Shown here in pieces: positions 1 to 64,000 of a stretch of DNA of 64,000 bases. The notes under the pieces are model-generated. The model searched no databases, was not told the origin of the DNA, and saw nothing but the letters and a program-made list of their open reading frames with translations. Source of the stretch: Rhizophagus irregularis (Eukaryota > Glomeromycota > Glomeromycetes > Glomerales > Glomeraceae); NCBI RefSeq assembly GCF_026210795.1, contig NC_089433.1, forward strand, positions 3,311,001-3,375,000, written 5' to 3'. Positions within the stretch are counted from its first letter, which is position 1, and every line of letters starts with the position of its first letter. Made by a program: the position numbers and the translations under genes.

Positions 1-43
1 AAAAACGTTTAATTTATAAATCTTTTATATTGAATTCAAAAAG

Positions 44-865
44 ATGTGGTACCGGCGTATGGGTAATAGATATGTCGAAAAACTATCCTTTATCTCACTT
101 TATCGGAATCGACGATTTACTCATATTCCCTCAAGATCCTGAAGATTTAACCCCAAACTCCACATTTCTTCAATGCAGCTTGACTGGTCCTTTACCTTTC
201 GAAGATAATTACTTTGATTATGTACATTGTAGAAACGCTCTTATGGATTTTAGTGTTACTGAATGGAAAGAAAAAATCATTCCGGAAATTATCAGAGTGA
301 CAAAACCCAATGGCTTCGTTGAACATTGCGAAGTGGATGAGCATTACGTAAATGAAGGTCAAATTATGAGAGAAATTACGAATTCAAGTTAGTAATTTTT
401 TATTTTATTATAAATATTATAAAGTAAATTTCAAACATTGTTGATTTATTTTATTATTAGTTACGAATTATAACACTTCTCGCAAAATTGATGGAATGAT
501 CGGTGAAAAATTGGATGAGATTTTGTTAGAAACTGGAGAGTTATATAATATACATCATCAACAAAAATATAGCCCTATTGGAGGTGGATGGGGAGGTGAA
601 TTCGGAAAACTGGTAAATTTTCCTTAAAAAAAAATCAATTTTTTTTTTGTAAATCACTTATTACTACTAATCATTTCTTCTTTTTTTTTTTTAGGCAATT
701 GATATCTTTGCCGGAAAATGTCGTATCATGAGAACAGAGCTTGCTGAAGAAATGAATATTACGCCTCAAGAATTTGATGAGAAAATCCAAGCCTGTCTTA
801 AAGAGGCAGAAACTACGAGAACCTATTTAAAATCTCATCGTGTATATGCCCAGAAACTAGCTTGA
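44..865 (+). CDS. SAM-dependent methyltransferase, 3' part (5' end outside window)
   Basis: Three exons are readable: 44-387, 461-612 and 695-865, joined at GT...AG introns (388-460 and 613-694). The reading frame stays open to TGA at 863-865. The first visible exon begins inside the SAM-binding motif I: the split glycine codon is completed by the first A, then CGTGVWVIDMS follows. Downstream are a motif II-like FIGIDDLLIFP, a motif III-like LPFEDNYFDYVHCRNAL, and a post-motif IIIRVTKPNGFVEHCEVDEH stretch typical of class I methyltransferases. The C-terminal exons encode GGWGGEFGKL and a basic, charged helical tail. Bases 1-43 are the end of an intron, so the start codon lies upstream of the window. 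The substrate cannot be read from the sequence; related fungal proteins are often annotated as generic S-adenosyl-methionine-dependent methyltransferases. No lesion was seen. Confidence 0.85.
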
Positions 866-2212
866 ATCTCTATTTTTTTTTATATATTCTTTTTTTTTTC
901 GAATAATAAAATAAAAATTCCAACTTTCTTTTCGTAGGAAAAAAAAATAATGAAATTATTATTATTATTTTTTTTTTCCTTTTATCGATTTTTTTTATTA
1001 AAGAAAAAAATATATATTTCGATTCGATCTATTTAGATTTTAAACATTTTTTTCTTTAATTGACGTAAATTTTTTTTTTTTCACCAAACACTTTTTAAGA
1101 AATTTACACAATATATAAGATATAAAAAAAAAATTATATGAACAATTTTATGGGAAATTTATCAATTCAACAAAAAAAATTTCGAGGGAGATAAAATGGA
1201 AATAATTACTTAATTATGATAAAAAAAAACACGTGTTTAAGAAAAATAAATGGTTTCTTGGATTAAAAACAATCACGGCTTTAAGACCCTTAAAAAAAAA
1301 ACAAAAAAAAAAAAATAATATTTAATTCACGTAATTATTTATCAATACAAAATTAATTGATCCATATCATGTATTGTAAGTGTCGTTTAACAAAAAGAAT
1401 AAAAGGTAAATAAAACTCGCTTATTTTTTCGAATTATTATAATAATTGTGAAGACAAAATTATAATAATTTGATATTACACGTTTTTAATATCCAATTCG
1501 ATATATGTATACTGTAAATTATATAATATATATATGTTCCATCTAATGATTTATCCGATATCTGATAATCATTTTATTAGATTTTACTATAGCGATCAGG
1601 TATACAAAAGATTCGCTTATGCGCTTATGCGGCTATTAATTTGTGGCTAGTTAAGTTCATAGCTTTTCTGTTTAGGTTATCCATTATTCATTATTGTGGC
1701 TAGTAATTGTAATTTCAAGTTATTTTATCGGATCGATAATTCGATATACTTGTTGTGTATATTTACAAATAACAAATTACAATAAATATACAAGCAATTA
1801 ACAAATAAACAAATAATTTTTAATTAGTGTCACTTTCATTATATATAAATTATAAAATATTTAAAATATGTAAAATATGATAATGAATTTTTTCATCTTT
1901 ATTTATTTAATATCTAATAATATTCTTTTAGCTATAAGATCATTAATGCGTAATACTGTAATGGATTATAATATAGTCCTACCATTCTTAACAAACGATA
2001 ATAATAATAATAATAATAATAAAATAAAAAGAAATTCTTATTTCTCATCTTTCTCATCTCTCGCGTTAATCCAAAACAACCAACTTTCTCTAAGCTTCCC
2101 TTATAATACATTCAATTGAAATTATCTAAATACGAGGATAAATATAAAAAAAATAATTTTCTTTCTTTTATTTAAATAACTATAAAATTTTTTTTTTTTA
2201 GATAAAATATAT
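866..2212. other. AT-rich intergenic region
   Basis: Mostly A/T runs with several poly-T and poly-A tracts. A short open frame at 1877-2119 (+) is rich in Asn and hydrophobic residues and has no recognisable domain, so I do not call it a gene. Nothing else supportable was seen. Confidence 0.6.
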
Positions 2213-3941
2213 CTATGTTTCACAATCTTTTTTTTGATCAACTTCTTTTTCCCCTATATTTAATGTAACGGAATCTCCGTTAATCGTCTTTCCAACTACA
2301 TTCACATTCTTACCTTCATCTTCCACCACACCATTTACACCATCTTTTATTTTTTCAATATTTTCATGATATCCATTCTGCCCATTTACACTCCTAAATG
2401 TCATATCTACTAACATACTATTATTTTCACTCTTTTCATTACTGTTTCCATTGACCATTTCAGCATAAATATCTAAATGTCCATTCACCGTATTATTTTG
2501 AATTTCATTCATTCCATTCGTATTTACTAATACGGTATTTGAGTCTACGTTCAAATTATTACCTGACATGTCATTCGGAATCTCTGCTTCCGCGAGATCG
2601 CCACCCAGACTTGCCATGAAGGAATCAAAATCCAAATTCATCCCATTACCTGATATTTTACTTGATTCTAATGAATCATACGTTCCAAATAATTCATCCA
2701 AATCCATGTTATCCATGTTATCCATATTTTCCATATTTTCCATATTTGCATCATTACCTTGCATGTTTACGTCCATTGTATTGAAATTCGGTAACATGTT
2801 ATCTAAATCGAAATTAATATCAATGTCCGATTGTCCAAATAACATTTTTGAATATTCTTCAACTGTTAAGGCATTACTGCCATCAACTTCGCTTGTTGTA
2901 TTAGCATTTAACAAACCATTTCCTGTTAAATAATTGGTAGTATTTGCTGATGATCCTTCAACGGTCGTAACTGGAAAATCATTCATATTAAATAATGATA
3001 TCAAGTCTTTCTCGGCAGCAGTAGTTGTAGCAGTGTCGTCAACGCCAGCATCAACATCAGCATCAGCACCTGAAGCTGTGATCGAAAATTTATTTTTTAT
3101 CGTATCGGTCGATAATCCATTGAATTGTGATGAATTTGGTTGTGATATATTTTTATTTGGTTGATCAACTTTTAACGTGACTCCTAAAGTCTTCAAGGTA
3201 ATAGTATTATTATTGTCCGAATTTGAAATGGTCTCTTCAGGAATAACCTTATTAAATGGGTTGAGAGGTTCTTCATTATTTGATAGAGTCAATGATTGTG
3301 TGATTGATCCTGCATTAATAGATTTTGGGTTCGTTGATAAGTTATTAGATTCAGTTGGTGACATCTCAATGTTCACATTTGGGAAAGATTCTGAATTAGG
3401 CAAATTAGAAATTTCTTTTTCTGATTGAGTTGATAATACTCCATTTGATTTAGTTTTTGATAATCTGATCGGATTTAGTAAAGATCCTTCGGTGCTTGAT
3501 GAATTATGAGATTTGCTTTTTGATTTTACAGATTTTGTCAAATTTAAGGTAGGTTTTGATGGTGTTTTTAAACTAAGAAATTTTTCGTCCAGCAGGCTCG
3601 ATGATGATGATGACGAAGGTGATGATGGTGATGATGGTGATAACGATGATGACGATGATGATGGTTCAGCAAAGCTATTAGTATTTACCAAAGAATCAAC
3701 TTTTATAATGTAGGGCGAAACATCATCAACATCGAACGGAAAAGGACACTAAAAAAGAATAAAAAATAATTTTAAATAATTTTTTTTTTAGAAAAAAAAT
3801 AATAAATTATAAGAAAAAAAAATGAAGACAATATACTTTTTTCTTCGCACATATCAGCATCTTCTCGGATAAACTAATATAACAATATTGAAGTTGTGTT
3901 GAACAATAAGGACAAGGATTTCTCTCGGTTTCAATTGACAT
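2213..3941 (-). CDS. Ser/Asn-rich acidic protein with N-terminal Cys (zinc-ribbon-like) motif
   Basis: Two exons on the minus strand, 3941-3837 and 3748-2213, with an 88-nt intron (GTATAT...TTTAG) in phase 0. Together they encode about 546 aa. The first exon starts MSIETERNPCPYC and ends in CAKKK; the second begins CPFPF. This gives the pattern C-P-x-C ... M-L-I-C-x4-C-P-F-P, a probable zinc-binding ribbon resembling the N-terminal Cys module seen in USPL1-type proteins (tentative). The rest is low complexity: a long Ser/Pro tract just after the ribbon, then Asn/Asp/Ser/Met-rich acidic sequence with repeated ENMENMDNMD-type units. It looks disordered, as in transcriptional activators or adaptors. 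The start was chosen because the Cys motif lies in exon 1, upstream of the first Met of the long exon. Function unknown. Confidence 0.7.
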
Positions 3942-5863
3942 GTTAAAAAAAAATTTTTTTTTACTCTAAAAAAAATAATACAAGCTTTGTGTGATTCCCG
4001 TTCCTAAAATAATAAATAAATAAATAAATAAATATATTAGCAATCTAATATTGAGTTATTATTATTTTTTTTTTGTCTTATTTACCAGAAGAGAATGAAA
4101 ATGATTTGAAAATAAACTAATTAATTAATTTTTTTTTTAAAAAAAAAATAATAATCGAACCTTTTGAGATTTGTATTTGATACTATTTTTTTGTATTAAT
4201 TAAAAAAAAAAAAAAATGTACAATGTGGTTAATATATGAAATTAAGAAATAAATGATATATCATGACAAATTCGTGGTGTAAGAACTTGACGCAAAATAA
4301 AAGGTTTTAAGACCTTTCATTCTGCAATCATGATCAGATTTGCCATAATATATTTTAAAAAAATAAAAAAAATACTCCCCCAAAATAAAATCCTGTAACA
4401 AGTTTTAAAAATGTTACACTCACTCATTCACTAACTTACTCACTAATTCAAAGAAAAAAATTTCTTACGAGATTTGTGTGATTAATTATAATTCATCAAT
4501 CAAAAAAATATACGTATATGTATATAATATATATATATAATATTTTTTATGACGTTTTTTAATTCGATAAAATGAATTAAGAAAATATTTTCATTAATAT
4601 ATAATTCAAAAAATTCTTTCTCTACCTGTTCCAAAGGAACTAAATTCAAAGAAACTAAATAACTATTTGAGGGTAAAAAATTACCAAATATTTGAAATCA
4701 ATTTTTTTTTTATAACCCAATTTTAAAGGAGTTATAGAAAAATTACTAACCTCTTTGGTAAAAAGTTTTAAAACACTTTCTTAAAAATTCTTTAACGGAC
4801 GGGAAAATTCGAAAGTATTTAAAAAAAATTTTTTTTTTTTTTCCTTGAAATTGTAATTGTGACATAAAAAAAGGATATACTCCTCCAATCATTTTGATTG
4901 GACAGTATTGTCATTATGCATCAAATGGGTAAAATAATAATGCGGACAATAAGGAAAAAGTTTATCACACAAGTAAACATATTATGGGATTTGCCGCAGT
5001 AACAAAAGCTCTGAAACAGGGAAATTTAATAACCTGTTTAAATACCGTTGTACAATATTTCATAATTGTTTTGTTTAATAAAGATACTGTACGTATTATC
5101 TTAAAATAAACAAACCCTTTTTACGAGCGAATCCGTGCGATAAATTTTTTTTTTGAAATCTTTCCAATTTTCAACTAACTCCTTTTAAACTACGTGAAAA
5201 CCATCACCGAGAGCGGATAAGGATTATCTCTGATCTTGTATGTTATTGTTTCCATAAACATTCTGTATTTATCCAGACTATTAGGACTAGTGTATTGCGT
5301 CAATCAGCATGACCATGCGTGACCAACATGGCTAAAAGCATTAAAAAGACATGCCTATCTCTCGTATGATGATAAATAATTTGCATGCGATCAAGTCAAT
5401 GGTTTATCCTCTTTATTGTTGATTATTAAATATTCTAATACCAATATTCGTCTAATTGGTAATAGATTATAATGACCCGAGATAGTCACTTGAAAGTATA
5501 TTAGCATTATCCATAGTACTGTATAGTACATGATTTTTCTTGAATTCTAATAATTCTAATTCTGTCCTACTTCAGCTTCGATAACTTTTTTATATAGCTA
5601 AGTAGAACTCTCATACAGTACAAACTACACCAAGGACTAATTAGCTTCAATGATTTTACTTCCTAATTGGTATCATGTGATTTGATAGATTTTTTTGGAG
5701 AGCTTCAAGTTGAAATTAGGATATTCATATTCGAATATAGAATTTGAGATTCGAATCTGTCAGATTCGAACGTACTATGAGATATGATGTGAATTTGCAA
5801 AGCTGTCGTCTATAACACACCAGATTACAATGCGTTAATTTTTCATTAATTTTATAATTGTGT
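3942..5863. other. Intergenic region, no gene seen
   Basis: AT-rich sequence with homopolymer runs, a TAAA microsatellite near 4015-4030 and an alternating TA tract near 4510-4545. No coding frame with a recognisable domain was found on either strand. Confidence 0.55.
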
Positions 5864-5948
5864 GTTATTGCACGGGCGTGATTGTTAATGGTATGTGCAC
5901 TTCGTGCCACATCGTTCCACTTATCAAGCACGATACCCGTGCAATAAC
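5864..5948. mobile_element. 85-bp palindromic (MITE-like) element
   Basis: A perfect 13-bp inverted repeat, GTTATTGCACGGG at 5864-5876 and its complement at 5936-5948. An inner CGTG...CACG pair and a GC-richer core follow, in strongly AT-rich surroundings. It has no coding capacity and no clear target duplication. It could be a small non-autonomous element or a structured RNA/regulatory palindrome. Confidence 0.45.
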
Positions 5949-6320
5949 TATTAATATAAGGAAACATTACTCATACACTATAATATTGAATAAATTTACT
6001 AGTTATATCAGAATGCAGGTTCTAGTCAACATTGAATCGGTCTTCCTATACAATATTATCATAGTCAGTTAGGATCAAGTTTCTCCAATTTAGCAAATAT
6101 GGATATTCATAATATGATATGTAATAATTGTGTCTGATTGATATGAAAAATTTTGAATATACTTTCCACACTTAGCCTTAAACGCGTAAAACACGACGTG
6201 TTAATATTCTCTGAACTGTGTGACTCAATAATTATACAAGATGAATAAAGTTTGTATCAATTTTCGGAAAAAAAAGTACATATACAGTATACCCTATATT
6301 TTTCCTTTTGTCTCAATTTT

Positions 6321-6370
6321 TTTCATACGTTTTTTTTCATACGTTTTTTTCATACGTTTTCATACGTTTA
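6321..6370. repeat. Short tandem repeat of CATACGTTTTT units
   Basis: About four consecutive units of CATACG followed by a variable T run, with two looser CGTACGTTT copies just downstream (to about 6412). A simple repeat. Confidence 0.6.
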
Positions 6371-6720
6371 ATTTATTTTCTCGTACGTTTAAAATCTTAT
6401 TTTTGGTACGTTTACATCCATTTATATGTCAGCATCTGTATAAAAATGGCAAATTAAGGTACTATTTATTTATTAAATGCCGTGAAGGGGGCTTTTAGCG
6501 TCTAGTCGATTAATGTATGACTTAGATACCGATTTTGGTCCCTGTTGAGGTCTACTGTTCTTTAGGAGAAACAGTTATGTATTTTCCTCAACATCAATTT
6601 TTTTTGACATCTTTTTCATGCAATTGATTTGTTCTCATTGAGAACTTTTTGGATTCAGAGTACTTTGTGGCCACAGTTTTACTGTGAACGTCCTACTACT
6701 CTGTTTCCAGAATTTCCAGA

Positions 6721-6826
6721 CCCTATAAAAAAAAATTCTGGAAAAAACTCTGATAAATGATCATTTTCTAGTTTTATTCCAAAGAAACTGACACGTGATC
6801 ATTTTTCTGAAAAATTTTTTATAGGG
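6721..6826. mobile_element. Foldback MITE, CCCTATAAAA termini, 3-bp target duplication
   Basis: A 106-bp segment starting CCCTATAAAAAAAAATT and ending in AATTTTTTATAGGG, with an inner TGATCA pair. It is flanked by AGA on both sides (6718-6720 and 6827-6829). The terminal sequence matches the element at 35113-35299, so both probably belong to one non-autonomous family. Confidence 0.5.
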
Positions 6827-7284
6827 AGATTGTATAGCAAATTCTCTGTGCGTAAGGTACTATACAGGGTATACAGTACATAATAACTAGGTCAATGGGC
6901 ATATGCTTAGAAATAGGTGTATGGTATTTAACTTTTTTCTGGAAGACGCTCATAATATATTCCAGATTAAAGCATAAATGTTCTGATATCATGTTTTCAC
7001 TCAACCATTCATGTTGAGGTTTAGTACTCATATTTCTTCTTAGATTACTACAAAAAAAAAGTAAAAGAAACGTTAAAACGTTCTTAATAAAGAAAAAAAT
7101 AAATGTTGATATTACATATATGCTATTGGAAATGATAATTTTCAAGAAAATTATTTATCATAAAGGAGAAATTGATGAAGTAAATTATCCTCCTTCATTT
7201 TCTTCCTTTCCCCTACTATTCCCTTACTCTTTCCCTTTACCTAAGAAAAAATGTTAGCTGGATTTATATGCAAGTTCTTTAGAA

Positions 7285-7335
7285 ATAGGGTTAGATTAGG
7301 GTTAGGATTAGGTTAAGGGAATTAGGTGTTAGGTT
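7285..7335 (+). repeat. Degenerate interstitial telomere-like repeat
   Basis: Contains irregular copies of TTAGGG and TTAGG (AGGGTTAGATTAGGGTTAGG, then variants) over about 50 bp. TTAGGG is the usual fungal telomere unit. The tract is too short and degenerate to be a telomere. Confidence 0.5.
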
Positions 7336-7425
7336 TTTCTTCAATTCCACTCAGTAGTATTGTTATGGGATATGGACAGAATCATTGGATTGTCCTAGAC
7401 TGGACTATCCGGTTCATGTCCGGTA

Positions 7426-7819
7426 TTGTATTTACGTCTGTTTTTGTATGGTACATGTCGAAAATTAGCAAAATTTACCAGGTTTAGATTTTTTAACCAT
7501 GTACTGTATACTTATAACTGAATCCTTAAATGCCAAATGACTAGATCAGCCGTCTTAGCCGGCTGAAGTCATGATAAATGTTCAGCATATTTGGATATAA
7601 TTATATTCGACGAGAACCCGCATCACTGATAAAATCCTTTTAAAGCGAAGAAATGAATAAATTTACAGTAAAAAGAGTGATATAAATAATGATAAAATTT
7701 CTTCAAAGAATAGGATCTTGACATCTCAAATTACAAAAAATTAATCACTTCTCTCCTGATAATGCCAGAAATAAAACATCAGAAGAAACAACCATTAAAA
7801 TTAAAAGTTATTATGTATA
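7426..7819. repeat. Direct repeat copy 1 (about 0.39 kb)
   Basis: Runs from TTGTATTTACGTCTG to the TTAAAAGTTATTATGTAT stretch and is collinear with 8776-9146, at roughly 90% identity by eye with small indels. It includes a CAGCCGGCTGAAG-like palindromic core. No coding capacity. Confidence 0.65.
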
Positions 7820-7882
7820 ATTTTTAAAATAAAGTACAAATCCGATAGGAACATGATATACGTGGGAGTGAATGTTCAAAGC

Positions 7883-8069
7883 CATGCCGAAATATTACAG
7901 CCAATTCAGCATTACACCGGTGTAACACTGGTAATATGAATCTTTAAACAAACAAAAATTTGGTGTAATAGATTTTACCATTGCGCCGCCTAAACTCTGA
8001 ATTATCCGGAATAATTACGCCCTCATGCATAGGATCATGATGCTAAACATTTTGCTCATATTCGGCATG
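7883..8069. mobile_element. Possible foldback element with CATGCCGAA termini
   Basis: CATGCCGAAATAT at the left is matched by the complement of CATGCCGAATATG at the right, about 190 bp apart. The inner sequence is GC-richer than its surroundings and includes an ACACCGGTGT palindrome. No target duplication was identified; tentative. Confidence 0.3.
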
Positions 8070-8775
8070 TTACGTCTTATCGCCAGATATTCATCGCCGG
8101 ATATTATATGCATGACTACAGAATACGGATTACAGTTTTACTTTATATTTACATTAATGATATAAGAAAAATGAGGTAAATGAAGCAATTAGTGAAATTA
8201 TCCATCAAACAATCCTTAACATTGATGTAATTGTCTAATTTATGTAAGGTTAACGAACTCGCTTTATTTGCCCAACACGTGTCATTTAATCAATCAGATA
8301 TCTCTCGAATCTCGTGAATGGCAAATCAAATTCTTTAAATTCTTCGCTATCATAATCTTAAACGAATTTTGAAATGTAAACCAGATTACCAGAGGGCTTG
8401 TAAGCTTGTTATATCGAGAGCTGGTTCTAACCATTATTTTTTTATGTTTCAGAAAAAACCAAGTCGTAGTACTGGTTATAACCATTACTATTAGACACTT
8501 TGTTATTGAATAATATTTGTCACGTGACTCTACGTAGCCAATTATTCAACATGGACTCCCCCATAATATTAACCTTAGCCGGCTAAGCCAAGCTATTTAA
8601 TATTGACGTTTCCACCCATTATTTGTCATCACTTACTAATATTGTATCAATTTTTTACAGGGGATACCTAAGATTGTTGATTTTTTGGCTGGCATTACGA
8701 CGTTAAGAATTAATCAAATGAGTGACAAATAGGATTTCACACTGAGAATACGAAGTAAAATGATGAGTGATACGT

Positions 8776-9146
8776 TTGTATTTACGTCTGTATTTTGTAT
8801 GGTACATGTCAAAAATTTATCAAGTTTAGATTTTTAACCATGTACTGTATACTTATAACTGAATCCTTAAATGCCAAATGACTAGATCAGCCGCCTCAGC
8901 CGGCTGAAGTCATGATAAATGTTCAGCATATTTGGATATAATTATATTCGACAAGAACCCCGCATCACTGATAAAAACCCTTTTAAAGCGAATGAAATAA
9001 ATAAATTTACAGTAATAGTAAAGAGTGTATAAATAATGATAAAATTTCTTCAAGGAATAGGATCTTGACACCTGAAATTAATCATCTGATAATGCCATTT
9101 TAGGAAATAAATAAACAACCATTAAAATTAAAAGAAGTTATGTATT
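8776..9146. repeat. Direct repeat copy 2 (about 0.37 kb)
   Basis: Second copy of the 7426-7819 repeat in the same orientation, about 1.35 kb downstream. The two copies differ by substitutions and short indels and lie in gene-free sequence. Confidence 0.65.
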
Positions 9147-10135
9147 GTAGTGCCATAATTCCAGAATTAATTTTAATTTAAATAATAGAGTATTTCGGAA
9201 TTATAGGGATCATCTATATTTTGTGTAACATTAATAGTCCGAAGTAATTTGGATCGGAAATGAAGATCATCCTAATAGTAATAATGATGTAATAAGTTAC
9301 AATTAATTTATTACCTTTTTTTAGGTGCATTTTAGAATTTTATAATATTGTTACTCATAAATATTAACTCACAACATGATTAAATAAAATAGATAATTAT
9401 TAAAAGCTCCTTCAAAAACACAATCTTTGACCGCTTAATTACAAATACTGTGCGCGAACTAACTTTCATAAGTAAAAACCGTCACACTTATCATCACCGG
9501 TTTACTAAATAAATTTCGATCTTAAAATTACCTATTGCAATTTATATTAATTTAGTAAAACGTTGTAAATTATAAAAATAATTTTATTTTTTCAAATTTC
9601 TTTCATTAATTTGTAATCTAAAAGAGGAATAGATTTAATGCAACAGACATAAAGTCAACTTCTTTGATAAATTTCGCTAATAATAAATATTCATTGGGAT
9701 CTTTCAAAAATCTTAGATGCCTAATGAAGGTATAATAGAAAAAAAAATAATCATTAGAAATTTTACCTATAGAATTATAGTCTACAATGTTATTATTTTT
9801 ATAGCTTTGACCAAGATAAATCAAGATAATAGTTTAAATCAGGAATTTAAATAAATTTGAAGCTATTTGCTCAATTACAAACTGATTTTATTTTTTGTAA
9901 AAATAAATTTTACATGTACTCTATAATCAAGTGTTGAACAAATATATAAAATAAGAATAAATAATATAATACTATACTATAGGTTATTTTCAATCTAGCT
10001 AGGTTTAATATAACTTATCATGCTATCATGTTCGTTCCGTCGTATCATCTTTGATTTATAATCTGTATAAAGAATTGGTTTTGGATTAATAAAATAAAAT
10101 TATAAAAATTATAAAATATATAAAATTTATAAAAC
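9147..10135. other. Intergenic and 3' flank of kinase locus A
   Basis: AT-rich. The part nearest the kinase (about 9845-10135) is nearly the same as 21360-21630 beside locus BC, including a TTGCTCAATTACAAACTG stretch. The duplicated unit therefore included 3' flanking DNA. A small minus-strand frame at 9618-9824 has no recognisable features. Confidence 0.55.
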
Positions 10136-13100
10136 TTACTTTGTAAAATCAATAATTTCTACTGTGTTATTGTCAACATTATCATATTTTGGGATACTCT
10201 TTGTAAATGGATTAAGTAATCGTGATGTATAAATAGCTTGTGGATGAGTGACTAATCGTTTATTTTCATCCAATGATGTAAGATGTAATTTTCTGTATTC
10301 TTCTGCTTCTTCGATCTGTTTTTCAATTTCATAATGTTGTCGTTCCTTTTTAATTTCTGAAAAAACTCCTGAATCACAGCTGTCAACAAATAATTCAATT
10401 GATTCATAAATTTCAATTGCATTTGGTCTATTATCTGGGTTAGAATTCCAACACTGCTTCATCAAATCAATATAACATTTTGGTGCTTCCGACATATTAA
10501 CTTCAGGTCTATTTCCATTACAAATATTTAATACTAAAAACTCATCATGTGCACAATCAGCAAAAGGTTGTTTTCCAGTTGCTACAAAATACATGATCAT
10601 ACCAAAACTATATACATCCGCTTTTTGAGTATAAAGCTGCCCTTTTAACACTTCAGGAGCTACATAAGGTATAACTCCATAAATATTACTTTGATTGATA
10701 TTACTAACATCTCCACATAATCCCATATCTGAAATACGTATATCTGTATTTTCGCTTAATAATATATTTCCTGTATGAAAATCACGGTGGACCATCTTCT
10801 TTTGATGAAGTTCTTTAAGACCCATACTAATACTAAAGAGTATATACAATTTTTCTAACCATTTAAAATTGTTATAATTTTTGTTCATCCAATAATTGAA
10901 ATCTCCACCTTTTGCATAATCAAGAACTAAAATGTATTCCTTTGTATCTGGATTTTGAGATATTCCAAATATTTTAAGTATATTATTATCATCATAATCT
11001 TCAATTGAATATAATCTAGCCTATTAAAATATGAAAGAATATTAATATGTTAAAAAATATATAATTAGTTTTGAATTTACAGAAAAGTCACATACCTCAT
11101 TGAGAAATTCGCTTGTGATATTTTGCGAGTTATGTAAACATTTTAATGCAACTTCCTTATTCGGGTGTTGGTCTCTTATATAATAATATAACACATTTCC
11201 ATCGTATGACTTTTGTTTAGGATAAGAAAATGGACCACGAGCCCATGTTGCTGAATATACTTTAGCAAAACCACCTTTACCTATCTCTTTAATATCATCA
11301 AACTGGTCATATGGTATCCATTCAACTATAATATCATAATAATTATTAATTTCTAATTGTCTCTCCTGAATTAAACTATCAATTTTTTCATTTCCACTGG
11401 TCCAATTTGTAAAATTTTTTTCTAGAGTATTTAATTGACATGGTTTACAATATTTAATATAAGTAAATTTTGTACCGCATTTATTACAATGAAGTCCATC
11501 CAGAATTGACATAATATAATTTTTTGTATAAGGATTTTGAGATATTCCATATAAATGTTCATTAGAAGTAGCCTTAACCATTAATATCTCATTTAGAAAT
11601 CCATTAATATTTTGTGAATTATATAATCTTAAATTGACTTTTGTACTCTGTTTTCTTGAGTATTCACGTTTCTTTCTGTCATATTTTAACGGACCATCCT
11701 TCCATATTGCTGAATATATTGTAAAAAATTCATCTTTTCCTAACTCTTTAATATCATCGAACCGAACATATGGTATCCATTCAACTATTATATCATAACG
11801 AGAATTAGTACTTAATTGATTTTTCTGAATTAAATTATCAATTTTTTCATTACCACTGGTCCAATTTGTAAAATTATTTTCTAAATCATTAATTTGACAT
11901 GATCTGCACCATTTACTATAATCTGTAAATTTTTTACCGCATTTATTACAATAGACATTTGGAAGAACTAAAATGTAATCTTTCGTATCTGAATTTTGTG
12001 ATATCCCATATACTTTAAGTTCATTTTTATTAACCTATTAAAATAAAGAAAATTTGTTATTTTATTTTAATTATTTAAATTAAATAAAACATCAATACCT
12101 ACGACTGATCGGTCAACCCGGTCGGTCAAACGGTCATCTGCTAGAAGATCAATATATCGTGATCCATAGAATTTTAAATTGACTCTTTTATTCCGTTTTC
12201 TTGAATATTCAAATTCATCTCTGTCATATTTTAATGGACCATCCTTCCATATTGCTGAATATATTGTAGAATATTTATCTTTTCCTACCTCTTTAATATC
12301 ATCGAGCTGATCATATGATATCCATTCAATTAAAATATCATTAGTACGAATTATTTTTTGTCTCTTCTAAATTAAACTATCAATTTTTTCATTTCCACTG
12401 GTCCAATTTGTTAATTTTTTTTTAAAATCATTTGTTTGACATGATCTACAGTTATACTTATTAACTATTTTACCGCATCTATTACAACACCATTCATCCT
12501 CTACTATATTCATATAATTTTTTGTATATGGATTTTGAGATACTCCTGTATAAATTAGAATTTTATCAATATTTTGTGGGTTAAATGATATTAAATTGAT
12601 TTTTGTATCCTGGCTTCTTGAATATTTACGTTCCTTTTTGTCATATTCTAATGGACCATCCTTCCATATTGCTGAATATGTTGTAGATAATTTATCTTTT
12701 CCTAACTCTTTAACATCATAGAGCTTATCATATGGTACCCATTCAACTATATCAACTATGAATCTTTAATTGTTTCTCCTGAATTAAACTATCAATTTTT
12801 TCATTTCCACTGGTCCAATTTATGAAATCTTTTCTAAAATTATTTGTTTGACAAAGGCCACACCATGCATTATAATCATATGTAAATATTCTAGAACATT
12901 TAATACAATAGACATTTTGAAGGACTAAAATGTAATCTTTTGTATCTGAATTTTGGGATATCCCATATATTTTAAGTTCATTATTATTAACCTATTAAAA
13001 TAAAGAAAATTTATTATTTTATTTTAATTATTTAAATTAAATAAAAAACTAATACCTCATTAAAAAATTCATTAGTAGTATTTTGTAAGTTATATAATTT

Positions 13101-13457
13101 TAAATTGACTTCTGTACTCTGATTTCTTGAATATTCACGTTTATTTATGTCATATTGCATTGGACCATCCTTCCATATTGCATAATTTATTGTAGAAACT
13201 TTCCCGAAATCACCTCTTACTACTAACTCTTTAATATCATCGAGCTGATCATATGATATCCATTCAATTATAATATCATCATATTTATTAATTTCTAATT
13301 GCTTTTCCTGAATTAAACTATCGATTTTTTCATTTCCACTAGTCCAATTTGTGAAATTTTTTTTTAAATTATTTTTTTGACATAATTTGCACCATCCCCA
13401 TTTATCATAATTATAATTATGTCTTCCACATCTTTTACATTCATTAACATTTGACAT
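10136..13457 (-). CDS. TKL-type protein kinase with tandem N-lobe modules (locus A)
   Basis: Minus-strand exons: 13457-13056 (module 1), 12991-12099 (modules 2 and 3, broken, listed separately), 12034-11096 (modules 4 and 5 in one exon), and 11020-10136 (kinase C-lobe). Each module carries a hinge-like YGISQNPxTKxYI, a zinc knuckle CxKC...WCKxCQ, NFTNWTSGNEKID, and an N-lobe EWIPYDQF...KELGK. Module 5 alone has an intact glycine loop (GKGGFAKVYSATW) and VALKCL lysine. The C-lobe has HRDFHTGN, a DMG in place of DFG (ISDMGLCG), APEVL and a DVYSFG motif, so an active Ser/Thr or Tyr kinase is plausible. Introns are phase 0. The end is either TAA at 10136-10138 or a short last exon after a GTAAGT donor. 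If exon 12991-12099 is skipped, the frame stays open; an internal ATG at 11581 could also start a core kinase. Confidence 0.75.
12099..12991 (-). pseudogene. Decayed double-module exon of kinase locus A
   Basis: Exon-like block with GTT acceptor side and GTATTG donor. The second module loses frame after KIHS (near 12765), and DIVEW resumes in another frame. The third module has an in-frame TAG in the LIQ position, near 12367. The C-terminal NIT-EFLNE segment of module 3 is replaced by unrelated sequence (about 12102-12165) rich in CGGTCAA-like units. The block cannot be translated through, but because its borders are phase 0 it could be skipped by splicing. Confidence 0.65.
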
Positions 13458-16400
13458 TATAAAATTTTCAACGTTTGCAAAAATAAAAACTCAAAGTTCC
13501 TTCTGGCTGTATTTTATGTCATTGTACAGCGATCGTCATGTCATGCATTTGTGTGACACTAAGGGAACGAATTAAATTTCAGTTTGTCGTTTTAAAACAA
13601 ATAGGCTCGGCATAAATTTAACCGAAGTCAATCATTTTTGTGACGATTAAAGACATCGGCTCTTTATTTAACCGGAACTTATCGATTTTTCGATTTTTAG
13701 AATACGTGCATACAATTCTTTAATCAATTAATAAAGATAGCCCTCGTGATCGTCCGATGGATCAACAATACCGACTGTCTTTTAGGACCGTGTCTTCAAA
13801 AGACCGATCAACGTCAATATGTTACATTAATTGATTTACCTCTTTTTTTATTCTTTTTTTAGGAATTAGTAGGAACAGGGCAGACTTTCTTAACACAAGA
13901 AATGTTTACTAGGGTAAAAAAAAAAAATAATTTATAAGACGGACTGATGGTCTTACTGCGCCATAATAATCTGAACCGTGGTCCGATCCTATGAAGACCA
14001 GGACCGGACCGTTGACCGTCCTTATTTATAAGGGGTGCTTTTGAATTTCTGGCGTACGATTACCTGGGGATTAAGACATGTGAGATTTGCTGATGAATCG
14101 GTCTTTTTGGGTTATAATTTAGATGTCTTTGACTTACTCAATAACTAGAAATAAAGTGTGACTGTTGTGGCGGTCATGCACATAGTTTAGTTATAGCACA
14201 ATCCTTTCCTATGTACTTGTTGTTGTTTTCTTATGGAAGTAAGATTTTCCTTACGGGTCCAATGCAATAACTTTAATAGATTTTGTTTGATCGGATATTG
14301 ATTTTCTCTTTCTTTTGTTTTATGTAACGTAAATAGTACTATAGCAGTTGTATTGAAAGTTTTCGTGAATTTATTAAACGTTTTCAATATTTTATAAAAG
14401 ACGTAGAATAAATTTAGTTTAAATTTTTAGATAGGTACATTGTTATATAAATTTGTATTGTCATAGGTGTAAATTTCGCAGGGTGTTTGACAAATAAATA
14501 ATAAAATAAAAAAAATGACGCTAATTAAAAATTTTGTACTACATAAATTATGATGAATAAAGCAAAAATATACTACGTTGAACGAAAAGATTTAATTAGT
14601 GAGAGTGAAAAGAGGCTACAAAGTAGTCCTAACTCCTCCTAAGGATAAAGCCGAGACCACGTGATTTACGTAAAATTTTCCAAATCAAAAGTTAATAATA
14701 CATTTATCTAATTAGTTTAGTTTTGTTTTTAGTTTTAGAAAACTGATTTTTTAGGGGTTTTTTTTTTTGTTATTATTATTGTGAGATAAGATATATTTAA
14801 AATTTTTATTTTTACTCGCGTATTTGTTGAATTAATTTATTGACTTTATGTCGATATTGGGTAGACATTGATTAATTTGATTTATTTCGATACTAATAAA
14901 GTGAATAATGATATATAATATACATAATTTAAAGTTACAAAATGCTTATATTGTATTCAGCTTTTAATATTGTTTGATATTTTAGTACTGGATAATAAGC
15001 GAAAAAATTAAAGTATGAATATTCGTTTGTATTCTATCAAAATTTTTTATTTTTATGATTTAATAACTTAAATTTTATGCTAAGAAGTTATAATATTTTG
15101 TATTTTATATAAAGCAAAAAATAAATTATAAAAGTGAATAGTCAAAAGTTATATTGTTTTATTATTATAATCGCAACTATTTTAGGAACTACTAGTTAAA
15201 TATGATAGCATAATTTTTTGCTTAATAAATTAAACTATGATATTAGTAAAATATCAATTTTATAGGCTAAATACAATATCAAGTACTTCGTAACTTTAAA
15301 TTTATTATATATTATGTATTTATTATTTTTCTTTTTTTTTTTGTATAAAACAGAAAATATTTACATGTTCGTGTAATGACGAGATATTTTATTTTAGTAA
15401 CGCATTTCTTTTATTAATTAGTAAGTTAAATTTCCATTACAAAATTAAATAAAAATACTAAAAAGTAATATTTCTATTCTATTTAACTATACTAATTTAA
15501 TTTTTTGTATCGTGAGTCAAGTTTGATTAGCCATAACAATAATAACATTACTTACTCTTTCTTTCTTCATTAAAATTGATAAATTTTTTTTGTTTGTTTT
15601 TTACATAAACTTTCGTTTTCCTCCTTTTAACAACTTCAACATTTATACTATTTTCCGAAATAATCCTTTCCTTATATTGTTAAAACACCTGTCCCATAAC
15701 TCTGTTATAACACTTTTGTCTTAAACTTATTATTAAATAAGCCTCTAACTAATTCCCAAGCTTTGAGTTTCCACGCATTACTTTAATAAAATCTATATTA
15801 ACGGTCTTAATATTTGACATTTCGTTATTTGGTTTGAACTTATAAATTATCTTAAGTTCCATAATCGATTGTTCAATCATCTCTATTATTGTTGCTGCGC
15901 TCCCAAATATATTGCATCGAGGACACATTCCAGAATTATTAAATCATATTAGTGTTTCTATTAAATAAAACACTATTACGTAGGCAGATCTTTCAAAACA
16001 TTGTTAATCTTAAACGCCCTTTAGTTGCTGTCCTCCATACTTGTACCAATCTATTTCTTATGTATTATAATAAAAACATCATCTTTTTTAACATTTCATT
16101 TATATTTTGCGTTCGTTTTTAGTTTGCCTAGTATCTCCTATAATCAAAAAGAATTTCCAGTACAAGGAAAATTCTTCAGTCAAAATATTGGTATTATTAA
16201 TTTTAGCAACAAATCCTTTCAATTGATTAATATTTAAGTTTTTTATTTGACCTTCCATTTCTTTTCTTATATTCATACATATCTCAATATCTCATGATTT
16301 TTTCTGTCATGTAGATTCTAATGTCAATACTCTGTAACCATTTTTAAATAAAACTCAATTCCACAAAATGTATATTATCTAACTTTTTTCTACCATTAGC

Positions 16401-17351
16401 TATATTACTAAAATTAAAAAGAATATTATTTATTACATCTCCCGCATTAATATATAAAGTAATCTTCGATCTAATTATTAATATTGCTATTATAATGATC
16501 ACTATTAATACCGCTCTATTAATATTAGAATACTCTGTATTAATTACCATATCTAACTTTAGCTTCATTTTTTATCAAAATATTTATTCAAAATTGCCCA
16601 TAAAGCAACATATTAATTTCTTCTCTCGCCATTACTAAACAACTTTTTTATTTTTCATCGTTATAATCATAATTCATTTTGTTTATCTTTGATAACATCT
16701 TTGAAGATACTTTTTTAAAAAATTCTATCATCTTTTCTTCTCCAATAATATAATTATCCATCACCACAATTTTACCATTGTAACTAATATCTTATTTTAT
16801 AAAATTCATTTTTTTCGTTAATTCATTCTTAACCAAAATATTACTATAAAGTTTCATAAGATTTAAAACTCACTCCATTTTCTGTATCTCTTCTTAATTT
16901 TACTGTATTTCACGACTCTCTTTATTTCCAACATTCTTTTCTTAATCATTCCTTACTTTTTTTAATATTCTTATTACAACTTTCACACTTAATACTTAAA
17001 TCAGGCGAATTTTCATTATCTATATTTAAAGGTACTATTAAATGAATTTCAATTCTTCTATAATTTTTACTTTTCGATTTATTTTTCTTATCCATGCAAA
17101 AAACTGCATTCCACATAATTAACTCGTTCCTATTTCTTCATCATTTATCAACATTCTACTCTTTCTCTTTTCCTTTTATCTACAGATTCCATCTTTAACA
17201 ACGCGTTCCTACTTACGTTACTTTACTTTTTAAAATTTTGTACCACTTTGGAATAACAATGCACTATAATTATTGCACAATATACGTTGAATGCATCTGA
17301 TTATAATTTATATGATAAAAATGTGAAAAATGTGAAAAATATATATATCTT
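13458..17351. other. Intergenic region with gene remnants
   Basis: 13458-13500 is the probable leader of locus A, with TTTGCAAACGTTGAAAA just upstream of its ATG. From 13740 to 14020 there are scattered GACCG/GGTCC-rich stretches resembling the hAT-like MITE at 37568, too degraded to delimit. 14400-15500 is very AT-rich with nothing recognisable. 15500-17260 is pyrimidine-rich on this strand, like an old minus-strand gene (see separate entry). Confidence 0.45.
16320..17200 (-). pseudogene. Remnant of an unidentified minus-strand coding region
   Basis: On the minus strand, stretches such as MDKKNKSKSKNYRRIEIHL followed by a CESCNKNIKK motif, then EEKMIEFFKKVSSKMLSKI, then KLKLDMVINTEYSNINRAV read like protein but are broken by several stops and frame changes. 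The composition (purine-rich sense strand) continues to about 15600. I do not recognise the family; it could be an old transposon or lineage-specific gene. Confidence 0.3.
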
Positions 17352-17994
17352 AGATTGTTTAAACCATGCTAAAAAAAATGATCTAGAAAATAATTTGGAC
17401 CAGTGGAAATGTAAAAATCGATATTTGAATTCAGGTAATGCAATTAGAAAATAACAACTATGGTATTATAGCTGAATGGGATATTATATAATCAGTTCAA
17501 TAACGTTTATTATACACTTGGGCGGCTATTTCGGCCACATGACAAAAAAGTGATCTGCAATTCGTAATCCACTCCTTTGAGGAGTTTTGACCACTTGTAA
17601 AAATTTCAACAGACTTTCAGCAATCTGTATTTAATATACTTTATGGCTGAGAATTCAAAGATCTGGCCGAAATTATTGCAGATTTGTCCGAGACTTTCTT
17701 AAGTCTGCTAAAAATCAAATTATCCGAGATTTATTATCAGATCAGCAAGTAAGCATTGCTTTGAAACTGTAATGTGGGTTATGTTGCTAAAATTAAAAAA
17801 AAATTTCGGACACATGTATTGTAACATTAAAGAGTCAAGAAAGGATGAATTTACTATAAAATATTCAGTAATATGGAAGGATGGTTTATTAATTTATAAT
17901 TTTGATGAGTATGCAAGAAAATGAAGAAAATGAATTAAAAAAGTCAACTCAATAATATATAAATCAAAATATTATTAATAAAATTCTAAATGAG
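17352..17994 (+). pseudogene. Relic of a kinase N-lobe module, interrupted by a 0.32-kb insertion
   Basis: Plus-strand remnants of the family module can be followed: a knuckle-like TTTAAACCATGC, then AATTTGGACCAGTGGAAATG (NLDQW/TSGN region), then GCTGAATGGGATATT and CAGTTCAATA. After about 17824 come ATTAAAGAG, AAAGGATGAATTTACTAT, TATTCAGTAATATGGAAGGA, and an AATGAG|GTAACT exon end. Stops occur in all frames. The intervening 17503-17824 is unrelated sequence with TAAC at both edges (17501-17504, 17822-17825), probably an inserted element. This shows the family once had further copies in plus orientation. Confidence 0.6.
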
Positions 17995-18665
17995 GTAACT
18001 AAGATTGCATTTCAATTTTATTAAGTGTAACAAAAGTAAACAACAATACAAAAATTATTGATTCAAAAATTACAAGATAAAAAGAAAAACTAGAAAACCT
18101 ATATACTAATACATTAACCCAACCTTGCATATTAACGCCATTTTTTCAATTAATTTTTATTTTTATTATAGTATAAGCACAGTTGTTGACAAAAAACGCT
18201 ATATGAATCTAAAAAAATCCCTCAGGATTATAAGAGAGATTCGCGTTATGCTCGCACACTACCCAAAACTAGTAGAAATACTTGATCATTTTCAAAAATC
18301 TTGATTCGACTACAAGATTTTCTATGGAAATCGTTTCTTGTTTTTTTATTGTACACATGCTGGATTGCTGCAAAATTGGAAAATATTATATGTCTTATGA
18401 CAATGATGACAATGTGGCAGGAACAGAAGTGATAGAAGGAATGTGAAAAAATATTAGTGTTCACTATAGTTGCCACTGATTTACCAAGCCTAAAACTTGT
18501 TATACTCAAACAAAGTTCCACACACAAAATTTTTTTATAATTAATTATTCTGGTTATATTGAATTTTTATACTAATAACAAACTTAACAGCCAAGTTATA
18601 TTATTTTATTTATCTTGAAAAGTAGTTGCATATCATATAGAGTCACGAGGTGTTGAACCAACTAG
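17995..18665. other. Intergenic region, nothing recognised
   Basis: AT-rich sequence without a recognisable gene. A 93-residue minus-strand frame at 18246-18527 has no domain and atypical composition. Confidence 0.5.
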
Positions 18666-19756
18666 TGCTTCGATCCGTATCCGGATCGATCCAGATATTT
18701 TTTTTTTCGGATATCCGGATTTTGCGGTTTTCATCCGAATTATACTAATCCGGATGAAAAATATCCGGTTTGAACCAGAATCTGGATGAATCTTTATTTA
18801 TTTTTTTAGCATAGCACCGTAACTTTATATAATAAGATTTATAGAAATAAGTATATATATTTTTTCATTAAAGTGCGACTATAGACACATTTTAAATACT
18901 GAAAAGTAAAAACACTGAAAACACTTGCACATGTTGATCAACTGAAGTTTAAAATGCAATAATTTACTAAATGAAGAATCATTTTTCACATTCAAACGTT
19001 CAAAAGAAAAAACTTTTTATTATTTTTTTTACAATGAAATAATAATTATTATTTTTAAATGAAAAATTATTCTGATCAAATTACAAAAAATTGAGATATT
19101 AATAAAATTTATATAATTATGACAATTTTTTTTAAAAATTAAAATCTTAGTGTTATATAATTTGATTCAAATGATTCTTTAATTTTTGAAAGAAAGAAAC
19201 AAATCCTTTTTAACATTTTAAAAATTGCCTTACTACTAACCCACCAACACATCTATCTATAGTAATCTTTAGCTGTATATAAAAATATCTTGTTTACTAT
19301 CCAAAATTTCATAATTAATTTACGAAAGAAATGTTAAACAATAGTCTGAGACAATGCTGAAATAATATGAAATTGTTTTAAAAAAAAGTATTGAATAAAA
19401 TTGGAATTATGAAAATTTCGCGGTCTCAGATTTATTTATTTATTTATTTTATTTATTTTATTATTTCGCGGTCTTAGATAATTTTGGCCAAATTTGTAAT
19501 TCTGGCCGAAAATACCGAAAAAATAGTTTAGCCACCGGGCAAAAATTTTTTGAAATTTAATGTTACACAAATTTGTAATTCCGGCCGGCGTTATGAATTC
19601 TGGCCAGAATTATTGCCGATCAGTTGTAAATCCCAATCCGAATTTCAGTTTCTATCCGGATTTTTTGACCCGGATAAAGAATCCGGATCAATCTGGATAA
19701 AATCCGGATTTATTTTTTGTGTAATCCGGATGACGGGTTTCATCCGGGTCGAAGCA
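18666..19756. mobile_element. Putative MITE with ATCCGGAT-rich terminal repeats
   Basis: The left end (18666-18790) begins TGCTTCGATCCG and carries many ATCCGGAT units. The right end (19630-19756) carries the same units and closes with CCGGGTCGAAGCA, the near complement of the left start. The roughly 0.85-kb interior is AT-rich and non-coding. I could not define a target duplication, so the exact borders are provisional. Confidence 0.45.
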
Positions 19757-20668
19757 GAAGCACAACCATTTTATCACGTGTATTTTGCATGATCATTTTC
19801 AATTTTATTATAAAGCACCGTTATTAAAATTCTACTCCGAATTTTGCCATTAATTCTAAATGGTAGTTTAATTATTAAAATCTATCTATTATGGTTAACT
19901 TCTAGCGTAATCTATGCATTTTGTTTGATGCAAATGTCTTGGCAAACTAAATCTTATATAATATTATCTGTTATCCAAAACTTTCAAATTAATAAATGAT
20001 AATTTGATATATCTTCATCTAAAATTAAATATAAAGTAAAATGAGGAACTTTAATAATGTATCACCTATTTAAATTTGGATCAAATATATATTTATTAAG
20101 TTTAAAATAGAATTTTATAGGTACAGTATTTCAAAAATATATGGACCAATAAATGAAAATAATAAACCATTATTTTAAATTTTTTTTTTTTTAAAATAAT
20201 ATTAATAAGTTAATCGTGATCTTTCTCCTTTTATATTTTATACAACATCATGTAACAACATAATTATAAAGTTAAAAAGGATAATTCACTAAAGCTCCTT
20301 TAAAAATACCACTTTTAAAATTGTATTCTAAATAAATCAGAACTTAATTTTGTTAAGAAAATATAATAGTAGATATATATCATTAAAATTATTATTTGTA
20401 TTATAGGTGCGATTGAAACTTTAATTACAAAATACAATATATGACTAGTAACTGTCATATCGTAAGTCTTAACACAGTAAATATTTTCAGCCCATTTTTT
20501 TAAAAAAATAATTGAATAATATTAATTATCAGATTTAAATAATAATATCCTATATATCCTATAAGAAAATTTTTATCCGAATATTTCCATTCTTTATCCG
20601 TGGCTTTCGTAAAAAATTCCGTGAAAATGATACATTTAAGGTGTGAAAGATGAAAATTTCCATGATTT
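19757..20668. other. Intergenic region, nothing recognised
   Basis: AT-rich DNA with poly-T runs; no supported gene or repeat. Confidence 0.5.
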
Positions 20669-21077
20669 AAGGTTACATTCACTGGGTTTTTTTGCTAAAA
20701 TATCGTAGATGATAATGTTTTTTACAAAAAATGTACGTACTGTATGTACACGATGTCAAATTTAGCTAGCAAAAAAAATGACCATTTCAAATTTGTGTAT
20801 TTTTGTTACTTTTGGAGGAGTTAATTTAATTTTAAGGTTCAACAGTAAAGAGGTGTAACTGTTAGATAATACAATAGCCGAACTAAAGGAGTAGGTCGGC
20901 AACATTGTTCGTAGTTGGGAAGAATAACGAACAATGGCGTGGTATGACAGGAGTGACATCTATTCGATGGGCATAAATGTAGGTTATACAGGTTTTGCCG
21001 GTGTAAGTTCTGCATCTTATACTAACAAAATCGGTAATAAACACCATTTGAAACAAAAAAAAAAAGGTTACATTCAC
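20669..21077 (+). mobile_element. Retroposed insertion with poly-A tail and 14-bp target duplication
   Basis: A 381-bp segment (20683-21063) is flanked by direct repeats AAGGTTACATTCAC at 20669-20682 and 21064-21077, and ends in a run of A residues directly before the right copy. Long variable target duplications plus a 3' A tail are the signature of LINE-type target-primed insertion, so this is a SINE, a 5'-truncated LINE or a retrocopy. Its short frame at 20934-21119 is not recognisable. Confidence 0.6.
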
Positions 21078-21630
21078 GAGAAAAACATGGAAGGAACAAC
21101 ATTTTTTACAGGAATATAATCATCAGATATTTATTCACGACATTATAGATTTACGGCATTAAAATATACATAGAACATAAAATATTTTATTACTAAATTT
21201 AATAATGAATACAAATTCCTTATTATCAGCTACTATTCAAAGAAGAAGAGAAGTCTTTGCGAGAAAAAAAAGAAAAAGAAATTAAACCGAACAAAAATTT
21301 TTGTCATAGTTTAATTAAGGTAGCAATTTATCCGAAATAACAACATTTTAAATAATAAATTTGAAGCTACTACTTGCTCAATTACAAACTGATTTTATTT
21401 TGTAAAATAAATTTTACATGTATTCTATAATCAAGTGTTGAACAAATATATAAAATAAGAATAAATAATATAATACTACTATAGGTTATTTTCAATCTAG
21501 CTAGGTTTAATAGCTAAAAATACAATTTATTTGTTCATATTATATTTGATTTATAATCTGTATAAAAATTGATTTTGGATTAAATAAAATAAAATTATAA
21601 AAATTATAAAATATATAAAATTTATAAAAC
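21078..21630. other. 3' flank of kinase locus BC
   Basis: AT-rich. From about 21360 it matches the 3' flank of locus A almost base for base, so A and BC are segmental duplicates. No gene seen. Confidence 0.55.
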
Positions 21631-22860
21631 TTACTGTGTAAAATCAATAATTTCTACTGTGTTATTGTCAACATTATCATATTTTGGGATGTTTTTTGTA
21701 AATGGATTGAGTAATCGTGATGTATAAATAGCTTGTGAATGAGTAGCTAATCGTTTATTTTCATCAAATGATGTGAGATGTGATTTTCTGTATTCTTCTG
21801 CTTCTTTGAATTGGTTTTCAATTTCATAATGTTGCTGCTCCATTTTAATTCCTATATAGTTTTCAAAGTCATCTACATGATTATAGCAGCCACAAAATAA
21901 TTTAATTGATTCAAAAATTTCAGTTGTTTTTGGTCTATTATCTGGATTAGAATTCCAACACTGCTTCATCAAATAAATATAACATTTTGGTGCTTCTGGC
22001 ATATTAACTTCAGGTCACTACAAATATTTAATACTAAAAAACTCATCATGTGCACAATCGGCGAAGGGTTGTTTTCCAGTTGCTACAAAATACATGATCA
22101 TACCAAAGCTGTATACATCTGCTGCTTGAGTATAAAGTTCCCCCTTTAACACTTCGGGAGCTATATAAGGTATAACTCCATAAATATTATTTTGATCGGT
22201 ATTACTAACATCTCCACATAATCCCATATCTGAAATATGTATAGTATTATCATTAATTCTATCCGGGTTAGCAATAATATTGAATAGTATATTTCCTGTA
22301 TGAAAATCACGGTGAACCATCTTCTTTTGATGAATTTCTTCAAGACCCATACTAATATTAAAAGTATAGTCAATTTTTCTGACCATTTAAGATTGCTATA
22401 ATTTTTGACCATCCAATAATTAAAATTTCCACCTATTGCATAATCAAGAACTATAATGTATTCCTTCGTATCTGGATTTCGAGATATTCCACATATTTTA
22501 AGTATTTTATTTTCATAATAATTATAACGATTTATAATTTAGTCTATTAAAATATGAAAGAATATGATTTTATTAAAAAATATATACAGTAATTAGGATT
22601 GAATTTACTGAAAAGTCACATACCTCATTGAGAAATTCACTTGTGATATTTTGCGAGTTATATAAACATTTTAATGCAACTTTTTTATCCTTATTTCTTG
22701 TATCTATTCGTGTAGCTCTATTATAAAATAATGGACCATCAACCCATATTGCTGAATATACTTTAGCAAAACCACTTTTGCCTATCTCTTTGATATTATT
22801 AAACTGGTTGTATGGTATCCATTCAAATATTATATCATCATAAGAATTAATTTTTGATTG
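21631..22860 (-). pseudogene. TKL-type kinase, 3' half of split locus BC
   Basis: Contains the end of a kinase N-lobe exon (22860-22622: SKINSYDDIIFEWIPYNQF, glycine loop GKSGFAKVYSAIW, VALKCL, then GAG|GTATGT) and the C-lobe exon (about 22544-21631). The C-lobe keeps HRDFHTGN, ISDMGLCG and APEVL, but has at least three lesions: a stop soon after its acceptor (near 22535), a one-base loss near 22360 shifting frame before NISMGL, and an extra T plus an about 8-bp loss near 22020-22040 after DEF. The two intact pieces are 22386-22018 and 22002-21631. The upstream half of this exon lies at 34839-35041, across the nested insertions; the EMQ|SKINS coding frame rejoins exactly when the insertion and one ATTG are ignored. 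A pseudogene as it stands. Confidence 0.8.
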
Positions 22861-23625
22861 TGTTACCGAATGATGACGGTAATTAAGAGACGAATGGCGA
22901 ATGACTTATACCGTATATCTACACGGATACCAACGAAATTCTTACTCAATACTACCTATCCAAAGGTATTTCCAGTATTGTTCGTTAAGAATCGTCAAGG
23001 TAAACAACTATAAAATACGATAAATGGTAATACGCGATAATGTATAAGATAAATCTTATATAGAATAATGTAAAATAACCAAACGTAACAATTTTATTTC
23101 TTAAAAGACACTTTCGGTCTACAATAAAACGAATAAAGGTGATAGGGGAATTTTCTCAAGAACAACTATATAGGTCACTGTTCTATTATGGAGTTGGTAG
23201 AGGCGTATTTATATCTTACTGCCATCTTTTTTTTTCTAATAATCAAAGGCGAAATCTAATCTATAGATGTCTAATCGTTAATGTTTCATCACAATATCAC
23301 AATAGCGATAATTTTTATTGTAAGCCACTTTTAAATAGAACACAATTGATAATTTTGGACAATTAATACTATTGAACTAATTCTCACACAATTATCTTCT
23401 AATAAATTCTAATAAAATTGTATACATATAAACAATACAAATAAAGAAAATAAATAATATAACTAATAATAAATAAATAAATTGAATAAATTAAATAAAT
23501 ATAAAAACGATATATAAGTAAATTTATCATATAAAATCAATATCTTTAATATAGTTAACTGATATACACAAATCTGCAACTATACATCGGCGTAAATCGT
23601 CTCGTAACATCGGAAATCGACGTGT
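22861..23625. mobile_element. Solo-LTR-like element, left part
   Basis: Starts TGTTACCGAATG immediately after ATTG (22857-22860), inside the coding exon of kinase BC. Its other end, GTAACA, is at 34833-34838 and is followed by ATTG (34839-34842). TG...CA termini with a TGTTAC/GTAACA inverted end and a 4-bp target duplication fit a solo LTR of about 838 bp. It is interrupted by the Ty3 element at 23626-34761. No coding capacity. Confidence 0.7.
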
Positions 23626-24232
23626 TGTAACGCCTAAGCCCGTGATAAATCACGTTGCCACCTTAGGTATTAACAAAATATCTCTTTATTAATAATATAA
23701 ATAAATACAATAATATGCTTGGTTTAATAACATTAAATAACTAATAAATAATTCATTATCGAAATTCGTCCAAGAATAATGTCCTTCTCAAAAGGTGATC
23801 TTCACGCCCTTTTATATTTGTTTTCGTGTAACCAAAAATTCATAATTTCGGTTCATGGATTTAAATTATCAAAGTATTTCCATTATTTCAAAGTATTTCC
23901 ATCATCTTAATTCTGTATCCATTTGATCATCGTGACCTCCTGAATTATGATTTATAATACTAACGTAATGATCAGCAAATTAGTCACCTGACACCTCAGA
24001 TCACTTGACTTCATTTAATTTAGTATCTTTCGGATCTTTATTTATCCTTAAATGTGACTGATAGTTTAATGTCATCTCGGACCAATTATCCTTGAATCAC
24101 CTGATCAATAGTTTAACGACTTTTCGGTCTAACTAAAAAAAATAAAAATAAACTAAAATTTTATATACTAAGATTAAATATAATACTGCGCCTCACAATT
24201 AATAAATTTACTATGTATACTACGGCATTACA
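23626..24232 (-). repeat. 3' LTR of the Ty3 element
   Basis: 607 bp. In element orientation it runs from TGTAATGCC to GGCGTTACA. Identical by eye to 34155-34761. Confidence 0.93.
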
Positions 24233-24244
24233 ACTATCCCCCGC
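24233..24244 (-). other. Polypurine tract
   Basis: In element orientation GCGGGGGATAGT lies directly before the 3' LTR, as expected for the plus-strand DNA primer site. Confidence 0.7.
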
Positions 24245-24269
24245 ATGAAAATTTAATGCCCTCATTAAA

Positions 24270-24337
24270 TTTATTCTAAGAATCGAACTCGTGTCTCGAA
24301 GTGGTAGGTGCGAATTATACCACTAAATCAAGCATGC
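24270..24337 (-). other. Decayed tRNA-Gly-like sequence inside the retrotransposon
   Basis: In element orientation this starts GCATGCTTGATTTAGTGG, then TATAATTCGCAC, an anticodon-loop-like CTACCAC, and a T-arm-like GAGTTCGATTC. The order and spacing match a tRNA-Gly (D-arm TTTAGTGGTA..AATTC, loop CTxCCAC). The 3' T-stem and acceptor strand are degraded. The 5' acceptor strand GCATGCT is exactly complementary to AGCATGC in the tRNA 3' end implied by the primer-binding site. This suggests a captured copy of the primer tRNA. Confidence 0.55.
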
Positions 24338-24554
24338 GTCATTACTTGACTTAGCTGCGTCCTGCGGCTGTTCCCGTGGTTTGTCATGTGTTCTTCTGAA
24401 TTTCACGGTTTTCTTGTACCGGATTTCACTTAGGTCTTTCTTTGGAATTTTCATTAATTCTCCCTATTTTTCCAAAATTATTTTTATGTCATGTGATTTT
24501 ATTTCACATGATTATAAATTATCTTTATTTTTCTAAGTCTATTGATGATGGTTA

Positions 24555-26336
24555 TCATTTACTCATCGGTGTATGGTAAGTCTTTAATAGTTCTCCATTT
24601 ACAGGTGTTTTCTTGATTACACCCTTAATATCTTTAATTTTGTAGGCTCCGTTTGGTAGTATTTCATGAATGTAAAATGGTCCCAACCATTTTGATTCCA
24701 ATTTTCCAGATAATTGTTGTGCTTTGGCCTTATCATAAAGTAATATTTTATCTCCAATTCCAAAGGTATGTTCTTTAATTATTTTTCTGTCATGATACTC
24801 TTTTTGTTTTATTTGAGATTTTAATATTTGTTCTTTGGCTTCATATCGGATTTTTGGTAATTCTTCTAATAATCCAACTATTCTATCACTTAGGTTGATT
24901 CCTTTGATATCTTCATCCATTATTGTCCGTACATTTCTTCCATATGTTAGATAAAATGGTCGAATTTTTGTTGAACTATGCTTTTTATTTCGGTAAGCAA
25001 ATAATATGGGTGCTATCCTTTGATCCCAATCATCTTTGGTTGATAATTTTGCTAATGCTTGACCTAATGTTCGGTTGAATCTTTCAACAAGTCCGTTTGT
25101 CTCTGGATGATAACTTGTAGAAAAATTCCATTTAATTTTGAATTTTTCCATTAATTCCTTAATCATTTCATTATTGAAATGACTTCCTCTATCACTCAAT
25201 ATTTTCATAGGACATCCATGTCTACAAATGATGTCTTCATAAATAAATTTTGATACTTCTTTGGCAGTTGCTTCTTTTACTGCTTTGGCTTCTGGCCATT
25301 TTGTAAAATAATCCATTGCTACTATGATGTATTTATTACCATTTGTTGTTGTGTTCAATGGTCCAACAAAGTCAATCCCGATTTGATACCATGGTTCTAC
25401 TACTTTAATTGGGTGTAATTCATTTTTCCCTTGTGGTTTTCCTCTTCTTTGACATTCATCACATGTCCTTACATATCTTTCAACATCATTCAGCATATTT
25501 TCCCAATAATATTTATCTTTCAAATTATCATAAGTACTTTTGATTCCCATATGTGCCAATAATTCATGACTGTGAGCTAAATATAGTGCTCCCATCTTTT
25601 CAAAATCTTCTATTATTCTGATGTTTTTACCATTTTTCTCAATATGCTTTTTACCATCAGTTACTCTGATGTTATCCTTAATCTCAACATTTTTAACCTC
25701 TATTGGTGGTTTATCTCCATCTAATTCTATTACTTTATTATATACTCTTTCCCAATCTGTGTCATTATTTGATATTTTAATATTAGCATATTTTTCTCCT
25801 TCGTAAATATCTTGACATTCTTTAAATGATTTCACCATCTCCATATATCTTTCTTCATCTAATAATGGGTATGATGTTTTATGTCCTTGATCCTTTTTCG
25901 AATATTCTCTACCTTTGTAATTTTCCCAACATTTTTCATTTTCTAAAAATATCACTATTGATTCATCAATTATCCTTTTGTTCCTAAATACTTCCTTTTC
26001 TAATAGGTGGTTCTCATATCTTGTTATGTATCCTCTGTCGAATGATGGTGTTTGTTGATAAAAGTACTCACTATAGGGACTTTTATCTAATATTAACCAA
26101 TCCTCATTATCATGTTCTTCCATTCTCCTGTTGATTTGTTTGACAACTTCCTTCCTGAATTCCCATTCTATACCTTTCTTTGGTATTTTATACTTATCAT
26201 TGTCCTCTCTTCTCCTTTTAAAGGTGTTAAACCTCACACTTTGTCCTACTTTTTCAAATTCTTTTATAAGTTTATTTACAATGAATGTTTTTCCAGTACC
26301 ATCAACTCCACATATGATTATTATTTTAGGTCCCAT
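24555..26336 (-). CDS. Deoxynucleotide-kinase-like domain fused to Ty3 integrase
   Basis: 593 aa. Residues 1 to about 205 look like a thymidylate/deoxynucleoside-monophosphate kinase: P-loop GVDGTGKT at about 10-17, a central Arg-containing EFRKEVVKQI, the LDKSPYSEYFYQQ segment in the position of the DR(Y/S)xxS..YQ motif, and a charged lid-like region with KGREYSKKDQ. Residues about 245-300 form the integrase HHCC zinc domain (HELLAHMG ... CDECQRRG). Then the rve core has all three acidic residues: D in IGIDFVGPL, D in ILSDRGSHF, E in GLVERFNR. A GPF/Y module (WLGPFYIHEIL) follows; no chromodomain is seen. The ATG lies only about 9 codons before the P-loop, as expected for a genuine kinase N-terminus, and overlaps the stop of an upstream linker frame. 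The kinase could supply dNTPs during reverse transcription (inference); it may be separated from integrase by the element's protease. Confidence 0.85.
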   Translation of the reverse strand: MGPKIIIICGVDGTGKTFIVNKLIKEFEKVGQSVRFNTFKRRREDNDKYKIPKKGIEWEFRKEVVKQINRRMEEHDNEDWLILDKSPYSEYFYQQTPSFDRGYITRYENHLLEKEVFRNKRIIDESIVIFLENEKCWENYKGREYSKKDQGHKTSYPLLDEERYMEMVKSFKECQDIYEGEKYANIKISNNDTDWERVYNKVIELDGDKPPIEVKNVEIKDNIRVTDGKKHIEKNGKNIRIIEDFEKMGALYLAHSHELLAHMGIKSTYDNLKDKYYWENMLNDVERYVRTCDECQRRGKPQGKNELHPIKVVEPWYQIGIDFVGPLNTTTNGNKYIIVAMDYFTKWPEAKAVKEATAKEVSKFIYEDIICRHGCPMKILSDRGSHFNNEMIKELMEKFKIKWNFSTSYHPETNGLVERFNRTLGQALAKLSTKDDWDQRIAPILFAYRNKKHSSTKIRPFYLTYGRNVRTIMDEDIKGINLSDRIVGLLEELPKIRYEAKEQILKSQIKQKEYHDRKIIKEHTFGIGDKILLYDKAKAQQLSGKLESKWLGPFYIHEILPNGAYKIKDIKGVIKKTPVNGELLKTYHTPMSK

Positions 26337-26602
26337 TTTTACATAATTCTGATAATTTTAGCCTGTTTATTTTACTTAATATCACCTCTATTTGTAATAT
26401 TTCCTCTTGGGTTTCCAAAATTAGTGGTCTTTCCTTACTATCCTCAAAATTTTCGGCTTTGTATTTATAGTTATAATTTATCCTGTTTAATTCCTTTGTT
26501 ATACCTTCTAAATTTTCGATTATATCCTTTATTTTTATGATTTGTATTTCTTACCACTTGTTCCATTTTTATTTTTGAAAAGTAACTCTTTTACCCATCT
26601 AT
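26337..26602 (-). other. Coding-like linker between RNase H and the kinase-integrase ORF
   Basis: Protein-like sequence continues in other frames: RWVKELLFKN directly after the RNase H stop, then a charged coiled-coil-like stretch IIENLEGITKELNRI ... EEILQIEVILSKI, ending in a TAA that overlaps the next ATG. The polyprotein was probably continuous in an ancestor, or these frames are joined by recoding. Confidence 0.5.
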
Positions 26603-28084
26603 TTATATTATTCTTGATAAGGCATCTGCGTTTTTATTTTCTTTTCCTGGTCTATGGGTTATTTCAAAATCATACTGTTCCAATTCCATGACCCATCTTG
26701 ATCTCTTTCCTTTTGGTACTTTTGCAGTCATTAATCCCTTCAAAGCTGCATGGTCTGTTACTACCTCAAATTTTCTATTGATCAAGTATTTATGGAAGTG
26801 TTGTATTCCCCATACAATTGCATAACATTCTTGTTCGGTTATTGGCCATCTTTGTTCTGTCCTGTTTAAACTTTTACTGGCATATTCTATTACGTATTCT
26901 TGACCTTTATCATCTTTTTGAGCTAATACTGCCCCTAATCCTATTCCTGAAGCATCTGTAATTAATATAAATTTCCTTAACCAATCTGGTTGTCTTAACA
27001 CCGGTTCTTCGGTTAATTTCCTTTTTAATATTTCTAATGCTTCATGTTGTTTGATGCCCCATTCAAACTTTTCATCTTTTCTCAATAAAGATGTTATTGG
27101 TTTTACTATTTTTGAAAAATCTTTAATAAATTTTCTATAATACGTACATAACCCCAATATTGACCTTACACCTTTTATATTTATAGGTGCTGTTAATTTT
27201 TGTATCTTTTCAACCTTTCCTGGACTTGGTTTTAATCCATTTTTACCAACTACATGTCCTAAAAATTCTATTTCTGTTTTTCCAAATATACATTTCTTTA
27301 ATTTTAGTATTAAACTGGCTTCCTTTAATTTTTCTAACACTAACTTTATGTGTTTTAGGTGGTCTTCAAAATTTTCCGAATATATCATTATATCATCAAT
27401 GTATACTATCACAAATTCATTTAGGTACTCCTTTAATACTTTATCCATTAACCTTTGAAAACTTGCAAGCGCATTTGTTAACCCAAATGGCATGACATTA
27501 TATTCATATAATCCTGCTGAGCATATGAATGCTGTTTTCTCAATATCTTCCTCAGCCATTTCTATCTGATTAAACCCTGATGCTAAATCTAGACTGGTAA
27601 ACCATTTTCCTGAACTTATCCTTTCTAATTGTTCATCAATCCTTGGTAATGGATATGCATCTGTTATTGTAACTTTATTTAATTTTCTATAGTCGATGCA
27701 AAATCTATAATTTCCCGACTTTTTCCCTACTAAAGTCACTGGTGAAGACCATGGACTTCTAGATTCTCTAATTTTTCCCATTTTTAACATTTCTTCAACC
27801 TCTTTTCTGATGAATTTACCTTTTTCATCATTTTCTTTGTACCTCTTTTGGGCTATTAGTTCAGTACCCCCTTTTAATCTGATTTCATGTTTTACTAGGT
27901 TTGTCCTATTATATTTTTCACCATCGTACTCAAATATATCCTTATATTTTTCTACTAATACCTTTAATTTACCTTTTTGTTCATTGGTTATGTCCCCTAC
28001 TTTAAATTTTTCAGTAAATTTTTCATGGTCACTTTTGTGCTTCTTTATCGTCTCTTCAGTATCATTCTGACCAAGACTTATACT
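26603..28084 (-). CDS. Reverse transcriptase - RNase H (Ty3/gypsy pol)
   Basis: The frame is open from 28084 to TAA at 26603-26605, 493 codons; the first Met (27790) is internal, so translation probably enters from protease by frameshift. RT motifs are present: SPWSSPVTLVGKK, FRIDYRKLN-type FCIDYRKLNKVT, LDLASGFNQIE, MPFGLTNA and the catalytic YIDDIMIYS. The connection has FLGHVVGKNGLKPSP. RNase H has ILITDASGIGLGAVLAQ, the ITEQECYAIVW glutamate, and a VVTDHAALKGL aspartate, ending KNADALSRII. All key catalytic residues look intact. Relative to protease the frame is -1, and the window between the two stops is only a few codons (28087-28078). Downstream protein-like sequence continues in a different frame. 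Confidence 0.9.
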   Translation of the reverse strand, partial: SISLGQNDTEETIKKHKSDHEKFTEKFKVGDITNEQKGKLKVLVEKYKDIFEYDGEKYNRTNLVKHEIRLKGGTELIAQKRYKENDEKGKFIRKEVEEMLKMGKIRESRSPWSSPVTLVGKKSGNYRFCIDYRKLNKVTITDAYPLPRIDEQLERISSGKWFTSLDLASGFNQIEMAEEDIEKTAFICSAGLYEYNVMPFGLTNALASFQRLMDKVLKEYLNEFVIVYIDDIMIYSENFEDHLKHIKLVLEKLKEASLILKLKKCIFGKTEIEFLGHVVGKNGLKPSPGKVEKIQKLTAPINIKGVRSILGLCTYYRKFIKDFSKIVKPITSLLRKDEKFEWGIKQHEALEILKRKLTEEPVLRQPDWLRKFILITDASGIGLGAVLAQKDDKGQEYVIEYASKSLNRTEQRWPITEQECYAIVWGIQHFHKYLINRKFEVVTDHAALKGLMTAKVPKGKRSRWVMELEQYDFEITHRPGKENKNADALSRII

Positions 28085-29162
28085 TTAAAATTTTCATCTT
28101 CCTGACCTTCATGGTCATCTTCATATATGTTATACAATTCATCCTGGTATAATTCTTCTAATATTTCCTCTTCATCAAATGTTTCTTCAAACCCTTTAAT
28201 GGTCCTTTGTGTGTATTTTACTGGTATATCCATAGTTTCATCATTCATTCTAATTATTATTGTTTTATCTGTGTAATCTATATTTGCTTTGAATATATCT
28301 AATACTCCATTTCCTAACACAATTTCGTTTTTTCCTGAATCAATTACTTCAACCTTAATGGGTATTTCCTTATCCCCAAATTGTATGTATATTGTCGTGG
28401 TACCCCTAGATGTAAACATGGGTATCGAAACTCCTAAGAGCATTTCCGAATGTTTCGGGTTTCGGTATATACGAATCGAAACTCAACCCATAACCTAAAC
28501 TTCTACCGAAACTCGAAACAACTTCCGATATTCCGAAACCTATCCCGATATCCCGAAACCAGCATTACCCAATTAAATTGCTTAAACAACTGTGCCATAC
28601 GTCATATTGATGAAATCACGTGCTCAATAATCATCAAGAAATTCATAATACCCGACGCTATGTGAGGATTGAGGAATATAATGGAGTGAACAAATTCTAC
28701 CCTAATAGTTATATAGTTAATTTGGATTTAATGTTAGGAATAATTTAATAGTGAACAAACTATTAGAAATTGAACTTGATACCTTTATTTAAGATTTACT
28801 GTAAGGAAAACTAATAAAAATTTTGGGCATATTTCGGTTTCGGGTTGGGATTCGGGAATCGGAAAAATATATGCATTTCCGAAACTCTATTTCGTATATA
28901 CCGAAACCGATAGAGTTTCGGGAAGTTTCGGTTTCGTTACCCATGTTTACCTAGATGTTAATTTATCCTCATTTATCATCACGCATCTTACTGTACTTGG
29001 TTCCTCAATTTTTAGGTCCATTTCATCCATTATCTGACTAGTTATTACATTTACTGCTGCTCCTGTATCAAACATTACGTCCTTTAATTCTTGGTTTATT
29101 ATTAATTTACCCCTTAATGCAGTTAAGTGTTCTGCTTCAATGTTATTCATTGATTCTTGTAG
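28078..29162 (-). pseudogene. Retroviral-type aspartic protease, split by a hAT-like MITE
   Basis: The upstream part (29150-28950) follows gag in the same frame and holds the catalytic VMFDTGAAVNVI (DTG type). The downstream part (28412-28078) encodes TTTIYIQFGDKEIPIKVEV and the second-lobe-like NEIVLGNGVLDIF, followed by an acidic tail. A 537-bp element plus an 8-bp target duplication sits between them. The 545 bp are exactly the interval separating the two in-register halves, so the insertion is the only lesion here. As present the protease would be truncated shortly after LTSR. Confidence 0.8.
28413..28949. mobile_element. hAT-like MITE inserted in protease (537 bp)
   Basis: Terminal inverted repeats TAAACATGGGTA.CGAAAC, and an 8-bp target duplication CCTAGATG at 28405-28412 and 28950-28957. 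The inner ends carry TTTCGGTTTCGG-like repeats; the middle is AT-rich without coding capacity. An 8-bp duplication and short TIRs are typical of hAT-derived non-autonomous elements. Confidence 0.8.
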
Positions 29163-29165
29163 TCA
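29151..29165 (-). promoter_or_regulatory. Candidate gag stop-codon readthrough site (UGA CUA)
   Basis: Gag ends ...ACA GAT TGA, followed in the same frame by CTA CAA GAA TCA and the protease ATG. UGA-CUA is a stop context known to promote readthrough in several viruses and eukaryotic genes. The in-frame continuation into protease makes programmed readthrough a good explanation. Confidence 0.55.
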
Positions 29166-32100
29166 ATCTGTTTGTGGATACCTTCTCATTCCTTCATAAT
29201 ATATTTTTCTTTGCTCCGGACTCGTGTTTATAATTTGTGCAAAGGTTGTATTTGCTCTGGTATTTTTCAGATCCTCCACTACGTTATATCCTGGTATATT
29301 TCTCAGAAATGCACTTGTCCTATGGATACCTTCAACACGTTCATTTTTACATTGTTTTGCATAGTGACCTCTTTGTCCACAATTTCCGCATGTATTATTA
29401 TTTCTTCTTACTTCTTGTGCCTTCCTCAGACTTTCATCAGTGAATCCTCTTTTTGGTAATGCTGCTGCCCTTTCCTCTTGGCTTGCATATTTATTATTCC
29501 TTCTTCGTATTTGTTCTTGGTCAATTTCCATATCTATATCTCGATTACTTGACCTATTTTTTATGTTACTTCTCGTCTGTCTTTCACCGGTATAAAAATC
29601 TTGATCAACATGATTAAATGTTACATCATTATCTTGATAATACGGGTCGTCATAACTATATCCTTGATCATAATTATCCTGATAATCCTGACTATCATAA
29701 TCATATTGGTCATATTGGTCATTATAATTATCATATTCCACTACATTGAATCTTCGATTATTGTTTTGGTGGTTTGGTGGTCTGTTATAGTTATTTGGTC
29801 TTCCATTATAGTTATTTGATCTTCTATTATAATTTTGATTATTTGGTCTTCCATAGTTTCTTTGACCATTATTTACCCTACATTCATTTGCATAATGTCC
29901 TGGTTGTTTACAATTGTAACATGCTCGAGGTGGTGGTCCTTGTCTATTATTATTGTTTGGTGGTCTCTTTTGCCCTCCAAGTTGATTTACTAGTTTTACC
30001 TCTAATTTTTTAAACATGTCGGCAAGGTCATCCTCATAATTTTTCTCCAATGGTTTTTCAAATATATTCTTTGGCTTGTCATCTTGTATATCGATTCCTT
30101 TTCTTTGGGTACTAACTGATATACCACGTGTCTTTCTTATTAATTCATTAGTAGCTTCCTCCTCTCTTCTTGCTGTATTCACTGCATCATTTAAATTTGC
30201 TGGGTTTTGTCTTCTGACTTGATATCCCAATGTTGGTGTTAATCCTTCGATATAATTATCCACTTGTAATTCATCATCTAATGCATGGCCTCTGGTAGCT
30301 ATCCTTAATATTTGTCTAAACCTTATCGTATATGCCTCAACATTTTCATTTACTCCTTGTGTTATTTTCCTTAATTCTAACATTTTCCTTTTTCTAACAT
30401 CCTCTCTGGTAAATCTTTGTTTAACTCTATGTTTCAAATCATTATCATCATCATTGTCTGCCCAATTTACTAAATGTCCATTATTTGCTTCCTTCTTTTC
30501 ATTATACCATTGTGCTGCTGCACCTTTCAAACAGGTAGCTGCCATTGCTGCTTGTCTAGCTCCATTTACTCCTGCTGCTTTTCCTATGGCAGTAAATGCT
30601 GTTTCAAATTGTCTTACCCAATCATTAACATCTTCTTCTTCTTTTCCATAAAAGTGTGGCAAACTAATTATTCCTCCAGCTGCGTTTCCTGCATCCTCAA
30701 TTGCATTTGCTAATGGGTTGGCTGCGATTAATCCAGCCCAATTACCTCCTATATCATGTCCTGTTGTTGCTAGTAAAGCCGCTCTAACATCTTCCCTTAC
30801 TTCAGCTCTTGTTGCTCCCATAATTATTGGTACTATTGGTGGGATTGGTGGTATCGGTGGTGTTAAAGGTGTTTCAAATAAATTTTCTATATTATAATCA
30901 GATATTTCACTTTTATCCTCAGAATTTGATTCTGAACTTTCACTTGAGTCAAAACCGGGTCTATTTATAATGTTTTCTTCATAAGGTTCTTCAAAATTTT
31001 CATTGCTATCAGTATCATTTGGATTTAAAATTTCTCCATTTTTTTCAGATCCATCTGATTCTTTTTCAGATCCATCAGATTTTTCGTTATCAGATTCATT
31101 TCCACTGTTTTCACTATCCTCAATTCCAGCTTGCTGTTTTAGAAATTTATCTAATATTCGCCTTAAATTTTTCTCCATTTCATTTTTATTTCCTTGGAAT
31201 ATTTCAATAAATTCTTGATCCAATATTTCTCCATCAGTATATCCCATACTGATTAACCTCAATAACTCTCCATTAGTTATTTCTATTTTATTATCATCAC
31301 ATATTTGTTTTAATCTTTTGACCCTGATATCAATTTCATTCTCGTCATTCTCACAATCCCTACACTTGGTTTTTCCTTCGTCAAATTTATTGTTCATCCA
31401 TCTTATTCCACATTCATTACAAAATGTGGTATTTCCATTTATCCATTCATATAATTTTGTCCTTAATTCTTTGTCATTCGTATCCATTTCCTGGAAATAT
31501 TTTTCCATAAATTCCGTTGTTAATATCATACTATTGCTTATCCTGAATTTTCTTATTCTCTCTATTTCTGACACATTTAATTCGTATCCTAGTTTTTCTA
31601 AGTCATCCTTTAATTTTAATAATTCTTTTTGTTCACAATTTTTACATTGCCCAATGTCTGTTATCATATCAGGTAACTTTCTATTCCTACAATTTCCACA
31701 TATTAATGTTTCTTTTGTTAACCATTCATTTATTTCATCTTTTAATTTTTCATCACTTAGTCTCATTAATTCGAAAAATGTACCTAAAAAGTCTTCTGTT
31801 AATATCAATTCTATTCTTATCCTTAGGTCCCACATTCTTTGTATATCCTTGTCAGTGAACCTTCCACCCATTTCTTCAATTTTTCTTTTTAATGATTCCA
31901 CTGTCCATTCGACATCATCCTCTATTTTTACTTCATAATGTATACTACCATCACTGTCCTCTAGTTCATAACTTTCAGGACTATCACTTTCTGGGTCCTC
32001 AGGTTCCCTTGTAAATTGTTTGGTGTCAATAAATCTTTGTCTTACTTTCTGTATCAATCTCTTCCATGCATCCTTTCCTTCTTGAGTGTCTGCCTCACAT

Positions 32101-32750
32101 CTATTCTGATGTTCTATCTGGAGTAACAATTCAATTACCTTTTCTCCCCTCACCAGATCTTCTGTTTCTTCATATAATAAATCCCTGAATAACTTTATTG
32201 CTAACTTCTTAACATGTATTGCTTTCATTTCATTTTCCAATATCGTGTTGTACCAATCCCAAAACTTTTGAAATCTATTTTCAACATCCCAATCTTCTAA
32301 AATGTATCCATGTTCCATTATTTCTGGACATCCAATTAACCGATCAAATACTTCATTTTCTAAGTCTCCTTCAATACAATCCCTTACAATTACTACAATT
32401 ATTATCCTTAAACCTTTTTCTTTCATTTTTGGTTGTTGTCTGTACCTTATTGATTCAATTATTCTATCTACTATATTCCTACATTTTCCTTTATGTATTG
32501 TGTCTTCCCTTTCTCTATTGTCCATACTTAATAAATTCAATAATTCTTTATGTGTTACATTATTGTACATTAGTATTGTATCCTCAAATTTAAATAAAGC
32601 ATCCCAAAATTTCTTGAATGCTGTTGATACTTCTCTTTCTATTGGATTACATATTTCACATGCTAAGCATTCCTCTGGTTCTATCACTCCTAGGTCATGT
32701 TCTTGTTTATGGTTTATATATCCAGCGTTCCAAACATGGTACCATTCCAT
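29163..32750 (-). CDS. Gag polyprotein of the Ty3 element, long N-terminal extension
   Basis: 1,195 aa, starting MEWYHVWNAG at 32750. Residues 1 to about 270 hold a CLACEIC motif and helical sequence (KKFWDALFKFED) that I associate with gag-like proteins of glomeromycotan elements. Residues about 285-530 contain three diverged tandem repeats, two with zinc ribbons (CGNC...CKNC and CNECG...CRDC). An acidic Ser/Asn linker and a PPIPPI proline run follow. The retrotransposon gag domain lies at about 695-860 (FETAFTAIGKA, AAQWYNEKKE, VEAYTIRFRQIL, YIEGLTP). Two CCHC knuckles follow: CYNCKQPGHYANEC near 955 and CGNCGQRGHYAKQC near 1125, separated by an Asn/Tyr/Asp-rich region. It assembles the particle and binds RNA. 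It ends at UGA, with protease in frame. Confidence 0.92.
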   Translation of the reverse strand: MEWYHVWNAGYINHKQEHDLGVIEPEECLACEICNPIEREVSTAFKKFWDALFKFEDTILMYNNVTHKELLNLLSMDNREREDTIHKGKCRNIVDRIIESIRYRQQPKMKEKGLRIIIVVIVRDCIEGDLENEVFDRLIGCPEIMEHGYILEDWDVENRFQKFWDWYNTILENEMKAIHVKKLAIKLFRDLLYEETEDLVRGEKVIELLLQIEHQNRCEADTQEGKDAWKRLIQKVRQRFIDTKQFTREPEDPESDSPESYELEDSDGSIHYEVKIEDDVEWTVESLKRKIEEMGGRFTDKDIQRMWDLRIRIELILTEDFLGTFFELMRLSDEKLKDEINEWLTKETLICGNCRNRKLPDMITDIGQCKNCEQKELLKLKDDLEKLGYELNVSEIERIRKFRISNSMILTTEFMEKYFQEMDTNDKELRTKLYEWINGNTTFCNECGIRWMNNKFDEGKTKCRDCENDENEIDIRVKRLKQICDDNKIEITNGELLRLISMGYTDGEILDQEFIEIFQGNKNEMEKNLRRILDKFLKQQAGIEDSENSGNESDNEKSDGSEKESDGSEKNGEILNPNDTDSNENFEEPYEENIINRPGFDSSESSESNSEDKSEISDYNIENLFETPLTPPIPPIPPIVPIIMGATRAEVREDVRAALLATTGHDIGGNWAGLIAANPLANAIEDAGNAAGGIISLPHFYGKEEEDVNDWVRQFETAFTAIGKAAGVNGARQAAMAATCLKGAAAQWYNEKKEANNGHLVNWADNDDDNDLKHRVKQRFTREDVRKRKMLELRKITQGVNENVEAYTIRFRQILRIATRGHALDDELQVDNYIEGLTPTLGYQVRRQNPANLNDAVNTARREEEATNELIRKTRGISVSTQRKGIDIQDDKPKNIFEKPLEKNYEDDLADMFKKLEVKLVNQLGGQKRPPNNNNRQGPPPRACYNCKQPGHYANECRVNNGQRNYGRPNNQNYNRRSNNYNGRPNNYNRPPNHQNNNRRFNVVEYDNYNDQYDQYDYDSQDYQDNYDQGYSYDDPYYQDNDVTFNHVDQDFYTGERQTRSNIKNRSSNRDIDMEIDQEQIRRRNNKYASQEERAAALPKRGFTDESLRKAQEVRRNNNTCGNCGQRGHYAKQCKNERVEGIHRTSAFLRNIPGYNVVEDLKNTRANTTFAQIINTSPEQRKIYYEGMRRYPQTD

Positions 32751-33278
32751 TTTTAATAAAATTCTCTAAAAATTTTCACATCTTTTACTTTTTATCCTTC
32801 TTTTATATTTTATTTGACCTATACTGGGCTTGCCTTTACCTCATTTGTTCATTACTGAGTATGGTAGTTTACAGGTTTGTACAAATAAATTTATATTCCA
32901 TAAAATTTTCCAACCTAAGGTTGAAGTGTGAATCCATATTTGATTTGTCCGATTATTTGTTGTATTTCCAAGACTGATGTATCTTTCCTCGGTGTCAACA
33001 ATTCATTTAATAAGTGGGAGATTCAAATCTCCCTCTTTCATATGCTCCTACTACGCCTCTAATTCTATTATATCCTAAAATTTACTGTGCTTTGATAATC
33101 TTTAATTAATAATCTCGACACCTGTATTGACATTTTATATAATTTTACTACGCTACAAAATCTCTTATCATCTATATCCTTATTAATTTTTAATAACTTT
33201 CCTTGAATATATTTGTCCAGCAAACATTATTTTAATTTTTGTTAACGTTAATCATGATTTTTCTTGGGTACCCTCACA
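32751..33278 (-). other. Untranslated leader of the Ty3 element, gag-proximal part
   Basis: AT-rich sequence between the repeat block and the gag ATG. No coding frame with recognisable features in element orientation. Confidence 0.5.
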
Positions 33279-33570
33279 CAGAATTGTTTTTGGAAGTTCA
33301 CACAGAACTATTCTCAATTGATCACACAGAATACCTCAATTGAGTTCACACAGAAAAAGCTCACACAGAACTATTCTCAATTGATCACACAGAAAACCTC
33401 AATTGAGTTCACACAGAATTATTCTCAATTGATCACACAGAAAACCTCAATTGAGTTCACACAGAATTATTCTCAATTGATCACACAGAAAACCTCAATT
33501 GAGTTCACACAGAATTATTCTCAATTGATCACACAGAAAACCTCAATTGAGTTCACACAGAATTACCCTA
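33279..33570 (-). repeat. 48-bp tandem repeats in the retrotransposon leader
   Basis: About five full or partial copies of a 48-bp unit built from TTCACACAGAA, CTCAATTGA, TCACACAGAA and CCTCAATTGAG. Each unit carries two CAATTG palindromes and two CACACAGAA words. It lies in the untranslated leader between the primer-binding site and gag. Confidence 0.85.
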
Positions 33571-34039
33571 CCATCGTATTTATAGTGTCGGTTTTTGGGT
33601 ACACTTTTTATCCTTAACTTAACCTCAATTATTTATAAAAATTATTTTTAATCCTTAATTCATGGAACTTATTTACAATATTCTATTAAAACCCCTTCTA
33701 ACTTGATTAGCCTCGCATTTCCCTTGATAATCAATTACTACCATACATATTTGGTTCATATGTATGAAAATTATTATAATAATAATTTTTCATTGACTTA
33801 TCAGCCGGTGGTCAAGTTAGATCAAAAATTTAATTTTTAACATTATCTCTTTATACATTTATGGTCATACTCACCCAAATTAATGCCTTTTACCTTGGTA
33901 ACCATTATTTTCACGTATCCTTTAAAATATTTAACTTTATTTTATTAAAATTTAACGTTAATACGCCTTAAATTCTTTTTTAACCAAGACTTAGAACTTT
34001 TAATTTTATAATTCCTTAACTTCGTCGATCCTTTATTTG

Positions 34040-34136
34040 TAACTTCTAATGATCACGTGGGGGTGATCATTTTCTTTTCTCAGAGATCCTGTACTTATAA
34101 CCTGTAGTGATCATGTGAGGATGATCACTTTCCTTT
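34040..34136 (-). repeat. Duplicated GATCAC-containing motif near the primer-binding site
   Basis: Two imperfect tandem copies of about 55 bp, each containing TGATCAC.TG.GG.TGATCA followed by TTTTC/TTTCCTTTCTC. The second copy runs into the primer-binding site. Each half can form a hairpin (GTGATCA/TGATCAC). Confidence 0.5.
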
Positions 34137-34152
34137 CTCGGAGCATGCACCA
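34137..34152 (-). other. Primer-binding site
   Basis: Two bases after the 5' LTR (element orientation) comes TGGTGCATGCTCCGAG, complementary to a tRNA 3' end CTCGGAGCATGCACCA. The implied tRNA has acceptor 5' strand GCATGCT, which is found in the tRNA-Gly-like remnant at 24270-24337. Confidence 0.75.
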
Positions 34153-34154
34153 CT

Positions 34155-34761
34155 TGTAACGCCTAAGCCCGTGATAAATCACGTTGCCACCTTAGGTATT
34201 AACAAAATATCTCTTTATTAATAATATAAATAAATACAATAATATGCTTGGTTTAATAACATTAAATAACTAATAAATAATTCATTATCGAAATTCGTCC
34301 AAGAATAATGTCCTTCTCAAAAGGTGATCTTCACGCCCTTTTATATTTGTTTTCGTGTAACCAAAAATTCATAATTTCGGTTCATGGATTTAAATTATCA
34401 AAGTATTTCCATTATTTCAAAGTATTTCCATCATCTTAATTCTGTATCCATTTGATCATCGTGACCTCCTGAATTATGATTTATAATACTAACGTAATGA
34501 TCAGCAAATTAGTCACCTGACACCTCAGATCACTTGACTTCATTTAATTTAGTATCTTTCGGATCTTTATTTATCCTTAAATGTGACTGATAGTTTAATG
34601 TCATCTCGGACCAATTATCCTTGAATCACCTGATCAATAGTTTAACGACTTTTCGGTCTAACTAAAAAAAATAAAAATAAACTAAAATTTTATATACTAA
34701 GATTAAATATAATACTGCGCCTCACAATTAATAAATTTACTATGTATACTACGGCATTACA
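34155..34761 (-). repeat. 5' LTR of the Ty3 element
   Basis: 607 bp, identical by eye to 23626-24232. Carries the promoter and polyadenylation functions of the element by analogy with other LTRs. Followed by the GTGT target duplication. Confidence 0.93.
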
Positions 34762-34765
34762 GTGT

Positions 34766-34838
34766 ACACAAATGTACCGAAATTTCATCGGATCATCATA
34801 CAATATCGGAAATCACATGCACAAAAATTCGTGTAACA
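34766..34838. mobile_element. Solo-LTR-like element, right end
   Basis: The remaining 73 bp of the element starting at 22861. It ends GTAACA and is followed by the second ATTG target copy (34839-34842), after which the kinase exon resumes (GGAAATG CAAT in minus orientation). Confidence 0.65.
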
Positions 34839-36224
34839 ATTGCATTTCCTGGATTAAATTGACAATTTTTTCATTTCCACTAGTCCAGTTTGTAAAATTA
34901 TTTTCAAATAAATCATTAATTTTACATGGTTTGCACCATTTATAATCATTATCTAGAATTTTACCGCATTTATTACAATAATTTCTATACGAAAATAATA
35001 TAATATAATTTTTTGTATAAAGATTTTGAGATATTATTAACCTAATAAAATAAAGAAAATTTATTATTTTATTAAAAGGGTATTTAAATTAAATAAAAAA
35101 TTAATACCTCATACCCTATAAAAACGAAATGAGTTAAATTTGTTTAATATTTGTGCTCATGTGTAATAAATGTCTAAAAAAGCACCATTTTGTTTAATTT
35201 TTGTTTTTTATTAATAAGACATAAATCGGACAAAATGGTGCTTTTTTGGACGTTTTTTACACATGAACACAAATTTAACACATTTCATTTTTATAGGGGC
35301 ATTTAGAAATCCATTAATAGTATTTTGTGAGTTATATGATTTTAAATTGACTGTTCTCTTGAATATTCACGTTTATTTCTGTCATATTGTAATGGTCCAT
35401 CCTTCCATATTGCTGAATATATTGTAGAAAATTCATCTTTTCTTAACTCCTTAATGTCATCGAACTTATCATATGATATCCATTCAATTATAATATCATC
35501 ATATTTATTAATTCCTAATTGCTTTTCCTGAATTAAACTATCAATTTTTTCATTACCACTGGTCCAATTTATAAATTTTTTTTAGAGTATATTCTTTACC
35601 ACATTTATTACAATAAAATCTATACGAAAATAACATAATATAATTTTTTGAGTAAGGATTTTGAGATATTCCATATAAATGATTTCTTTCAAAATATACC
35701 TTAGCCTAATATAATAAAAAATTTGTTATTATTCGTAAAATATTTGAGTTAAATAAAGAAATTTATACCTCATTTAAAAATTCATTGTTAATATTTTGTG
35801 AGCTATATAATTTTAAATTGACTTTTTTACTTTGTTTTCTTGAATATCCACGTTTATTAATTATTACTATCATATCGTAATGGACCATCCTTCCATATTG
35901 CTGAATATATTGTAGCAAATTCATCTTTTTCTAACTCTTTAATATCATCAAATTTATCATATGATATCCATTCAATTATAAAATCATGACAATTATTAAT
36001 TTCTAATTGCTTTCTCTGAATTAAACTATCAATTTTTTCATTTCCACTGGTCCAATTTGTAAAATTTTTTTCTAGAGTATTTAATTGACATGATTTACAC
36101 CATTTAAAACAAATATCTGTAAATTTTTTACCGCATTTAATACAATAAAATCCATCCGGAAATAATATAATATAATTTTTTGTATAAGGATCTTGAGATA
36201 TTCCATACAAATGATTTCTTTTAA
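34839..36224 (-). pseudogene. Tandem N-lobe modules of kinase locus BC, 5' part
   Basis: Three module exons. C1 (36224 to about 35770) starts after an AATAG acceptor with KRNHLYGISQDP and has CIKCGKKF...WCKSCQ, EWISYDKF and KDEFATIYSAIWKDGPL. It then loses frame near 35862 (two extra bases before RGYSRKQ). C2 (about 35704-35110) has a shortened knuckle and a deletion before NWTSGNEK, lacks part of the EYSRxQxxKV segment, and is cut two bases before its donor by a foldback MITE. C3 (35041-34839) reads YTKNYIILF, CNKCGKI...WCKPC and NWTSGNEKIVNLIQEMQ, and continues at 22860 beyond the nested insertions. No first exon was found upstream, so the gene is also 5'-truncated. Confidence 0.75.
35113..35299. 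mobile_element. Foldback MITE in a kinase exon (187 bp)
   Basis: A near-perfect palindrome with arms of about 80 bp: ACCCTATAAAAACGAAATG at the left and CATTTCATTTTTATAGGGG at the right, with further matching AAGCACCATTTTGT inside. CAT is present on both sides (35110-35112 and 35300-35302). The same termini occur at 6721-6826. Confidence 0.75.
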
Positions 36225-37109
36225 CCTATTATAATAAGAAAATTTGTTATTATGCGTAAAATAATTAATACTAGAAGGTATTTTAAAATAACAATAAAAA
36301 AAAAAGATTTTAAAGACACAATTAAATTATTTTAATTTATTAATTTTTTACTAGTTTATCGTCACAAAATTTAAATTCTACGATTCGAAATTATTCAACC
36401 ACTTCAGATTCTAATTATATCTCGGCAGAATTAGAGCTTGATATAGATACTAAAAGGTATTTAATGTAACAATAAAAAAATGGTTTGAAAAGACACAACT
36501 AATTATTAAATTCATTGGTTTTTTTTATTTAGTTTATCGACACAGAATTTAAGTTCTGTAGGTCAAAATTTTTCAACTTCTTCAAAAAGAAAAAATGAAG
36601 TATTTTTAAACATCAATACTTACTATGACAATAGTGGTAAATATTTATCTGGCTCGATGTTATTTTAATTATTTGTTCTTTTGTTTTAATGCTTACGTTA
36701 ACGTTTAATTTTTATTTTAATCAAATTTTAAATATTTAAATTAGGAAAACGCATTAAAACTAGTCACTAGTTTCAATTATCTATAAAACTATAGAAATTA
36801 AATATTCCGTTATCTTGCAGATACAGAGTATGTGGAAATTTTAATAATTTTTTATGAAATTTTTTCAAGGAAATTTTATTTACAATTTTTTTTTCATTCT
36901 ATATAGAGATTACAATTAATTTCGCACTTATGATAATTACTTATTTTCATATTTAAAGTAGTGTTGCTTTTAGGGTGTATACTACCACGTGTATATTATA
37001 AATGAAGTTATGAATTATGATTATCCGGAGCGGAACGACTAGGATTTTAGACCCGGTGACATTAGGTCACGTTCTCACAGTTTAATTGGTTCCGCTACTA
37101 TAAGTATAC
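36225..37109. other. Intergenic region with a diverged tandem duplication
   Basis: 36277-36420 and 36462-36600 are diverged copies of one sequence (GGTATTT..AATAACAATAAAAAAA ... GACACAA ... AGTTTATCG.CACA.AATTTAA.TTCT). The rest is AT-rich. No gene seen. Confidence 0.5.
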
Positions 37110-38555
37110 GGCCATCCTTAACCTGATCCACCGGTCCAGATGCTTATTCTGGACCAGTCAACTTTTGATTGGCTAATCAGCCCTTTTATTACATAACTCC
37201 GGCATAATTTATTTTATCTCTTCCTATCTTTCACTCTTTCTCTATTCTTTTTTGTGGTATGTTAGTACTTAGTATTTCATATTTCATTTCAGTTTGTATA
37301 TTTTAATTTTAATTGTATTTATTGTAGTTTTATGATAATACTAAATGTTTTTTATTTTCTTTTTGAAGAGTTTTATGATATATTGATATTATTCTGGAAA
37401 TCAAGTGTTTTTTTTTTAAGTTTTGGGGTTAAGCAAAGTTGTTCAAAAAAGGTTGTAAATTACACATTTATAACAAAACTTTTAAAGCTAATATAATACT
37501 ATTACTTTGTACTTTTGTTTTGATATTAACGTTAAAATAATTTTAATAATAAAATTACAGTAAAAAATAGGGTTGGATCGGTCCGGTCCAGTCCGGTCCG
37601 GTCCCAAAAAGACCGGTCTTTCAACCTGGACCGGACCGGACTGGGACCGGACCGATTTAAATTTAAAGAAATGATTTTTAGACCTCTAAATTATGCTAAA
37701 ACATTAAAGAACGTTGTGAAACGTTTTTTAATATGTAATTTAACAAATAAAAAACGTTTCGCAACGTTTTTTAATTATTTTAATAGAAAACGTTGCGAAA
37801 ACGTTTTTTATTAATAAGTTCATAAAAAAAAACGTTTTTCGCAAACGTTTTTAATTATTTTAACAAACAACGTTGCGAAAACGTTTTTATTAAGTAATTT
37901 ACGTTTTGCAACGTTTTTTATTAAGCAATTTAATAAAAAAAAACGTTTTCATACGTTTTTTTAATTATTTTATTAATAGGAAACGTTGCAAAAACGTTTT
38001 TTATTAATAATTTCACGAAAAAAAAGTTTCGCACGTTTTTTTTAATAAAAAACATTGCGAAAACGTTAAAAACTGAACTGACAATCGGTTTTGGCAAAAA
38101 CCGTGCCCTAGAAGTAGATGAGCACAAAAATTGGCTCATTTTTATTGGATATTAATAATATGGGATCGGTCCCCGGTCCGGACCGGTCCTCAGATCTCGG
38201 ACCGAAGACCGTGAAGACCGGTCCCAAGACCGACGCAGGACCGGTCTTTGCTAGGACCGATCCAACCCTAGTAAAAAATAATGTAAAGACCTTTTTTATA
38301 AAGTTATATATGCAATTTTACTTATTTATTAATAAAGTTTAATAAAATGCATACCAAAATACAAATTTCAAATAACATATTACTTTAAAACGGTAGTATT
38401 AAATGCTTTAAAAAAAGGCATTTCGTAACTTTTTTTTTAAAAAAAACGCGAATTGTTTTTTTTTTTAAGACAAATGTTACACAAAACAATCTCATCCAAT
38501 TAGATTTCCTGGTCCAGGATAAGCATCTGGACCGTGGCCCAGGATAAGGATGCTC
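37110..38555. mobile_element. Mutator-like MITE with 9-bp target duplication
   Basis: Terminal inverted repeats of about 47 bp (left starts GGCCATCCTTAACCTG, right ends CAGGATAAGGATGCTC, both with GTCCAGATGCTTAT inside), flanked by TAAGTATAC at 37101-37109 and 38556-38564. A 9-bp duplication is the hallmark of Mutator-like elements. No transposase is encoded. About half of its length is the nested hAT-like MITE. Confidence 0.75.
37568..38270. mobile_element. hAT-like MITE nested in the Mutator-like element
   Basis: Termini TAGGGTTGGATCGGTCC and GGACCGATCCAACCCTA, flanked by an 8-bp duplication GTAAAAAA (37560-37567 and 38271-38278). The subterminal parts are full of GGACCGG/CCGGTCC units. 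The middle (about 37700-38065) has about ten variants of AACGTTTTTTATTAA. Non-coding. Confidence 0.85.
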
Positions 38556-38973
38556 TAAGTATACATTATGGATCACATGAATTTTTATCACGTGGTTTAT
38601 CGCATAGTATTTTTATTTTATTTTATTTTAACAAGTGAATTTATATTTGGTTTTATTTATTTATTTATTTATTTTTTAGCTATTTTATAATAAAAGAAAT
38701 TTTTTAATTAAATTTATGATAAGGCAAGAAAATCAAATCGTAAATTCTCATGACTTGCATGCGTTAATTTAATTTTCCAAAATTCAAAATATATAAAACA
38801 AGAATGAATAATTAATGTAGTAATGCTATAGGTTATTTTCAAATTAAAGACTTGTCACACTAAAAATAAATTTGATTCTTTTATTCATTGGTATCATCTT
38901 TGATTGATAATCTGCATAAAGAATTAAGATTCAGATTAAATATTATAATGATCAAATATAATAAATTTATGAC

Positions 38974-41900
38974 TTACTTTGTAAAATCAATAACTTCTAT
39001 GGTATTTACTGTTAATATTATCATCATATTTTGGAAGATTTTTTGTAAAAGAATTAAGTAATCGAGATTTATAAATAGCTTGTGGATGAGCTAAAGTAGT
39101 ACTTTTGAAATTTCATGATGTAAATTTTGACTATCATATTTATATGAGTCAATAAATAAACGAATAAATTTTAAAATTTCAGTTGCTTTTGGTCTATTAT
39201 CTGGATTTGAATCCCAACACTTTTTCATCAAATCAAGGTAACATTTTGGTGCTTCCAGCTCATTAATTATTTCAGGTCTAATTTTGTTGCAGATGTTTAA
39301 TACTAAAAACTCATCATGTGCACAATCGTCAAAGGGTTGTTTTCCAGTTGCCACAAAATACATAATCATACCAAAACTATAAATATCTGATGCTTGAGTA
39401 TAAGGTTTTCCTTTTAACACTTCAGGAGCTACATAAGGTATAACTCCATAAATATTATCATTGTGATCGATATTCTTAACTTCACCACATAATCCCATAT
39501 CTGAAATATGTATAATACTGTCATTCATGTAATCATTAACATTAATATCATTTAATAATATATTTCTTGTATGGAAATCACGATGAACCATTTGTTTTTG
39601 ATGAATTTTTTCAAGACCTCTAATAATATTAAATAATATAATTAATTTTCTTGACCAATTAAAATCATTATAATTTTTAATCATCCAATAATTAAAATCT
39701 CCGCCTTTTGCATAATCAAGAATCATAGTATGTTCCTTTGTATCTGGATTCTGAGATATTCCATATATTTTAAGTATTTTATTACTAAAATAATCTTTAT
39801 GATTTTCAATTGAATATACTTTAATCTATTAAAATATGAAAAAAAATTATTACATTAATAATATATTAAATTAAATTTACAGAAAATTTCATACCTCATT
39901 CAGAAATTGACTTGAAATATTTTGGGAATCATATAAAGCTTTTAAAGCAACTATTTTATTCTGACTTCTTGTATATTCATAATTATTATAATTATAAATT
40001 AATGGACCATCCTGTGTATACTTTAGCAAAACCACCTTTACCTATTTCTTTAATTTTATAAAATTGATTGTATGGTATCCATTCAAATATTATATCATAT
40101 GATTTATTTATTTTTAATTGCATTTCTTGAATTAAATTATCTATTTTTTCATTTCCACTGGTCCAGTTTGTAAAATTTTCCTTTAAATTATTGATTTGAC
40201 ATGATTCACACCATTTATAATATTGATCTGTAAAATATTTAATACATTTATCACAATATACATCTTGAAGAACTATAACATAGTTTTTTGTATCGGGATT
40301 TTGAGATATTCCATATATTTTAGGGTTATTATCTTTATGATTTCTAATTGAATATGTCCTAACCTAAATATGGATAAGTAAAATTCAGTTATATAATATT
40401 AAAAGTATTTGGATTAAATTTATGAAAGTTTTCATACCTCATTTAAAAGTTCATTAGTAATATTTTGTGAATTGTATAAACATTTTAAGTTGACTTTGCT
40501 ATTCTGCTTTTTCGTATGAAATTTATATTTATTAATATTGTAATGGATTATCCTTCCATATTGCTGAATATATTGTAGCAAATTCATCTTCCCCTAACTC
40601 TTTAATATCATAAAACTGATCATATGGGATCCATTCAAATACTATATCATATGGATTATTTATTTTTAACCTCATTTCTTGAATTAAATTATCAATCTTT
40701 TCATTTCCACTAGTCCAATTTGTAATATTTTTTTCTATATCATTTATTTGACACGATTTACACCATATACCATATTTATCTGTAAAGCATTTATCACATT
40801 TGTCACAATATACATTTTGAAGAACTAAAATATAATCTTTTATATCAGGATTCTGAGATATTCCAAATATTTTAAATTTATTGTAACTATAAAATCTTGT
40901 TGAATATCTATTAAACTATTAAAATCAAAAAAAAGAACGAAGTTATTATTTGCATATTAAATTTTAAATCAAATTTATATTCAAATTTATATTATATTTC
41001 ATACCTCAATTAGAAATTCATTATTAATATTTTGTGAGTTGTGTAAACATTTTAAATTGACTTTTTTATTCTGTTTTCTTGTATAGTCATAGTATTCCAT
41101 AATATAATTTAATGGACCATCCTTCCATATTGCTGAATATATTGTAGTAAATTCATCTTTTTCTAACTCTTTAATATTATTGAATTGATCATATGGTATC
41201 CATTCAACTATTATATCATTATAATAATTAGTTCTTAATTGAATTTTCCGAATTAAATTATCAATTTTTTCATTACCATTGTCCAATTTGTAAAATTCTT
41301 TTCTAAATCATTAATTTGACATGATTTACACCATTTATTGTTTTTATCAGTAAAATATTTACCATATTTATCACAATATATATTTTGCAGAACTAAAATA
41401 TAATCTTTTGTTTCTAGATTTTGAGATATTCCAAATAGATTTTCACCGTTAAAATATGTCTTAATCTAATTAGAATTAAATACGATAAAAAATCAATAAA
41501 TATATATATATATTTTTTTTAAGTATATATACGGTAAATTAAATAGAAGAAATTTTATACCTCAATTAAAAGTTCATTAGTAATATTTTGAGAATTATGA
41601 AAACTTTTTAAATTAACTTTTATATTCTGATTTCTTATATATTCATATTTATTTTCATCATAATTCAATGAACCATCTTTCCATATTGCCGAATATATTG
41701 TAGTAGTAAGTTCATCTTTTCCTAACTCTTTAATATCATTGAACTGATCATATGATATCCATTCAACTATAATATCATTATAATTATAAATTTCTAATTG
41801 CATTTCTCGAATTAAATTATCAATTTTTTCATTTCCGCTGGTCCAATTTATAAAATTATTTTCTAAATCATTTATTTGACATGATTTACACCACATATCA

Positions 41901-42494
41901 TATTCATCTATAAAACGGTTATTACATTTATTACAATATAAATTTTGAAGAACCAGAATATAATCTTTTGTTTCTGAATTTTGAGATATACCAAATAGGT
42001 AATCACCATTAAAACACGTATTAATCTATTAAAAATAAAAATAAGTTATATACTTATTATATTAAATTATTTAAATTAATAGTAAATAAAGAAATGTATA
42101 GTACCTCATTTAAAAATTCATTAGTAATATTTTGTGAGTTATGTAAAGATTTTAAATTGATTTTTATATTTTGATTTCTTAAATATTCATGTTTATTTCT
42201 ATCATATTTTAATATACCATCCTTCCAAATTGCTGAATATATTATAAAACATTTATCTTTTTTTATTTCTTTAATAATATTAAATTGATCATATGGTATC
42301 CATTCAATTATTATATCATAATAATAAAAAATTTTTAATTGCATTTCTTGAATTAAATTATTAATTTTTTCATTTTCACTTGTCCAATTTATAAAATTAT
42401 TTCTTAAATCATTAATTTGACATAATTTACACCATCCAGAATTTACATATTTTCCACATCTTTTACATTCATCATATTCATCATAATTTGACAT
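38974..42494 (-). pseudogene. TKL-type kinase with tandem N-lobe modules (locus D), decayed
   Basis: Exons: D1 42494-42105 (start MSNYDEYDECKRCGKY), D2 42025-41561, D3 41465-41005, D4 40915-40438, D5 40363 to about 39893, and the C-lobe exon 39825-38974. D1 and D2 are open. D3 loses two bases in TNWTSG (near 41282). D4 has a stop/frame change after PLQY (near 40545). D5, the true kinase N-lobe with GKGGFAKVY, has lost about 13 bp after VYT (near 40012). The C-lobe keeps HRDFHT but with RN for GN, ISDMGLCG and APEVL; an out-of-frame deletion gives a stop at 39091 and truncates the EAEEYR tail. The exon layout matches the intact locus E exactly. A catalytically competent product is unlikely. 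Confidence 0.75.
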
Positions 42495-43663
42495 TATTTA
42501 CCTATTTTATTATTTTTGAAAAAAAAATTATTTCAAAATTTTATTTGGAAAATAAAAATTTTTTTTTTTTGGATATCCACTAGAAGGATTGTAAAACTAT
42601 TTGAACTTATTTTTCAATCAAGATTTGCAAGCTGCATTCATTGATTAATTTTTCTAAACATTATAAAAAGGATTTGTAATAAATTTGTAATATGACTTGT
42701 GGCTAACCGCAACTGGTTAAAAATATTATGCATAAACTAATAATATTTGATTACACAATTGCTGAAAATTTACGGGTTTTACTAGTTTTCGCCCCTAGTT
42801 CCACATTGTTTCAGGCTTCCGATTGGAATTTTTTGATTTATAATCATTTGTAATCATCCGGATCCATGACTCATGACTTCTGCCGTCATTACATTCCGAG
42901 CTAATTCTACATCGGATCCAATAGCCAAAATTTACGTATAACGTGAGTCTATTGTTACACAAGCGTTAAGTGATCGTAAACGTAAAACGGTTTTCTATCT
43001 TACTGTATTAACGTATTATTTTATTAGATTATAAAGTTTTCGACTTATACGCTTATTACATTTGTTTGGTTACATTTACTAAGATGAATTTACTTTATAT
43101 TTATTTATACGATAAAGCCAATTTAATTAAAAAAAGATCTTCTTTGTTTACATATATCTCTCGTAATGTCTAGTATTGATGACGTTAGTTTATGATTAAA
43201 TAATGATGGTGTTTATATAATTTGCAGCAGTTAAAACTTAAGAATTTATATTAAGAGTGAGAAATTAATTGGTAATTTCATTAAAACGGGAATGAATATA
43301 ATTTGATTATTATTCAATATCTTTATCGTCATCATCACAAGCATGATTAATTAATTTATCATATCAGACATCATCTAATTTAATTTAATAATTTAAACTG
43401 TCTTATTTCATTTATTTATTTTCGTACAATTAATTTTTTGTTCCCAATAGACTAATAAAAAAAAAAGACAAATAAAAAAATTCTATGGCTTCAATTTTTT
43501 TTTATAAAATACAATAAGTTAAAATTTTTAAATAATCGATTTCTATAATACCTACGTAATGCAGAAAAGTTTCTTTTAAATAATAACGTTTCATTGAGAT
43601 AAAAATAATTTTATCAAATAACATAAATATAGCCGATTATATTTCGAAACACGGAAATGTAAT
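42495..43663. other. Intergenic region between kinase D and SERINC gene
   Basis: AT-rich, with the promoter region of locus D at its left edge and the 3' flank of the SERINC gene at its right. No supported feature. Confidence 0.5.
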
Positions 43664-45660
43664 TTATAAATAATAATCCTAAAAAAAATAAATAAATAAT
43701 TTTTAATTTAGCGTAATCGTATAACGTACAGTATAACGAAAAATAAAATATACTTACGGCAAATCTTTCAGGAAATAAAGCAGGTGCGACCAAAGACCAA
43801 TAGTATAATAAAAAGCAAACCCATCCTGAGATAACTTTAACCCAAACAATTGTATGACTTCGACCAATAACGACTAATTTCTCATTGCCTGTCATTGTAA
43901 AAGTGTTCCTAAAAAAAAAAGTGGTTATTATATAACTTTCTTAAAAAAGAAAAAAAAAAATATTTAAAATAATAGCGTCAACTTACCAGTCTGTTAATAA
44001 CATAGCAACATACATGGCAGCAATTGCAAATATAAAATGGAAAAATGTATAATTATAATTAACATCATAGTCTTCATCATCCATGGGATAATCCGCTTCT
44101 TCGTCCAAGGCTGATGGAGGAAGAATTCTAATAAAAATAACAAAATAATTTTAAGATATCAAAAAATCACGCTAATAAAAAAAAATTAATCGATTAATTT
44201 ATTTACTCTTTTTGAACGGAATCCATGGTTATTTGAGAATAATTTTTTGATATTGGTAGTGATGGTTCATCTTTGGGTTCGTTACTCGTCAAAGGAATCA
44301 TATCGGAAACATCATCATTGTTGACACGGCGATATTTATAATCCTTAGTGGAAGAACTATTTGTTAATAATAATCTTCCTTGACTCGCAGCTCTTGAAGT
44401 TGAATAAGCAATGGCGATAAAGGTGAATAAAGCCCCAATAATAATTGATGTTTTACGTGTTTTATGTGAAGATAATGGATTACACATATCATGTGCTGCA
44501 ACTTTTTCACCATTAGTTTCAGTTTTAGGTTCATTTGCCACTGCACTTAATATTAAATAAGCACAATAAATTACTACCATCGATGCTTGTGGTAACCCTG
44601 AACGAGGATTTCCTTCTTGAATTTTTGGATGTATACATAGTAAAGTTCCAATGACACATAATATGGAATTCAATGTAACAAAAAATTGATTAAGTGAACA
44701 TCCTGATTTGGCAAAAAATACGTATACTATTGATGTCATCGCAATCGCACCAGCGAACATCAAAAGTGTTGACCCAACAAGAATTACCTTCCATTTATTA
44801 TCTTTAGATTGATCATCTTTGTCCATACATTTTTCACTCCATGTATGTGCAAAATCTACCAAGAGAATTAAACCGACAAGAATAAATAATGCAGCTCCGA
44901 CTAACGCAATATAATTTCCCCAGGCCATAAAAAATTCATTTGGAATAAAGAATGAACCGATTATAAAGCCTATCCATAATAATATTTTAGGTCCCCACCA
45001 TCTACATAAAGGATGATAAGTAATATATTTGTTAAGAAACGAATATGATTTCTAACCAACACTTACCCATTTTGAATTGTTGACCTAGGATTACGAATAT
45101 CTTTAACTCCAATAACTAAAATTCCCAAGATAAAATGTAATAATGAAAGCGCAAAACAAACTCGATGAACCTAAATCAATACAGCACATGAGCGTTATTT
45201 AAAATAAAATTTTGAATTTAAAAAGAAAATTTTGATCAAATTGATTTTACCGTTAAAACTCCAAAACAACTTCCTTCTGGACAATTTAAGTGTAAGTTAT
45301 TATGTGTTTTTTTTTCAAGTTTTTTAACAACCCAATCAGACATCATTACCCATGCAAGCTATCATTATTATAAAATTAATAACGTTATCAGAAGTAATGT
45401 ATAATATATATATATATATGATGAAATATTACTTACAATTGAATTCAATAAAAGGATTATCTAAATTTTATGATATTATGTTAAATATATTCTTAATAAT
45501 AATAATAATAAGTATATTTTAAGCTTGTTGTTTTACGTACTGCATAAACAATTCTTGTCGCTATAGAATTGCTGCAATGGTATGACCTAAAACCAAGGTT
45601 ACATGCAGCGGCTGAAAAGAATGATGAAATCCATGCAATTGCTCCAGTTTCTAAAACCAT
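43664..45660 (-). CDS. SERINC/TMS1-family multipass membrane protein
   Basis: Eight exons can be joined with consistent phases: 45660-45541, 45460-45437, 45358-45251, 45170-45067, 45001-44207, 44127-43987, 43908-43758 and 43678-43664, giving about 485 aa, the usual length for the family. Family signatures: SNSIATRIVYA near residue 38, LAWVMMSDW, LNCPEGSCFGV, HRVCFALSLLHF, IRNPRSTIQNGWWGPKILLW, FFIPNEFFMAWGNYIALVGAALF, IQEGNPRSGLPQASMVVIYCAYL, DDEDYDVNYNYTFFHFIFAIAAMYVAMLLTDW, and SWVKVISGW-type WVKVISGWVCFLLYYWSLVAP. About ten transmembrane helices are expected. SERINC proteins are lipid-scrambling or serine-lipid-related membrane proteins of the secretory pathway. Exon 2 is a 24-nt microexon (IILLLNSI). 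The last exon (DYYL) is the least certain. A conserved single-copy-like gene between two kinase loci. Confidence 0.88.
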
Positions 45661-47629
45661 TTTTTGAAGAAAAAAAAAACGACCTAATTTTTTTTTTCAG
45701 GAATATTATGAAGAAAAAAAAAAAGAGTCTTATGTGGCGCAGTAATATATTTATTTGTTTAAGATAATCGAAGACCGACAGGTTTTATAAAATTCTCAAT
45801 GATTGATTTCATTTATTTTAAAGAAAAAGTATGTAGTGCTCAAAAGAAATAGCAGAAATAAATAAATCACAGCCTTAAAATGTTAATATTTCACCCTGAT
45901 TATTTCTTTAAATGTTTATCATGTGAGAATGAATTTTTAATTCAAAACTTTATGTTGAAAATGATCCATATTAGGATTAACTATCATTTTTTTTAAAAAA
46001 AAAGTTTAATGCGGGAAAAAGTTTTATATGATTCGGATTAACTTGATAAAGAAATAATATCTCACGATAGTAATTCCGATTTCCGGTGGTTACTCATAAG
46101 GAAGGATTTACAAGGTCCCATCCATAATTTTTGTAATCTCTTATTATGCATGCAAGAACGCCCTTATTTATGATCATTGTAACACTGCATTTTTTTATTT
46201 TCTTTGTTGTTTAACGATAATTTCGATTGGATTGAATTTTTAATTTTTAATTATTATAATTGCCGATCCCCTCATAACGAAGGATATTCTGCAAGATAAT
46301 AATTTTGTGGATCTTTGATTAGAAAAAATAAAACAATGTAACATTGATTCGGAAAATAATACCACTTTTTTAGTAGTTTACATGTTTCTTACGTGTAATG
46401 ACTTACTTATACAGCAATTCTCTATATAATACAATCCTTGGACATATATTTTTCATGGAAAAGAATTAACTAGTTCAGTTTATACAGTATATTATATTTA
46501 GTGTAGTTAGTGAGTAACTGAGAATATTATAAAATGTTAAAATATTTTCAGATTTATTTTAATTAAAAACTTTTCAACTAACTCTTGAAGAAAACGTTCA
46601 AGCGGAAAACATGACCTTGTCTTCACTTCGTTTTTTTTCTTAAGAATGAGAATATTCAAATTATACTTAATAATGGTGTATGGGTAACGTGATACATTGA
46701 TATTCAATCTTATTTTATTTTTCAGTATTATTCGTCAATGTAAACATGAGATATTGGCCCTGATTTTTATGTAAAAACGTGCAAGAAATTTTAATATATA
46801 AATCGAAAAATAATGTTTTCTGTCTTTGAATTATTTTTTTAATTAAACAAAAGTGTATTAAAGACATTATCTATAAAGTATATTTTGATACAGTAACTTG
46901 TAATTTTGTTTATTTTTTAAATTGTTTCGTTAATATATTATTCATCCGTCTATCTACAATTTATGAATATGAAATAGTAAAGAACTTGCTGATAACATTT
47001 CTCTAATGCTTCTCAAAATAAAAGAGAGAATTATCCTTCGTCTACCTTCTGTTGACTATTCATAATTATAATGGAGTTATTCAATTGTTATGATCAATCA
47101 AGGAAATGTCATGCCTAATATTTGTGCATATTGGAATTAATATTTAATTTTTATTTTTAATTTACAAAGAACAATTAATGAATATTTGATTTTATGATAA
47201 CAGGAAAAATCTTGTAGAATGTTAACAGGAAATTATATTAACTGCGTTACGATACAGGTAAATGTACTAGTCAATGTACTATATATTAAATTAAAATAAT
47301 AAATAAAACATTCTTTTCCTAATCTTAAACATAAATCTAACAGTCAGCGCTCTGAAGTAATAGGCTTGGATACGAGATGATATAACATGTGATTCCGGTT
47401 CAAAAACTGATTTACTGAGAATCTTAACCGATTAATTAATCTATTACAGTATTGAAAAAAAATAAATTTTTTTTTACCATAAATTGTATCAGTTTGTTTT
47501 GCTCATAACCGGTTTATTGTCTTTAAATCAGCTAATTAATCAATCAATGTTAATCAGTTCCAATCTCTAAAATACATAGGACATTTTAATTAAATTTTTA
47601 CTTATATTATGCATGTTACTCTTAATCAC
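45661..47629. other. Intergenic region, no gene seen
   Basis: AT-rich DNA upstream of the SERINC gene; no supportable coding frame or repeat. It holds the presumed SERINC promoter, but no specific motif was recognised. Confidence 0.5.
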
Positions 47630-48335
47630 TAGGTTTGGATGAGAGAAGGTGGAAGTTTAATTGAAGGAGGAAGGGTGAAACGAGTTTTGCGGTAAAAGGG
47701 CGGGAAAACTCGAAGTGATTAAGGTAATTTGGTGTTTTTTTCTTTGGTTTTTTCTTGGGTTGTTTAGCGCAGTCATTTTGGTGCATATGTTAAATGTCCC
47801 TTTAAAGAGGTAAAAGGCAAGAAGATCTTAAGCACAGGTATCAATCAAATTTATTGCCTTGAAATAAACATTGGGAGTGATACAAGTGGCCGACCAGTGC
47901 TTCGTCCACGCTCATTAAGATAATTGACGGGTTGATGGGTAGGTTTCATTGGGTATAGTATGGAGGGGATTAATCTGTCTCGATAAATTGTACTAAGTTT
48001 TAGTGTAGCAATATTGTTAGGGCTTTCTGGTAATCTTGCTTTTCCCTAGTACGGTTTAAGTAGTTGTTAAAAATTTTTTTTTTTATATTGTTAAATTCGC
48101 CTAGCGTTCTGCGAGCAACAAGTGAACGGTATCCGGGGGGTAATGATCATGACGATGTGCTCGGGGCTTTATCTCCAATGGGCATGACGGAATACTTAAA
48201 GTTTCTGTAATATAGTCAGTCCCTGTGAAGTTCCGGATAGTACTGAGTGACGGTAGTGCTTTTTTTATAAATTATATATTGTAAATATCTTATTTGAATA
48301 AAGGCAAAAAAAAAATGGTATACTCAATTACTTGT
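47630..48335 (+). mobile_element. Possible LINE/SINE 3' end
   Basis: A block distinctly richer in G and C than its surroundings, ending in GAATAAAGGC followed by ten A residues (about 48296-48318). This resembles the tail of a non-LTR retroelement or retrocopy. No coding domain and no target duplication were found, so the call is weak. Confidence 0.3.
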
Positions 48336-49006
48336 GTAACTATAAGCTTTTGTCGCTGTCACACTGATCACGTTTAGATTTCTAATTAAATTATGTAATA
48401 CCTTCTCGAATGTTAACTAATTTATGTGTAACAAACAAATCAAAATAAGTCTATCCGTTTATTATATTCATCTCTTATATCACGGAATTTATCGCATTTT
48501 CCGTGAATGGATCCGTGAAAGGCTCATTTTTACGATAAAATTTTTTATAGGGTTACACTTAAAAAAAAATGGCGTTATATCTCTTATATGAAAATTATAT
48601 AATTTTAATGAAACGTTAATTATAATTTTATTAAAACTTTTGATAAAATACAAATTAATATTTATTCTTGTAAAATTAACCTGAATATGAGAGATTTAAA
48701 TTAAACAACTTTAAAACCTTTTATCAACTTTAAAAGTTGATATAGTATCAAGTAATTTTGAACTGATTTTTTTTTTGTATAAATGCCCGATGTACACATT
48801 GATTATAAGTTAAATAAAATTAATAGTCACGCCAGTGTCACGATGATGATTGATGCAACAATATTTAAATGTTACACAACGTATGAAACGAATAAGGCCA
48901 TAAAGGGCTTGTGGCACAATGTATGAAACCTTGTTGACGTTCTGAAATTTTCATTTTTGTAAACGTTGAAAAATTTTAAAATAGTATAAACCATATTATT
49001 TTGACT
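48336..49006 (+). promoter_or_regulatory. Upstream region of kinase locus E
   Basis: AT-rich. The sequence ATTTTTGTAAACGTTGAAAA at 48953-48972 lies just before the ATG and is almost the same as the segment before the ATG of locus A (TTTTTGCAAACGTTGAAAA). It is probably a shared promoter or leader element. TATA-like stretches are too common here to assign. Confidence 0.45.
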
Positions 49007-52000
49007 ATGATATGTGAAAGATGTGGTAAATATTTACCTTTTGAATGGTGCAAATCATGTCAGATAAATAACCTAAAAAATGATTTTGCAAATTGGACCA
49101 GTGGAAATGAAAAAATTGACAATTTAATTCAAGAAATGCAATTAAAAATTTTTAATCAATATGATTACATAATCGAATGGATATCATATGATCAGTTTAA
49201 TGATATTAAAGAGTTGGATAAAGATGAATGTTTTACAATTTATTCAGCAATATGGAAAGATGGTCCATTAGAATATGACAAAAATAAATATGATTATTCA
49301 AGGAACCAGGATACAAGAATCAATTTAAAATGTTTACACAACTCTCAAAATATTACTGATGAATTTCAAAATGAGGTATGAATTATTCTATTTAATTTAA
49401 ATACTTTAAATATAGTTATTGGATGGGATAAAAATATCGGTCACAGTTTTTATATAAAAGTATAATTTTTTAGATAATTAATGTGTATAACCAATATTTT
49501 TATCCCACACTTTTTACTGGTAAAAATAACGGTACATCAAGATCGGCATGATTCTAATATGCTGCATAATAATAAAATTATAAATATAATAATAAATTTC
49601 TTTATTTTGATAGGTTAAGACTTGTGATGGTCTATATGGTTTATCGCAAAATTCAAACACAAAAGATTATATTTTAGTTCTTCGAAATAAATATTGTAAT
49701 AAATGTGGCGAATGTTTTATAAATAAACTAAATTTATGGTGTAAATCATGTCAGATAAATGATTTAGAAAAAAATTTTATAAATTGGACTAGCGGAAATG
49801 AAAAAATTGATAATTCAATTCAGGAAATGCAATTAGAAAGATTAGAAATCGATTATTATCATGATGCTATAGTTGAATGGATACCATATGATCAGTTTAA
49901 TGATATTAAAGAGTTAGGAAAAGAAGAATTTGCTACAATATATTCAGCAATATGGAAGGATGGTCCATTAAAATATGATGAAAATAAATATGAATATATA
50001 AGACAGAGTACAAAAGTCAATTTAAAATTATATAACTCACATAATATTACCAGTGAATTTCTGAATAAGGTATGAATGTCTTTAATTTAATTTATAAATT
50101 ATTTTATAATAAAATTTTATGTTTCAATAGGTTAAGGCACATTTTGAGAATAACCACTTATATGGAATATCTCAAAATCCAGATAAGGATTATATTATAA
50201 TTCTTCAAGATATGTATTGTGATAAATGTGTTAGTAAATGTTTAGATACATATTATAAATGGTGCAAACCGTGCCAGATAAATAATCTAAAAAATAATTT
50301 TACAAACTGGACTAGTGGAAATGAAAAAATTGATAATTTAATTCAGGAAATGCAATTAGAAATTATTAACACTAGTGATAATACGATTGAATGGATAACA
50401 TATAATCAGTTCAATTATATTAAAGAATTAGGAAAAGATGAATTTTCTACAATGTATTCAGCAATATGGAAGGATGGTCCATTGAAATATGACAAAAAGG
50501 AACATGAATATTCAAGAAAACAGAAGACAAAAGTCAATTTAAAATTATATAACTCTCAAAATATTACTGATGAATTTCTAAATGAGGTATGCATTTATTT
50601 CATCAATATTTCACTATATATAAATATTTAGCAAAGTGTAATGATAATAATTTTTTTATATTTTAATAGGTTAAAACATATTTTAATGGGAAGTATTTAC
50701 ATGGAATATCTCAAAATACAGAAACAAAAGATTATATTTTAGTTCTTGAAGATGTATATTGTGATAAGTGTAATAAGAAATTTACAATTGAACATTATAA
50801 ATGGTGTAAACCATGTCAAATTAATGATTTAGAAAAAAATTGGACCAGTGGAAATGAAAAAATTGATAATTTAATTCAGGAAAAGCAATTAAAAATAAGT
50901 GTATCACATGATATTATAGTTGAATGGATACCATATAATCGGTTTAATAATATTAAAGAGTTAGGAAAAGATGAATTTGTTACAATATATTCAGCAATAT
51001 GGAACGATGGTCCATTGATTCATAATGATGATGAATACCAATATGCAAGAAAAAAGAGTATAAAAGTCAATTTAAAATTATATAATTCGCAAAATATTAC
51101 TACTGATAAATTTCTGAATGAGGTATAAATTTTCTTTTTAAATTATACTTGAATATTAATACTTTAATATAATAATAATAACCTTCTTTAATTAATAGGT
51201 TAATAGTATTGAACATGAAATATATGGTATATCTCAAAATTCTAATACAAGAGATTATATTATAGTTTTTCCAAATAAATATTATTGTGAAAAATGTAAA
51301 AGATTTGCAGATAATCTCTATAAATGGTGCAAACTATGTCAAATTAATGATTTATCAAGAAAAAGTTCTATGAACTGGACCAGTGAATATGAAATAATTA
51401 ATAATTTAATTCAGGAAATGCATTCGAAAATTAATTCTTTTAATGACATAGTATTTGAATGGGTACCATATAATCAGTTTACCAATATTAAAGAAATAGG
51501 TGAAGGTGGTTTTGCTAAAGTATATTTAGCAATATGGAAGGATGGCCCATTACAATATAATACAATAAATCATAAATATACGAGAAATCAAGATAAAAAA
51601 GTTGCATTAAAATGTTTATATAATTCCCAACATATCATCACAAGTGAATTTCTTAATGAGGTACGGATTTATCTGTAAATTTAATTTAGTTATATATTTT
51701 TAATAATTACTTTCTTTTATATTTTAATAGGTTAAATCATATTCAATTGAAAATCAAACTGGAATACTTAAAATATATGGAATATCTCAAAATCCAGATA
51801 CAAAGGAATACATTATAGTTCTTGACTATGCAAAAGGCGGAAATTTAAATAATTTGATAAACAAATATTATGGAAACCTTAGCTGGTCCAGCAAAATATT
51901 AATGCTGTTTCATATTATTATAGGTCTTAAAGAAATTCATCAAAAAAAGATGGTTCACCGTGATTTTCATACAGGAAATATATTAGCAAATAGTGCAATT

Positions 52001-52727
52001 AGAAGTATATTATATATTTCAGATATGGGATTATGTGGAGATGTTAATAATAATGATCAAAGTAATATTTATGGAGTTATGCCTTATGTATCTCCTGAAG
52101 TATTAAAAGGGAAACTTTATACTCAAGAAGCAGATATATATAGTTTTGGTATGATTATGTATTTTGTGGCAACTGGAAAAGAACCCTTTTTCAATTGTGC
52201 ACATGATGAGTTATTAGTATTAAATATCTGCAGTGGAATTAGGCCTGAAATTAATGAGCCAGAAGCACCTAAATGTTATATTGGTTTAATGAAACAGTGT
52301 TGGGATTCAAATCCGAATAATAGACCAAAAGCAGCTGAAATTGAAAAATTAATTGAATTATTTGTATACTCATATTGGTATAATGCATCGATCTTTGAAG
52401 TAGTTATGGGGTTTGAAAAAGAACAAAAACATTTTGAAATTCAAAAACAATTTGAAGAAGCAGAAGAATACAGAAGATCACATCCTGCTTCTTTTGATGA
52501 AAGTACTACTCTGGCTCATCCACAAGCTACTTATAAATCTCGGTTACTTAACCCTTTTACAAAAAATATCCCAAAACTTGATAATATTGATAATAATACA
52601 GTAGAAATTTTTGATTTTACAAAGTAAGTCTTATATTTTTATTTTTGATGAATATTATAATTGATTTATCTAATCCAAAATCAATTCTTTATACAGATTT
52701 TTAATCAAAGATGATACAAATGGCTAA
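49007..52727 (+). CDS. TKL-type protein kinase with four upstream N-lobe modules (locus E, intact)
   Basis: Exons: 49007-49375, 49614-50069, 50131-50586, 50670-51122, 51199-51660, 51731-52623 and 52697-52727, or the last two as one ending at TAA 52625-52627. All five module exons are multiples of three, open, and end GAG or AAG before GT. The product is about 1,039 aa. Modules 1-4 each have CxxC...WCKxCQ, NWTSGNEKIDN, EWIPYDQF, a degenerate loop (LGKDEFATIYSAIWKDGPL) and VNLK. Module 5 has GEGGFAKVYLAIW and VALKCL. The C-lobe has HRDFHTGN, ISDMGLCG, SPEVL, DIYSFG and CWDSNPNNRPKA, and an EAEEYR-containing tail. An active kinase carrying four pseudo-N-lobes is expected. The start ATG is chosen because it directly precedes the first Cys pair (MICERCGKY). 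Substrate unknown. The upstream neighbour is the SERINC gene; paralogue D lies beyond it, in divergent orientation. Confidence 0.85.
49425..49506. mobile_element. Short foldback element in intron 1 of kinase E
   Basis: A 17-bp inverted repeat, GGGATAAAAATATCGGT at 49425-49441 and ACCAATATTTTTATCCC at 49490-49506, separated by about 48 AT-rich bases. It lengthens this intron to 238 nt, against about 60-85 nt for its siblings. Probably a tiny MITE. Confidence 0.5.
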
Positions 52728-53903
52728 ATAAAATTTTTTAGCACCCTTACCAAATTCCCACAAGGATAATAAATATAATATTTTGGAAATATTATTATGA
52801 GCACCCGTTTAATATCATTAAAAATTTTCTCAAAAACCCTTTAAAGCTAATTAATATGAAAGTAGCTTGAAGTACTTCATATTCTTTGTTTCTCTACTAT
52901 TAATAATTTTCTTTTTGTATGAATAATAAAGGTTGCTTGTTTTGCTAACTACTATATTAGTACATCCAAATAAAGGCTGAAATGAAGACAAATTTATAAA
53001 AAAAAGAAAGAAAATTAATATATAAAGCGAAAAAAAAAATCAAAATTGATAAAAATAAAAAACCCACCTAAGAGAGCACCATTCACAGAATGTTCAGCCC
53101 TCTTAATTTCAAGCCGTTGGTAATATTGTTGTTTATGGAAAGAGAGTATGAAAGATAAATATGAGAGGGAAGGAAAGGAAAGATTAAGAAAAAGGAATGG
53201 AGAAGGTAGAACGAGAGAAAAAAAGTTAGCTTCTTTTCTTTTTTCTTTAACAAAAAAAGATTATCGTTGAACTGTGCCTATCAGTTATCTTATTATATCA
53301 CGTGATACACGTGACATTAATTATTATAAATAGGGCATATTCTCTAACTCGTTAAATTATTTTTAATCAATGAATAAACTATTTCTTTTTTAATTAACGT
53401 GGTAAACTATTTTTAATCAATGAATAAACTATTTCTTTTTTAATTTTCTTTGCAATTTCTTTTATACACTTCAAAATAATAAACAGTCAAATCCACCAAA
53501 ATGTTCTGCGATTATGTTTTTGATGCTTGGATCATGTTCAACTTAACCGCAGCAAATATAATAAATTATTTTGATATTTAGTTAGCATTAGTTATTATTT
53601 CTTGCATAAATTGACTTGAGATTAGAGATCATAAGCTATCCCACCAGCTGGAAAAGTGTATGAAATTTCTTTTATTTCACAAAAGAATGCCTTGCTAAAG
53701 TTATCTTTAGCGTAGGTTTAGTAATACATTGCTTTAATTGAGCGTGGCTACGAAGTTTATGATTCTCATTATATATCTCATACTTTTGTTTAATGGGTTT
53801 CTGTATAATTTATTTTATAATAAATGTTAAATATCTATCTGTATATAAAAGTGTTAATTAGTAATATTTTTGAATGTAAAATGGAAAATTACGACCATAT
53901 ATT
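52728..53903. other. Intergenic region between kinase E and the CACTA element
   Basis: AT-rich. 53352-53448 is a tandem duplication of TTTTTAATCAATGAATAAAC followed by TATTTC and T-rich sequence. ATCACGTGATACACGTGAC near 53296-53315 is an E-box-like double CACGTG motif. No gene seen. Confidence 0.5.
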
Positions 53904-53924
53904 CACTAGTCGAAATAAGGCAAA

Positions 53925-54370
53925 TCAGAAGTAAGGCAAATCGGCCAAATTTCGGCCAAATTTCGGATAAATTTTGGATATGATCGATAATCGGCTGACA
54001 TTCGGCATAGCTGATTTGCGGTGCAAAATTCTGATTTCGGATATGATCGATAATCGGCTGCATATCAGATGACATTCGGCATAGCCGATTTGCGGTGCAA
54101 ATTCCGATATTTGTTTCAAATTCCGATGTTTGCGCATTATAATATTTCGACATTCCGATAATTATATTATATGTAAATTTGACATTTAATAATTCCGATA
54201 TTTGTATTGTATTGTTTTAACATTTAATAAATTCCGATATTTGTATTATTTGAAATTTGTATTGTTTTAACATTTAATAAATTCCGATATTTGTATTATT
54301 TGAAATTTGTATTATTTTGAAATTTAATAAATTCTGATATTTGTATTATTTGAAATTATATGTCATTTCA
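53925..54370. repeat. Left subterminal repeats of the CACTA element
   Basis: Contains two copies of GGATATGATCGATAATCGGCTG ... ATTCGGCATAGC.GATTTGCGGTGCAAA within 53975-54105, and three or more copies of TTTAATAAATTCCGATATTTGTATTATTTGAAA at 54185-54360. Repeated CCGAT/ATCGG words are probable transposase-binding sites. Confidence 0.65.
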
Positions 54371-54472
54371 TCAAAATAAAGTTCGAAAAAGATACTAATT
54401 TCAGCGAATATGAAATTTTCTATTGACTGGATTTACCGCTAAATAGACGTTTGAACTTCTCCTGCCTGAAAT

Positions 54473-57400
54473 TCAGTATTTCGTTGGTATAAATCGGCCA
54501 AGAATATGATGAACTGGAATAATACAGTCGCGGGATTCTGGGTAAAACTCGGTACCACATAATTCAACATTGCATATTTCGTCATCTCTAACTCTGAAAT
54601 GATACCGAATATTTGATGATTCTGCAGGTTTATACCAGCGAATAAATGCTAGATTATGTTTGGATAACCCATCCGGCAAATTAACGGCATGTGTAAAAAA
54701 GTATTGGACTTGTCCAGGATAGCAATCGATATCACCACTTTCTGTCATAAATTTTGCCAAGATAAATGAGCTTTTTACATGACGTGATGATATCGAAGAG
54801 CCGAATATTTCAGAACCAATTCGGCACCTTCCAAATTGATTCATTTTAATTTGAACTATTATCGAATCTTCTGCACCCTCTCCAAATGGTTTTCGAAATT
54901 CCATCGTTTCGTAGCTCGCCATGTAGTATTCAACTATTAAGTCAAGCATATCACTTGACATTACAATATCGTTAAATACTGGTCTGAGCATTTCGCCCAG
55001 AAATGCTTCTTTTCCTGTGGTGGTCGATTCATGAATGTTTCTTGAAGTCAACCAAAATCGCCTCATTTCATCAGCAGAAAATTGGTCGGCTTCTGATAGA
55101 GAGCCAACAGATGGTCTATTACTAATCAAATCTAGGCCCTTTGATTCCACGCCGGAATTAATGATATTACTGATTTGATTATCAAACATCAGGCGGCGCA
55201 TAATTTCCGGTTCAATTTTCCTCCTGCTATTCGGAAAAGAGCCTAAATTTATTTTAAACAAAAGTTGATAAAAATGCATTATTTTAGAAAGTAACAAGAA
55301 TATTTAAAATATTATACCTAGCATGCCATTCATGCACTCAAAGGAAAAATACCAGAATGTATATAAAGGTCCATAGTCGAGTGAGCATTCACATAAGTGA
55401 AGTGATAAATGTAAATTCGGTGTGATTTTATCACGACCGTAATTTTCTTCTATCAACTTCACTAGGTTAATTAGCTTCTGATGCGCCTCTCTTATGAAAT
55501 CGACTTCTACAATTCGACTTACTGAAATTGAACAAATTCTCACAAAATTCATGAGAATTTTCTGGTCATTCTCAGAAAGATGTTCCCAGAGAGAGACTGT
55601 TGCATATATTGTAAAAAATATTCGCCATTGATCTGCAGTAAAATTTGAAAACCCATCTCCACAATCGACTTTTCCCGGGATTCGACCCAAGTCAGCTGGA
55701 ACTTTAAATTCATCTATTTTTTTCTGAACTGTTTTCAAAATATGTGTTGTTAATACGCCATTTTCGATCCAAAGTCTTCTTACAATCCATTTTGCGATGC
55801 CCAGAAACAAGCAGTGCATCGGATTGATTGTAATGAACTGAATTGGATCGAAATATGGTAGACGCAATAATTTGGACCATCTAACTCCAGTTTGCTTTAC
55901 AAATCGCTTTCTTGCTGCGTCCGAATTACAGCGTCTCCATCCTATAGCATCTTGACGATGTTGAGCCGAATCATGGCAAGTAAACCATTCGTCCATTTCA
56001 TTTATCCCAGCGAAATTATGCTGCCGATTTTTATAATTCACCTTCTTTTCGCATCTATGACACGACACCAAAGCGGAAATATGTCCGCAAATTTTTCTTG
56101 CAGCCGGTATGTCACATGAAACAAGAATCAGAGCTGCGCGAATTCTTTTCCCTTCTTGACATTCATACGTTTTATTTAATGTCACTCCTTCCCAAAGTGA
56201 CTTCAACTCATCAATGATTGGCACCAGATAGTGGTTAATCTTATGTAAACTTACTTCATCTGGGCCGGGTAATAAGCCAAGAATCAAGATATTATTGCGC
56301 TTGAATCTGACATCCCTCGGAAGGTTACTGATTGCAGCGTATATTACTCCAGTGCTGTGGATTTTGCCGTCGAAAGGTTGAAACCAATCCAAATTTAAAA
56401 TTAATCCGAGGTGCGAATCAGCAACATCAGATCGGAAAAAATTATTTGAACTTTCATCTGTCGTTTCTTTAAAAGTTTTCCAAACTTCACCATCGTATAT
56501 ATCAGTTAGGATATTATCGAAAGTTGGACGATTTATCCAATGCCTTAGAGAATTTTCAAAGTTAGGTTGACGATACATTGCTTCCAATTGCTGCTTAATA
56601 CTCACAAACGGAAATAATAATTCAGGTTTGATTGAAATTTGGTTATTTAACAATGTTGTTTTCTGTGCCAAAGGTGTTTGGCACAACCTTAATCTTCGAG
56701 TTGTCGAATTAGGAAATTCGACATGGCAACACTTCATGATGGCAGGTTGCTCATTTTGGAGAAAACTTTTTATTTCCTGTTTGTTGTATAATTTGTGGCA
56801 TTTGGAACACGTTACAAAACTATGAAACCGGTCTTCAAGATTAAGGGCTTTTCTTGCTAGATATAAAGTGTCAGGAAATGTGTCAAAATCAGGACTACCG
56901 ATTTCTGTTAGAACAAGCTTCAAGAATTTTATCAATGATTCTGTAGCTGTTTCTGGTAAGTTAAACCTGGTTCGGAAGCTCATGATCCATAATAATATCC
57001 ATAAGAACCGATTATTTATTGATTGTTCAGTATCAGAATCTTGAAATGGTTCGAAAGGTGGACATGAATAATCTTCAAAAATTTCGTGGTATTCGTCATC
57101 ATTGGATGGTTCATTATCGGATGATTCATTTCTATCATCGATATTTGCATCTTCCTCCATAGTATATTCAGAAGATTCAGAAGATTTATCATCTACTATA
57201 TCTCCTAATTCAGCAATTATAACCGGTCAAACATATTTTCTTGATCGTTGTCTACTAGGCAATTCAGCTTCCAATTCTCTCATTCGTGGTTCATCTGATA
57301 TTGAGGCACTTTCGTATGGTTCGTCACTAGGCAATTCAGCTTCATCAGGTAGATGTACTTCTGTTCTTTCTGAATCATCATCCTCTGAATCTTGGTTAAT

Positions 57401-57631
57401 TTCATGGATAGTTTTCGTACAAGGATCTACTAATCGTCCATTACATTCAGAACAATTACATGCAACTAACCTTCCAATACGTGATGATGTAGGATAAGAT
57501 TGATTTAAAGATTCTTCGTCAATTATATTTGACACTGATCTGGTTCTTTGTATACGTGATGAAGGTATGGCATGAGGTCTAGAATCTGATTTTTCATTGA
57601 GTATACTTGATAATGATCTTTTTCTCGTCAT
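54473..57631 (-). pseudogene. Plavaka/CACTA (Tnp2-type) transposase with one internal UGA
   Basis: Two exons, 57631-55318 and 55242-54473 (intron GTATAA...TTTAG), give 1,028 codons with a single in-frame TGA at 57229-57227, after SRQRSRKYV. Residues 1-134 are a basic then acidic Ser-rich region with a CNCSECNGR motif. After the stop come an acidic stretch and a Cys pair (CSKCHKLY ... CCHVEF). Then the Tnp2-like core: LILNLDWFQPFDGKIHSTG, VIYAAISNLPRDVRFKRNNI, ILGLLPGPDEVSLHKINHYL, SCHRCEKK, and GIAKWIVRRLW. The C-terminal half has CYPGQVQYFFTHAVNLPDG, LAFIRWYKPAESSNIRYHF and DCIIPVHHILGRF, a conserved block of glomeromycotan and basidiomycete Plavaka transposases. TGA could be a CGA to TGA change. 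With that stop the 618-aa downstream part might still start at Met 57160. Confidence 0.8.
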
Positions 57632-57699
57632 TTTTGTGAACGTTTTTCAAAATAAAGTTAATTGTTAATAATATATCAATAATATCAATATAATTCGTT

Positions 57700-58400
57700 T
57701 AAAATACTTAAATTAGAATAAATTTTATTAAAATCATCAACTGCGTCGATGTAATACTAAATTTATTAAAATCATCGATTTACACTTAAATTATAAATAT
57801 AAATCATTCGATTAATAATATTGATAATAAAATAGACTATTCGATCGATCAGTATGATGGCGAAAGTTTCTTAAAGTTTAATTTTTTAAACAACTTCATT
57901 TTTTCTCACCAACCTTTTTCTTTTTAGAGTTTAATCTTTTTAGAGTTTAATTGTCGATATAATACTTAAATTATATTAAATTTATTAAAATCATCAACTA
58001 TCACTTAAATTATAAATATTACATGATGTCGATTTGCGTTCAAATCGTTCGATTAATAATATTAATAATAAAATAGACTATTCGATCAGTATGATGGCGA
58101 AAGTTTCTTAAAGTTTAATTTTTTAAACAACTTCATTTTTTCTCACCAACCTTTTTCTTTTTAGAGTTTAATCTTTTTAGAGTTTAATTGTCGATATAAT
58201 ACTTAAATTATATTAAATTTATTAAAATCATCAACTATCACTTAAATTATAAATATTACATGATGTCGATTTGCGTTCAAATCGTTTGATTAATAATATT
58301 AATAATAAAATAGACTATTCGATCAGTATGATGGCGAAAGTTTCTTAAAGTTTAATTTTTTAAATAAAACTTCATTTTTTCTCACCTTTTCTTTTTAGAG
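57700..58400. repeat. About 240-bp tandem repeats between the divergent transposon genes
   Basis: Three tandem units, the first diverged and the third shortened. Each contains ATAGACTATTCGATCAGTATGATGGCG, AAGTTTCTTAAAGTTTAATTTTTTAAA, CTTCATTTTTTCTCACC and a TTTTTAGAGTTTAAT run. The third unit leads directly into the plus-strand gene. Position suggests a bidirectional promoter or transposase-binding array. Confidence 0.8.
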
Positions 58401-58446
58401 TTTTAACGTCTAATACTCTTCGCAACCAAAAAAAAATAAAAAAATA

Positions 58447-60508
58447 ATGAGCCAAAATTCGCAACCAAAAAAAATAATGATCCAAAATAGAAAAAATAAA
58501 AATACTGAAAAAGGTTTGGCTAGTGATAATCAAAATAAAACGATTACTAACATCAATAAAAGTTTGTCTAATATTCAACAAGCTGTTGAAGGGACTGCCA
58601 CGCCAATTCATGAGCGAGCTCAAACTACTAACATCAATAAAAGTTCATCTAATATCCAACAAGCTGTTGAAGGGACTGCCACCCCAATTCATGAGCGAGC
58701 TCAAACTACTAACATCAATAAAAATTCGTCCAATACTCAACCACCATCTACTGCGCCAAGTCATGAACGAGCTCAAAGTGTAAAAGAGAGATATAAAAAT
58801 CTTCGGCTTCCAGATTCGTCCAATACTCAACCACCATCTGCTGCGCCAAGTCATGAACGAGTCCAAAGTTAAAAGAGAGATATAAAAATCTTCGGCTTCC
58901 GGTCAGATATCAAACTAATGAACCTACCCGCGATGATGATGATGCATCAACAGGTCTGTATCGTGTATATATCGTCAGTTAGATTTAGTATTTTTTTTTT
59001 TGTTGATTTTACATTTTTATACAGAGAATCGGAGGTTATCTCAAGAAGTATCCGATTTGCGTGCAAAGTGTTTACAGTTAGAACGACGAAATAATGAATT
59101 AACCAAACATACAGCTGTCGTTGCCACTGAAATAGCTCGCTTATGAGAAGATAACGAATTTCTTGCTGGTGTTAACGCAGAATTCGGTTCTGAAAATGAC
59201 GACTTGAAAGAAGAGGTTAACGAATTAAAAACGAAACTCGAACAATACCAGATACGATCATCATCTGAAAGCCTTGATTTTATTGATGTTCCAGCAGAAC
59301 GGTTAGCAAAACGGTTCAAATCGAATGGGTCAAAAAAAGTAAAGAAGACGGTACACTACACCGAAAATCAACCAAAAGAAGAACAAGAAGAACAACGTGA
59401 AAAGGAGGTGAGGGTTTGTAATTTTGTAATTTTAGGCAGAATTGTACAGTCTTTATACTTTTATACTAATTGTTCCGATTTAAAGATTGAAATGAAAATG
59501 ATCCTCAAAACTATTAAACCTAATGACAATTTGGATGATAATGAAACGTTTAATAGTCCAAAAAATGTTGAAATTCGCAGTAGATTAATTCCCGAACTTC
59601 GAAGGGCGATGTTTTCGAATTATAAACCTTCAGTAGCACAATTGACAAACTGGTTAAGCGCCCTCTATAAGTCGCAAAGATCACAAATACAACTGAAAAA
59701 AAGTGGAAAAAGCGACGAGGACAGTTGCAGAGTTCACAACAACAGTCGCGTACAAAATGTAAAATTGTCGAATTTTTTCCTTTATCATCATGTTAATGAT
59801 TTATGCTAATTTTCTTATATATTTATCATTTAAGAAAAAATTGTGTCGAATTAAGGCTGCAAAGGATCTTTATAGGAAAAGTGACGAAAGAATAATTGGT
59901 TATGAAAAACGCCAATTATTAAAAATGTTGGCAAATCGATCTTACCACTCACCGGAAATCAGTGAGTCAGATGAAGAGAATCCAGATAAGATGATCGTAT
60001 GCGTCTATGATTATTCTTGGCGATCACAAGAGGTTTATACTTCGATATTTATTATACTTCGATATTTATTATACTTCGATATTTATTATACTTCGATATT
60101 TATACTTCGATATTTATACTTCGATATTTATACTTTGATATTTATACTTCGATATTTATACTTCGATATATCACTCTTGTTCCTTTCTTTATTTTGTATT
60201 TATTTTATTTATATTGTCTTTTTTAGCTAAAAAATTTACTTCAAAACGTCATCGACTCACATTCAGCAGATATTCAAATGGCAAAATTACAACGACCTCG
60301 CCAGTATGATGATGAAGTTCAACACTTCGACCGAATGCACCCTGAAGATGCTCCACAATGGTCATATGTTGAGCAAGAGGATTTTATATATGATACGGAA
60401 ATTGATAGTAGAAGTGGTTTCGACGAAGATGAAGACTATGGTGAAGAAACGGAAGAGGTATTAATCGATAGTCAAAAAAGTGGAGCCGGTGATGATTTAG
60501 CTGAATGA
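58447..60508 (+). pseudogene. Second (accessory) gene of the CACTA element, coiled-coil acidic protein
   Basis: Exon-like blocks: 58447-58953, 59025-59407, 59486-59758, 59835-60032 and 60227-60508, with GT...AG borders. The N-terminal part has two copies of NINKSxSNIQQAVEGTATP-IHERAQT and two of SSNTQPPSxAPSHERxQS. A one-base loss at 58869-58872 (GTAAAA to TAAAA) breaks the second KERYKNLRLP unit. The next exon is a coiled coil (SQEVSDLRAKCLQLERRNNE) with an in-frame TGA near 59143 (LARL*EDNEF). Later exons encode RRAMFSNYKPSVAQLTNWLSALY, a basic CRIKAAKDLYRKSDERI, and an acidic C-terminus (APQWSYVEQEDF ... DEDEDYGEETEE). It is probably a DNA-binding partner of the transposase; I do not recognise a named domain. 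Confidence 0.6.
60036..60171 (+). repeat. Tandem ACTTCGATATTTATT repeats inside an intron
   Basis: About ten 12-15-bp units of TACTTCGATATTTAT(TA) fill the last intron of the CACTA accessory gene (60033-60226). Confidence 0.75.
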
Positions 60509-60631
60509 AGCGGGACTATCGATTACATTTATTTTAAAATTTTTTTTTCATGTATTATTTGTAAATATTTCTGATAATTAATATATAACGATAATAAATT
60601 TAAATCGAATTTTTTATATATAATAATTTTC

Positions 60632-60833
60632 CGAATTTAGTATGATTTAGTCTGATTTATGTCCGATTTAAGTTTCGAAGTACATCTGATTGACTGTCCG
60701 AATTTAGTATGATTTAGTTCTGATTTATGTCCGATTTAAGTTCCGAAGTACATCTGATTGACTGTCCGAATTTAGTATGATTTAGTTCTGATTTATGTCC
60801 GATTTAAGTTCTGAAGTACATCTGATTGGCAGT
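60632..60833. repeat. Right subterminal 68-bp tandem repeats of the CACTA element
   Basis: Three copies of a 67-68-bp unit beginning GTCCGAATTTAGTATGATTT and containing TGTCCGATTTAAGTT and ACATCTGATTG. More dispersed TCGGAT/ATCCGA words follow up to the terminal repeat. Confidence 0.8.
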
Positions 60834-60948
60834 CAATCGGATAACAATCGGAATATATTTTTTTGTAAAAATTGGACATATTTCAGCCGTAATTTGACCT
60901 AAAATCGGATATCCGATTTTTAGCCAATTTGCCTTATTTCGACTAGTG

Positions 60949-61739
60949 TATTGTTTATATTGTTCAAATTGGTCTCATTTTTCCGTATATTTTTACATTT
61001 AGATCATATACATCAATTATAATTTGATTGTTTTAGTGATTATTAATGATTGTTAGACAATCATTTAGTATAGTTGTAATACTGTTTTAACGTTATCATT
61101 ATACAATTATAAGTATTATAACTACGTTTTTGACAATTCTGAAATTTATTAATATAAAAAAAATAGTTTACCATTTTTTACATTGAAAAACTTAAATTCA
61201 CAGCATCATTACGATATATCTAACAACACTGTTATAGCATTATTTATTTATTTATTTTATGTGAAGCCGGAAAGACTATTTAAGAGAACATAGAATCTAA
61301 AAGACCTTGCCCAACCTTTAGTCCATCATCCACCCAAAGATCTGGACGGACCCATACTTCTTGTTATATAGACTGATCCTGAATTACTACAAATAGAGGA
61401 ACAGGTACCCCACCGGAAAAAATAAAATCAATTAAATGACGAGCACTAATCCGTATTTTTCTTTCAACTCATAAGGTTGCCACCTGTAAATACTGTAAGA
61501 GGTGGAATGGTTTACACTATTTTAAGTTGTTAAAAAAAATTGAAAACATAAACGAACCAAAATGCTAAAAAGCATGTACAAATAGAAACTATTTTATATA
61601 AATCTATATATAAAAGTTAATGAACATGTACTATATATCATTATTAGAAGAACTCTTTTCCAAATCCCTTGAAGTGGAGATTATACAAACCTTTTTATAT
61701 TTATGGATACCGTAATGAGAATCTAAATCACAGGTCGAA
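60949..61739. other. Intergenic region, nothing recognised
   Basis: AT-rich sequence to the right of the CACTA element; no supported gene or repeat. Confidence 0.45.
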
Positions 61740-62720
61740 GGGGCACCATTGTCCAAAATTCAAAAAATGCAAATTCCCCATTTTCCTGGAAAATGGTGGG
61801 AAATTGTGGAAAATGCTGCATTACGCTGAGCAATTTTTTGGAATAGCATTGTTACAACATTGTCCGATTTAGCAAATCTTATGAAATTTTGGGAAAATGC
61901 TACATTATATCTCAAATGTAACATTTTTGTAACATTTCGTAACATTGTTATAACATTGTCATTAAAATCAAATTTTGCTTTTTTTTTGTCAAATGTTCCA
62001 ATTTTCTTGCAAATGGTGCATTTTTATGAAAATGCCACATTTTATCTCCAATGTGATATCATTGTAACAACATTTCATAAAATTGTTATAACATTGTCAA
62101 TTAAAATCAAATTTTGTTAAATATTCCGATTTCCTAGCAAATGGTGCATTTTTTTATGAAAATTCTATATTTTTTGTCAAATGTTGCATATTTTTAGCAA
62201 ATTTTATGTTTTTTTGGTCAAATGTTTCACTTTCGTCAGAATGTTAAAATGTTACATTTTTTTTTGAAAATGCTCAATAATATGGCATTACACTGGAAAA
62301 TGTAGCATTTCACCAAATTACACTAAAAAGCATCACAATTATCACATTTTTTGGAAAATTCCACATTACATTAAATTATACTAAAAAATGTAGCACTATA
62401 CTAAATTATGTGGCATTGCACTAAAAAATACCACAATTACACTAGACAAAATAGCATTACACTAAAAAGTACCACAATTATCACATTTTTTAGAAAATTT
62501 CGTGTTATGTAACATTATGCTAGAAAATGCGGAATTGCACTAAAAACGTGGAATTGCACTAAAAAATGCGGAATTGCACTAAAAAATGTGGAATTGCACT
62601 AAAAAACGCAGAATTGCACTAAAAACGCAGAATTGCACTAAAAAACGTGGAATTGCACTAAAAAACACAAAAAAATACTACAATTACACAGGATAATGTA
62701 GCATTACACTTAATTACATT
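61740..62720. repeat. Low-complexity block of AAATGT/ACATTT-type motifs
   Basis: From 61740 to 62250 variants of AACATTGT, AAATGTTGCATTTT and GAAAATG recur. From 62280 to 62720 variants of GCATTACACTAAAAAATG dominate and become a clean minisatellite (separate entry). Non-coding, and probably expanded by slippage. Confidence 0.6.
62519..62670 (+). repeat. 20-bp minisatellite, about seven copies
   Basis: Head-to-tail copies of GGAATTGCACTAAAAAATGC with variation between ATGC, ATGT, ACGC and ACGT at the junction and one-base length differences (19-20 bp). Confidence 0.8.
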
Positions 62721-63170
62721 AAAATTGTTAGGATAATTTTTATTAAAATTACGGACATTATTAAATTTATAATATTTATATTCTAACGCATTATTTAACA
62801 TTAAATTCACATTGTTAATATTAACAATGTATCAACACGATGTGTTGTTTAATTTATACGAAACCTTACTACTGAAGACTCCCTCTTTTTGTCACTATAA
62901 ACAGGCGGAGGGAGCAGCAATGGCTCTCCCCCTATAGGTACTTTATGGCCTCTACCTGTTTACAGAGGAGGGGCTTTTCGTAAAGTTATTAGATAGATAT
63001 ATATATATGTATATATATAAGTATATATATACATCTATCAAAAAAATTATAATAAAAAAAAAATTTTTTTCGGGGAAAATGCCCCTATTTATATAAAATT
63101 ATATATCACGTGCGTCACGTGATATTACTTAATAATTACCACAGCTTCAACTGCGGTATAATGAAAAAAA
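62721..63170. other. Intergenic region with G/C-rich imperfect palindrome
   Basis: 62880-62985 has AAACAGGCGGAGGG and CCTCTACCTGTTTACAGAGG around a short AT-richer spacer, an imperfect inverted arrangement. 63105-63122 is ATCACGTGCGTCACGTGAT. Neither is assignable to a known feature. Confidence 0.35.
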
Positions 63171-63205
63171 AAAATTAAGCTTTTTTTAGCAAAAAGCTTA
63201 ATTTT
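63171..63205. repeat. Perfect 15-bp stem hairpin
   Basis: AAAATTAAGCTTTTT, a 5-nt loop TTAGC, then AAAAAGCTTAATTTT. It could be a transcript-end hairpin or a tiny foldback; no promoter or gene nearby decides this. Confidence 0.55.
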
Positions 63206-63227
63206 TTTTTCTCACGGCCTTTATTTC

Positions 63228-63372
63228 TCCTTTCTTTCGCCCTTTACCTTCCTTTCTCTCTCACCTTCCCCTTCCCTCTTTCTTTCACCTTCACCTTCAC
63301 CTTCCCTCCCATTCTCCTTCGCCCTTTCCCCTTCTCTTTCTCTCCCCTTCCCCTTTTCCCCTTTTCCTTCCT
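63228..63372 (+). repeat. Polypyrimidine tract of about 145 nt
   Basis: Almost unbroken C/T sequence (CCTTTACCTTCC, TTCACCTTCACCTTCACC and similar). It sits upstream of an AG (63409-63410) and the microexon array, where it could serve as a promoter or splicing tract. The complementary strand's Lys/Gly/Arg-rich frame is composition-driven and not called. Confidence 0.6.
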
Positions 63373-63410
63373 ACTATTATTAACAATAACCATATTAATT
63401 ATGTAATCAG

Positions 63411-64000
63411 CGTCGGAATCTTCCAATGAAATGGTAAGTTTCGAAGCGTTTCGCTTCGAAACTTTTAATAATTTTTTTTTTATTTTTTAGAAGCGTTTCT
63501 AACGCTTCTTATACTTTCTTTTTTTAGGTCTTTTGGTATTCGTCTTCAGAAAGCCAGGAAATGGGTAAGTTTCGAAGCGTTTCGCTTCAAAACTTATTTT
63601 TTTTATTAATTCCTTTTAGGAAACATTTCTAACGCTTCCTTTTTTTTTGTGTAGGCTTCCGGTGTTTTGATTTCGGGAAACGAAGAACTGAAAGGTAGCT
63701 TTCCGTTTCGAAAACTAAAAAAAAAAAATAATAAAAAATTTTTTTTTTTATAAGGAACGTTTTTAACGATCCTTTATTTTTTTTTATAGGTCTTTCTGGC
63801 GTATTCAACTTGGAAAAACGAAATGGTAAGTTTCAAGGCGTTTGCCTCGAAACTTTTTCTAAATTCTTTTTTTTTAGGAAACATTACTGATGTTTCCTTT
63901 TTTTTTGTAGGATTTACGGTGTTTGAGTTTGGGAAATGAGGAAACTAAAGGGTAAGTTGCGAAACTCTTCGAACCCTTTTTTAAAAAATTAAATTTTTTT
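63411..64000 (+). other. Tandem microexon / hairpin mini-intron array (continues past window)
   Basis: Exon-like segments at 63411-63433, 63528-63564, 63655-63694, 63790-63825 and 63911-63951 (23, 37, 40, 36 and 41 nt). Each is followed by GTAAGT (once GTAGCT) and preceded by a poly-T stretch and AG. Segments 2 and 4 resemble each other (GTCTTT.TGG.GTATTC...AAATG), as do 3 and 5 (CGGTGTTT...GGGAAA.GA...ACT.AAAG), so the repeat is two exons long. Each roughly 85-95-nt intron has one hairpin just after the donor (TTTCGAAGCG-TTT-CGCTTCGAAA in the first) and a second before the acceptor (AAGCGTT-TCT-AACGCTT). The reading VFWYSSSESQEM/GFRCFDFGKRR/TERSFWRIQLGKTKW is open across four segments; a stop follows in the fifth. 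Whether it is translated is unknown. Confidence 0.55.

Follow-up and report, generated by a model that had tools for sequence, protein, structure and literature searches.

Origin of the question

Retroelements rely on dNTPs from their host, and some are known to carry a nucleotide enzyme, dUTPase. In a 64,000-nucleotide stretch of the Rhizophagus irregularis genome (hereafter the window), a frame coding for an integrase begins with a domain that resembles a nucleotide kinase. A sequence-only reading had proposed that a Ty3/gypsy retrotransposon carries its own enzyme here to raise the dNTP supply for reverse transcription. We asked whether this domain is a kinase, of which kind, and what a retrotransposon would do with it.

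The kinase-like domain is part of a Ty3/gypsy element

The joined P-loop and integrase frame was confirmed. It lies on the minus strand, begins with an ATG at 26336 and ends at 24555 (593 aa); counted from the preceding stop, the open frame covers 24555-26357(-) and has 600 codons. The motifs GVDGTGKT and LDKSPYSEYFYQQ, on which the kinase proposal had been built, are both present. Residues 1-208 (25713..26336, minus strand) form the kinase-like domain, which contains the P-loop GVDGTGKT, LDKSPYSEYFYQ and a lid-like GREYSKKDQ, and is matched over residues 3-195 by the phrog_761 thymidylate kinase profile (1.7e-12). The integrase follows in the same frame (24555..25712, minus strand). It is a complete HHCC-DDE-GPF/Y integrase, with Pfam matches to Integrase_H2C2 (2.1e-17, residues 258-306) and rve (8.8e-11, residues 325-418) and, by eye, the DDE residues (IGIDFVGP, LSDRGSHF, NGLVERFN) and a GPF/Y-like segment KWLGPFYIHEILPNGAYKIKD.

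This is the last coding frame of a minus-strand LTR retrotransposon with a 5' LTR at 34155..34761 and a 3' LTR at 23626..24232. The LTRs are identical at 607/607 positions in a comparison run on 34154-34760 versus 23625-24231; the TG...CA ends lie, by eye, one base further. ACAC at both outer ends of the element (at 23622-23625, adjoining the 3' LTR, and also before the 5' LTR) represents a 4-bp target repeat. The element has thus inserted recently. A primer-binding-site-like TGGTGCATGCTCC (34140..34152, minus strand) is found by eye 2 nt inward of the 5' LTR, and a purine-rich tract TGCGGGGGATAGT (24233..24245, minus strand), likewise seen by eye, lies ahead of the 3' LTR. The gag frame has 1200 codons from stop to stop (29163..32765, minus strand), with Retrotrans_gag at residues 741-843 and CCHC knuckles (Pfam). 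The protease region follows (28078..29162, minus strand) and was recognized by the motif DTGAAVNVI alone, which lies in frame past the gag TGA; a Pfam protease match is absent from the 3' part of this region in the window copy. RT and RNase H share a frame of 493 codons (26603..28084, minus strand; RVT_1 4.8e-40, RT_RNaseH 3.1e-36). LTRs, gag and the pol order PR-RT-RNase H-IN identify a Ty3/gypsy element, with PR broken in the window copy. This copy is thus damaged, since an insert at about 28414-28950 interrupts the protease region.

The insert of ~537 bp (28406-28958 with flanks) has inverted ends TAAACATGGGTA / TACCCATGTTTA and 8-bp repeats ACATCTAG, and looks like a small hAT-type element. 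The gag stop TGA is followed by CTA (29160-29165), which we take to be a leaky-stop context, and the protease reading carries on in the same frame. Just ahead of the protease-frame stop, AAATTTTAAA (28078-28093) is a possible frameshift site; the RT frame is offset by one base. A gag leader of ~700 residues with repeated CxxC...CxxC segments precedes Retrotrans_gag (window 30650-32765), and the 5' leader of the element holds 48-bp tandem repeats (33247-33597).

The kinase is found in many copies and in five element families

Residues 1-215 of the 600-codon frame, used as query, returned 22 proteins that are 53-99% identical. Pfam domains of RT, RNase H or integrase are carried by 21 of them, and in the remaining one, P0016, inspection by eye shows an RNase H end. 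When 11 kinase domains, which share 53-62% identity with that of the window, were made into a profile, it matched 102 proteins. The organisms named among the kinase matches are R. irregularis, R. clarus and Glomus cerebriforme; two proteins that are 98-99% identical to the window kinase (P0001 and P0002) come from R. irregularis. In the own genome (146.7 Mb, 32 contigs) two kinase queries gave at least 151 matches each, fragments included. In the table of one query, 130 of 151 rows cover at least 190 of 208 residues, and 122 of these 130 are without stop. These numbers rule out a one-off chimaera, and the same joined frame recurs in other copies and species. All 37 integrase-only rows counted in the own genome have a kinase row alongside, a result that weighs less because the candidates were picked with the whole query, which favors this outcome.

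We distinguish the family of the window (F1) and four others, F2 to F5, seen through the loci L042, L071, L040 and L035, respectively. The kinase sits between RNase H and integrase in all five. That it leads the integrase ORF holds for F1, where kinase and integrase form one 600-codon frame and RNase H is closed by a stop. It does not hold for the representatives of F2-F5, in which the RT-RNase H frame runs on through the kinase and stops there; their integrase has a frame to itself, with an ATG close to the beginning. In the F3 element L071, a further frame of 118 codons lies between kinase and integrase (L071 1162-1518, minus strand).

In F1 a small frame precedes the kinase. It has 79 codons in 20/30 copies, with its stop overlapping the kinase ATG, and 87 codons in one copy; in the window copy, where the stretch between RNase H and kinase covers 26337..26566 (minus strand), the frame from the small-frame ATG closes after 31 codons. 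The kinase ATG lies in phase 0, 1 and 2 relative to the RNase H stop in 4, 20 and 4 of 28 readable F1 copies, the kinase is stop-free in 30/30, and in one copy, L024, the kinase ATG is replaced by ACG. The mixed phases, together with the stop-free kinase, make translation from an own AUG more likely than a programmed frameshift that would carry translation on from RNase H to the kinase; the phase counts render such a frameshift unlikely. Copies with an odd phase may be dead. The small frame resembles the RNase H-kinase linker of other families weakly, with 28% identity over 45 residues for P0005 (E 1e-4, in a set of three); the linkers of P0013 and P0053 gave no real match.

Active-site residues and profile matches point to a nucleotide kinase

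Residue conservation was analyzed in 64 stop-free copies (67 loci minus L033 and L038, which have stops, and L037, which is the same place as L030). Invariant residues occupy 72 positions in this set, whose loci are best matches to a query, so that intact copies are favored. Among them are Gly10, Val11, Asp12, Gly13, Lys16, Asn37, Arg43, Glu57, Trp58, Phe60, Arg61, Asp84, Lys85, Ser86, Pro87, Gln94 and Arg143 (64/64 each). The P-loop pattern GxxGxGK[ST] is preserved, with Lys16 and Thr/Ser17 in 64/64 and Gly15 in 63/64 copies; the sister copies have thus not lost it. Such a loss would, according to the sequence-only reading, have refuted its proposal. The basic stretch K40-R43 is kept residue by residue in 63, 63, 61 and 64 of 64 copies. 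Thymidylate kinases have an Arg in their DR(Y/H) motif. The element copies read Asp84-Lys85-Ser86 at this place in 64/64. Hence the claim that the domain has exactly the motifs of thymidylate and related kinases goes too far; the P-loop part stands, but the Arg is a Lys throughout and the window copy reaches 21.2 bits against the Thymidylate_kin cut-off of 27 bits.

Searched alone, the window domain matched the Pfam families AAA_28 (1.3e-5) and Thymidylate_kin (2.6e-4), both below the curated cut-offs, and among NCBIfam models it scored best with an unnamed kinase-like family rather than with the dTMP kinase family TIGR00041. All 11 kinase domains matched Thymidylate_kin (PF02223, best 2.4e-8), TIGR00041 (best 3.7e-8, far below its cut-off) and phrog_761 'thymidylate kinase' (best 1.5e-15); the latter was also matched by 53/55 proteins (best 4.3e-17). 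With E limited to 0.01, more of these proteins match Thymidylate_kin (45/55) than any other Pfam family, and many general P-loop families come close to this number. L035 with its neighbors passes the PF02223 cut-off at 28.4 bits, and P0010 and P0013 carry PF02223 among their precomputed domains. Annotation software can see the domain, as some database entries are already auto-named 'thymidylate kinase'. Matches in a profile search of the PDB were mostly short and of P-loop size (FtsY, TMPK, adenylate kinase). Mere P-loop similarity was rejected as an account of the domain, since the phrog_761 match spans residues 3-195. The predicted relationship to nucleotide or deoxynucleoside kinases is therefore borne out by significant matches. 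In phages, tblastn found no match for the window kinase (E up to 0.01) or the P0003 kinase (E up to 10), and 101 pattern matches in viral contigs included no relative. These collections thus hold no close phage or virus relative, a result compatible with an old viral origin.

The same data bear on the idea that the domain is a derived P-loop protein which has given up making nucleotides and binds ATP and/or nucleic acid via the basic stretch (residues 40-43) and aids RT, integrase or particle assembly. Such a role would fit the change from DR to DK in every copy, the loss of the Glu typical of deoxynucleoside kinases (see below), the largely invariant basic residues and the place adjoining the integrase. 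However, P-loop, Asp84 and the lid Arg143 are all retained, and the best profile matches are nucleotide kinases. We consider this role rather unlikely.

The element kinase forms a lineage beside thymidylate and deoxynucleoside kinases

A profile of the element kinases gave its highest scores, among the sequences compared, with the chromosomal deoxynucleoside kinase (dNK) of the host and its orthologues (PF01712; L072, P0123-P0127; 30.9-45.3 bits), while scores were 1.5-11.2 bits for six thymidylate kinases (TMPKs) and at most 8.6 bits for 3,386 scored shuffles. With hhalign, 97.3% was obtained versus Glomeraceae dNKs and 94.5% versus a small TMPK set. Furthermore, an FKEP..Y segment is common to element kinases and host dNK. 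The element might thus encode a functional deoxynucleoside kinase, a captured and diverged salvage enzyme that phosphorylates deoxynucleosides for reverse transcription. Several results argue against this. Deoxynucleoside kinases have a catalytic Glu after strand 2. The invariant Asn37 (64/64) aligns with the place of this Glu, in an alignment that here joins distant sequences. Pfam dNK was matched by only 5/11 domains (E up to 0.1; best 3.4e-4), and the dNK of Drosophila scored -0.1 bits with the element profile. In a tree built from 19 sequences (185 columns) the host dNK groups with other dNKs (96.9/97), TMPKs stand apart (99.3/100) and the elements form a third group; a forced grouping of elements and host dNK is worse by 10.7 log units (AU p = 0.06) and hence disfavored. 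We regard a functional deoxynucleoside kinase as improbable.

The likeness to thymidylate kinases (PF02223, TIGR00041, phrog_761) lies in the P-loop GxDGxGKT, the Asp of the DR motif, the lid Arg and the best family matches. The elements differ from them in reading DK instead of DR and in scores that mostly stay below curated cut-offs. A recent capture of the host thymidylate kinase was rejected, because that protein reaches only 10.9 bits with the element profile. Judged by these comparisons, the element kinase belongs with thymidylate and deoxynucleoside kinases as a lineage of its own. The substrate may be already phosphorylated, as the missing Glu and the invariant basic residues near its place suggest.

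The chromosomal dNK gene of the fungus lies at L072 1285-2295 (minus strand; PF01712 1.2e-31) and has relatives in R. clarus and Glomus cerebriforme. A second host thymidylate-kinase-like gene with a degenerate P-loop (LEGCEDTNTTLQ) is located at L031 1501-1959; the ordinary one is at L032.

The kinase is under purifying selection and traded as a cassette

The kinase domain is under purifying selection. Its pooled pN/pS amounts to 0.119 in F1 and 0.074 in F2 (29 copies each, no stop in any). For the integrase it is 0.085 and 0.080, respectively, with copies carrying stops kept (7/29 in F1, 4/21 in F2), and it is 0.036 for RNase H in F1 and 0.038 for RT-RH in F2. Copies with less than 80% of a domain were left out (kept: F1 RNase H 27/29, F2 RT-RH 22/29, F2 integrase 21/29). 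Measured against the older copy L030, values are 0.178 for the kinase, 0.092 for the integrase and 0.038 for RNase H, and constraint on the kinase is therefore looser than that on the core enzymes. Between families, kinase pN/pS is 0.143 (F2-F3), 0.152 (F4-F5) and 0.402 (F1-F2), with high dS.

The F3 element L071 is 90% identical to the F5 element L035 in RT, 89% in RNase H and 87% in integrase. Its kinase is 65% identical to that of F5 and 87-89% identical to those of F2. In a 120-nt sliding window on L071, similarity to F5 drops from 88-89% to 75-78% past RNase H; similarity to F2 is 88-92% across most of the kinase and low on both flanks. P0011 and P0019 reveal the same pattern, with 94% for RNase H and 74% for the kinase. 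These similarity profiles indicate that the kinase has been swapped as a cassette between element families, and the swapped kinases remain open reading frames.

That the kinase is a passenger, a host sequence copied along with the element and without function for it, could find support in the 97-99% likeness of most copies of the window's family, recent copies that alone say little on this point, but is highly improbable and already contradicted by pN/pS well below 1 within and between families, by the 53-62% identity that the 11 domains keep with that of the window, by invariant active-site columns, and by swapped kinases that stay open; it would need constraint on RNA rather than protein.

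Discussion

Our comparisons show that a Ty3-type LTR lineage in Glomeraceae carries, between RNase H and integrase, a selected P-loop domain that by sequence is a kinase of the thymidylate/deoxynucleoside superfamily. The part of the sequence-only reading that places such a module in Ty3 pol thus holds, for numerous copies from several families of elements and from three named species have it, with the P-loop intact.

For its role, we give an even chance to a dNMP-type kinase carried by the element to feed reverse transcription. The kinase would most likely ride with RT and integrase in the particle of the element, in the window's family probably as a kinase-integrase protein made from its own AUG. 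It would phosphorylate a deoxynucleoside monophosphate, e.g., dTMP, near RT. We propose that the dNDPs so supplied locally would give RT more precursors of dNTPs for making cDNA at times when the dNTPs of the host run short. This reading draws on the matches of all 11 domains to thymidylate or dTMP kinase in three libraries, the conserved place in pol, purifying selection, the invariant active-site residues, the cassette swaps that leave the kinase intact, and the dUTPase precedents in lentiviruses and fungal Ty3 elements. Against it speak that the window copy stays below every curated cut-off seen, that the DR Arg is Lys throughout, that general P-loop families match too, that the nearest relatives by profile score are host dNKs and not TMPKs, and that constraint is weaker than on RNase H and, versus L030, than on the integrase. 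In yeast, according to excerpts of one study, raised dNTPs increased Ty1 mobility, which was ascribed to recombination and not to more cDNA, and hydroxyurea lowered Ty1 mobility (PMC3002893). The Ty1 mobility result counts against a simple version of dNTP supply. The fuller picture, in which Ty3 elements of arbuscular mycorrhizal fungi trade as a cassette a particle-borne deoxynucleotide kinase of its own lineage beside TMPK and dNK, placed between RNase H and integrase, and in which nucleotide supply is selected in the element, we put forward tentatively, at a little short of even chances.

A conserved enzyme domain at the RNase H/integrase junction is seen in the window, L035, L040, L042 and L071, as well as in proteins returned with residues 1-215 as query. 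Non-primate lentiviruses carry a dUTPase between RNase H and integrase in pol, as excerpts of two papers describe (PMC4531489, PMC12789967). The likeness is that of an enzyme of nucleotide metabolism at the same place. Fold and reaction differ; dUTPase makes dUMP, and the step of a kinase would come later in the pathway. Lentiviral pol forms a single frame, while that of the Glomeraceae elements is split. Ty3 elements of fungi (Postia placenta and others) have captured a dUTPase, which excerpts of PMC2864245 place at either terminus of Pol or between PR and RT, and not between RNase H and integrase. Orchid Ty3 elements, again from excerpts, also have an added enzyme domain, but this is an m6A demethylase in an additional frame (PMC9289625). 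A literature search in one open-access library found no description of a retrotransposon-borne thymidylate or nucleotide kinase. Excerpts of two papers on R. irregularis transposons (PMC8647823, PMC11075540) and of a survey of fungal LTR elements (PMC3248453) mention no such kinase domain.

The idea of nucleotide supply is testable, as it concerns one domain of ~205 aa with many natural alleles and natural cassette swaps. A selected kinase at the pol site of dUTPase would mean that the supply of nucleotides by retroelements themselves has evolved anew through another reaction, and this in a fungus of broad ecological importance.
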